Shown piece by piece: positions 1 through 42,266 of a DNA stretch of 42,266 nucleotides. Numbering within the stretch: position 1 is the first letter of the stretch; every line of letters begins with the position of its first letter. The notes beneath the pieces were generated by a model. It did no database searches and was not told where the DNA came from. It worked only from the letters and a program-made list of their open reading frames with translations. Position numbers and translations under genes: made by a program. Source of the stretch: Bacteroidota bacterium (GTDB lineage: Bacteria; Bacteroidota; Ignavibacteria; UBA10030; UBA8401); contig JAUXTU010000092.1 of NCBI GenBank assembly GCA_030679145.1, positions 1 through 42,266 of the forward strand, read 5' to 3'.

Positions 1-1
1 A

Positions 2-250
2 CAACAGCATGTCGCTCAGTCAATTACGATTAACAATACGAAGCGACCACATCTGAGTTGTTCGATGTTAACACCGATACAAATGCACGGGCAACAAAAG
101 ATTGTCGATAAAAAATGGAATAAAAAAATCCTCCCTTTTTGCAAAGGGAGGTTCATAAATAACGGTCAACCTATTTCAGGACGACTCAATACTATAATCG
201 AGTTCGCCAATTCTGAACTATATTTTTTTCAATATGAACTTGCCCATTAA
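2..250 (+). pseudogene. IS3-family transposase (OrfB-like), C-terminal tail, cut by left edge
   Basis: The open frame entering from the left edge reads ...NNTKRPHLSCSMLTPIQMH..., which resembles the end of the IS3-family DDE transposase core, where a YN.(K/E)RPH.SL....TP motif closes the domain. The KRPH codons lie near bases 41-52. After about base 110 the frame loses resemblance to the family, runs through the terminator hairpin at 122-151 and stops at 250, inside the opposite-strand gene at 192-833. That suggests a degraded copy or one whose own stop was lost. The catalytic DDE residues and both inverted repeats are outside the window, so integrity cannot be judged. The family call rests on one short motif. 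Confidence 0.5.
122..151 (-). terminator. Rho-independent terminator after the DUF2318-like gene
   Basis: On the minus strand CCTCCCTTT and AAAGGGAGG form a 9-bp stem around GCAA, followed by A and seven T. It lies 41 bases beyond the stop of the gene at 192-833. Confidence 0.85.
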
Positions 251-833
251 TAACTTTGCTTGGAATTGGATCAGGGTAATATTTTTGGCAGCACGCATAT
301 GCCTCCATACTTTCCATATTCCAATTCGATGGACAATTTGCGCAATGAATATTATTCCCTTCCAAATAAAAATCATTTGATCTGCACGATTCACTAATAC
401 TCATGGCGGTAACAACCTTGCCGCGTGGTGTTATATATGCCAAAATTGGAACAGTTTGTTTTCCTTCAGGATCATCCAGTCGAATAATTCTATAATTCGT
501 CACAATCTCTAAAGGAAAAACAATGTCATTTCCTTCAATCGCTCCATTGATTTTATTGCTCATTATTTTTCCGGGCGCCGCATTAATTCCAAAACCAATC
601 GATGGTTGGTCATCAATGATTGGATGATAGCTTCTTCCGATGGTTGCAACAAAATATCCAAAACCTGAAAATAACACAACGATAATCACAATCGCAGAAA
701 TAATTTTTATCATCCGTTGTTTCTTTGAAACCGGCTGAGCAGCAATATCCGTTTGAAAAATTTTACCGCATTGAACGCACACAACAGCATTGTCGGATAA
801 CGTATTACCGCATTGAGAACAAACCATATTCAT
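192..833 (-). CDS. Zinc-ribbon, single-pass membrane protein with a DUF2318-like cysteine domain
   Basis: This 213-residue protein has three visible parts. An N-terminal zinc ribbon has CxxC pairs at C5/C8 and C19/C22. One hydrophobic segment spans about residues 42-65. The C-terminal domain has cysteines at C150, C164, C167 and C181/C182, then a P.P...V.NG.V.I pattern. That pattern resembles DUF2318, the domain of FtrD-like proteins tied to iron uptake and membrane Fe-S or metal handling; this link is my reading of the motif, not a search result. The cytoplasmic side is probably the zinc ribbon, with the cysteine domain outside. The gene lies 35 bases after the deacetylase and is followed by a strong terminator, so the two are probably co-transcribed. 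Function unknown; metal binding is likely. Confidence 0.75.
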   Translation of the reverse strand: MNMVCSQCGNTLSDNAVVCVQCGKIFQTDIAAQPVSKKQRMIKIISAIVIIVVLFSGFGYFVATIGRSYHPIIDDQPSIGFGINAAPGKIMSNKINGAIEGNDIVFPLEIVTNYRIIRLDDPEGKQTVPILAYITPRGKVVTAMSISESCRSNDFYLEGNNIHCANCPSNWNMESMEAYACCQKYYPDPIPSKVINGQVHIEKNIVQNWRTRL

Positions 834-868
834 TCCTTTATTGATTATGTAAATCTATGAAACAAACC

Positions 869-1591
869 TTATTTAGTGATATCGAATAATGAATCAAATC
901 CTAATGGTTCAATACTATAAAATGGTTCACCGTACTGAACATTAATTAAACTTCCAAAATGCTGATCTCGGGCAAAAATTGATTCAAGGAAAATTTTTGA
1001 AGACAATATTGTTTCACGTTCTTTGCTTTTAGGATTATAAAATTGTGATTGAAACGCAAGCAGAGATTGTTTTTTGACTTCATAACAATTGGAAACATCA
1101 ATAATAAATGAAGGTTGGAACTCATACTTCTGCATATAATGGAAATATTTTTTTGGCCGAAATGGTTCCTGTTTTTTTCCTCTATGTTTGGTTTGAATTT
1201 TTTCTAATCCACTGTAAAACCATGCTTCTCGACAAAGTTTATGCGCATGTTCGTGATCTGGATGTCGTTCAAGCCAATGGGGGAACAACAGACTTGCCGG
1301 CTGAAACAATCGAATAACGTGAATTACTTTTTTAATATTTGTTTGATTTACCTCAATATTCCCATCAGGAAGACGAAGTCGAATACGTTCGGTTACACCC
1401 AATATCTTCGATGCTTCGTCGGCTTCTTTAAAACGAATTGAGCGTGTACCGCGGGTTCCCAATTCTCCATCAGTTAGATCAAGGATTCCAACTTTTTTCC
1501 CTTCGCGGACTAATTTTGCAACAGTTGCGGCGCATGAAAGTTCAATATCATCCGGGTGTGCAGCAATTGCAAGAACGTCGAGTTTCTTCAT
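869..1591 (-). CDS. bshB1: PIG-L/LmbE family deacetylase, bacillithiol biosynthesis BshB1 type
   Basis: This is a 240-residue zinc-dependent N-deacetylase. The AHPDD motif near the N terminus supplies metal ligands and the catalytic Asp, and the later HPDH motif adds the third ligand. GELGTRG after the first motif and the overall length fit the BshB1 subgroup, which removes the acetyl group from N-acetylglucosaminyl-malate to give the amine that later receives cysteine in bacillithiol synthesis. The frame is open to 1636, but I start at the ATG at 1591 (MKKLDVLAIAAHPDD), because the 15 extra residues lack family resemblance and overlap the xseA promoter. BshA and BshC are not in the window. 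A related LmbE deacetylase with another sugar substrate is possible. Confidence 0.85.
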   Translation of the reverse strand: MKKLDVLAIAAHPDDIELSCAATVAKLVREGKKVGILDLTDGELGTRGTRSIRFKEADEASKILGVTERIRLRLPDGNIEVNQTNIKKVIHVIRLFQPASLLFPHWLERHPDHEHAHKLCREAWFYSGLEKIQTKHRGKKQEPFRPKKYFHYMQKYEFQPSFIIDVSNCYEVKKQSLLAFQSQFYNPKSKERETILSSKIFLESIFARDQHFGSLINVQYGEPFYSIEPLGFDSLFDITK

Positions 1592-1620
1592 AGTTTTTAA
1601 TTTAAATATACAGAAGGTTT

Positions 1621-1649
1621 TTGATATTCGCACCATTTCCCGTTATATT
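1621..1649 (+). promoter_or_regulatory. Sigma70-like promoter of the xseA-nagA run
   Basis: TTGATA at 1621-1626, a 17-base spacer and TATATT at 1644-1649. The xseA ATG begins at 1656, only 6 bases after the -10 box, so transcription should start at or next to the start codon. Confidence 0.65.
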
Positions 1650-1655
1650 CTAAGT

Positions 1656-2852
1656 ATGAGCGACGAAAAAATTCTTTCTGTTACTGAACTAACAAAGCAA
1701 ATTAAAGGTGTCCTTGAGCTTGGATTCACCAATATTTGGATCCAAGGGGAGATCTCAAACTTTAAATTGCATTCTTCAGGACATATATACTTCACTCTTA
1801 AAGATGCAAGTTCACAAATTTCTGCTGTCATGTGGAGAAGTAGAGCAGCTCAGTTGATCTTCAGACCAAATGATGGAATGAAGGTAATGGTTCGAGGAAA
1901 TATTACCGTCTATGAACCGCGTGGCAACTATCAAATTGATTGTTTCCAACTTCAACCGCTCGGCAAAGGGGAACTTCAACAGGCGTTTGAACAATTAAAA
2001 CAAAAATTATTTGAAGAAGGATTGTTTGAAGAGGAAAATAAAAAGTCATTACCTGTTTTCCCTCAAAAAATTGGTATCGTTACTTCACCAACCGGTGCAG
2101 CAATTCGAGATATTTTGTCGGTACTTTCACGAAGATTTCCTTCAATAGAAGTAATTCTTGTACCGGTTAAAGTTCAAGGAATTGGTGCTGCTGAAGAAAT
2201 TGCAGAAGCTATTGCTGATCTAAACAGACAGAAACTTGTTGACGTGATGATTATTGGACGTGGCGGGGGTTCTTTGGAGGATTTATGGGCTTTTAACGAA
2301 GAGATTGTTGCAAGAGCAGTATTTGCTTCAACTATTCCAATTATTAGCGCTGTAGGGCACGAAATTGACTTTAGCATTAGTGATTTTGTTGCTGATTTAC
2401 GCGCTCCAACGCCATCTGCTGCAGCTGAACTCGTGGTAAAAGACAAAAATGAGGTCGTTGAACTTATACGCAATTTTTGCTATACTATGAATAATTCAAT
2501 GATAAATTCCTTCGAAGCATACAAGAATACAGTCTCAAACCTCACGCAAAGTTATTCGTTCAATAAACCGCACGATATGCTTCGCCAGCGAAGTCAGCAG
2601 ATTGATGAATTGCAGAATCGATTGACACGAAATATGCTTCATTCATTTTCAATGACGAAACAGAGAACACAATTTTTATCTTCCCGAATAAAAACAACAA
2701 ACCCTAAATCGATTCTGAAACGCGGATTTGCAATTGTTCGGCAGGATGAAAGTATTATTTCTTCTGTAAAAAAATCCATTTCTGCAAAACCGGCAACAAT
2801 TGAATTTCATGATGGGATCATCGATGCTGAAATTTTAAGAAAGAGAAAATAA
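1656..2852 (+). CDS. xseA: Exodeoxyribonuclease VII large subunit
   Basis: This 398-residue protein is the catalytic subunit of exonuclease VII, which degrades single-stranded DNA to oligonucleotides from either end in repair and recombination. An N-terminal OB fold occupies about residues 5-100 (motif IWIQGEISNFK, then HIYFTLKD). The catalytic region at about 125-390 carries GIVTSPTGAAIRD, the GRGGGS.EDLW.FN motif and SAVGHEIDF. The length is slightly below the E. coli enzyme (about 456), with the shortening in the coiled-coil region. The stop shares one base with xseB, so the two subunits are translationally linked. It heads the long run to nagA. Confidence 0.97.
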   Translation: MSDEKILSVTELTKQIKGVLELGFTNIWIQGEISNFKLHSSGHIYFTLKDASSQISAVMWRSRAAQLIFRPNDGMKVMVRGNITVYEPRGNYQIDCFQLQPLGKGELQQAFEQLKQKLFEEGLFEEENKKSLPVFPQKIGIVTSPTGAAIRDILSVLSRRFPSIEVILVPVKVQGIGAAEEIAEAIADLNRQKLVDVMIIGRGGGSLEDLWAFNEEIVARAVFASTIPIISAVGHEIDFSISDFVADLRAPTPSAAAELVVKDKNEVVELIRNFCYTMNNSMINSFEAYKNTVSNLTQSYSFNKPHDMLRQRSQQIDELQNRLTRNMLHSFSMTKQRTQFLSSRIKTTNPKSILKRGFAIVRQDESIISSVKKSISAKPATIEFHDGIIDAEILRKRK

Positions 2853-3085
2853 TGTCAAAGAAAGAAACTAAAAACACTTTTGAACATTCTTTAAATCGGT
2901 TGGAAAAGATTGTTACCTCATTGGAAGAGGGAGAAGTATCATTGGAAGAGTCATTAAAGATGTATGAAGAGGGCATTCAACTTTCCAAAGAATGTATAGA
3001 GACATTAAACAAAGCAGAATTAAAAATTAAACAGTTGACCAAAGACTTAAATGGTAAACTGCAATTGACAGACTTTGAAGAATAA
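2852..3085 (+). CDS. xseB: Exodeoxyribonuclease VII small subunit
   Basis: This 77-residue protein matches the usual 70-80 residue length of the small subunit, several copies of which bind the large-subunit stalk. The family pattern is clear: FE..LNRLEKIV..LE.GE.SLEESL..YEEGI.L...C...L..AE.KI. The ATG overlaps the xseA stop (TAATG). The C-terminal tail is acidic. In many bacteria ispA (farnesyl diphosphate synthase) follows xseB; here dxs follows after 7 bases. Confidence 0.95.
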   Translation: MSKKETKNTFEHSLNRLEKIVTSLEEGEVSLEESLKMYEEGIQLSKECIETLNKAELKIKQLTKDLNGKLQLTDFEE

Positions 3086-3092
3086 TTGAATC

Positions 3093-5033
3093 ATGGAAAA
3101 ATCAGAATCAAAATTTTTGCAATTTATTGATACACCGAAGGATTTACGTAAACTTGACGTCTCTTCCTTGCGTACTGTTTGTTCTGAAGTCCGAGAGTTT
3201 TTAGTTGATTCAGTTTCAAAAACCGGAGGACATCTAGGTGCCGGACTGGGAGCTGTTGAGTTGACAGTTGCTATGCATTACGTTTTCAACACACCTGAGG
3301 ATAAACTTGTTTGGGATACCGGCCATCAAGCATATCCACATAAGATTCTCACCGGAAGAAAAGATCGACTTCACACAATTCGCAAAATGAATGGTCTTAG
3401 TGGATTTTTGAGAAGAGATGAAAGCGAATACGACACATTTGGTGCTGGTCACGCAAATACTGCGATATCCGCAGCTCTTGGGATGGCAACTGCACGTGAT
3501 TTTGCTAAAAAAGATTTCAAAGTTGTTGCAATCGTTGGCGATGGTTCACTTACCGGTGGAATGGCATATGAAGGATTAAATAACGCCGGTGTTCTTAAAA
3601 AAGATATTATCGTTGTTCTTAGCGATAATAAGATGGTTTCTCTTTCTTCAATTAATCCAAACTTATGGTCGTTACATAGTTATTTTGCGGAAGCATTAAC
3701 GCATCCAACATACAATAAGTTCAAGGCAAATGTTTGGGACTTAACCGGAAAACTCGATGTCTTTGGTGACCGTCTTAGAGTTGTTGCAGGAAAATTAGAA
3801 CGTGGTGTAAAAGCTGTTGTTACACCAGGAATGATGTTTGAAGCAATGGGCTTTCGGTACTTTGGTCCGTTTAATGGACACAATGTTGTGAAACTGGTCG
3901 AAATATTTAAACATGCAAAAGATTTGAAGGGACCAATATTAATTCATGTTACCACTGAAAAAGGAAAAGGATACGAACCTGCAGAGAAAGATGCTGCAAA
4001 ACTTCATGGTGTTACACCATTTGACAAGATAACCGGAATCTCCCCAAAATCTACTGCGCCTGCAGCATATACAAAAATATTTGGAAATGCGTTAGTTGAA
4101 ATCTGTAAAGAAAATTCAAAAGTTGTCGGTATAACCGCTGCGATGCCGGATGGGACCGGTCTTGATATTTTACAACAAGAAATGCCTGACAGATTCTTCG
4201 ATGTTGGAATAGCCGAACAACATGCTGTTACATTCGCGGCTGGATTGGCGACGGAGGGATATATTCCAGTCGTTGCAATTTATTCTACATTCTTGCAGCG
4301 TGCATTCGATCAAATAATTCATGATGTTTCTTTGCAAGATCTTCATGTTGTATTTGTTATGGATCGCGCCGGTCTTGTCGGAGCTGATGGACCAACACAT
4401 CACGGAGCGCTAGATTTATCATATTTACGCTGCATTCCTAAAATGATCATTATGGCGCCAAAAGATGAGAATGAATTACGTGATATGTTGTTTACTGCCA
4501 TTGAACACCGAAATTGTCCTGTTGCAATTAGATATCCTCGAGGAAATTCTCTTGGACTTCCGGTAAAACAAAAATTTGAAACCTTAAAAATTGGAAAATC
4601 TGAAACCGTTCGCACGGGACAGGATGTTGCAATTTTATCCGTAGGTAATTCAGTTGCTCAATCATTAAAAGCGGCGGATCTACTTGAAAAAGAGGGCATA
4701 CTTGCCGAAGTTGTAAATATGCGTTTTATCAAACCACTTGATACAGAACTTCTTGAAGATATTTGTAATCGTTTTACAATAATTATTACTGTTGAAGAAA
4801 ATAGTGTTGTTGGAGGATTTGGTTCAGCCGTATTAGAAACATTGTGTGCTATGAATAAAACAAACCTTCAAATAAAATTACACGGATTAATTGACGGGTA
4901 TATTACTCAAGGCACTCCTGCTGAACTTCTTCGATTGACAAAATTGGATGCTGAAGGTATTGCTGACACTGTAAGAGAATTTTATCAACAACATTCGGAA
5001 CAGTCTAAACTTCCAGGACGGAAAGCACAATGA
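3093..5033 (+). CDS. dxs: 1-deoxy-D-xylulose-5-phosphate synthase
   Basis: This 646-residue thiamine-diphosphate enzyme condenses pyruvate with glyceraldehyde 3-phosphate, the first step of the MEP isoprenoid pathway. Visible features are GGHLG with H47, WDTGHQAYPHK, the ThDP motif opening with GDGSLTGG (D150) and closing at SDNK (N179), the central pyrimidine-domain IAEQHAVTFAAG with its catalytic Glu, and GPTHHG.LDLSYLR. Domain order (ThDP, pyrimidine-binding, C-terminal transketolase-like) is complete. The length is near the 620-640 norm. Its end overlaps the next gene by 4 bases (ATGA). Product DXP can also feed thiamine and pyridoxal synthesis. Confidence 0.97.
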   Translation: MEKSESKFLQFIDTPKDLRKLDVSSLRTVCSEVREFLVDSVSKTGGHLGAGLGAVELTVAMHYVFNTPEDKLVWDTGHQAYPHKILTGRKDRLHTIRKMNGLSGFLRRDESEYDTFGAGHANTAISAALGMATARDFAKKDFKVVAIVGDGSLTGGMAYEGLNNAGVLKKDIIVVLSDNKMVSLSSINPNLWSLHSYFAEALTHPTYNKFKANVWDLTGKLDVFGDRLRVVAGKLERGVKAVVTPGMMFEAMGFRYFGPFNGHNVVKLVEIFKHAKDLKGPILIHVTTEKGKGYEPAEKDAAKLHGVTPFDKITGISPKSTAPAAYTKIFGNALVEICKENSKVVGITAAMPDGTGLDILQQEMPDRFFDVGIAEQHAVTFAAGLATEGYIPVVAIYSTFLQRAFDQIIHDVSLQDLHVVFVMDRAGLVGADGPTHHGALDLSYLRCIPKMIIMAPKDENELRDMLFTAIEHRNCPVAIRYPRGNSLGLPVKQKFETLKIGKSETVRTGQDVAILSVGNSVAQSLKAADLLEKEGILAEVVNMRFIKPLDTELLEDICNRFTIIITVEENSVVGGFGSAVLETLCAMNKTNLQIKLHGLIDGYITQGTPAELLRLTKLDAEGIADTVREFYQQHSEQSKLPGRKAQ

Positions 5034-6052
5034 GCACGACAGAAGGGAAAATTGCCAAAGCGAAAATTGGAATCATAGGACTTGGGTGGATTTCTCAAGT
5101 ATTTCATCTTCCGATGTTATCAAAAATGCCTGATGTTGAAATGACATGCGTTTGTGATAGAGATAAAACAAGAGCTCAGGCACTTGCTGAGAAATACGGT
5201 ATTCCGCGGTACTATACGGACTACAACCAGATGCTTGAGAAAGAGAATATTGATGCCGTAGATATTTGTACGTCAACTGATGCGCATAAGGATATTGCAA
5301 TTGCAAGTCTTGAGATGAAACGTGATGTCTTTGTCGAAAAACCGATTGCTCGTAAATATGAAGAGGCAGTTGCTATTGCAGATTCTGTGAAAAAGAATAA
5401 ACGTAAACTAATGGTTGGAATGAATCATCGCTTTCGACCCGATGCAATGATGTTAAGAAGTTTTATCGAGAACAACGAACTTGGAAAAGTATTTTACGCA
5501 AAAGCTGGATGGCTTAGAAAACCTGCTTCGGAAGGAACGTGGTTATTACAAAAAGAAATGTCGGGTGGTGGTGTATTTCTTGACATGGGAATTGTGATGC
5601 TTGATCTTGCTTTATGGATGGCCGGATACCCTGAAGTTGAACGGGTGAATGCAACAAATTACTCTCACAAAACAAAAGTTGAAGATTCGTCTGTAGCATA
5701 TTTAAGCTTGAAGAATGGTTCAACAATTACCATTGAAGTTAGTTGGAATTTCCATATTGAGAATGAATTGTATTATTGTAATATCTACGGTGAACAAGGA
5801 AGCGGGAAGATTAACCCATTAATGATTCACAAAGAAATGCATGGAAGTGTTGTCAACGTTACTCCGCAAAAAACAGATACTTCTCAAAATGCATTGAAGA
5901 AATCGTATGAGAATGAACTGAAACATTTCGTAGGGGCGGTTCGAGGAATTCATCCTTTGATTTCCACCGCACAAGAAGCTGTTCAGCGAATGAAGATCGT
6001 AGACGCAATTTATCGATCCGCTGCAAAAGGAAAAGAAATTATTTTTAAGTAA
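5030..6052 (+). CDS. Gfo/Idh/MocA-family NAD(P)-dependent oxidoreductase
   Basis: This 340-residue protein opens with a Rossmann dinucleotide motif (GIIGLGWISQVFHLP, residues about 13-28), followed by the family EKPIA motif near residue 100, in which the Lys is catalytic. The second half is the alpha/beta substrate domain (GGVFLDMGIVMLDLALWM). Family members oxidise or reduce sugars, inositols and related polyols; the actual substrate cannot be read from sequence. It overlaps dxs by 4 bases and precedes ribD by 26 bases, so it is co-expressed with cofactor and isoprenoid genes, but no pathway link is evident. Confidence 0.88.
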   Translation: MSTTEGKIAKAKIGIIGLGWISQVFHLPMLSKMPDVEMTCVCDRDKTRAQALAEKYGIPRYYTDYNQMLEKENIDAVDICTSTDAHKDIAIASLEMKRDVFVEKPIARKYEEAVAIADSVKKNKRKLMVGMNHRFRPDAMMLRSFIENNELGKVFYAKAGWLRKPASEGTWLLQKEMSGGGVFLDMGIVMLDLALWMAGYPEVERVNATNYSHKTKVEDSSVAYLSLKNGSTITIEVSWNFHIENELYYCNIYGEQGSGKINPLMIHKEMHGSVVNVTPQKTDTSQNALKKSYENELKHFVGAVRGIHPLISTAQEAVQRMKIVDAIYRSAAKGKEIIFK

Positions 6053-6078
6053 AGGCATGGTTTTCGTTGAATGTAGTT

Positions 6079-7170
6079 ATGAGTAAATCGGATGAATTTT
6101 GGATGAAGCAATGTCTAAATTTGGCGAAACGAGGAGCAGGATATGTTAGTCCAAATCCATTGGTTGGCGCAGTTATTGTAAGGAATGGAAAGAAAATATC
6201 TCAAGGGTATCATGCAATATATGGCGGACCACATGCTGAAGTTAACGCCATAGATATAGCTATAAAAAAAAAGAAACAACTGGCCGGGACTACATTATAT
6301 GTAAATCTTGAACCATGTTTTCATTTTGGTAAAACCCCGCCATGTGTGGATGCAGTAATAAAGCATGGTATTTCTCGAGTCGTGATTGCCACAAAAGATC
6401 CTAACCCATTAGTAGCTGGAAAGAGTATCAAGAAACTTGAAAAAAATGGAATCAATTGTTTGACCGGTGTTCTAAAACAAGAGGCTGAACAGTTGAACGA
6501 AAAATTCTTTTCGTTTATTCACAAAAAAATTCCCTTTATAGCTATAAAAGCTGCACAAACGAACGACGGATTTATTGCTCAAACGAACGGGAATTCTAAA
6601 TGGATAACAAACAAACTTTCAAGAAAATTTGTTCACCAATTGCGAAACGAGTATGATGCAGTAATTGTAGGGGCAAATACTGTCCATAGTGATAATCCTG
6701 AATTAACAGTAAGAGATGTAAAAGGCAGAAACCCGTTACGTATTGTTGTTGATGGAAAATTGTCGGTTAATTTGAGTGATAAAGTATTTAATGATAAGGC
6801 TCCGACAATTGTTTACACCACAAAAAAGAAATCGATTGCTAATCAGAAAAAGATACTTCATCTAGAAAAAAAAGGTGTCGTTGTAGCTCAATTGCGTGGA
6901 TCTAATGGAAGACTAAAGATACTGGATATAATTAAAGATCTTGGCAAACATCAAATATCTTCTCTGTTGATTGAAGGTGGACAAAATACTTTCACTGAAT
7001 TTATTAATTCAGGCCTGGTTGATAAGGTGTATCTTTTTACAGCAAAGAAGAAATATGGTAATGGTCTAAAAACATTCGATAAAAATTCTAGACCAATCAG
7101 ATTGACAAAACACAGCCAAAGATATTTTGGAACAGACCTTCTGGAAGAATTCTATATTCATAGAAAATGA
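6079..7170 (+). CDS. ribD: Bifunctional riboflavin deaminase/reductase RibD
   Basis: This protein of about 363 residues carries both RibD activities: deamination of the pyrimidine intermediate from GTP and then NADPH reduction of its ribose chain. The deaminase zinc site is H52-A-E54 with C80 and C89 (PCFHFGKTPPC). The reductase domain spans about 150-360, with DGFIA..NG.S.WIT, R.E.DA..VG..T...DNP.L.VR and an LLIEGG motif. The frame can also start at a TTG at 6067; I prefer the ATG at 6079 because known RibD proteins begin close to this point. No FMN riboswitch fits in the short gap upstream. The stop overlaps the next start (ATGA). Confidence 0.95.
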   Translation: MSKSDEFWMKQCLNLAKRGAGYVSPNPLVGAVIVRNGKKISQGYHAIYGGPHAEVNAIDIAIKKKKQLAGTTLYVNLEPCFHFGKTPPCVDAVIKHGISRVVIATKDPNPLVAGKSIKKLEKNGINCLTGVLKQEAEQLNEKFFSFIHKKIPFIAIKAAQTNDGFIAQTNGNSKWITNKLSRKFVHQLRNEYDAVIVGANTVHSDNPELTVRDVKGRNPLRIVVDGKLSVNLSDKVFNDKAPTIVYTTKKKSIANQKKILHLEKKGVVVAQLRGSNGRLKILDIIKDLGKHQISSLLIEGGQNTFTEFINSGLVDKVYLFTAKKKYGNGLKTFDKNSRPIRLTKHSQRYFGTDLLEEFYIHRK

Positions 7171-8054
7171 AAAATTTTATTTTTTTCTTTATTGTATGCA
7201 CAGCACAATTTATGCCAGCCAAGTCAATAAAAGACTTCGATAAGCTAAAATTTTTGATTGATTCCATTATAGCAACCTATAAAGGAGACTTTGCTGTCTC
7301 ATTCAAAGATATATCTAATGGCAAAAGAGTTGACATAAATGCTCATGAGAAATTTCATGCGGCAAGTACTATGAAAACGCCTGTAATGCTGGAAGTGTTT
7401 AACAAAGTTCAACAAGGAAAGTTATCCTTAAATGATTCTGTTCTCGTTGTTAATTCATTCAAAAGTATCATTGATGGAAGTGAATTCTCATTGAGTCTTT
7501 CAGATGATAGTGAGGATGAATTATATAATTGCATTGGTAAGAAAGAAACAATTTATAATCTTGTTTTTAAGATGATTACAGTAAGCAGTAACCTCTCTAC
7601 AAATATTCTCATTGAAAAAGTTGGGGCTGATAATGTGATGAAATCACTTTCACAAATGGGATTGCAGGATATACAAGTTCTTCGGGGTGTTGAAGATAGC
7701 AAAGCGTTTGATGCAGGCAAAAATAATACAACAACTTCGTTTGATCTTTCTGTTATCTTTGAAAATATTGCGTTAAAACAGTGCGTGTCAAAAGAAGCAA
7801 GTGAAAAAATGTTGACGATTTTGTTATCCCAAAAACTTAACAATATGATTCCGGCAAAATTGCCAGTTACAGTGAAAATTGCGCATAAAACCGGTTCAAT
7901 AACCAATGTTCAACATGATTCTGGAATAATTTATCTTCCGGATGGTAGATCATATATTCTGGTGGTGCTTTCAAAGAACCTTACTGCAAATAAAGAGGGG
8001 GTTGAAGCAATATCGTCAATCTCAAAGAGAATTTATGATTTTATGATGGAATAA
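7167..8054 (+). CDS. Secreted class A beta-lactamase-fold serine hydrolase
   Basis: This 295-residue protein has an N-terminal hydrophobic segment (about residues 3-18), consistent with a signal peptide. The serine-hydrolase motifs of the class A fold are present: S67-T-M-K70 (nucleophile and general base), SSN at 140-142 in place of SDN, E176 in an R.VED context at the omega-loop position, and K241-T-G. It could be a true beta-lactamase or a related peptidase/esterase; the wording of the motifs (AASTMKTPVM, HKTGSI) is common among uncharacterised serine hydrolases of this fold. It overlaps ribD by 4 bases and sits 3 bases before ribE, so it is embedded in the riboflavin genes without obvious metabolic reason. 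Confidence 0.87.
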   Translation: MKNFIFFFIVCTAQFMPAKSIKDFDKLKFLIDSIIATYKGDFAVSFKDISNGKRVDINAHEKFHAASTMKTPVMLEVFNKVQQGKLSLNDSVLVVNSFKSIIDGSEFSLSLSDDSEDELYNCIGKKETIYNLVFKMITVSSNLSTNILIEKVGADNVMKSLSQMGLQDIQVLRGVEDSKAFDAGKNNTTTSFDLSVIFENIALKQCVSKEASEKMLTILLSQKLNNMIPAKLPVTVKIAHKTGSITNVQHDSGIIYLPDGRSYILVVLSKNLTANKEGVEAISSISKRIYDFMME

Positions 8055-8057
8055 TAT

Positions 8058-8648
8058 ATGTTTACGGGTATTGTTGAAGAAGTAGGTTTAGTTCAGTCTA
8101 AAAAAAAAATAGGCGATGGTATAGAGTTTATTATTCGTGCCAAGAAAGTTTCTAAAGTATTACATGTCGATAATAGTATATGTGTCAATGGAGTTTGTCT
8201 AACGATTGTTAAAAAAATTAATCACGAGTTTACTGTTCAAGCTGTAAAAGAGACGTTAGACAAGACAAATCTTGGATTTCTAAAGACCGGTAGTGCTGTA
8301 AATTTAGAGCGTTCAGTTCGTTTGAACGATAGACTTGGCGGGCATCTTGTTCAAGGACATGTTGATATTACTGGAACAGTAGTAGGAATAACAACATTAA
8401 AATCAAGCTGGATGTACACAATATCATTTCCAAAGAAATTTCGGAAGAATTTAATTCCGGTTGGGTCTATTACAGTAGACGGAACAAGTCTCACTGTGGC
8501 ACGACTAAACCGCCAAGAATTAACTATTGCAATCATACCATACACATTTGAACACACGATCTTTAATCAGTATAAAAAAGGCACAATGGTCAATTTAGAA
8601 TTTGACATTATTGGTAAGTATATTGAAAGTATTGTAAAGTATAAATAA
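8058..8648 (+). CDS. ribE: Riboflavin synthase alpha chain
   Basis: This 196-residue protein consists of two tandem lumazine-binding barrels. The first begins with the signature MFTGIVEEVG and contains CVNGVCLT and the GHLVQGHVD motif; the second contains GSITVDGTSLTV and ends near residue 190. It dismutates two 6,7-dimethyl-8-ribityllumazine molecules into riboflavin and a pyrimidine. The gene is called ribC or ribE in different species. The lumazine synthase and the GTP cyclohydrolase/DHBP synthase genes are not in the window. The stop shares one base with the next start. Confidence 0.96.
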   Translation: MFTGIVEEVGLVQSKKKIGDGIEFIIRAKKVSKVLHVDNSICVNGVCLTIVKKINHEFTVQAVKETLDKTNLGFLKTGSAVNLERSVRLNDRLGGHLVQGHVDITGTVVGITTLKSSWMYTISFPKKFRKNLIPVGSITVDGTSLTVARLNRQELTIAIIPYTFEHTIFNQYKKGTMVNLEFDIIGKYIESIVKYK

Positions 8649-9436
8649 TGAAAGAAATCACTAAAATTATTTCACAGATATTTTTTTCTAAAACTTTGCG
8701 TCCGGTATTTTGGTTCGTAGGTTTTAGCATTGCGATAATATTTGTCGTAGATACATTTGTCATGCCATACTACGTTAATAAGGGAGGAACACTTATTGTT
8801 CCCAATGTTGTTGGAATGAAAGAGGAAGCTGCTAAAAAACTTCTTGATTCACTTCATTTTGAATCTCGCCGCGGCGAGATACGGCAAGATAATACCTATC
8901 CTGTAGGGTATGTTATTTTGCAAAATCCATCTTCAGAACAGATTGTTAAAAATGGACGGCGGGTTTATTTGACAATTTCTGGCGGTGAGCAGGATGCTAT
9001 TGTTCCATCCTTACGTGGGCGTTCAATTCGTGATGCTAAATTTGCATTAGACAGAGCCGGGTTGCGACAAGGTGCAATACAATATCAAGTTTCAGCTGAA
9101 TTACCTGAGGGAACCATTATCACACAAGATATTCCAGCAGGAAATAAAATGAAGCACAATTCTTTTATTAGCTTTATCGTTAGCGCGGGTGAATCAATTG
9201 ATAGTATTTTTGTCCCATCGCTAATTGGTAAAACCTACACTGAAGCAATAAAAATGTTGAAGGATAAGGGCTTGCGAACTGGAAATATTACATATCAATT
9301 AAATGAGGAGCTTGTTCCGAATACAGTCATTGACCAGCTTCCAAGAGAGAATGAAATCGTAACAACTCAAAAAGAAGTCGATCTATTTATTTCTCAGACT
9401 CCGGATAAAGCGACAACAAAGAAAAAAGAAAAATAA
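8648..9436 (+). CDS. Membrane-anchored protein with three PASTA domains
   Basis: This 262-residue protein has a short cytoplasmic start, one membrane segment at about residues 19-40, and three consecutive PASTA repeats at about 48-115, 116-185 and 190-255. Each begins with a VP...G......A...L pattern. PASTA domains bind muropeptides or beta-lactam-like ligands and usually form the outer part of Ser/Thr kinases or penicillin-binding proteins. Here neither a kinase nor a transpeptidase domain is present. The Lys-rich tail is cytoplasm-like in composition but falls after the last repeat. It abuts rpe with no gap, which recalls the kinase-rsgA-rpe clusters of other phyla. Confidence 0.9.
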   Translation: MKEITKIISQIFFSKTLRPVFWFVGFSIAIIFVVDTFVMPYYVNKGGTLIVPNVVGMKEEAAKKLLDSLHFESRRGEIRQDNTYPVGYVILQNPSSEQIVKNGRRVYLTISGGEQDAIVPSLRGRSIRDAKFALDRAGLRQGAIQYQVSAELPEGTIITQDIPAGNKMKHNSFISFIVSAGESIDSIFVPSLIGKTYTEAIKMLKDKGLRTGNITYQLNEELVPNTVIDQLPRENEIVTTQKEVDLFISQTPDKATTKKKEK

Positions 9437-10102
9437 ATGTTGAAAAAAGAAATATTAATTGCACCTTCGCTACTTTCGGCAAATTTTTCAAATCTTGAAA
9501 AGGATATTGAAAGGGTTTCCGCTGCCGGTGCAACTGTGCTTCATTTGGATGTAATGGATGGACATTTTGTGCCAAACATTAGTTTTGGTCCGACTGTTAT
9601 AAAAGCAATTAATACCTCAACCAATTTGATTCTTGATACTCATTTGATGATCGAAAATCCGGACAACTATCTAGAACAATTTAGAGATGCTGGGTCGGAT
9701 ATATTGACAGTTCATGTTGAAGCTTGTGCCCATTTAAACCGAACTATTTCGAAGATCAAAGAACTTGGTATGAGCGCCGGAGTAAGCCTTAATCCCGCCA
9801 CTCCATTGACTTTAATTGAAGAAATTCTACCATTTGTTGATCTTGTTTTGATAATGTCGGTTAACCCCGGCTTCGGAGGACAAAAATTCATACAAACAAG
9901 TATTGAAAAAATTACTAATCTTTCGAAAATGATCTCTGATAAAAACCTTCCGACTATCATTGAAGTTGATGGAGGAATTGATTTGAATACAATAAAAAAT
10001 ATAAAGAATGCCGGCGCTCATTATCTTGTGGCGGGAAATGCAGTTTTTGGTAATCGAAATATTGAACAAAATTATAAACAACTGAACTCACTTATTAAAT
10101 AA
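9437..10102 (+). CDS. rpe: Ribulose-phosphate 3-epimerase
   Basis: This 221-residue TIM-barrel enzyme interconverts ribulose 5-phosphate and xylulose 5-phosphate in the pentose phosphate pathway. Family motifs are intact: IAPSLLSANF, LHLDVMDGHFVPN.S.G (metal-binding His and catalytic Asp), DTHLMIENP, VNPGFGGQKF and the second catalytic Asp in EVDGGI. The length is normal. It starts directly after the PASTA gene stop and is followed 3 bases later by nagA. Confidence 0.97.
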   Translation: MLKKEILIAPSLLSANFSNLEKDIERVSAAGATVLHLDVMDGHFVPNISFGPTVIKAINTSTNLILDTHLMIENPDNYLEQFRDAGSDILTVHVEACAHLNRTISKIKELGMSAGVSLNPATPLTLIEEILPFVDLVLIMSVNPGFGGQKFIQTSIEKITNLSKMISDKNLPTIIEVDGGIDLNTIKNIKNAGAHYLVAGNAVFGNRNIEQNYKQLNSLIK

Positions 10103-10105
10103 CAT

Positions 10106-11278
10106 ATGAATTACGCACTTAAAAACGTCAAAATAGTTACTCCATTTAGAATTGTTGAAAACGGGGCAATTGTAATTACTGGTAAACAGATATCTAATAT
10201 GGGGAAAGTATCTGATGTTAATATTTCCTCTGATATTCCAGTATACGATCTAAGTGGAAAAACGGTTACTCCAGGGTTTATCGATCTGCTTGTTCATGGC
10301 GGCGGTGGAAAAGGATTTGCTGATGACAGTGATGAATCTATTAAAACAATATCAGATTTCTTTTTTTCTCATGGCACAACAGGAATGCTTGCATCCCTAT
10401 TTAGTAAAAAAATTGATCTGTTAAAAAATGATGTAAACAGGATTGCAACATATGCTGAACAACATAAAGATTCCAATATTTGGGGAATTCATATGGAGGG
10501 TCCATTTATCAATCCCTTGATAAAAGGAGCTCATAAAATTGAATATCTTTGGGAACCAAGTGTTAAAATGTGGAATGAATTAAATTCTTCTGCTCGAGGG
10601 TACATAAAAATAATGACTATAGCACCCGAGCTAAAAGGAAATATTGATGTGATTCGCGCTGCAGCAAGTCAGGGCGTTGTCCCTTCTATTGGACACTCAT
10701 TGGCATTGTATGATGATATTGAAAAAGCAATTGATAATGGTGCCGCTCATGTCACCCATATGTTCAATGCAATGCGACCGTTTCATCATCGCGAACCGGG
10801 AATAATGGTTGCCGCTTTACTTCGAAATGAATTAAAAGTAGAGTTAATAGCAGATGGCATTCATGTGGATCCGATTGTTATGAAACTACTTCATAACATC
10901 AAAGGCAGCGGCGGAATTATTCTTGTTACTGATGCTATTCGTGCCAGCGGAATGCCTGACGGCGATTATCATTTTATGGATCAAAAAATCATTGTAAAGA
11001 ATAAACGTGCCTTTCTTGAAAATGGTACGTTAGCAGGAAGTACGTTAACCATGGAAGATGCTGTACGTAATATGGTGCAGCTTGTCGGAGTTCCGTTGAC
11101 CGATGCTGTGCGAATGGCTTCATTGAACGGAGCAAAAGTATTAGGACTTGAACATGAAAAAGGAATTTTGGCTGTAGGAAAAGACGCTGACCTTGTTGTT
11201 ATGGACGATCAATTTACAGTTCATGCTACAATATATGAAGGACAACTAAAATATCGTAAAGGTAATATCCTTTCGTAA
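10106..11278 (+). CDS. nagA: N-acetylglucosamine-6-phosphate deacetylase
   Basis: This 390-residue amidohydrolase removes acetate from GlcNAc-6-phosphate, feeding amino sugars or recycled peptidoglycan into glycolysis. Visible motifs are GFIDLLVHGGGGKGF (in place of the H.HG of some relatives), the metal ligand Glu in HMEGPFINP, His in IGHS, His in THMFNAM and the catalytic Asp in VTDAIRASG. The C-terminal ADLVVMD strand is typical of the superfamily. It is the last gene of the ten-gene run; a terminator follows 24 bases later. NagB and a GlcNAc transporter or kinase are not in the window. Confidence 0.95.
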   Translation: MNYALKNVKIVTPFRIVENGAIVITGKQISNMGKVSDVNISSDIPVYDLSGKTVTPGFIDLLVHGGGGKGFADDSDESIKTISDFFFSHGTTGMLASLFSKKIDLLKNDVNRIATYAEQHKDSNIWGIHMEGPFINPLIKGAHKIEYLWEPSVKMWNELNSSARGYIKIMTIAPELKGNIDVIRAAASQGVVPSIGHSLALYDDIEKAIDNGAAHVTHMFNAMRPFHHREPGIMVAALLRNELKVELIADGIHVDPIVMKLLHNIKGSGGIILVTDAIRASGMPDGDYHFMDQKIIVKNKRAFLENGTLAGSTLTMEDAVRNMVQLVGVPLTDAVRMASLNGAKVLGLEHEKGILAVGKDADLVVMDDQFTVHATIYEGQLKYRKGNILS

Positions 11279-11301
11279 ACGGGCACTGATATTCAGTACA
11301 T

Positions 11302-11335
11302 AAAAACAGTAGACATCAGGTCTGCTGTTTTTATT
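11302..11335 (+). terminator. Rho-independent terminator after nagA
   Basis: AAAACAGTAGAC at 11303-11314 pairs with GTCTGCTGTTTT at 11320-11331 (one T-G wobble) around ATCAG, followed by a T-rich stretch. It closes the xseA-nagA transcription unit. Confidence 0.85.
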
Positions 11336-11347
11336 TTAAATAAAAAT

Positions 11348-11376
11348 TTGACATTTATCTAATTCAACCTTATATT
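11348..11376 (+). promoter_or_regulatory. Sigma70-type promoter of the Lrp/glnN unit
   Basis: A perfect TTGACA at 11348-11353, a 17-base spacer and TATATT at 11371-11376. The predicted start near 11383 leaves a leader of about 37 bases that ends with AAGG at 11409-11412, just before the GTG start of the regulator. Confidence 0.8.
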
Positions 11377-11419
11377 ATTAACAATTAAACTGATTAACCT
11401 AAAAGAATAAGGTATAACT

Positions 11420-11893
11420 GTGAATTCCTTGCATCTATTGGATGAGATTGACGTAACACTTCTAGAAATTTTACAAAAAAATGGACGAACTCGAAGGAAT
11501 GATCTGGCGCAAGCAGTTGATCTAAGTATCCCATCAGTAAGTGAGCGCCTTAGAAAATTAGAAGAAGGTGGTGTGATCACAGGATACACTGCTTTTGTAG
11601 ATCCGAAAAAAGTGGGCAAGGATATAACAGCTTTTATTACTGTAACGGTTGATACATCAAAACACTACTCTTCTTTTCTTGATCACGCTAAAGTTGCTGA
11701 TGAAATATTAGAAATTCATTCGGTAACAGGTACTGGAACACACCTTCTTAAAATAAGAACTGAAAATACATCTTCATTAGAGCGATTATTATCAAAGATA
11801 CAAGCTTGGTCTGGAATTGTGAGTACAACAACAAGCATCGTTCTTTCTACAATGAAAGAAACAAATAAAATTAAAATCACAAAATCAAAATAA
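11420..11893 (+). CDS. Lrp/AsnC-family transcriptional regulator
   Basis: This 157-residue protein has an N-terminal winged helix-turn-helix at about residues 8-55 (LDEIDVTLLEILQKNGR.....LA...DLS.PSVSERLRKLEEGGVI.GY.A), the standard start of Lrp/AsnC proteins. A RAM (ACT-like) ligand-sensing domain follows at about 70-150. These regulators form octamers and respond to amino acids. The start is a GTG with AAGG 7 bases upstream; the next downstream alternative would cut into the helix-turn-helix. Glutamine synthetase begins 9 bases after its stop, so regulation of nitrogen assimilation by this protein is likely but inferred. Confidence 0.93.
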   Translation: MNSLHLLDEIDVTLLEILQKNGRTRRNDLAQAVDLSIPSVSERLRKLEEGGVITGYTAFVDPKKVGKDITAFITVTVDTSKHYSSFLDHAKVADEILEIHSVTGTGTHLLKIRTENTSSLERLLSKIQAWSGIVSTTTSIVLSTMKETNKIKITKSK

Positions 11894-11902
11894 AGGATTA
11901 CT

Positions 11903-14029
11903 ATGAACAAATCTGCAAAACCAGTTTCGTCGTATTTTGGTGAAAATATTTTTGACCTTGCCAAAATGCAACAAATGCTTCCAAAGAATGCATATGAGAA
12001 GATTCTCAATGTCATCAGTAAAAGTGAGAAATTAGACCCAGATACTGCTAATATTGTTGCCATTGCAATGAAAGATTGGGCAATCTCAAAGAGCTGTACG
12101 CATTATACTCATTGGTTTCAACCATTAACAGGCACTACTGCTGAGAAACATGACTCATTTATTGATTATAATGATGCCGGAAAAATTATTGAAGTATTTA
12201 CCGGGAAACAGTTGATTCAAGGCGAGCCAGATGCATCGTCATTTCCGTCCGGTGGTATTCGCGCAACATTTGAAGCGCGTGGTTATACAATTTGGGATCC
12301 TACCAGTCCCGTATTTGTTATGGAATATCCTGATGGTAATACACTTTGTATTCCAACAGTATTTATTTCGTATACCGGAGAAACGTTAGATAAGAAGGCA
12401 CCTCTTCTTCGATCTATAGATGCATTAAATAATTCAGCTTTAAAAATGTTAAAACAGTTCAATAATCCTGCCACAAAAGTATTTTCGACTCTTGGTGTTG
12501 AGCAAGAGTATTTTCTTATCGACCGTGAATATTTCAATGCTCGTCCCGATTTAAAACAAACGGGAAGAACATTGTTTGGACGTCCACCTGCAAAGCATCA
12601 GCAGTTAGAGGATCAATACTTCGGTAACATTCCCGAAAGAGCATTCGCATTCATGACAGAAATTGAACGTGAAGCATATAAACTCGGAATTCCGCTGAAG
12701 ACACGTCACAATGAAGTTGCGCCGAATCAATTCGAAGTTGCACCAATTTATGAAGATGTAAACGTAGCTATCGATCATAATCAGATATTGATGGATTTGA
12801 TGGATCGTGTTGCTCAACGACATAATCTTGCGGTATTGTTACACGAGAAACCATTTGCTAATGTCAATGGAAGCGGCAAACATAGCAACTGGGCACTTGC
12901 AACTGATAAAGGTGAGAACCTCCTGAATCCTGGAAAAACTCCCCAATCAAATTTACAATTCCTGGTTTTTTTAGTTTCTACAATTAAGGCTGTATATCAG
13001 TATTCAAAATTGCTCCGTGCTTCAATTGCTTCAGCCCATAATGATCATCGGCTCGGGGCAAATGAAGCTCCTCCCGCAATTATTTCAGTTTTTCTTGGTG
13101 AACTGTTAACGCGTGTTCTTGATGATCTCGAAAAAGGACATCCGACCGACAAAACAGATCAAGCTTGGATAAATATTGGAATCGATAAAATTCCTGGAAT
13201 CCCAAAAGATAATACAGATAGAAATAGAACTTCACCCTTTGCATTTACCGGAAATAAATTTGAATTCCGTGCGGTTGGTTCAAGCCAATCACCATCAACT
13301 CCGATAACTGTGTTGAATACAGCAATGGCTGAATCATTGGATAATGTTCGAATTGCAATTGAAAAATCAATGGCAGGTGGTAAAGATCTCAATACGGCTG
13401 TTGTTGAAGTGCTTCGCAAAGTTATTTCAGAATCGAAAAAGGTTATTTTCAGCGGTGATGGATATTCAGATGCTTGGCAGAAAGAAGCAGCCAAACGAGG
13501 TTTGCCAAACATTAAGACGACACCAGAAGCAATTGAATCATATAACACCAAAGAAGCTCACGCATTGTTTTCAAAACATAAAGTATTAAATGACCGTGAA
13601 CTTGAAGCCATTTACCATATTGACTTAGAGAATTATATCAAACAAGTTGATATTGAAGCAAGAGTTGCAAAAAAGATGGCTTTGACGATGTATTTTCCAA
13701 CGGTTGTTTCTTACGTTAATGAATTATGTCAAACTGCAACAGGATTAAAATCAGTTATTGGCGGCGGTGATAAGTCGATTAAATCATTAAAAGATGTAAT
13801 AAAAAATATTTCGAAATTGATGTCTGGTATTCAAATTGAAGTTGCAGTGCTTGAGAAGTTGTTGAATGCTGCTCACAATCAAAAGGATATCAAGAAGAAA
13901 GCATGGGCGTTCGTTGGAGTAAAAAGTCAAACGGAAAAGCTTCGTGTTGGAATTGACGAATTAGAAATATTGGTTGCGAACGATCTATGGCCGGTTCCAA
14001 AATACGCAGATATGATCGTTGGATTGTAA
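11903..14029 (+). CDS. glnN: Glutamine synthetase type III
   Basis: This 708-residue protein is the long GlnN-type glutamine synthetase, which makes glutamine from glutamate, ammonia and ATP and acts as a dodecamer. The length (about 700-730 in the family) separates it from GSI and GSII. Motifs are the GSIII-specific start region (LPKNAYEKI), CTHYTHWFQPLTG, GVEQEYFLID with the metal ligands E200 and E202, KTRHNEVAPNQFE and NGSGKHSNWAL near residues 322-332. An AAAGGA ribosome site precedes the ATG. It is co-transcribed with the Lrp/AsnC gene and ends at a strong terminator. It seems to be a main ammonia-assimilating enzyme here; no GSI is seen in the window. Confidence 0.97.
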   Translation: MNKSAKPVSSYFGENIFDLAKMQQMLPKNAYEKILNVISKSEKLDPDTANIVAIAMKDWAISKSCTHYTHWFQPLTGTTAEKHDSFIDYNDAGKIIEVFTGKQLIQGEPDASSFPSGGIRATFEARGYTIWDPTSPVFVMEYPDGNTLCIPTVFISYTGETLDKKAPLLRSIDALNNSALKMLKQFNNPATKVFSTLGVEQEYFLIDREYFNARPDLKQTGRTLFGRPPAKHQQLEDQYFGNIPERAFAFMTEIEREAYKLGIPLKTRHNEVAPNQFEVAPIYEDVNVAIDHNQILMDLMDRVAQRHNLAVLLHEKPFANVNGSGKHSNWALATDKGENLLNPGKTPQSNLQFLVFLVSTIKAVYQYSKLLRASIASAHNDHRLGANEAPPAIISVFLGELLTRVLDDLEKGHPTDKTDQAWINIGIDKIPGIPKDNTDRNRTSPFAFTGNKFEFRAVGSSQSPSTPITVLNTAMAESLDNVRIAIEKSMAGGKDLNTAVVEVLRKVISESKKVIFSGDGYSDAWQKEAAKRGLPNIKTTPEAIESYNTKEAHALFSKHKVLNDRELEAIYHIDLENYIKQVDIEARVAKKMALTMYFPTVVSYVNELCQTATGLKSVIGGGDKSIKSLKDVIKNISKLMSGIQIEVAVLEKLLNAAHNQKDIKKKAWAFVGVKSQTEKLRVGIDELEILVANDLWPVPKYADMIVGL

Positions 14030-14050
14030 TTGAACTCATATCATGAAGAC

Positions 14051-14088
14051 AAATCCCTGACCGCCGGAAGGTGTTCAGGGATTTTTAT
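14051..14088 (+). terminator. Rho-independent terminator after glnN
   Basis: AAATCCCTGA at 14051-14060 pairs perfectly with TCAGGGATTT at 14075-14084 around a 14-base loop, followed by a T-rich stretch. Confidence 0.85.
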
Positions 14089-14107
14089 TTTAAATTGCTT
14101 CTTCATT

Positions 14108-14137
14108 TTGATTTCGATATTTTTTTGAAACGATAAT
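14108..14137 (+). promoter_or_regulatory. Possible sigma70-like promoter of apt
   Basis: TTGATT at 14108-14113, an 18-base spacer and GATAAT at 14132-14137. The apt ATG lies 9 bases downstream. A purine-rich GAGGGTG sits between box and ATG, so a longer transcript from another promoter cannot be excluded. Confidence 0.4.
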
Positions 14138-14146
14138 AGAGGGTGT

Positions 14147-14668
14147 ATGAATCTTGGTAGTAAGATCCGAACTATTACAGATTTCCCTAAAAAGGGGATT
14201 CGGTTTAAAGATATCACAACAGTTTTAAAAGATGCTGAAGCTTTAGCCTATTGTGTTGATACGTTATACGAAAAGTTTAAAAACAAAGGAATTACAAAAG
14301 TAATCGGTATCGAATCTCGCGGATTTATTGTTGGAACTGCGCTTGCATATCGTCTTGGAGTTGGATTTGTTCCAATACGGAAACCAGGTAAACTGCCTGC
14401 CGAAACACTTCGTCAGGAATATCAATTGGAGTATGGAACGGATGCGATTGAAATCCATAAAGATGCTATTTTACATGGTGAAAGAGTATTGCTGCACGAT
14501 GATGTTCTTGCAACTGGTGGGACAATGGAAGCAGCGTGTAAATTGGTAGAGCAACTCGGCGGAGTTATTGTTGGATTATCATTCCTTATTGAATTATCAT
14601 TTCTTGATCCTAGAAAAAAACTTTCACGGTATGAAATATTTTCGTTAATCAGTTACGATTCTGAGTAA
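14147..14668 (+). CDS. apt: Adenine phosphoribosyltransferase
   Basis: This 173-residue purine salvage enzyme transfers adenine onto PRPP to give AMP. The PRPP-binding motif LLHDDVLATGGTM lies near residues 120-132, and the preceding GIESRGFI and KPGKLP elements are the APT-specific hood and flexible loop. The length is normal. A GAGGGTG ribosome site sits just before the ATG. Tryptophanase follows 20 bases downstream on the same strand, so the two may share a transcript. Other purine salvage genes (tdk, transporter, PNP) lie at 22943-25733. Confidence 0.96.
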   Translation: MNLGSKIRTITDFPKKGIRFKDITTVLKDAEALAYCVDTLYEKFKNKGITKVIGIESRGFIVGTALAYRLGVGFVPIRKPGKLPAETLRQEYQLEYGTDAIEIHKDAILHGERVLLHDDVLATGGTMEAACKLVEQLGGVIVGLSFLIELSFLDPRKKLSRYEIFSLISYDSE

Positions 14669-14688
14669 GTCTAAAATTACACTTCATT

Positions 14689-16059
14689 ATGAAAACAATC
14701 ATTGAACCATTCAAAATAAAATCTGTCGAGCCAATTCGATTTACAACTCGCAATGAACGAATTGAAATATTAAAAGAGGCTTATTTCAATCCTTTTTTAA
14801 TAAAAGCAGATGATGTTTTAATTGATTTGCTTACCGATAGCGGTACATCAGCCATGAGTGCTAAGCAGTGGGCGGGAATGATGGAAGGAGATGAATCTTA
14901 CGCAGGTGCACGAAGTTTTTTTAGATTTGAAAAAGCTGTGCGTGAGATTACTGATATGAAGTATATAATTCCTACTCATCAAGGACGAGCAGCAGAAAAA
15001 ATTCTATTCACTATTATCGGTGGGAAAGGGAAATTTATTCCCAATAACACTCATTTTGATACAACTCGTGCCAATGTTGAATTTAGCGGTGCAGTTGCTG
15101 TCGATTTCCAAACAGAAGAAGGGAAGCAGCCGAATGTTATTGCGCCGTTCAAAGGTAATATGAACATTCCCGAACTCGAAAAATTTATACTTAAAACTGG
15201 TGCTGAAAATATTCCAGTTTGTTTTATTACCGTTACGAATAACTCAGGCGGTGGACAACCTGTTTCTATGGAAAATATTCGTGGAACAAAATCTATTTTA
15301 AAGCGATATGGAATTCCGTTGTTCATTGATGCTTGTCGTTTTGCTGAGAATGCTTTTTTCATTAAGAAACGTGAACCAGGATATGAAGATAAAACCCCAA
15401 AAGAAATTGTTCAAGAAATGTTTTCATATGCTGATGGCGTTACAATGAGTGCAAAAAAAGATGCTATCGTGAACATGGGTGGTTTTCTTGCATTGAATGA
15501 TGAGAATCTTGCAATGCAAGCTCGCAACTTATTAATTGTGACAGAAGGGTTTCCAACATACGGTGGTCTTGCAGGACGTGACCTTGAAGCAATTGCGCAA
15601 GGATTAGAAGAAGTATTGGACGAACATTATTTAACATACCGTTTACGATCGGTGGAATATCTTGGAAATAAATTGACTGAAATTGGAATACCAATCCTAC
15701 AGCCACCGGGAGGTCATGCAATTTATATTGATGCAAAAGGATTTGTACCTCAGATTCCATCAAATCAATATCCAGGTCAAGCAGTAGTTTGTGAACTCTA
15801 CAAAATAGGAGGGATACGATCTGTTGAGATTGGGAGCGTTATGTTTGGAAAATATGATAATGAAGGGAAATTGATTACGCCTGCAATGGAATTGGTGCGT
15901 CTTGCGATCCCACGCAGAGTTTATACTCAGAGTCATATTGATTATGTGATCGAGTGTTGTGAAGAATTGTTCAGCAACAAGAATTTACTGAAGGGATTTT
16001 CAATTGTTTACGAAGCTCCACAGTTAAGACACTTCACCGCACATTTCAAACCTTTATGA
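14689..16059 (+). CDS. tnaA: Tryptophanase (beta-eliminating lyase)
   Basis: This 456-residue PLP enzyme would split tryptophan into indole, pyruvate and ammonia. It shares the beta-eliminating lyase plan with tyrosine phenol-lyase: IDLLTDSGT near 45-53, PTHQGRAAE near 95-103, and the PLP lysine K257 in MSAKKD. Residues that separate the two activities point to tryptophanase: D124 (HFDTTR), I381 (SVEIGS) and H448 (LRHFTA), where tyrosine phenol-lyase has Thr, Arg and Phe. A second copy with the opposite residues lies at 34075-35460. No TnaC-like leader or TnaB permease gene is seen nearby. The substrate call comes from residue comparison with the enterobacterial enzymes, from memory. Confidence 0.88.
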   Translation: MKTIIEPFKIKSVEPIRFTTRNERIEILKEAYFNPFLIKADDVLIDLLTDSGTSAMSAKQWAGMMEGDESYAGARSFFRFEKAVREITDMKYIIPTHQGRAAEKILFTIIGGKGKFIPNNTHFDTTRANVEFSGAVAVDFQTEEGKQPNVIAPFKGNMNIPELEKFILKTGAENIPVCFITVTNNSGGGQPVSMENIRGTKSILKRYGIPLFIDACRFAENAFFIKKREPGYEDKTPKEIVQEMFSYADGVTMSAKKDAIVNMGGFLALNDENLAMQARNLLIVTEGFPTYGGLAGRDLEAIAQGLEEVLDEHYLTYRLRSVEYLGNKLTEIGIPILQPPGGHAIYIDAKGFVPQIPSNQYPGQAVVCELYKIGGIRSVEIGSVMFGKYDNEGKLITPAMELVRLAIPRRVYTQSHIDYVIECCEELFSNKNLLKGFSIVYEAPQLRHFTAHFKPL

Positions 16060-16113
16060 TCTTTATGCGATAAATATAACTCTAATTCATCTAAAGATTT
16101 CTTTCGTTTTTCA

Positions 16114-16142
16114 TTGCAAGCCCGCGCAATTATTCGTATTTT
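16114..16142 (+). promoter_or_regulatory. Sigma70-like promoter of the YIP1-hemerythrin unit
   Basis: TTGCAA at 16114-16119, a 17-base spacer and TATTTT at 16137-16142. The ATG of the next gene is at 16152, so the expected leader is only about 3 bases. Confidence 0.5.
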
Positions 16143-16151
16143 TTCATTTAT

Positions 16152-16853
16152 ATGATAGTTTGTCCGGTTTGTAAACATTCCAACAATGAGTTCTCGATTA
16201 AATGTAAATCGTGTGGAAGTTACATTCAGGACCGAGTACCAAATCTAGATTTGTTCACAATGATATGGCTGATCATTGAGTCACCTTCAGCCGCATTCAA
16301 AAAAATTATTATTGCTGAGCACAAGAATTTCGTTCTTTTTTTCTCATTGTTCCTTGGAATCGGTGCTTCATTCGCGTTATTGTGGTCTAGTAAATCTGGA
16401 AATTCTTTTGATAACCTTTTTCCATTATTATTGTTTGGTACTGTAATTGGAATAGTTATCAGTGTTCCATTGTTCTATTGTCTAGCGTTTGCGTTTCATG
16501 CGGTAATTTCATTATTCAAACGGGACACAGAATTTAAAGTAACATATGGAATAATTGGATGGTCGCTAGTCCCAATCATGCTGTCAGTGGTCTTTGTTTT
16601 GCCGTTTGAATTAAGCACTCTTGGTTTGTTATTATTCTCGACAAATCCAAGCGCCTATGAAGTGAAGCCGTTAGTGACAATTGTTCTGCTTGGATTAGAC
16701 GGGCTGATGGCTGTATGGAGTTTACTATTAGCTTCAACCGGTATTTCACTTGCATACCGTTTCAGATTTATCGTAAGCATGATCATTGTCATGCTCGTTG
16801 TTGGAGCAACATCATTTTTAAGTTATTTAATCTATTCATCATTCAATATTTAA
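16152..16853 (+). CDS. YIP1-family membrane protein with N-terminal zinc ribbon
   Basis: This 233-residue protein starts with a zinc ribbon (CxxC at C4/C7 and C18/C21). Then come about five hydrophobic helices, at roughly 55-78, 92-118, 135-165, 170-195 and 203-230, in the arrangement of bacterial YIP1-domain proteins. The role of these proteins in bacteria is unknown; a membrane-organising or transport-related role is often assumed. It is first in a three-gene unit with a small protein and a hemerythrin, with gaps of 19 and 5 bases. I am confident of the architecture and less so of the family name. Confidence 0.75.
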   Translation: MIVCPVCKHSNNEFSIKCKSCGSYIQDRVPNLDLFTMIWLIIESPSAAFKKIIIAEHKNFVLFFSLFLGIGASFALLWSSKSGNSFDNLFPLLLFGTVIGIVISVPLFYCLAFAFHAVISLFKRDTEFKVTYGIIGWSLVPIMLSVVFVLPFELSTLGLLLFSTNPSAYEVKPLVTIVLLGLDGLMAVWSLLLASTGISLAYRFRFIVSMIIVMLVVGATSFLSYLIYSSFNI

Positions 16854-16872
16854 TTAAAAGGAAACCAATACG

Positions 16873-17169
16873 ATGGGGAAAGTAATTCTCACCGTTCAAT
16901 ACGACGTGAAAGAAGCAAAACGGAATGACTATTTGACCGCCGTTGAAAGGCTAAAATCACATTATGCGACAAATCAATTTGTTTCATATTCGGTTTATGA
17001 ACAACGCGGAAAACAAAATTCTTTTGCTGAAATTTTTATGGCACATTCAGAGGTTGCTTATAAGAAGTTCGAAGAAAGCGATGATCAAATAGCAGATTCT
17101 CTTACGGCACAATTGCAGGATTTTGTTGAAAGTAAAACTAAGTACACTACTTTCATAGAAACAAAATAA
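16873..17169 (+). CDS. Small protein, possible dimeric alpha/beta-barrel fold
   Basis: This 98-residue soluble protein is not assigned to a firm family. The predicted order of strands and helices (VILTVQYDV, a helix with YLTAVERL, FVSYSVYEQRG, AEIFMAHS, then a helix and a final strand ending TFIETK) is like the ferredoxin-like dimeric barrels of antibiotic-biosynthesis-monooxygenase or stress-response proteins. An AAAGGA ribosome site lies upstream. It sits 5 bases before the hemerythrin gene, so a shared role in sensing oxygen, NO or redox stress is possible but speculative. Confidence 0.7.
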   Translation: MGKVILTVQYDVKEAKRNDYLTAVERLKSHYATNQFVSYSVYEQRGKQNSFAEIFMAHSEVAYKKFEESDDQIADSLTAQLQDFVESKTKYTTFIETK

Positions 17170-17174
17170 GGTCT

Positions 17175-17651
17175 ATGGCAAACCGAGATCCAATAGCACT
17201 GCTGATGAAGGAGCATGAAGAAGCGTTAACGAAACTTCATCGCCTTAAAAAGGATGCTCAGGAATTGAAGAAGAAGGGATATTCAGAAAAAGTTTTTAAA
17301 TCTCTTCTCAAAGCTGCCGAATATGTAGACGAAGAAGTTCGGGTGCATAATAAACATGAAGAGATAGCTTTATTTCCGATTGTTGAACGATATGTTGATG
17401 GTCCTACTTCAGTTCTTCGTGAAGATCATGCTAAAATGTCAAAGATATATAAGAAATTGAATTATAGCATTAAAGCATTGAAAGAGAACCATGATGACAA
17501 AACTTCTCGGCTGGAGTTATGTGAATCTGCTGAAGAGATCGTTCATTTGATGGTCAATCATATTCACAAGGAGAATCAGATCCTTTTTCCAATGATACAA
17601 CGGTTCTGCACTAAAGAAGAAATTCGTGAGATAGCAAAAAAACTATTGTAG
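17175..17651 (+). CDS. Hemerythrin HHE-domain protein
   Basis: This 158-residue four-helix protein carries the histidine and glutamate ligands of a non-heme di-iron site: H14 (KEHEE), H58/H61 with E62 (VHNKHEEIALFP), H85 (REDHAKM), and H129/H131 with E133 (NHIHKENQILFP). Such proteins bind oxygen, detect or detoxify NO, or help repair iron-sulfur centres (RIC/YtfE type). There is no N-terminal ScdA domain, so it is a stand-alone HHE domain. It closes the three-gene unit; the perfect hairpin at 17670-17711 ends transcription here. Confidence 0.9.
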   Translation: MANRDPIALLMKEHEEALTKLHRLKKDAQELKKKGYSEKVFKSLLKAAEYVDEEVRVHNKHEEIALFPIVERYVDGPTSVLREDHAKMSKIYKKLNYSIKALKENHDDKTSRLELCESAEEIVHLMVNHIHKENQILFPMIQRFCTKEEIREIAKKLL

Positions 17652-17669
17652 AATTATTTAAAATTCAAA

Positions 17670-17711
17670 CAATAAAAAAGCCATTCGATAATTCGAATGG
17701 CTTTTTTATTG
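17670..17711. terminator. Bidirectional terminator between hemerythrin and M28 peptidase genes
   Basis: A perfect 19-bp stem joins 17670-17688 with 17693-17711 around TAAT. A-tracts and T-tracts flank the GC core GCCATTCGA on both strands, so it can stop transcription from either side. Confidence 0.92.
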
Positions 17712-17729
17712 TTAAACCAAAAGGCAGTT

Positions 17730-20450
17730 CTAATTCCTTTTTTCAAGGGTCATTTTTGTTGTGATCGTTTCAGTCTTATTGCGAACAATTTTGACCTCAA
17801 TCTCATCTCCTGGTTTAAATTCTTGAAGTGCATACGTATAATCATATACATTCTTGATTTCAAACTTTCCGAATTTTATCAGCACATCACCTTTTAGCAG
17901 ACCTGCTTTTGATGCAGGACTGTTATCACGAACGCCTGCTAATAACATTCCGTCAGCACCTTCAGAGTAATCGGGAATTGTTCCTACAAATACTCGGAAT
18001 CCCTGTCGTGTTCCTTGTTGAGGTGCCTGAGTTTTAATGTAATCCGGACGTGCCGCTGTTGTATCAATTTCCACAGCAAGTTTCGACGCATAAGAAACAA
18101 TCTGTGCAATTCCTTCTGAATTAATTTTATCCGCATCATCAGAAGGTCTGTGGTAATTATCGTGTAAACCTGTAAAGAAGAAAAGGACAGGAATTCCTGC
18201 ACCATAGAAGGATGCATGGTCACTCGGTCCATATCCATCTTTAACAAATTTAAGCTTAAACGTGGAGTCAGAATTATATTTCGTGACCAATGATTCCCAT
18301 TGCGATGATGTTCCGGTTCCTTGAATTGTAAGAGTTTGATCGGTCAATCTTCCTACCATATCATAATTGATCATCGTTACAGCTTGTGTCAAAGAAAGTT
18401 TTGGATGTTTTGTATAATGAGCAGATCCAAGAACTCCCATTTCTTCACCGGAGAATCCCATAAATAGAACATTTCTTTTGAGGATATTCTTGTAATAACT
18501 TAATTCACGGGCTGTTTCAATCATTGCTGATGTGCCGGAAGCATTATCATCTGCACCATTATGAATTTCATTTTGGTCGGGAGCGAGTGAGCCGGAGCCA
18601 ATTCCGCCGTAACCTAAATGATCAAAATGTCCGCCAATGATGAGATGTTCTTCGTTATCATTCACTTTTAATAAACCAAGAACATTGGAAGTTTTCTTTT
18701 TTAATTGAATAACTTCAGAAGAAAGAGAGAGTGTAACATTTTTCAATTCGAACGATTGTTGTTTGTTTGTGCGGACGATCCTTTTTTGCAATGAATCAAT
18801 TGTTATCCTATTTCCTTTTAACCAAGTGTTTACAATTGCTCGTGAAACAGAAAAGACAGGAATACCCGCATCACTGAAAGAGTTGTCGAATTTTAATTTT
18901 ACGAGCGCATCAGATGAGTCATCTGCCGTTGCCGTAACAAGCAACAAAGCCTTTGCACCTTTTTCGCGAGCCTGCATTGCTTTGTATCGTAATGCCGATT
19001 GTTTTGCATATTTTGAATGTGGGTTGTCGCCATCCGGTGAATACCGCAAAGCAATAACAACTTTATTTTTTGCATCGATTTTTGCGTAATCATCGTAGGT
19101 TGAATCAACAGTCATCCCATAACCCGCAAAGATAACGTTACCTTCAGCAGATGCATTAGCAGAAAAAGAAATTGGTACAAAATCTTTTTGAACGGAATAG
19201 TTACTTGTTTTCTTTCCAAGTTTTGCTGTTAAAGAATTTTGTTTACCTAGCTCAAGGGATTTAACAACTTCGAATTCCTGGAAATAGGTTCCATTATCAC
19301 CCATTGGCCGTAAACCAAGCTCTGAAAACTTATCAGCAATATATTTTGCCGCCAGTTCATTTCCTTTCTCACCGGTTCCACGTCCTTCAAGTTCGTTTGA
19401 GGCAAGATAGTCAACATGACTTTTTGCATAAGCAACAGAAGAATCTGGAACCCAATCTGCAAGAAAAATATTGAATTCATGTCTGGATTTAGCATCACGG
19501 CTGGAAACAAATACCAATTTCTTTCCATCAGGACTGAACATCGGGAATCCGTCAAATCCGGAATTAAAAGTTACCTGTTCAATATTTTTTCCATGAAGAT
19601 CAATCAAGAATAGATCAAAATTATATCCTTTCGGATCATTTACATTACTTGCAAAAATTATTTTTTTTCCATCCGGTGTAAAAAATGGTGCAAAATTGGC
19701 TGCTCCATTGTGTGTTAATTGATTCTTTTCTGATCCATCAACATTAATAGTGAATAATTCCATTTGTGATGGTTTGACAAGTTCTTGTTTAAGAAGGTCT
19801 TCACCTTCTTTAATCTTTGCAGAGTCTAAAGGATGATGCGCGCGGTAAACAATCTTTTTTCCGTCGGCCGAGAAGAATGCGCCGCCATCATATCCTTTGT
19901 CATTTGTTAATCGTCTGACATTTTTTCCGTCAGCATCCATAATATATAACTCTAAATCACCATCACGGGAAGATGTAAAAACGATATGTTTACCATCAGG
20001 AGAAATTGTCGCTTCTGCATCATATCCTTTAGAAGCAGCAAGTTTCTTAGGGTTTGAACCATCGGCATTGGCGATATAAATATCATAAGCATTATATACT
20101 TCCCACGTATAACCTTTTGATCGATCGGCTCGGGGAGGGCAGTCATCATCATTATCGTGTGTCGATGCATAAACAATTTTTTGACCATCAGGGAAGAAAT
20201 ACGCACAGGTGGTTCGGCCTTCACCAGTGCTAACGAGTTTACTATTACTTCCGTAAATATTCATTGTGAATATTTGATCGCATTTGTATTGATCTTTTGT
20301 AGCTTGATAGATCAATTGTTTGCCATCTGCAGAAAAGTATGCTTCCGCATTTGATCCGCCAAAGGTAATCTGTTTGATATTTGAAAAATGCCGTTCAGTT
20401 TGTGCAAAAAGTGAAACTGTAACAAAAAGTAAGACTAAAAAATATTTCAT
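17730..20450 (-). CDS. Secreted TolB-like propeller / M28 aminopeptidase / PDZ protein
   Basis: This 906-residue protein starts at the ATG at 20450 with a GGAGAG ribosome site; an in-frame ATG 12 bases upstream is less likely. Residues 1-16 form a signal peptide. Six or more PD40/TolB propeller blades (SPDGK, FSADGK repeats) cover about 25-330. A PA-like insert lies within about 345-585, inside the peptidase region. The M28 catalytic part at about 588-795 keeps all ligands: H608, D634, E669/E670, D697 and H767. A PDZ domain covers about 817-905. It probably trims peptides outside the cytoplasm; the propeller may bind substrate or cell wall. There is no T9SS tail, so it is likely periplasmic or outer-membrane associated. 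Confidence 0.93.
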   Translation of the reverse strand: MKYFLVLLFVTVSLFAQTERHFSNIKQITFGGSNAEAYFSADGKQLIYQATKDQYKCDQIFTMNIYGSNSKLVSTGEGRTTCAYFFPDGQKIVYASTHDNDDDCPPRADRSKGYTWEVYNAYDIYIANADGSNPKKLAASKGYDAEATISPDGKHIVFTSSRDGDLELYIMDADGKNVRRLTNDKGYDGGAFFSADGKKIVYRAHHPLDSAKIKEGEDLLKQELVKPSQMELFTINVDGSEKNQLTHNGAANFAPFFTPDGKKIIFASNVNDPKGYNFDLFLIDLHGKNIEQVTFNSGFDGFPMFSPDGKKLVFVSSRDAKSRHEFNIFLADWVPDSSVAYAKSHVDYLASNELEGRGTGEKGNELAAKYIADKFSELGLRPMGDNGTYFQEFEVVKSLELGKQNSLTAKLGKKTSNYSVQKDFVPISFSANASAEGNVIFAGYGMTVDSTYDDYAKIDAKNKVVIALRYSPDGDNPHSKYAKQSALRYKAMQAREKGAKALLLVTATADDSSDALVKLKFDNSFSDAGIPVFSVSRAIVNTWLKGNRITIDSLQKRIVRTNKQQSFELKNVTLSLSSEVIQLKKKTSNVLGLLKVNDNEEHLIIGGHFDHLGYGGIGSGSLAPDQNEIHNGADDNASGTSAMIETARELSYYKNILKRNVLFMGFSGEEMGVLGSAHYTKHPKLSLTQAVTMINYDMVGRLTDQTLTIQGTGTSSQWESLVTKYNSDSTFKLKFVKDGYGPSDHASFYGAGIPVLFFFTGLHDNYHRPSDDADKINSEGIAQIVSYASKLAVEIDTTAARPDYIKTQAPQQGTRQGFRVFVGTIPDYSEGADGMLLAGVRDNSPASKAGLLKGDVLIKFGKFEIKNVYDYTYALQEFKPGDEIEVKIVRNKTETITTKMTLEKRN

Positions 20451-20479
20451 TAAACTCTCCATAATTTTAAATTCTTATG

Positions 20480-20508
20480 AATTTACAGATAAGTTACTCT
20501 CGAATCAA
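20480..20508 (-). promoter_or_regulatory. Sigma70-like promoter of the M28 peptidase gene
   Basis: On the minus strand TTGATT (20508-20503), a 17-base spacer and TAAATT (20485-20480). The predicted leader is about 24 bases and contains GGAGAG. Confidence 0.5.
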
Positions 20509-20573
20509 GGTTTGACTGTTATTCAAAATGAAAAAATCGTATATTTATCTAGCAATTAATTATTAAACAGACT

Positions 20574-21581
20574 ATGTATAATAAATCTTTACATCGCTTT
20601 GCAATCTTTACTGCGGCTAATACGTTTGCACTAATTTTTATTGGGGGGCTTGTGACAAGCACCGGATCCGGACTATCAGTGCCGGATTGGCCGACAACGT
20701 ATGGTGAGAACATGTTTACGTTCCCAATTGATAAATGGATTGGGGGAATAAAATATGAACATGGACACCGACTTGTTGCATCTTTTGTTGGATTTCTTAC
20801 AGTAATATTAACGGTCTGGCTTGCAATAAAAGAAGATAGACCATGGTTAAAATTATTAGGGTATTTCGCTCTTGCTATGGTTATCGTGCAGGGCATTCTT
20901 GGAGGATTAACAGTATTATTTCTTTTACCGACTGCAGTTTCAATAGCACATGGAATGTTAGCACAAACGTTTTTCTGTATCGTATCATCAATTGCGCTTT
21001 TTACTTCACGATGGTGGAGAAGTGGAGAAGAACGATTTGATTTTACAAAAGGTAGATCACTGCAAGCAATTTCTATTTTAGCAACAGCGGCTGTTTTTTT
21101 ACAACTTGCGTTTGGAGCGTTGTTGCGTCATACATATTCAGGATTATCAATTCCTGACTTTCCATTAGCATATGGACAAATATTTCCAACTCTGTCAGTT
21201 GATGCTGTTGCAAAATATAACCAAGAATTGATTTCTACTGGAATTAAATGGACCGGCGACAAACAAATTGAAGCGTATCAAATTGTAATTCATTTGATTC
21301 ATCGCTATTGGGCATATGGAACTGCTTTGATAGTAATAGTTCTTGGATACAAACTCTGGAAATCTAAAGAGCTTCCAAAACGATTGCAGAGAACAGGAGT
21401 ATATCTTTTGACTTTTGCTATCCTTCAATTCACGCTTGGAATTATTACAGTTCTATCTAGAAAAGAATTTATTGTCACATCATTTCATGTGGTGATTGGA
21501 GCATTAATTTTAATGACCTGTGTTATTACAACCCTCCAAGTTGCACGCTTACGTTGGTTAAATCAAAATACTGGTTTGTAG
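20574..21581 (+). CDS. ctaA: Heme A synthase (CtaA/COX15)
   Basis: This 335-residue polytopic membrane protein oxidises heme O to heme A for heme-copper oxidases. It has about eight hydrophobic helices and the family signatures GGLVTSTGSGLSVPDWPTTYG and EHGHRLVAS in the first half. The second half repeats the fold: LLRHTYSGLSIPDFPLAYG and IHLIHRYWAYG, supplying the heme-ligand histidines. The length fits the COX15-type subgroup. It abuts ctaB with no gap. No oxidase subunit genes are in the window. No strong ribosome site is visible before the ATG. Confidence 0.95.
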   Translation: MYNKSLHRFAIFTAANTFALIFIGGLVTSTGSGLSVPDWPTTYGENMFTFPIDKWIGGIKYEHGHRLVASFVGFLTVILTVWLAIKEDRPWLKLLGYFALAMVIVQGILGGLTVLFLLPTAVSIAHGMLAQTFFCIVSSIALFTSRWWRSGEERFDFTKGRSLQAISILATAAVFLQLAFGALLRHTYSGLSIPDFPLAYGQIFPTLSVDAVAKYNQELISTGIKWTGDKQIEAYQIVIHLIHRYWAYGTALIVIVLGYKLWKSKELPKRLQRTGVYLLTFAILQFTLGIITVLSRKEFIVTSFHVVIGALILMTCVITTLQVARLRWLNQNTGL

Positions 21582-22508
21582 ATGAATAATGAAACATCAC
21601 TGATCTCAGAAGAAAAAATGATGAATAGAACCGTGTCTGCTTTTGCAAAAGACCTATGGTTATTAATGAAACCGGAATTGACACTGTTGTCAGTCTTTAC
21701 ATCTCTTGGTTCAGCGTATTTAGCAATAAAAGTTCCGGATGAGTCTCAGCTTATAATTTTTCCATTACTTGCGTTGGGAACGCTGCTTGTTGGCGGAGGG
21801 TCAGGTGTAATTAATCAATATTTTGAACGAGAGTTCGATTCAATAATGAAGCGAACGCAAAAGAGACCAATTCCGGACAAAAGAGTGAGTTCTATTGAAG
21901 CATTGGTTTTTGGAGTTCTGATTTCACTTATTGGAACTGGATTATTGTTAGTTATAAACTGGTTAACGGCATTGTTAGCAATTTCCACGTTGATCACATA
22001 CGTATTTTTGTACACGCCACTGAAAAGAATTTCAACCATCGCAACAATTATTGGGGCAATTCCTGGAGCTTTACCAACATTAATTGGTTGGGCAGCTATA
22101 CAAAACTCACTTTCAAGTCAATCGTTAACTCTCTTTGCGATATTGTTTTATTGGCAGATGCCTCATTTTTATTCGATTGGATGGCTGTATCGGGAAGATT
22201 ATTCAAGAGCCGGTTTCAGACTTCTAACAAATTTAGATAATAAGGGATGGAAAGTGTCTAAGCAGATTCTGGTCAATCAGATCATTTTAATTGGTGTGAG
22301 CCTGTCTCCGGCATTGGTTGGCTTAGTTGATTTGGAATATATTCCCGTTGCAATAATTATTGGACTATTGTTTCTTTTCTTTGGACTGAAATTCAGCCGT
22401 TCAATTAAAGATAATACTTCAAATTCCGCTACACGATTACTTTTCTTTTCCTCATTATTCTATTTGCCGATCATTTTTTCAGCAATGATAATCTTTAAAA
22501 TTCACTGA
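21582..22508 (+). CDS. ctaB: Protoheme IX farnesyltransferase (heme O synthase)
   Basis: This 308-residue UbiA-superfamily membrane enzyme adds a farnesyl group to heme B to give heme O, the substrate of CtaA. The prenyl-diphosphate motif reads NQYFEREFDSIMKRTQKRP (near residues 82-100); the first Asp of the usual NxxxDxxxD form is replaced by Glu, as in many COX10 proteins. The second motif region contains YREDYSRAGFRLL. About eight helices are visible. It starts directly at the end of ctaA and precedes the DUF420 gene by 8 bases, making a compact heme A maturation operon. Confidence 0.95.
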   Translation: MNNETSLISEEKMMNRTVSAFAKDLWLLMKPELTLLSVFTSLGSAYLAIKVPDESQLIIFPLLALGTLLVGGGSGVINQYFEREFDSIMKRTQKRPIPDKRVSSIEALVFGVLISLIGTGLLLVINWLTALLAISTLITYVFLYTPLKRISTIATIIGAIPGALPTLIGWAAIQNSLSSQSLTLFAILFYWQMPHFYSIGWLYREDYSRAGFRLLTNLDNKGWKVSKQILVNQIILIGVSLSPALVGLVDLEYIPVAIIIGLLFLFFGLKFSRSIKDNTSNSATRLLFFSSLFYLPIIFSAMIIFKIH

Positions 22509-22516
22509 GCGATAGT

Positions 22517-22933
22517 ATGAAATTCGAAGATCTTGCTACAGTGAATGCCATTCTAAACTTTATTAGTTTTGTTCTCCTTGTTATTGGGTATCGTCATATT
22601 AAGGCGTGGAGAAGGGAACAACATAAAAAATTTATGATTGCTGCTTTTATCACATCAGGATTATTTTTAATTAGTTACTTGATATATCACGCTAAAGTTG
22701 GCTCAATTGCATTTCAAGGAGAAGGATGGAGTCGCCTGGTCTACTTTACGATACTAATTTCACATGTAATTCTTGCAGCTGTTGTTCCGCCAATGGCAAT
22801 TCTCACATTGTATCGCGGACTAAAAGGGAAGTTTGACCTTCACAAAAAGATTTCAAAAAAAACATTTGTGATTTGGGTTTATGTTTCGATAACTGGTGTG
22901 GTTGTATATTTAATGCTTTATCACATTTTTTGA
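22517..22933 (+). CDS. DUF420 membrane protein (CtaM/YozB-like)
   Basis: This 138-residue protein has four hydrophobic helices and conserved histidines (HKKFMIAAF, LIYHAKVG, ILISHVILA, LHKKISK.T..IW.YVS.TGV..YLMLY). That is the pattern of DUF420, which includes CtaM, needed for active aa3-type oxidase in Bacillus and Staphylococcus. Its place after ctaA and ctaB supports an oxidase-maturation role. It converges with punA, with only 9 bases between the two stop codons. Confidence 0.85.
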   Translation: MKFEDLATVNAILNFISFVLLVIGYRHIKAWRREQHKKFMIAAFITSGLFLISYLIYHAKVGSIAFQGEGWSRLVYFTILISHVILAAVVPPMAILTLYRGLKGKFDLHKKISKKTFVIWVYVSITGVVVYLMLYHIF

Positions 22934-22942
22934 GGTAAGTCG

Positions 22943-23770
22943 TCAGCCCATCTCAAAAATAATTTCATTAACAAGTTTAGTGAAATCATTTTTCACTCGA
23001 TTCGCGGTCTCAGTCACTTCTTCATGGTTAAGTTTGGTAAGAGAGATTCCGGTTGCCATATTGGTGATACACGATATACCAAGAATTTCTATCCCATAAT
23101 TGTGTGCAACAATTATTTCGGGAACAGTTGACATTCCAACTGCATCAGCCCCCATTGATGCCATCATTCTAATTTCTGCAGCAGTTTCGTACGATGGTCC
23201 TTTAGTCCAGCAGTACACACCTTCTTTAGTTAAAATTCCATTCATTTCTGCAATTGATTTTGCTTTGTTGAGTAAAGAAGTAGAAAGAGTGGGGTATTTC
23301 TGAAGAGAAGTGGTTTCGTTCAATTCCTTAGTTCCAATCAATGGATTCTCACCGGTGAGATTGATATAATCTCGGATAAACATCAAAGTGCCGGAATCAA
23401 AATTACGATTGATTCCACCTGCAGCATTTGTAACAATCAGTTTCTGTACGCCAAGTTCTGCTGCTATTCGTATGGGATAGACAACTTTTTGGATGTCATT
23501 ACTTTCGTATAAATGAATGCGACCTTGAAAGACGATCAGTTCATTTGATTTTCGATCATCTGATTCGAGTGTCCCAAAAATTATTTTCCCAGCATGTCCT
23601 TGAACAGTTGAAATCGGGTAATGCGGAATTTCCGAGGTAGGAATTACGACAGGGTTTTTAATTTGTTTTGCAAAATCTCCTAATCCTGAACCAAGCACAA
23701 CTGCAATCTCTGGGACTCTAGTAATTTTTGATCGAAGATATTCGATCGAATCTTGAAGTTGTGTATTCAT
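22943..23770 (-). CDS. punA: Purine-nucleoside phosphorylase
   Basis: This 275-residue trimeric-type PNP cleaves inosine and guanosine with phosphate to base and ribose 1-phosphate. Motifs are VLGSGLG near the N terminus (phosphate site), the HYP...VQGHAG segment, FQGRIHLYE, TNAAGGIN, and GPSYETAAEIRM with GADAVGMSTVPE. The length is close to that of eukaryotic-type PNP (about 270-290). It is last in the minus-strand unit tdk, transporter, PNP; six bases separate it from the transporter stop. Confidence 0.95.
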   Translation of the reverse strand: MNTQLQDSIEYLRSKITRVPEIAVVLGSGLGDFAKQIKNPVVIPTSEIPHYPISTVQGHAGKIIFGTLESDDRKSNELIVFQGRIHLYESNDIQKVVYPIRIAAELGVQKLIVTNAAGGINRNFDSGTLMFIRDYINLTGENPLIGTKELNETTSLQKYPTLSTSLLNKAKSIAEMNGILTKEGVYCWTKGPSYETAAEIRMMASMGADAVGMSTVPEIIVAHNYGIEILGISCITNMATGISLTKLNHEEVTETANRVKNDFTKLVNEIIFEMG

Positions 23771-23776
23771 AAAAAA

Positions 23777-25126
23777 TTAACCGATCAAAATTCCTGCAAT
23801 TGTTGCAGTCATCAATGTCGAAAGGACTCCACCCAACACAGCACGCAATCCGAGCGCAGCAATATCTTTCTTTCTATGTGGAGCCATTGGAGAAATACCA
23901 CCGATTTGAATAGCAATGGATGAAAAGTTAGCAAATCCACATAATGCATAGGTTGCCATCATTACACCTTTTTCGCTCATTACGCCTGTTTTGAGCAATG
24001 TTGCAAGATCAAGGTAAGCAACAAATTCATTCAACACTATCTTTGTCCCTAGCAAACTTCCAAAATTAAATGCATCATTCCAGGGAACACCAATCGCAAC
24101 AGCAACAAATTGCAGAACTGATCCGAAAATAAATTGCATCGATAGTGTTTGGTTGAAATGGGATTGAAGGTAAGCATTTAATCCTGTAAGGTCGCCGACA
24201 TAACCTAAAATCCCATTAAGCATTGCAATTAAAGCAATAAAGGCTAACAACATACCACCAACATTCAAAGCAAGTTGAAGTCCATCGGAAGCTCCGGTTG
24301 CCGCAGCTTCAATTGCATTTGAAGCATTTTTTTCAACTTCAAGTTTAACTGTACCTTTGGTTACCGGCTCTTCCATTTCTGGATAAATAATTTTAGAGAT
24401 TGCAAGTGAAGCAGGAGCAGCCATTGTGCTTGCGGCTAACAACTGAACTGCAAATTTCAACTGCGCATCAGCTAATGGAATATTGTTCGCTTCGGCAAAA
24501 GATTGACCCAGCATTTGTATATAACTTGCCATTACGCCGCCGGCAATAGTGGCCATTCCGCCGACCATAATAGTCAAAACTTCTGAGTTGGTCATTGTAC
24601 CGATGTATGGACGAATGAGAAGTGGAGCTTCTGTTTGTCCAACAAAGATATTGGCTGTATTCGATAACGATTCTGCACCGCTTGTTCCCAGAACTTTTAC
24701 CATTACTTTTGCCATTACTTTTACAACTGCTTGAAGAATTCCAAGATAATACAGCAGAGATGTTAAAGCAGAGACGAATATAATGGTTGGCAATACTTGA
24801 AATGCAAAGAAAAATCCAAGTGAATTTGAACCGGAATTGACAGCAAGATTACCAAAAACAAATTGAGCACCAACCATTGTGTAGTTTAATAACGCAACAA
24901 CACCTGCTCCGATTCCATCAATAATATCTTTTAATAAACCAAGCGGCCAGAACCACGAACGTAGTGTTATACTATGGATAATAAAAATTGCGAAGACCAA
25001 TTGGATACCAAATGCTTTTGCAACAAGTGCCCAATTAACATGTTTTTTATTATTTGAAAATAAAAAAGCAATCCCAATGATAAACGCAACCCCACCAATA
25101 CCTCTTAACACTGAAATGATATCCAT
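23777..25126 (-). CDS. Concentrative nucleoside transporter (CNT/NupC family)
   Basis: This 449-residue membrane protein imports nucleosides with a cation. It shows the three CNT regions: an N-terminal helix pair, the gate domain (NIFVGQTEAPLLIRPYI...T.SE....M.GG.AT.AGGVMASY), and the C-terminal part (ALCGFANFSSIAIQIGG...AP.RK). The frame is open 162 bases further upstream, but that stretch overlaps tdk. The ATG at 25126 has an AGGAGA ribosome site and begins with the expected first helix. The QTEAPL and SFAEAN elements place it near nucleoside-specific members; the exact purine or pyrimidine preference is unknown, though the neighbours suggest both. Confidence 0.93.
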   Translation of the reverse strand: MDIISVLRGIGGVAFIIGIAFLFSNNKKHVNWALVAKAFGIQLVFAIFIIHSITLRSWFWPLGLLKDIIDGIGAGVVALLNYTMVGAQFVFGNLAVNSGSNSLGFFFAFQVLPTIIFVSALTSLLYYLGILQAVVKVMAKVMVKVLGTSGAESLSNTANIFVGQTEAPLLIRPYIGTMTNSEVLTIMVGGMATIAGGVMASYIQMLGQSFAEANNIPLADAQLKFAVQLLAASTMAAPASLAISKIIYPEMEEPVTKGTVKLEVEKNASNAIEAAATGASDGLQLALNVGGMLLAFIALIAMLNGILGYVGDLTGLNAYLQSHFNQTLSMQFIFGSVLQFVAVAIGVPWNDAFNFGSLLGTKIVLNEFVAYLDLATLLKTGVMSEKGVMMATYALCGFANFSSIAIQIGGISPMAPHRKKDIAALGLRAVLGGVLSTLMTATIAGILIG

Positions 25127-25163
25127 GAATCTCCTGTAAAAAATATTTAAAAAGGATGATTGA

Positions 25164-25733
25164 TTATTCGGGAATGTAATGACATTTTCTGCAGCGAGCC
25201 TCATATGAATCTGCAGCGCCGACCACAACACGATCAGCATTTGCAACTTTTCGTTGAGTTCTATCTGCCGGGTTTCCACAAACAACACAGATTGCCAATG
25301 TCTTTGTAATGTATTCTGCAGCAGCTAATAATTGGGGAACAGGTTCAAATGGAACACCACGATAATCTTGATCCAAACCTGCAACGATAACACGCTTACC
25401 TTCATTGGCAAGTTTTTCACAAACACCAAGAACAGCCATATCAAAAAATTGTACCTCATCGATGCCGACAACTTGCGCATCTTTTGCAAGAACAAGAATT
25501 TCTTCTGCTTTATCAATAACTACTGATTCGAGTGATTGAGTGTTATGAGAAACAATTTGATTTGAGGAATAACGATTGTCAATGCGAGGCTTGAAAATGA
25601 TTACTTTTTGTCGTGCAATTTGGGCTCTGCGGAGTCTTCGGATCAATTCTTCAGTCTTTCCGCTGAACATACATCCTGCGACGACTTCGATCCATCCAAT
25701 ATTCTTTGGTGCTTGATGTTGAGTAACTTCCAT
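25164..25733 (-). CDS. tdk: Thymidine kinase (type II)
   Basis: This 189-residue enzyme phosphorylates thymidine with ATP in pyrimidine salvage. The P-loop [11 protein letters not shown] covers residues 20-30, the catalytic Glu lies in GIDEVQFFD, and the zinc-binding lasso has CVVCG and CRKCHYIPE. It is the first gene of the nucleoside-salvage unit and is preceded by a good promoter at 25781-25809. The transporter starts 37 bases after its stop. Confidence 0.96.
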
Positions 25734-25780
25734 AAAATTAAAACGTGATAAATGATTATTCTTTTAGTGAACTACGAAAG

Positions 25781-25809
25781 AATATAGATAAAACACGTTC
25801 TAATTTCAA
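25781..25809 (-). promoter_or_regulatory. Sigma70-type promoter of the tdk-CNT-punA unit
   Basis: On the minus strand TTGAAA (25809-25804), a 17-base spacer and TATATT (25786-25781). The predicted start near 25774 gives a leader of about 41 bases. Confidence 0.75.
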
Positions 25810-25812
25810 AGG

Positions 25813-25845
25813 AAAAACAAGAATGTCGCACCCTAAACCATTCTT
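25813..25845 (-). terminator. Weak terminator after the metallophosphoesterase gene
   Basis: AAGAATG and CATTCTT form a 7-bp stem with a 13-base loop on the minus strand, followed by GTTTTT. The stem begins in the stop codon of the phosphoesterase and ends next to the tdk -35 box. Confidence 0.5.
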
Positions 25846-27064
25846 ATGCAAGAGTAATAACTGTTAACTCCGGGGGACAATTTATTCTAAATGGAATTCC
25901 AACCGAACCAATACCTTTGTTGACATACAGTTGAGATTTATCAAGAGTATATAATCCTGCAATATACTTTGAAGCAAATGCGGCAAGTGAAATTGGGGTT
26001 CCATCAACTTTTCCAAATACGACCTGACCACCATGGGTATGTCCACTTAGGGTTAGGTCAATTCCAAGATTTTTCGCATTAGAAAAATAATATGGTTTAT
26101 GACAGAGGAGAATTTTTGGTTGATCATTTTTCACAAATGACAGCGCCCTGATCATATAGTCATCCGGTTTCACATTTCTCCCTATATCATCCACACCGAT
26201 CAGATTAAAGAAAGAATTATCTTTTTCGATCTTTATAGCATCATTCCGTAAAAGTTTTATACCACATTCATCAACCTTTTTAGCTACTAGTTCTACATCT
26301 TTTGCAAAATAATCATGATTACCGAGGCAGCCATAAACTCCATTCGGAGATTTTAAATTAGAGAAGGCTTCAGCAAATTGATACACTTCCTCGGTCTGAC
26401 TATTCACAAAATCACCCGTAACGACAATAAGATCGGTTTTCAGTGCATTCATCGCGCTAACATACCCGTCCATATCTTCTTTATTCATAAAAACGCTGGA
26501 ATGAATATCGCTCATCATGCCTATTGTAAATCCTTTAAACTGTTCGGGTAGGTTTGGGATCATTATAGTTTTATTGATCACTTCAAAATCATTTCCGTTT
26601 ACTGCTCCGGCAGTTGCACCCACAAAAGAATATGCAGAAAGTCCAATAACACCTTTTTGTAAAAATGATCGGCGCGACGCATCAAATTTCTTGAAACCAG
26701 AAGTTTCTTTCATGGAATTTACTTTCAATTTTATAATTGGATGGACAGTTAATGCATGATATGACAGATTGAATGGTAGCTTTATTACATTGATTATTAA
26801 TAATACGATGAAGATAAAAAGAGTTGCAATATGCCATATAAAAAACGGTACAAGCACAGCTAAAATATCTTGCGAAAAATGTGTCAATTGCCAAATATAA
26901 AAATACACAAAAATTAATGGCAAATTAGAACCTACAAAAATTGGAATCAAAGCTTTTTCGAACCAAACAGGAAGTATATTAATTTGACGAAGATATTTCC
27001 TGAATCGAAAGAACAGGTATATCTGCCCAGTAAGAATGAAGATTGTTATCCAGATTCTAAACAT
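25844..27064 (-). CDS. Membrane-anchored calcineurin-like metallophosphoesterase
   Basis: This 406-residue protein has three N-terminal helices (about 3-20, 38-60, 68-98), then a twin-arginine-like SRRSFLQKGVIG at 130-141 with a fourth hydrophobic stretch to about 155. The phosphoesterase domain at about 176-405 has the five metal motifs: D186-I-H188, GDFVN with D218, GNHD with N249/H250, the HKP His, and GHTHGGQ. Relatives (YkuE/YaeI-type) act on UDP-sugar lipids or phospholipid head groups; the substrate here is unknown. The catalytic domain probably lies outside the cytoplasmic membrane. It is divergent from secG. Confidence 0.88.
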   Translation of the reverse strand: MFRIWITIFILTGQIYLFFRFRKYLRQINILPVWFEKALIPIFVGSNLPLIFVYFYIWQLTHFSQDILAVLVPFFIWHIATLFIFIVLLIINVIKLPFNLSYHALTVHPIIKLKVNSMKETSGFKKFDASRRSFLQKGVIGLSAYSFVGATAGAVNGNDFEVINKTIMIPNLPEQFKGFTIGMMSDIHSSVFMNKEDMDGYVSAMNALKTDLIVVTGDFVNSQTEEVYQFAEAFSNLKSPNGVYGCLGNHDYFAKDVELVAKKVDECGIKLLRNDAIKIEKDNSFFNLIGVDDIGRNVKPDDYMIRALSFVKNDQPKILLCHKPYYFSNAKNLGIDLTLSGHTHGGQVVFGKVDGTPISLAAFASKYIAGLYTLDKSQLYVNKGIGSVGIPFRINCPPELTVITLA

Positions 27065-27078
27065 ACAAATAGTAATTC

Positions 27079-27107
27079 TTGATTTTAGCTAACTTTTTTG
27101 CTAAGTT
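27079..27107 (+). promoter_or_regulatory. Sigma70-like promoter of secG
   Basis: TTGATT at 27079-27084, a 17-base spacer and TAAGTT at 27102-27107. Its -10 box overlaps that of the opposite promoter at 27103-27131. Confidence 0.45.
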
Positions 27108-27131
27108 ATACCACTTAATTTTTATTATCAA
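27103..27131 (-). promoter_or_regulatory. Sigma70-like promoter of the metallophosphoesterase gene
   Basis: On the minus strand TTGATA (27131-27126), a 17-base spacer and TAACTT (27108-27103). The -10 boxes of the two divergent promoters share five bases. Confidence 0.45.
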
Positions 27132-27148
27132 CCTTTATTAGGAACACA

Positions 27149-27481
27149 ATGTATACGTTTTTAGTTCTTGCAGAAATTATCATCGCATTTCTTCTTATCA
27201 TAGTAATATTAATGCAAAACAGCAAAGGTGGCGGACTTTCTGCCGGTATGGGTGGCGGAAATATTGGAACTGTATTCGGAGTTCGTCGCGCTTCAGATTT
27301 CCTATCACAAGCAACAACATATCTTGCTGCTGCATTTATTATCATTGCTCTTGCAGTAAATCTGTTCTTTTTACCCGGGAAAGGTAAGACGCAAGAAAGT
27401 GTTATTCAAAGCGGACAGACACAAAGTGTTCCTGCACCGCAGATTCCTGCTCAGACTCAACCACAACAATCAAATCCATAA
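27149..27481 (+). CDS. secG: Preprotein translocase subunit SecG
   Basis: This 110-residue protein has the SecG plan: a first helix at about 3-20, a cytoplasmic loop with the conserved LMQNSKGGGLSAGMGGG segment and FGVRRASDFL, and a second helix at about 54-72. The tail is rich in Gln, Pro and Ser. SecG assists SecYE during protein export. An AGGA ribosome site precedes the ATG. A terminator follows at once. Confidence 0.95.
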   Translation: MYTFLVLAEIIIAFLLIIVILMQNSKGGGLSAGMGGGNIGTVFGVRRASDFLSQATTYLAAAFIIIALAVNLFFLPGKGKTQESVIQSGQTQSVPAPQIPAQTQPQQSNP

Positions 27482-27504
27482 AAATATTTGATCACAAATT
27501 TATG

Positions 27505-27536
27505 AAGCCCATAGGTAATTCACTATGGGCTTTTTC
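27505..27536 (+). terminator. Rho-independent terminator after secG
   Basis: AAGCCCATAG at 27505-27514 pairs with CTATGGGCTT at 27523-27532 around an 8-base loop, followed by a run of T. The 3' arm lies at the beginning of the next open frame. Confidence 0.85.
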
Positions 27537-27539
27537 ATT

Positions 27540-28781
27540 ATGCTCAAACGATATCCGATAATAGTATCCGCATTCTTTTGTTATTCATTCTTTCTTTCGG
27601 CACAAACGAAACCTGAATGGACAAACACCCAAAAGAATACAATTAGTAGGGCGTTCTATTACGGCATTGGAACCTCTCAAGTTTCACCGGATGAAGCAGA
27701 TACAAGAGCGTTCATTGAATTTTCCCGTAACGTAGAATTGAAAGTTAAAAGCATCTTTCAACAGCAGGTAACTGAAGAGGGAAAAGACTTTTCTGAACGG
27801 ACAAATATTACAACTGAATTGATTTCCGATGTAAGCCTGAAGGGAATAGCAATCACTGAGCGTTTTGCTGACACAACATCAAAAGCATTTTTCAGTTTAA
27901 TTCAATACCGAAAGACAGAATATGACTCGATGGTGTTATTTCAGATTGAACGTGAAGTTGTGTTGATGAAAGTTCGAAATAAAATGATTGAAGAAAAACG
28001 ACAGGAAGAATTACGATCACAAAAAGTGAAGAATCAGCAGGAAGAAGATCGAAAAAAGGAAGAGCTTCGTGCTAAACAAGAAGAATTAACCATTGAACAA
28101 AAGCGTCAGCAGCAAAAAGATCAAGAGGCTGAGTTACACAAAAAAATGTATGGTGAATTTCTGAAAACCCCACCACCGGAAAAAGTTGTATCACTGCGAA
28201 ACGGGGAAATCTCTAACGGTGAAAACTCCTTGATGCTCAAAGCTGGTCTTGCACCATTACGGTTTAACGGTGGGTTCTATGCACGTCGTTTTTGGGTGTT
28301 TGAACTTGCGGGAAGTGCCACTTCTCGAAACGGTAAATTGAATCAAGAAGAAGGATTCTTCAAAATCCAGATTCTGCCCCGGGTGGGTGAATTCACTAAA
28401 ACATCACTTGCGATTGGGGCAGTACAGGCAGTTGGGCTGATTGCTGATAGCGGATATAGTTTTAAACGTTCAAAATATTCATTGTTTGTTGCCGGAAATA
28501 TATCAATCCCTGAATATGCTTATTCAACATTTTCGTTCTATGGTGACAAACGGAAAATATCTTTCGGTGTAACAACAAATCCATTCTATTCACAATTCAA
28601 ACATCATCTTGGATTTGTTTTGGAAGCGAATACTGTATTCGATAAGGATTTTAGAAACAGCAAAGGAAATACTTTCGTTATCAATGGCGGTATCAGGTTG
28701 CAAGCAAGTGAATCACTTTCAACTCAACTGGTATATGAAGATTATGAACAACTGAATCTTACTTTAGAATTTCAATTTTGA
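27540..28781 (+). CDS. Secreted LPP20-like, coiled-coil and beta-barrel protein
   Basis: This 413-residue protein starts at the ATG at 27540; an ATG at 27525 adds five residues and lies in the terminator. Residues 1-21 form a signal peptide ending SAQ. Residues 25-150 (PEWT......YYGIGTS....ADT.A..E) resemble LPP20-type lipoprotein domains, but there is no lipobox Cys. A strongly charged Gln/Glu/Lys coiled coil covers about 145-205. The C-terminal half (about 225-413) alternates aromatic strands and ends in LEFQF, like an outer-membrane beta barrel. The family is unknown. A periplasm-spanning outer-membrane anchor is plausible but inferred. Confidence 0.75.
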   Translation: MLKRYPIIVSAFFCYSFFLSAQTKPEWTNTQKNTISRAFYYGIGTSQVSPDEADTRAFIEFSRNVELKVKSIFQQQVTEEGKDFSERTNITTELISDVSLKGIAITERFADTTSKAFFSLIQYRKTEYDSMVLFQIEREVVLMKVRNKMIEEKRQEELRSQKVKNQQEEDRKKEELRAKQEELTIEQKRQQQKDQEAELHKKMYGEFLKTPPPEKVVSLRNGEISNGENSLMLKAGLAPLRFNGGFYARRFWVFELAGSATSRNGKLNQEEGFFKIQILPRVGEFTKTSLAIGAVQAVGLIADSGYSFKRSKYSLFVAGNISIPEYAYSTFSFYGDKRKISFGVTTNPFYSQFKHHLGFVLEANTVFDKDFRNSKGNTFVINGGIRLQASESLSTQLVYEDYEQLNLTLEFQF

Positions 28782-28805
28782 AAAACGTACAATTTTTTTT
28801 ATATT
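28778..28805 (+). promoter_or_regulatory. Sigma70-like promoter of tRNA-Lys
   Basis: TTGAAA at 28778-28783, a 16-base spacer and TATATT at 28800-28805. The tRNA 5' end is 12 bases beyond the -10 box. The -35 box overlaps the stop codon of the upstream gene. Confidence 0.6.
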
Positions 28806-28817
28806 CAATACATTAAT

Positions 28818-28890
28818 GCATTCGTAGCTCAATTGGCAGAGCAGGACACTCTTAATGTCAAGGTTGAAGGTTCGATTCCTTCCGAGTGCA
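28818..28890 (+). tRNA. tRNA-Lys, anticodon CTT
   Basis: The 73-base cloverleaf folds fully. The acceptor stem is GCATTCG with CGAGTGC (one T-G pair) and discriminator A. The D arm is GCTC/GAGC. The anticodon loop is CTCTTAA with CTT at positions 34-36, on a stem with a G-A mismatch at its top pair. The T arm is GAAGG/CCTTC with loop TTCGATT. The CCA end is not encoded. It reads AAG lysine codons. Confidence 0.95.
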
Positions 28891-28897
28891 CAAGAAC

Positions 28898-28928
28898 AAA
28901 AAAATCCGAGTGTCACTCGGATTTTTTT
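28898..28928. terminator. Bidirectional terminator between tRNA-Lys and the acyl-CoA synthetase gene
   Basis: An A-tract, ATCCGAG, loop TGTCA, CTCGGAT and a T-tract form a stem usable on both strands. It begins 7 bases after the tRNA and precedes the convergent gene end at 28958. Confidence 0.88.
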
Positions 28929-28957
28929 GTTAGTACCACTTCTTTAGAATTTATTCT

Positions 28958-30655
28958 TTAATGTGAGATATAGAGATACCGTTTTATCTTTAGTGTAGGT
29001 GTCTTTTCAAAGGGCTCTTTTTGTTCGATAACTCGAGATATTTTAGAGAACCCTGAAACCTGTGTGTTAACGGAATGCTTTATATCGTCCAATAATTTTA
29101 AAATATGTTCGCGGGTCTTTGATTCGGTCTCTCCGGAATTCACAGCTTCTTGATCGAGCGATTCATAATCCAAAAATACACGGGCAACTAAAGAGTCACT
29201 TTCTTCATATACTAACGACTCCAAAACGTATTCCGCTTGATTAATGATTGATTCAATCGCTTCGGGGTATATATTCTCACCGCTTGGACCAAGAATAATA
29301 TTTTTCACTCGACCTCGAATTGCCAAATGATTTTTTTCGTCAAAGAAACCTAAATCGCCTGTTCGCAACCATCCATCGTTTGAAAGAACTTCAGCGGTAC
29401 GTTCCGGATCTTTGTAATACCCCTTCATTACGCTTGGTCCTCGGACAATGATCTCACCAATTTTTGTTTCGGAATTCGGATGGTCAATTTTTACATCTAA
29501 AGCCGGAATGACAAGTCCCGTTGAACGGAATCGCTGTATATGTGCAGGAGCACCAGATATTAATGGTGATGTTTCCGTCATTCCATATCCGATCGCATAA
29601 GGGAATTTAGCCTCGCGAAGAAATTGTTCGACTTCTGGAGCTAAAGCAGCACCACCGATTCCGAAAAACTTTAATGATCCGCCAAATGTCTCTTTCAGTT
29701 TTTTTCCGGCGAGTGAGTGTATTTTTTTTCTAAAATATGGTATTCCGGATAATATTCTCCCGATTAATTTTTTTCGTATTTGCGGCAGCACTTTTGTTTT
29801 ATATATTTTCTCAATGATCAATGGAACAACCAGCATAATTGTCGGACGGATCTTTAATAATGCGGGTAACAATACTGCCGCGGTTGGTGGTTTTCGTAGA
29901 TATGTTATTGAAGCTCCGCACATAATGGGCAAAACTAATCCTAAAGTGCATTCGTAAACGTGTGCAAGAGGAAGTATTGATAACAATCGATCACTCGGCA
30001 CCATTGGGGGAATATCATACGATGCTTGTGCATTCCATACAATGTTCTTATGTGTCAGTATTACGCCTTTAGAATGTCCTGTTGTTCCCGATGTGTAAAT
30101 AATTGCTGCAAGATCATCTTCTTTCGGTACTGTATGCTGGTATCCGGCAAGTTGAAGCGCAAGTGAACGAATTTTTCTCAATTCACGACTGCCATCGGAG
30201 ATCAACTGTTTTAGTGTTGTTCCATTTGTTTGATCTTCAATAAGAGATAATGTATCAAGAAGTATAAAAGCTAAGAAAGGAGAGCGGTCAATATCGTCAA
30301 GTTTTGCAGCAAGTCGTTCAGAAACAAAAAGTGCAGTGCATTCAGCATGGCGCAAAATATGATGAATCTCTGTTGTATGAAAGTCCGGAAGAATAGGGAC
30401 TGCAACACAACCCATTGTTGTTATCGCAAAGTAGGCAATTCCCCAATACGGTGAACTTTCGCCAATGATCGCTACACGATCACCCGGTGCCACACCGCGG
30501 TCACGTAATACATCAGAACAATGTTTTACTTGTTCACCAAATTCTTGATACGTAAAATGTGTTTCTCCAACATAGCCAAGAGCAGGTGTTTTTGAAAATT
30601 CCTGAATGGATCTATTATACAGCGAAGTAAGCGTTAACAGTGGAAGTGAAATCAC
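28958..30655 (-). CDS. AMP-forming long-chain fatty acid CoA ligase
   Basis: This protein of about 565 residues belongs to the ANL superfamily and activates fatty acids to acyl-CoA via acyl-AMP. The phosphate-binding loop IIYTSGTTGHSKGVILTHKN, the GYGMTETSP motif and the hinge GWLRTGDLGFFDEKN..IRGR.K..I are clear; the C-terminal lysine is probably in TLKIKR. A shortened middle gives it the look of the AAE13/FadD15-type bacterial group. The start is uncertain: a TTG at 30679 and a GTG at 30655 are both possible, and neither has a strong ribosome site. I use the GTG because homologues begin near LL.L...S...F..TPAL.Y. It may serve beta-oxidation or lipid recycling. Confidence 0.9.
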   Translation of the reverse strand: MISLPLLTLTSLYNRSIQEFSKTPALGYVGETHFTYQEFGEQVKHCSDVLRDRGVAPGDRVAIIGESSPYWGIAYFAITTMGCVAVPILPDFHTTEIHHILRHAECTALFVSERLAAKLDDIDRSPFLAFILLDTLSLIEDQTNGTTLKQLISDGSRELRKIRSLALQLAGYQHTVPKEDDLAAIIYTSGTTGHSKGVILTHKNIVWNAQASYDIPPMVPSDRLLSILPLAHVYECTLGLVLPIMCGASITYLRKPPTAAVLLPALLKIRPTIMLVVPLIIEKIYKTKVLPQIRKKLIGRILSGIPYFRKKIHSLAGKKLKETFGGSLKFFGIGGAALAPEVEQFLREAKFPYAIGYGMTETSPLISGAPAHIQRFRSTGLVIPALDVKIDHPNSETKIGEIIVRGPSVMKGYYKDPERTAEVLSNDGWLRTGDLGFFDEKNHLAIRGRVKNIILGPSGENIYPEAIESIINQAEYVLESLVYEESDSLVARVFLDYESLDQEAVNSGETESKTREHILKLLDDIKHSVNTQVSGFSKISRVIEQKEPFEKTPTLKIKRYLYISH

Positions 30656-30679
30656 AAAATTCTCGCGGCAATGAATCAA

Positions 30680-31048
30680 AATTGAAATTTACATATGTGA
30701 ATGATAATGAGAATTAGAAAAGGAGGCAAGCAATTGTAGAAAAACAAAAACCATTGCAGACATCTTTGTCAGTAATAGCTTTTAGAAGTAAAAAATTATA
30801 AAGGAATTGTTCATTTTTAGTTTTCGAGAGTATTGATTATACATTTATGAAGTTTGGAATTCATTTGAACATAAATTTGAGAGATTACGTCAAGTTTATT
30901 TCTATTCTAATTATTATCTGAGAAGATAACATCTTTCGAACATTTTAATCAATACTGACCGCATATATTTAATACTTATTTTATTTAATAAAATTTCTTT
31001 GTATAGTGATATGAAAAATCAATTATTTTGTAATAGACAAATAATTAT
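30680..31048. other. AT-rich intergenic region
   Basis: I see no coding region of convincing size here. The stretch at 30699-30712 (TGATAATGAGAAT) resembles part of a Fur-type box. TATAGT at 31002-31007 may be a -10 box for the gene at 31049, without a convincing -35 box. A 13-codon open frame at 31011-31052 ends in an ATGA overlap with that gene. Confidence 0.5.
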
Positions 31049-31052
31049 ATGA
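31011..31052 (+). CDS. Possible 13-residue upstream open reading frame
   Basis: An ATG at 31011 opens the frame MKNQLFCNRQIII and its TGA overlaps the ATG of the next gene (ATGA), an arrangement that would couple translation. There is no ribosome site and no attenuator hairpin, so it could be chance in AT-rich DNA. Confidence 0.25.
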   Translation: MKNQLFCNRQIII

Positions 31053-31924
31053 AAAAATTCTCTTATTCAGTTATTCTTCAGCAAAAAGGGGATCAACCAA
31101 AAACTGAGGGGGATACATTTGAAACCTATAGAAGTTTTGTTGACAACGGGATTCAAACCGCACTGACTGAATTAGACAAAGTAAGATCGGATACAATTCA
31201 AAAAAATGGAACAATCCTCCGGGGCGGTTTGGGTCATTTCCTTTCAACACCACTAAAATCAGACACAGATGAGATTATTCGCCTTATTCGTGATAATATT
31301 GAGAATACTGTTCAGCAATTAGATGCAGCGGCAATTCTCTCATCGGTTGAACACACACTGTGGAAAATCATTGAACCGCAAAATGTACCACTACATCGTC
31401 AATTAGTCGGAGTTGTTAAGCGATTGCTAAAAAACGGCCGGACAATTTTAGCTGATGCAGGCTGTCAATTTGGTAAGAATTCGGGAGAAACGATTTTTTC
31501 TAAATTTTCATTTAATGGGTTTGCAACGGCTCAATCATTAAAAACAATCATCGATCAATTTAGGAGTCAACAAACACTTGAAGTAATTAACGGGACATTA
31601 TCAAGCACCATTACCGCAATAGAAGAGGGTGAAAGCATTGAAAAATTTATCGTTCAAATAGATTTTGATGCTCCGAACGATTTGGTTATTTCACAATTGC
31701 TTGAAAGAATACCCGTGATGTTGGATCAATTTGGAATTAAGAATTTTATTGTTTCAAAACAATCGCTTCATGGCGGAGTTGGGGGCGAATATCAAATTCA
31801 ATTTAAGATGAATATCGATAAGTATCCTCTTGGAACAGTGATTATGTCGTTAGTAGGAGATAGTGAAGAGTTAGAAGAGGCAATTACAGTTCATGGTTCA
31901 TTAATAGTTTTAGAACAGATATAA
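31049..31924 (+). CDS. Conserved-looking protein of unknown family
   Basis: I do not recognise this 291-residue protein. It has no signal peptide or membrane segment. Residues 1-25 look like a beta hairpin (FSYSVILQQKG). About 30-150 are mostly helical, including GGLGHFLSTPL and a basic stretch VVKRLLKNGRTIL. A short GCQFGKNSGE loop near 139-148 may be functional. The last third is alpha/beta, with a strand-helix pattern (KFIVQIDFDAPNDLVISQLLERIPVML) and ends in TVHGSLIVLEQI. Codon use resembles the neighbours. Nth follows 29 bases downstream. The good length and regular secondary structure make it a real gene. Confidence 0.75.
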   Translation: MKKFSYSVILQQKGDQPKTEGDTFETYRSFVDNGIQTALTELDKVRSDTIQKNGTILRGGLGHFLSTPLKSDTDEIIRLIRDNIENTVQQLDAAAILSSVEHTLWKIIEPQNVPLHRQLVGVVKRLLKNGRTILADAGCQFGKNSGETIFSKFSFNGFATAQSLKTIIDQFRSQQTLEVINGTLSSTITAIEEGESIEKFIVQIDFDAPNDLVISQLLERIPVMLDQFGIKNFIVSKQSLHGGVGGEYQIQFKMNIDKYPLGTVIMSLVGDSEELEEAITVHGSLIVLEQI

Positions 31925-31953
31925 AAGAATTTATACACCAATTAATCTGATCA

Positions 31954-32601
31954 TTGAAAGAATCTGCCGAACAAAAGAAGAATAGAGCAACGGCTCTCTT
32001 CAAAATTCTCATAAAAGAATATCCTTCCGAGCAAACTGCACTACATTACGGAAATCCTTTTCAGCTACTTGTTGCTGTCATTTTATCGGCACAATGTACA
32101 GATGCGAGAGTTAATCTCGTAACACCACAGCTCTTTGCCCGATTCTCAACACCAAAAGATTTTGCTTCTGCTGATGTTAAAGAATTGGAAGATTTAATTC
32201 ACTCAACAGGATTCTACCATAATAAAGCAAAGAATATTATTGGCTGTTCAAAAGCATTAATAGAAAATCATAATTCAAAAGTTCCAGAAACGATGGAAGA
32301 GCTTTTTCTACTGCCAGGGGTTGGTAGAAAAACTGCAAATGTTGTTCTTGGTCAAGCATTCGGAAAGATTGAAGGCATTGTTGTTGATACGCATGTGATT
32401 AGACTTTCAAACCGATTAGGATTTACAAAAGAACTTGACGCAGTAAAGATCGAAAAAGATTTGATGCCGCTTATTCCTAAGAAACATTGGTATCATTTTT
32501 CGCATGCATTGATCTTCCACGGAAGAAAAATCTGCCCTGCAAGAAAACCTAAATGCGCTGAATGTAAAATTAGCTCGCATTGCCCTTCATCAACTGTATA
32601 G
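31954..32601 (+). CDS. nth: Endonuclease III (DNA glycosylase/AP lyase)
   Basis: This 215-residue base-excision repair enzyme removes oxidised pyrimidines. The helix-hairpin-helix LPGVGRKTA carries the catalytic K126, and D145 lies in VVDTHV. The C-terminal 4Fe-4S cluster uses C194, C201, C204 and C210 in the exact C-x6-C-x2-C-x5-C spacing. The start appears to be TTG at 31954, since no ATG occurs before the conserved core; no strong ribosome site is visible. The HD-domain gene follows after 9 bases. Confidence 0.95.
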   Translation: MKESAEQKKNRATALFKILIKEYPSEQTALHYGNPFQLLVAVILSAQCTDARVNLVTPQLFARFSTPKDFASADVKELEDLIHSTGFYHNKAKNIIGCSKALIENHNSKVPETMEELFLLPGVGRKTANVVLGQAFGKIEGIVVDTHVIRLSNRLGFTKELDAVKIEKDLMPLIPKKHWYHFSHALIFHGRKICPARKPKCAECKISSHCPSSTV

Positions 32602-32610
32602 GGAAAGAAT

Positions 32611-33162
32611 ATGAGTCGTAACGATGCTCTTGCATTAATGGTTGAGTGGACTCACAATGAGTCTTTGCGCAAACATATGTTATGTGTTGAAACGGTAATG
32701 CGTTCATATGCCCAAAAATTTGGACAAGACGAAGAACTGTGGGGAATAACCGGTTTACTTCATGATTTTGATTATGAAAAATATCCCAATCCACCGGATC
32801 ATCCATTGAAGGGCTCTGAAATATTGAAGAGTCTGGAATATCCGGAAGAAATGCTCATTGCAATTCTTGGTCATGCAAGTTATACCAACATTCCAAGAGA
32901 ATCACTCCTCGCAAAAACATTGTTTGCGTGTGATGAGTTGTGCGGATTTATTGTTGCTTGCTCTTTAGTGAAACCGGATAGAAAAGTCGCCTCACTTGAA
33001 GTCAGTTCAGTTAAAAAGAAATTAAAGGATAAAGGATTTGCAAGAAATGTCAGCCGAGATGATATCACTAACAGCGTAAGCGAATTAGATATTAATTTGG
33101 ATGAACATATTCAGTTTGTTATTGATTCATTAAAAACCAATGCCGCTAATTTGGGACTGTAA
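32611..33162 (+). CDS. HD-domain phosphohydrolase-like protein
   Basis: This 183-residue protein has the metal-site residues of the HD superfamily: H22, H51-D52 (GLLHDFDYEKYP), H88 (GHASYT) and D108 (ACDEL). The HDFDYE.YP.PPDHPLKG sequence is typical of a widespread but poorly known subgroup annotated only as HD hydrolase. A phosphomonoesterase or nucleotidase role is possible; the substrate is unknown. It is probably co-transcribed with nth. A GGGAAAGA purine stretch precedes the ATG. Confidence 0.85.
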   Translation: MSRNDALALMVEWTHNESLRKHMLCVETVMRSYAQKFGQDEELWGITGLLHDFDYEKYPNPPDHPLKGSEILKSLEYPEEMLIAILGHASYTNIPRESLLAKTLFACDELCGFIVACSLVKPDRKVASLEVSSVKKKLKDKGFARNVSRDDITNSVSELDINLDEHIQFVIDSLKTNAANLGL

Positions 33163-33239
33163 TAGTTGCAACTCTTTTCTTTGTTCTTCGTAAGAATTGT
33201 TATTCTATTTCTATTTTCCTTAAACTTTTGGAGACTATC

Positions 33240-34025
33240 ATGAAAAAATATACCTTTTGTATTATGGCAGTAATATTTTTTACACTTCCTTTGATTTCTC
33301 AAGAAAAAGATGAAGATGACGATAATTCCTCCCGATCATATTCATATTGGGACAGATCAAAAGTAGGCGGCGCTGGTGGTGTTACTCCAATTGTTGGAAT
33401 GTTTGATAACAAAGAAATGGATAAGATGTTAACTTCATCTGGGTTGCCTACCCTTGGTGCAGATCCAATCTATCTGATTGGTGGAGAAGGATATGGTTAC
33501 ATTATGTTTTTAAAAAATGTTCGTATGGGTGGCTTTGGTGCTTCCGGAAGTAAATCAGTCGTTAAAATCGAAACGATTCCAGGTGGAGAGTTGAGAAAAG
33601 AAGTCGAATATGGTATCTCATACGGAGGGTTTTTAGTTGACTACGTTCAGCCGATTGCATATCGCCTGGATATTGCATTCGGAGCTTCAATTGGCGGTGG
33701 TGAAATAGAACTCACAATGCGTCGTGACGATGGAAAATTTAAGGAATGGAACACTTTGTGGAATGATTTTGGAACTGTATCGTCTCAAGCAACGAGTTAT
33801 ACACGCAAACTAAACGGGACTTTCGTTGTATTCAATCCTCATGTAAATATTGAATATACTCTCATTACATGGCTTCAATTGCGTATCGGTGCCGGATATC
33901 CAATAATGATTTCACCTGAATGGACACTTGATGAAAAATATGACATCAACAATGTTCCTTCAAAGATTAGAGCAAGCGGATATACAATCAATGCAGGAAT
34001 TATGTTTGGATTTTTTGGTTGGTAA
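33240..34025 (+). CDS. Secreted outer-membrane-like protein of unknown function
   Basis: This 261-residue protein starts at the ATG at 33240 after TTGGAG; a TTG 12 bases upstream is less likely. A signal peptide covers about 1-20 (ending LISQ). An acidic stretch EKDEDDDNSS follows, then many Gly-rich and aromatic strands (GGEGYGYIMFLKNVRMGGFGASG, RIGAGYPIMI) ending in INAGIMFGFFGW. That pattern fits a small outer-membrane beta barrel with an aromatic C terminus. No family is recognised. It has its own gap of 77 bases upstream and ends at a convergent terminator. Confidence 0.75.
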   Translation: MKKYTFCIMAVIFFTLPLISQEKDEDDDNSSRSYSYWDRSKVGGAGGVTPIVGMFDNKEMDKMLTSSGLPTLGADPIYLIGGEGYGYIMFLKNVRMGGFGASGSKSVVKIETIPGGELRKEVEYGISYGGFLVDYVQPIAYRLDIAFGASIGGGEIELTMRRDDGKFKEWNTLWNDFGTVSSQATSYTRKLNGTFVVFNPHVNIEYTLITWLQLRIGAGYPIMISPEWTLDEKYDINNVPSKIRASGYTINAGIMFGFFGW

Positions 34026-34035
34026 TTTTTTAAGG

Positions 34036-34072
34036 AAATGACCGTCACTTTAGAAGTGACGGTCATTTTTGA
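34036..34072. terminator. Bidirectional terminator between the outer-membrane-like gene and tpl
   Basis: AAATGACCGTCACTT at 34036-34050 pairs perfectly with AAGTGACGGTCATTT at 34054-34068, flanked by T-rich sequence on the right and by AT-rich sequence on the left. Confidence 0.88.
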
Positions 34073-34074
34073 TT

Positions 34075-35941
<1,867 letters not shown>

Positions 35942-35946
35942 ATTTA

Positions 35947-37338
35947 GTGAATAGACAAATTTCTCAAAATACTCTTTCTACTATTTCTTTGATTGTTGGC
36001 AAAGAAAACCTTTTCACTTCTAAAGAAGATGCGATAAGCTATTCTTATGATGGCACACCATTGCATTCGCAATTACCTGAGGCGATTGTTCGACCAACGA
36101 CAAAAGATCAAATAAGCGAACTGGTCAAGCTCGCAAATAAAGAACATTTCTCAATTGTTCCGCGCGGGGCAGGTACTGGTTTAAGCGGAGGTTCAATTCC
36201 TGTCCCAAATTGTATTATTCTTGATATGTCTCAATGGAATAAAATACTGGAAATCGATCAAGAGAATTTAACTTCGTGGGTTGAACCGGGAGTGATCACT
36301 TCACAACTTCACCAGGAAGTGGAAAAAATTGGTTTGTTCTATCCGCCTGATCCCGGAAGCATGAATATTTGTACTATCGGAGGAAATGTTGCAGAAAATT
36401 CCGGCGGCTTGCGAGGATTAAAATATGGCGTAACAAAAAATTATGTGATGGGATTGGAAGTTGTTCTTCCAAATGGAGAAATTATTTCATGCGGAGGAAA
36501 GTCGGTTAAGGATGTAGCCGGATATAATCTGAAAGATTTTTTTATCGGCTCTGAAGGGACGTTGGGAATTTTTACAAAAATCCTGCTCAAATTAATTCCA
36601 AAACCGGAAACAAGCAAAACAATGCTTGCATATTTTAATACGCAAGCCGATGCTGGAAGAACAGTTTCAGCGATCATTTCAAAAAAAATAATCCCGTGCA
36701 CTATAGAATTTCTAGATAATACAACGATTCGCTGTGTTGAAGAATTTTCACATATTGGATTACCGATAGATATTAATTCACTACTGTTATTAGAAGTTGA
36801 CGGACATTCAACGGTTGTAGAAGAAGAAGCATTAAAAATTGTTGAATGTTGCAAACAAAATAACGCTACCGAAGTAAAAATAGCTCAAACAGTTGAAGAA
36901 GCCATAAAATTGAAAACTGCGCGGCGTTCGGCATTTTCCGCTTTAGCACGAACCAGACCAACTACGATTCTTGAAGATATTACTGTTCCTCGAAGCGAGA
37001 TTGCAACAATGCTGGAAAAGATTGCAGCGATCTCAAAAAAATATAATGTATTGATCGGAACATTCGGTCATGCAGGGGACGGAAATTTACATCCCACATG
37101 CTTAACCGACGAACGTGATCACGATGAGATCAGCCGAGCTGAAAAAGCGTATGAAGAAATATTCATTGAAGCGGTAAAGCTAGGCGGAACAATTACCGGT
37201 GAACATGGAACCGGTCTTGCAAAGAAAAAATTCTTGCATCTTGTTACAGGATATACTGCCATTGAAACGATGCGGACTATTAAGAAGGCGTTGGATCCGA
37301 ATAATATCCTCAATCCCGGAAAAGTGTTTGATATCTAA
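35947..37338 (+). CDS. glcD: FAD-linked glycolate/lactate oxidase subunit (GlcD-like)
   Basis: This 463-residue flavoprotein has the VAO-type FAD domain at about 35-215 (PRGAGTGLSGGSIP, PPDPGS...IGGNVAENSGGLRGLKYGVT, GSEGTLGI) and the C-terminal FAD-oxidase domain with GTFGHAGDGNLHP and GEHGTGLAKK. It oxidises glycolate, D-lactate or another 2-hydroxy acid. The start is a GTG; no ATG lies near. It is followed 3 bases later by the Fe-S partner GlcF. A GlcE-type truncated second FAD subunit is missing, so the D-lactate type of dehydrogenase is also possible. Confidence 0.92.
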   Translation: MNRQISQNTLSTISLIVGKENLFTSKEDAISYSYDGTPLHSQLPEAIVRPTTKDQISELVKLANKEHFSIVPRGAGTGLSGGSIPVPNCIILDMSQWNKILEIDQENLTSWVEPGVITSQLHQEVEKIGLFYPPDPGSMNICTIGGNVAENSGGLRGLKYGVTKNYVMGLEVVLPNGEIISCGGKSVKDVAGYNLKDFFIGSEGTLGIFTKILLKLIPKPETSKTMLAYFNTQADAGRTVSAIISKKIIPCTIEFLDNTTIRCVEEFSHIGLPIDINSLLLLEVDGHSTVVEEEALKIVECCKQNNATEVKIAQTVEEAIKLKTARRSAFSALARTRPTTILEDITVPRSEIATMLEKIAAISKKYNVLIGTFGHAGDGNLHPTCLTDERDHDEISRAEKAYEEIFIEAVKLGGTITGEHGTGLAKKKFLHLVTGYTAIETMRTIKKALDPNNILNPGKVFDI

Positions 37339-37341
37339 CGA

Positions 37342-38640
37342 ATGAAAACTGAAAATTCCAATTTTAGCGGTATCGATATTCCCAGCGATGATGTTCTAAC
37401 GAACTGCATGCATTGCGGTTTATGTCTTCCTGTTTGCCCGACGTATGCAATCACCGGAAGAGAAAAGTCTTCACCGCGCGGAAGAATTCGTCTTATCAAA
37501 TCCGTTGCAGAAGGAACGCTGGATATTACACAAGGTTTTGTAGATGAAATGAACTTTTGTTTGGACTGTCAAGCGTGTGAAACAGCTTGTCCCGCAGGAG
37601 TGAAATATGGTTCGCTGGTTGAATCAGCACGAAATCAAATTCGTGTTCAACGGAAAGATTCAGAGTTCACATTAATGATGAAATGGATATTTTTAAGAAA
37701 TATTCTTTCAAAAAAATATTTATTGAACATAGTCAGCAAACTGTTGGGGATTTACCAGAGCAGCGGACTTGAAGCAGCGTTTAAAAATTCTTTGGTCGTA
37801 AAGAAACTCACTCCAAAATTATTCAAACTTCAATTACTTTCGCCAAGAATTGACGGACGATTCTTTGATGAGATTTACCCTGAAATTGTATTGCCTCGCA
37901 ATACTCCAAAATATACAGTCGGGTTTCTATCCGGCTGTATTATGAACGTTGCATTTGCTCACGTCCATGAAGATACCATAAAAGTATTGCTCCATCATGA
38001 TTGTAGAGTAATCATTCCCAAAAAACAGGTTTGCTGCGGATCGCTGCAAGCACATAATGGTGATTTTGATGTTGCAAGAGAACTTGCGAAAAAAAATATT
38101 GATGCTTTCCTGAAACATGATCTCGATGCAATCGTTATGGATTCTGCCGGATGCGGAGCATTGATGAAAGAATACGGACATTATCTTCACGGCGATCCTG
38201 AATATTCTGAAAAAGCAAAACAGCTTTCTGGCAAAGTAAAAGATCTAACAGAATTTCTTTATGAAATTGGGTTGAAAGTTCCTGCAAAACAATTTTCGCA
38301 TCGTGTATCATATCACGACGCTTGTCATCTTATTCATGCACAGAAAATATCGAAAGAACCGCGTGACCTAATTAAATCAATTCCAGGAATTGATTTCGTT
38401 GAACTGAATGAGGCATCGTGGTGCTGCGGAAGCGCAGGCATTTATAATGTTACTCACTATGAAGATTCAATGAAAATTCTTGATAGGAAAATGAACAATG
38501 TCAAAGAAACTCAAGCCGAATATCTAGTTGCTAATAATCCGGGGTGTCTTACGCAAATTGAATATGGCTGTTCACAACAGCAAGTGAATATGAAAATTGT
38601 TCATTTTTCAACATTGCTTCGCACTGTATATGAATTATAA
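37342..38640 (+). CDS. glcF: Iron-sulfur subunit of glycolate/lactate oxidase (GlcF-like)
   Basis: This 432-residue protein carries two 4Fe-4S ferredoxin motifs, C22/C25/C28 with C32 and C73/C76/C79 with C83. Two CCG domains follow, with VCCGSLQAHNGD and WCCGSAGIYN, each of which may hold a further cluster or heterodisulfide-type site. It passes electrons from the GlcD flavin to the quinone pool. The order GlcD-GlcF with a 3-base gap supports a complex. The last codons overlap possible upstream starts of the subtilase gene. Confidence 0.93.
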   Translation: MKTENSNFSGIDIPSDDVLTNCMHCGLCLPVCPTYAITGREKSSPRGRIRLIKSVAEGTLDITQGFVDEMNFCLDCQACETACPAGVKYGSLVESARNQIRVQRKDSEFTLMMKWIFLRNILSKKYLLNIVSKLLGIYQSSGLEAAFKNSLVVKKLTPKLFKLQLLSPRIDGRFFDEIYPEIVLPRNTPKYTVGFLSGCIMNVAFAHVHEDTIKVLLHHDCRVIIPKKQVCCGSLQAHNGDFDVARELAKKNIDAFLKHDLDAIVMDSAGCGALMKEYGHYLHGDPEYSEKAKQLSGKVKDLTEFLYEIGLKVPAKQFSHRVSYHDACHLIHAQKISKEPRDLIKSIPGIDFVELNEASWCCGSAGIYNVTHYEDSMKILDRKMNNVKETQAEYLVANNPGCLTQIEYGCSQQQVNMKIVHFSTLLRTVYEL

Positions 38641-38650
38641 AACCAAAAAT

Positions 38651-41395
38651 ATGAAAATATTAACCAAGATTATTTTATTGACCTGTTTAACAATTTTGTT
38701 TGCGTATGCAAAAGGAAATAATCTTCCACAACATTCCGAAAAACAATGGCAGCCTGGAATGCTTATTGTTAAAATGAAATCCACTGCACAATCTCTTCGG
38801 AAAAACCAATTTGCTAGTGAGCTTCAAACACTACAATCAAAATACAGTGTCTATTCTATTGATCGGTTGATTACGTCAACAGTAAAAACTAAAACGATTG
38901 GGAGAGAAGAACTTGAGCGAATTTTCATTTTAAAAACTGACGAATCAACTGACATTCTTTCTCTTGCTCAAAAAATTGCATTAGAGCCATCTGTTGAATA
39001 TGCAGAACCAAATTATATTCTTCAATCTCATTCTGTTCCAAACGATCCATTATTGAATCAAGTCTATCCTTTAGGAATTGTCCATGCTGATTCAGCGTGG
39101 AGTATTCAAAAAGGTGATTCAACTGTGATCATCGGAATTATTGATACCGGTGTTGATTGGGATCATCCGGATTTAGCAGGATCAATTTGGAATAATGCGG
39201 ATGAAATTCCCGGAAACAATATAGACGATGATGGAAATGGATTTATAGATGACATCCGCGGTTGGGATTTTTTGGAAAATGGAATCAATGCGGATTTAGG
39301 TGAAGATAGCACAACACAAGATAATAACCCAATGGATTTTAATGGACATGGAACACACGTAGCAGGAATTGCTGCCGGAAGTACCAATAACGGAATTGGA
39401 ATTGCGTCGTTAAGTTGGGGATGTAAAATTATGCCGCTCAGAATCGGATGGCATACAAAAACTGGATCTGGAGTAGGAAATTCTGCAGATATGGCAAAAG
39501 CATTTGTCTATGCAGCAGATAATGGTGCATCAATTTGTAATCTCAGTTATGGAACATCTGGTGCCGTTCTTGATGGTGCGCTATACGCTTTTAAGAATGG
39601 TGTTGTCATTGTTAACTCAGCAGGAAATAGCAATAGCGATGAAGTATCATTGTTAGGGGCTCAAAGTTGGGCGCTTTCGGTTGCTTCAACAAATAGTGAA
39701 GATAAAAAATCTTGGTATTCCTCCTTCAATTCTTCTGTTGATGTTTCTGCTCCAGGAGGAGACAGCCAATCTGGAAATTTTCTTAAATTTTTAAGTACAA
39801 TTGTTAATCCTTCACCATTTTATGGAAATAATTTGTACACAAGTTTTGAAGGCACTTCTATGGCAAGCCCATTTGTTGCCTCGCTTGCCGGATTGGTAAA
39901 GTCACAGCATAAAAATTGGAGTCCAGCCGAAATTATGTTTCAAATTGTTGAAACTGTTGATAATATTGATTCAAAGAATCCATCATATGCAAAGAAACTT
40001 GGCTCAGGAAGAATCAATGCTTTACGCGCATTAACTGAAACGGTAGTTGCAAAACCAAAATTAAAATTTATTTCTGTGATAATTGATGATAATACAGGAG
40101 GGAACGGAAACGGTTTGTTGGATCCTGGTGAAACTGCAAATATTAATTGTACTATTCGAAATGAATGGGGAGATGCAATTAATCTCAATGCAGATTTAAG
40201 CACTGCCAATCAAAACGTTTCAATAACGAAGAGCACCTGTTCATATGGCACTTTATACGGTATCTCACATATTGATAGTTCACAACAGGGAAGCAGTGAC
40301 AAAGGATTCACGGTCAACATCAATGCGAATGCGTTGCCGCAGACAATTTCATTTACAATTACCTTAACCTCAACGAATGGGTATTCGGTTCAGTTGCCAT
40401 TTGATGTAAAAGTCAGTGCAAAGCTTTTAATTGTTGATGATGACGATGGATCAAACAATATTGAACAATATTATTATAAAGCTCTTAACCGCTTGGGAAT
40501 CGTGTATGATACTTGGGACAGAAATACTCAAGGTTCGTTGCCGGTTGACTATTTGCAAAAGTATAAAGTAGTCGTTTGGTTGTGCGAATGGGCTTTTCCT
40601 GCACTTGATAGTTCGGATAGAAATGTTCTTACTGCTTACTTAAATAGCGGAGGAAGTCTTTTCTTATCCGGGCAAGATATTGGATGGGATTTAGCTGATT
40701 CTACAGGGGATGAATATCTGAATTCAAAAGGAGCTTCAAAAAAATTCTACGAAACATATCTAAAGACAAAATATATTTCAGATGATGCCAAAAATGACGG
40801 CTTATTGGGTATCGTTGGAAATAGCGTGAGTGATAATTTAGCAATTACACGAAATCAACCGGGAAGATCTGCTCCGGAACAATTCCCTGATGTCATTGAT
40901 ACGATCAATGGTTCGAAGTATTGTTTCTTATACAACGGCGGAAGTTTTATTGGAAAAGGAGGAGCAGTAACCTATTCAAAAGAGTATAAGCTGGTTCATT
41001 TTACGTTTGGCGGTTTTGAATCTATTACAGATAGTAGCAAACGAAATACTATAATGGAAAGAGTGATTAAATTCCTTTCTCCTGATCTAATAGTTTCAAA
41101 TATAATTGATGAGGCACAATCACAACAACCATTTACATTTTCATTGGAACAAAATTATCCTAATCCGTTTAATCCAACAACGACAATTCAATTTACCGTG
41201 CCGCTGGCATCTAAAGTTATTTTAAAAGTGTATGATATGCTTGGAAGAGAAATATCAATGTTGATTAATACCGAGCAACAGTCCGGAATTTATAATATTC
41301 AGTTTGACGCCTCTAAATTATCAAGCGGAATATATTTTTACCGTATTTCTTCAGGCTCGTTCACCGATATCAAAAAAATGATGTTGATAAAATAG
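38651..41395 (+). CDS. Secreted subtilisin-like peptidase (S8) with T9SS sorting tail
   Basis: This 914-residue protein starts at the ATG at 38651; earlier in-frame ATGs lie inside glcF. Residues 1-20 form a signal peptide and about 30-130 an inhibitor-like propeptide. The S8 domain (about 150-475) has the triad D165 (IIDTGVDWDHPD), H233 (GHGTHVAG) and S403 (GTSMASP), with oxyanion N326. Between H and S there is a plausible Ca-rich NNIDDDGNGFIDD loop. About 485-600 is a beta-sandwich (NGNGLLDPGE), and 605-830 resembles a Rossmann-like glutamine-amidotransferase fold (KLLIVDDDDG). The last 85 residues match the Por/T9SS tail (NYPNPFNPTTTI, GIYFYRI), implying secretion or surface attachment. 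It probably degrades external protein. Confidence 0.95.
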   Translation: MKILTKIILLTCLTILFAYAKGNNLPQHSEKQWQPGMLIVKMKSTAQSLRKNQFASELQTLQSKYSVYSIDRLITSTVKTKTIGREELERIFILKTDESTDILSLAQKIALEPSVEYAEPNYILQSHSVPNDPLLNQVYPLGIVHADSAWSIQKGDSTVIIGIIDTGVDWDHPDLAGSIWNNADEIPGNNIDDDGNGFIDDIRGWDFLENGINADLGEDSTTQDNNPMDFNGHGTHVAGIAAGSTNNGIGIASLSWGCKIMPLRIGWHTKTGSGVGNSADMAKAFVYAADNGASICNLSYGTSGAVLDGALYAFKNGVVIVNSAGNSNSDEVSLLGAQSWALSVASTNSEDKKSWYSSFNSSVDVSAPGGDSQSGNFLKFLSTIVNPSPFYGNNLYTSFEGTSMASPFVASLAGLVKSQHKNWSPAEIMFQIVETVDNIDSKNPSYAKKLGSGRINALRALTETVVAKPKLKFISVIIDDNTGGNGNGLLDPGETANINCTIRNEWGDAINLNADLSTANQNVSITKSTCSYGTLYGISHIDSSQQGSSDKGFTVNINANALPQTISFTITLTSTNGYSVQLPFDVKVSAKLLIVDDDDGSNNIEQYYYKALNRLGIVYDTWDRNTQGSLPVDYLQKYKVVVWLCEWAFPALDSSDRNVLTAYLNSGGSLFLSGQDIGWDLADSTGDEYLNSKGASKKFYETYLKTKYISDDAKNDGLLGIVGNSVSDNLAITRNQPGRSAPEQFPDVIDTINGSKYCFLYNGGSFIGKGGAVTYSKEYKLVHFTFGGFESITDSSKRNTIMERVIKFLSPDLIVSNIIDEAQSQQPFTFSLEQNYPNPFNPTTTIQFTVPLASKVILKVYDMLGREISMLINTEQQSGIYNIQFDASKLSSGIYFYRISSGSFTDIKKMMLIK

Positions 41396-41417
41396 TATTA
41401 CAAATGAAAGGCACTAT

Positions 41418-42266
41418 ATGCCACATTTTAATCGTCGAAAATTTTTAACAACTACTCTATTGACAGGAACCGCAATCTCTTCTTTCCCGCAAATCCTTTC
41501 AACCCAAAATAAAAATTCCGAAGCCCGCAAAACTATCGTCATTTCCAGTGGAAATGGTTTAGCTGCCACTGCAAAGGCTATGGAAATGATTCAACAGGGA
41601 AACGATGCACTTGATGCTGTGATTTCAGGAGTGAATATTGTTGAAAACGATCCAGATGATATGTCCGTAGGATATGGTGGTCTTCCAAATGAAGAAGGAA
41701 TCGTTGAATTGGATTCATGCGTGATGCATGGACCAACACATAGAGCTGGAGCTGTAGCTTCACTCCGAAATATTAAAAATCCTTCTAGCGTTGCAAAGAT
41801 GATCATGGAAAGAACTGATCATGTTCTGCTTGTGGGTGATGGCGCTCTGAAATTTGCACGAATGCATGGATTCATAGAAGAAAATCTGCTTACAGAAAAA
41901 GCTCGTGAAGAGTGGGTAAAATGGAAAGAGAATCTTTCAACACAAGATGATTATCTACCGCCACATACGATTGACGATAAAAATATTGGTTCTAAATTTC
42001 ATGAAGTGATGCAAACGTATGGAACAATCAATTGCGTTGCTAAAGATATGAAAGGAAATATTTCAGGAGTTACGACGACAAGCGGACTATCGTATAAAAT
42101 TCCCGGTCGTGTAGGTGATTCTCCCATTATCGGCGCTGGTTTGTATGTAGACAATGAAGTTGGCGGAGCAGGATCAACCGGAAGAGGAGAAGCAAATCTT
42201 ACCAGCTGCAGTTCTGTAATGATCGTTGAATTTATGCGTCAGGGAAAGTCACCCGAGGAGGCATGT
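41418..42266 (+). CDS. N4-glycosylasparaginase/asparaginase-type Ntn hydrolase, cut by right edge
   Basis: The visible 283 residues have a twin-arginine signal (NRRKFLTTTLL) with an AAAGG ribosome site before the ATG. The Ntn-hydrolase family features are NGLAATAKAMEMIQQGNDALDAV, GYGGLPNEEG, VMHGP, the autocatalytic site YGT with nucleophile T203 followed by INCVAKD, TTTSGLSYKIPGRVGDSPIIGAGLYVDN and GSTGRGEAN. It resembles isoaspartyl/N-acetylglucosaminyl-asparaginases. The Asp of the HDTIG motif is replaced by Gly. The C-terminal end, perhaps 40-60 residues, lies beyond the window. It follows the subtilase by 22 bases, and both would act on external protein. Confidence 0.92.
   Translation, partial: MPHFNRRKFLTTTLLTGTAISSFPQILSTQNKNSEARKTIVISSGNGLAATAKAMEMIQQGNDALDAVISGVNIVENDPDDMSVGYGGLPNEEGIVELDSCVMHGPTHRAGAVASLRNIKNPSSVAKMIMERTDHVLLVGDGALKFARMHGFIEENLLTEKAREEWVKWKENLSTQDDYLPPHTIDDKNIGSKFHEVMQTYGTINCVAKDMKGNISGVTTTSGLSYKIPGRVGDSPIIGAGLYVDNEVGGAGSTGRGEANLTSCSSVMIVEFMRQGKSPEEAC

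Follow-up and report, generated by a model that had tools for sequence, protein, structure and literature searches.

Outside the family described here, the dimeric alpha+beta barrel (DABB) fold is known from oxygenases, haem enzymes and ligand-binding domains, and the porphyrin-binding DABB enzymes (Cld, ChdC, DyP) carry an axial His ligand. The coproheme decarboxylase/chlorite dismutase/DyP superfamily corresponds to Pfam clan CL0032, and in porphyrin-binding DABB enzymes the porphyrin sits in the C-terminal half (excerpts of PMC7611857). Sulfur oxygenase reductase requires His86, His90 and Glu114, which form the iron site, and Cys31 (excerpts of PMC7398979). Solved barrels also include 2pgc, a marine metagenome protein, and CT0912 of Chlorobium tepidum (PDB 3gn6), whose title describes an ORFan with a ferredoxin-like domain repeat; among the literature matches listed, no title announced a study of the function of CT0912, 3gn6 or 2pgc, and neither CT0912 nor 3gn6 was mentioned in them. 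Chlorobium represents a sister lineage of the organism considered here. Endonuclease III (Nth) is a widely conserved iron-sulfur repair enzyme that is usually taken to act alone. The literature search found no paper pairing a dimeric alpha beta barrel with DNA repair and, among the matches listed for endonuclease III, Ignavibacteria, gene neighbourhood, PolX and PHP domain, no title on the gene analyzed below.

The gene lies directly upstream of nth in a 42,266-nucleotide stretch of an Ignavibacteria assembly (the window; Table 1). The ATG-started frame is a real protein-coding gene. The reverse complement of the same interval is full of stops, and the chance of 291 stop-free codons from one given starting point was about 5e-10 at the composition of the window. 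Substitutions relative to four relatives were concentrated at the third codon position (positions 1/2/3: 100/64/179, 99/68/173 and 128/94/225 over 291 codons each, and 127/91/173 over 290 codons), which is the signature of coding sequence. The peak 19-residue Kyte-Doolittle mean was 1.08, indicating that the product has no membrane-like segment, and the protein looks soluble. Promoter-like sites were not enriched in a scan of 30600-33300 (7, against a shuffle mean of 10.5). In the window an AMP-binding (acyl-CoA synthetase-like) gene at 28958-30679 on the minus strand stands between a gene at 27525-28781 and the target; it is missing at this position in the close relatives L031, L032 and L033.

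Table 1. Features of the target locus, in positions of the window.
Feature	Position	Strand	Basis
AT-rich intergenic stretch before the target	30680..31048	+	sequence composition
Target gene, encoding a 291-aa protein with a predicted duplicated DABB fold	31049..31924	+	ATG-started ORF
Extended helical hairpin, residues 22-92 (H22-65, H70-92), LxxFLSTPLxSD at the turn (61-72)	31112..31324	+	predicted secondary structure, invariant columns
Motif GCQFGKNSGE, residues 138-147	31460..31489	+	K or R at residue 143 throughout the 20 rows
nth, endonuclease III, 215 aa, TTG start 29 bases past the target stop	31954..32601	+	NCBIfam equivalog TIGR01083, 262 bits (cut-off 211.7)
HD-domain gene, 183 aa	32611..33162	+	Pfam HD 7.8e-08, above cut-off

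No sequence library assigned the target to a family. The best Pfam match (CdaS_N, E 0.046) fell under the cut-off, NCBIfam gave no match, and neither PHROGs (best E 0.073, phrog_10147) nor PADLOC gave a family above cut-off. A sequence search of the PDB reached E 0.65 at best (malate racemase) and a profile search E 0.26 (a Polyamine-modulated factor 1 chain). Pfam families at E 1 or better never occurred in more than two of the 20 aligned members, and no named DABB-clan family gave a profile match, at E up to 10 for the target or up to 1 for the 20 members. CdaS_N (present in 1/20 members), phrog_10147 and malate racemase were dropped as identities because the matches were short and weak, and a mobile-element or defence origin was dropped because viral contigs, phages, plasmids and PADLOC were all without a match or relative. 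Consistent with these results, the description in the first-pass annotation of an unassigned protein that fits no family held at the sequence level, where no library gave a match above its cut-off.

Relatives were detected in 32 of 100 related genomes by single-sequence search, the window's own genome counted, and 20 of these were aligned and used to build a profile (12 were left out, including a fragment from G002). The profile matched 40 of the 98 genomes of the window's order, in four families (f1, f2, f5 and f6), as well as 40 of 391 genomes sampled from the class and 8 of 296 from the phylum, every one of which belonged to the window's own order. One peptide pattern matched 40 stretches in a named-species collection, and at least 17 were confirmed as relatives, a lower bound since a single pattern cannot reach every member; all 17 are metagenome assemblies titled Ignavibacteriae, Ignavibacteriales or Bacteroidota/Bacteroidetes/Bacteroidia. 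The target thus represents an unnamed family of known fold (see below) that is, within these searches, confined to one order.

Identity to the window protein spanned 57% down to 14% in the alignment. Q11, L61, L65, T67, P68 and D72 were invariant in all 20 rows, residue 143 was K or R in every row, G138 was nearly invariant and E289 was mostly conserved. Both motifs that had been picked out by eye as conserved-looking contain such positions: GGLGHFLSTPL starts at residue 59 and contains L61, L65, T67 and P68, with D72 just past its end, and GCQFGKNSGE contains the K/R143 position. No column held His or Cys in as many as 8 of the 20 rows or Trp in more than 8, and the residues of the window protein were matched by His in at most 7/20 rows, although misalignment at such divergence could mask a His or Cys ligand. 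A nucleic-acid-binding surface was considered and dropped, as the net charge of the members ranged from -10 to +5 and the one helix of six checked that was positive in all 20 rows (118-138, +1 to +6) was suggestive at most.

The neighbourhood was compared in 41 loci from all 40 carrier genomes, several of them cut by contig ends. In 39 of the 40 genomes, which include all four target-holding families, nth is the next gene downstream and has the same orientation; in G095 the target is split over two contigs and nth follows the 3' piece. The sole carrier without an adjoining nth is G039, in which the 3.4 kb downstream of the target hold no nth and the gene is found on contig C29. LiaF-like and ferredoxin-like genes still precede the target in that genome (L128). 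Same-strand neighbours in the 41 loci were the HD gene (32, downstream of nth), the gene of the repair polymerase PolX (29, upstream), a LiaF-like membrane protein gene (16) and a ferredoxin-like gene (9); a dihydrouridine synthase (Dus) gene also occurs, as do anthranilate synthase genes in some loci. In the window's genome the locus has secG upstream. PolX, LiaF-like and Dus genes were assigned by Pfam on representatives and elsewhere by similarity to these, and the ferredoxin-like gene has sub-cut-off Pfam matches only (Suc_Fer-like, thioredoxin-like [2Fe-2S] ferredoxin). The order of nth followed by an HD-type hydrolase, as first read from the window, was confirmed by TIGR01083 and Pfam HD, and the proposed comparison with other genomes bore out a conserved neighbourhood. 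The adjacent Nth proteins contain VDTH (39/39) and GVGRKTA (38/39), motifs that we take to be of catalytic significance, and these enzymes look active.

A PolX-LiaF-nth block, with Dus in some loci, recurs across the order (L094-L117, L037-L050), and a ferredoxin-like gene directly precedes nth or the target in several loci of the order and of same-class genomes (L107, L158, L161; L097, L100, L102, L111; L034-L037, L125-L128, L136). In the window's clade PolX lies outside the locus (on contig C96 in the window's genome) and the link to nth is kept. A possible nth start was located at -4 (13 loci) or -1 (6 loci) relative to the target stop in 19 of 39 loci, a count that carries no chance baseline; two loci showed no start in the range listed. 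A nearly invariable link to nth, kept even where PolX is outside the locus, and the possible overlaps argue for co-expression, and the target would then be made together with endonuclease III from genes that often overlap or nearly touch. Bacterial PolX has AP-endonuclease and 3'-end-cleaning activities (excerpts of PMC6616362), and by virtue of these the gene ensemble looks like base excision repair; the Dus and LiaF-like genes mean that the block is not purely one of repair. In the portions available of a survey of PolX neighbours (PMC9226535) nth is not mentioned and endonuclease III is absent from the main text, and the main text of PMC12926913 likewise lacks endonuclease III; the available portions of neither paper name a protein of this kind.

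The reading favoured tentatively here is that the target is an accessory protein of endonuclease III or of base excision repair; gene order is what ties it to repair, and the adjacency to nth holds although identity falls to 14%. Against this reading, genes may keep their order without sharing a function, some members of the block (Dus, LiaF-like) have no tie to base excision repair, and nth lies on another contig in G039. In its favour, an nth above the curated cut-off was present in 40/40 carriers, compared with 40 of the 58 genomes of the order in which no homologue was detected (Fisher 2.7e-5, a value inflated by incomplete genomes and shared ancestry), and the Nth encoded beside the target looks active. 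From the 40 non-carriers with nth, 22 were chosen among the more complete genomes for analysis of the empty site. None of the ORFs listed in the 22 nth loci matched the profile, and in 19 of them (the exceptions being L112, L118 and L119) nth is immediately preceded, at a distance of up to about 250 bases and without an intervening target, by a PolX, LiaF-like or ferredoxin-like gene, indicating that the target is a removable insert in a conserved neighbourhood rich in repair genes. Its presence and absence require eight changes on an nth tree of 61 rows, which was built by a quick method and has many weakly supported branches (22 of the 58 inner ones open). These changes imply that Nth works without the target; probably, the target is either old in the order and has been lost repeatedly, or entered the order two or more times at one position. 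Outside the order, same-class genomes have the ferredoxin-like gene, nth and HD gene together without the target in 3 of 9 nth loci (L107, L158, L161), a further point against an accessory role.

Adaptation of Nth to a partner was considered and dropped, as no residue cleanly separates the 39 carriers from the 22 non-carriers (largest frequency difference 0.54); this lack of a target-linked residue also counts against the accessory reading. A second nth-like gene is present in the window's genome (G000:C59:27456-28007; 146.7 bits, below the family cut-off). Such paralogues are common in the order and occur in carriers and non-carriers, and the gene was dropped as a replacement for the target.

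The same observations would also fit a passenger gene, transmitted by vertical descent in a housekeeping block and serving some purpose other than repair. This explanation is supported by such neighbours as a dihydrouridine synthase, a LiaF-like membrane protein and sometimes anthranilate synthase genes, and by the absence of the target from many relatives with its neighbours undisturbed. However, the link to nth is tighter than that of any other counted neighbour and holds where PolX is outside the locus, and we regard a mere passenger as rather unlikely.

The fold was predicted by AlphaFold from 18 sequences (the window protein and the 17 relatives of the named-species scan). The monomer model of the window protein had a mean pLDDT of 85.5 and a pTM of 0.78, and that of a member 19% identical to it a pLDDT of 79.7 and a pTM of 0.78; since one sequence set underlies both monomer models, they are not independent. 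Both models contain two beta-alpha-beta-beta-alpha-beta units with inserts, namely an extended first helix that runs into a hairpin and an additional helix that lies between the second and third strands. Foldseek returned 79 and 49 PDB matches for the two models at E 0.001 or better, mostly DABB proteins among those listed, with modest TM-scores by query length (0.25-0.51 among the matches listed), and VIA Z scores reached 15.4 for the window model and 17.2 for the second model. No viral structure in BFVD matched at E 0.001. The target is accordingly predicted to be a single-chain, duplicated ferredoxin-like DABB whose first strand is followed by an inserted helical hairpin. The first-pass annotation, in which the protein was unrecognised but showed ordered structure, stands as to the missing sequence family, the soluble-looking product, the motifs and the nth neighbourhood, and is amended as to the fold, which is predicted to be a known one; its suggested role in DNA damage stays a proposal.

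The best match by Z was 2pgc (15.4, 192 aligned, rmsd 3.1; and 17.2, 201 aligned, rmsd 2.7); the putative monooxygenases 3mcs and 3f44 also matched (13.2 and 16.0; 13.6 and 15.2). Unlike the target, these three proteins have only 205-218 residues, at 7-11% identity, and judging from this length they probably lack the long hairpin. CT0912 resembles the target in length and in its duplicated fold (Z 13.4, 208 aligned, rmsd 3.8; and 14.7, 208 aligned, rmsd 3.9), but is only 8% and 6% identical and is absent from the PDB sequence-profile matches at E up to 10. A wider family reaching into green-sulfur relatives was considered and dropped: no ORF matched the profile in the nth loci of 14 genomes with the green-sulfur FMO protein, one of which spans only about 220 bases before nth, and the best profile E over the ORFs of these loci and of the same-class nth loci was 0.53. 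The genes before nth in the green-sulfur and same-class loci presumably correspond, by eye, to nusB or a phosphatase.

Most of the solved matches are oxygenase-like or haem proteins, and the target might accordingly be thought a free-standing, cofactor-free DABB enzyme of the antibiotic-biosynthesis-monooxygenase type, acting on small molecules such as oxidised bases or aldehydes and co-expressed with the repair genes. The matches 3mcs, 3f44, 3fez and 9kdp, whose titles point to putative monooxygenases or related proteins, would agree with this, as would the anthrone oxidase-like 5f9p, and the conserved polar positions Q11, K/R143 and, in most members, E289 could line a barrel. The family nevertheless has no sequence match to any DABB enzyme family and no widely common His, Cys or Trp column in 20 rows, and its strongest conservation is at the turn of the inserted hairpin and not, Q11 excepted, on the strands; such an enzyme is a possibility to which we give limited weight. 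A haem- or iron-dependent enzyme is very improbable, for despite the two-domain barrel shared with coproheme decarboxylases and chlorite dismutases (Z ~10-12) and the DyP group, and the single-chain, two-domain fold shared with the sulfur oxygenase reductases (2cb2 and others, 307-310 aa; Z ~14-16 over 206-222 residues, 7-9% identity), the target has no Pfam match to the former and no conserved His column, and, with the caveat on misalignment given above, no conserved column for the iron ligands and catalytic Cys on which the latter depend.

Taken with the gene order, these comparisons are consistent with an accessory protein of endonuclease III that is probably non-haem and perhaps non-enzymatic, and that would bind a protein or a ligand instead of acting as a haem or iron oxygenase. 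Such a partner may contact Nth physically, and the hairpin turn, as the most conserved part, could form the contact site. A more specific proposal, that a DABB protein was co-opted in this one lineage to serve endonuclease III as a dedicated subunit or regulator that docks through the LxxFLSTPLxSD hairpin and possibly senses or removes an oxidised-base product, is speculative and on balance doubtful.

The gene stands beside nth in 39/40 carriers and is missing in many relatives, so that repair can be compared between natural lineages that have a putative partner and those that lack it. It could also hint at the function of barrel proteins that are solved yet unexplained (2pgc, CT0912). If the target is merely a passenger, it still represents a conserved family without a name, for which a model in annotation libraries would be worthwhile; if it is indeed a dedicated subunit or regulator of Nth, it would give the DABB fold a role in repair.
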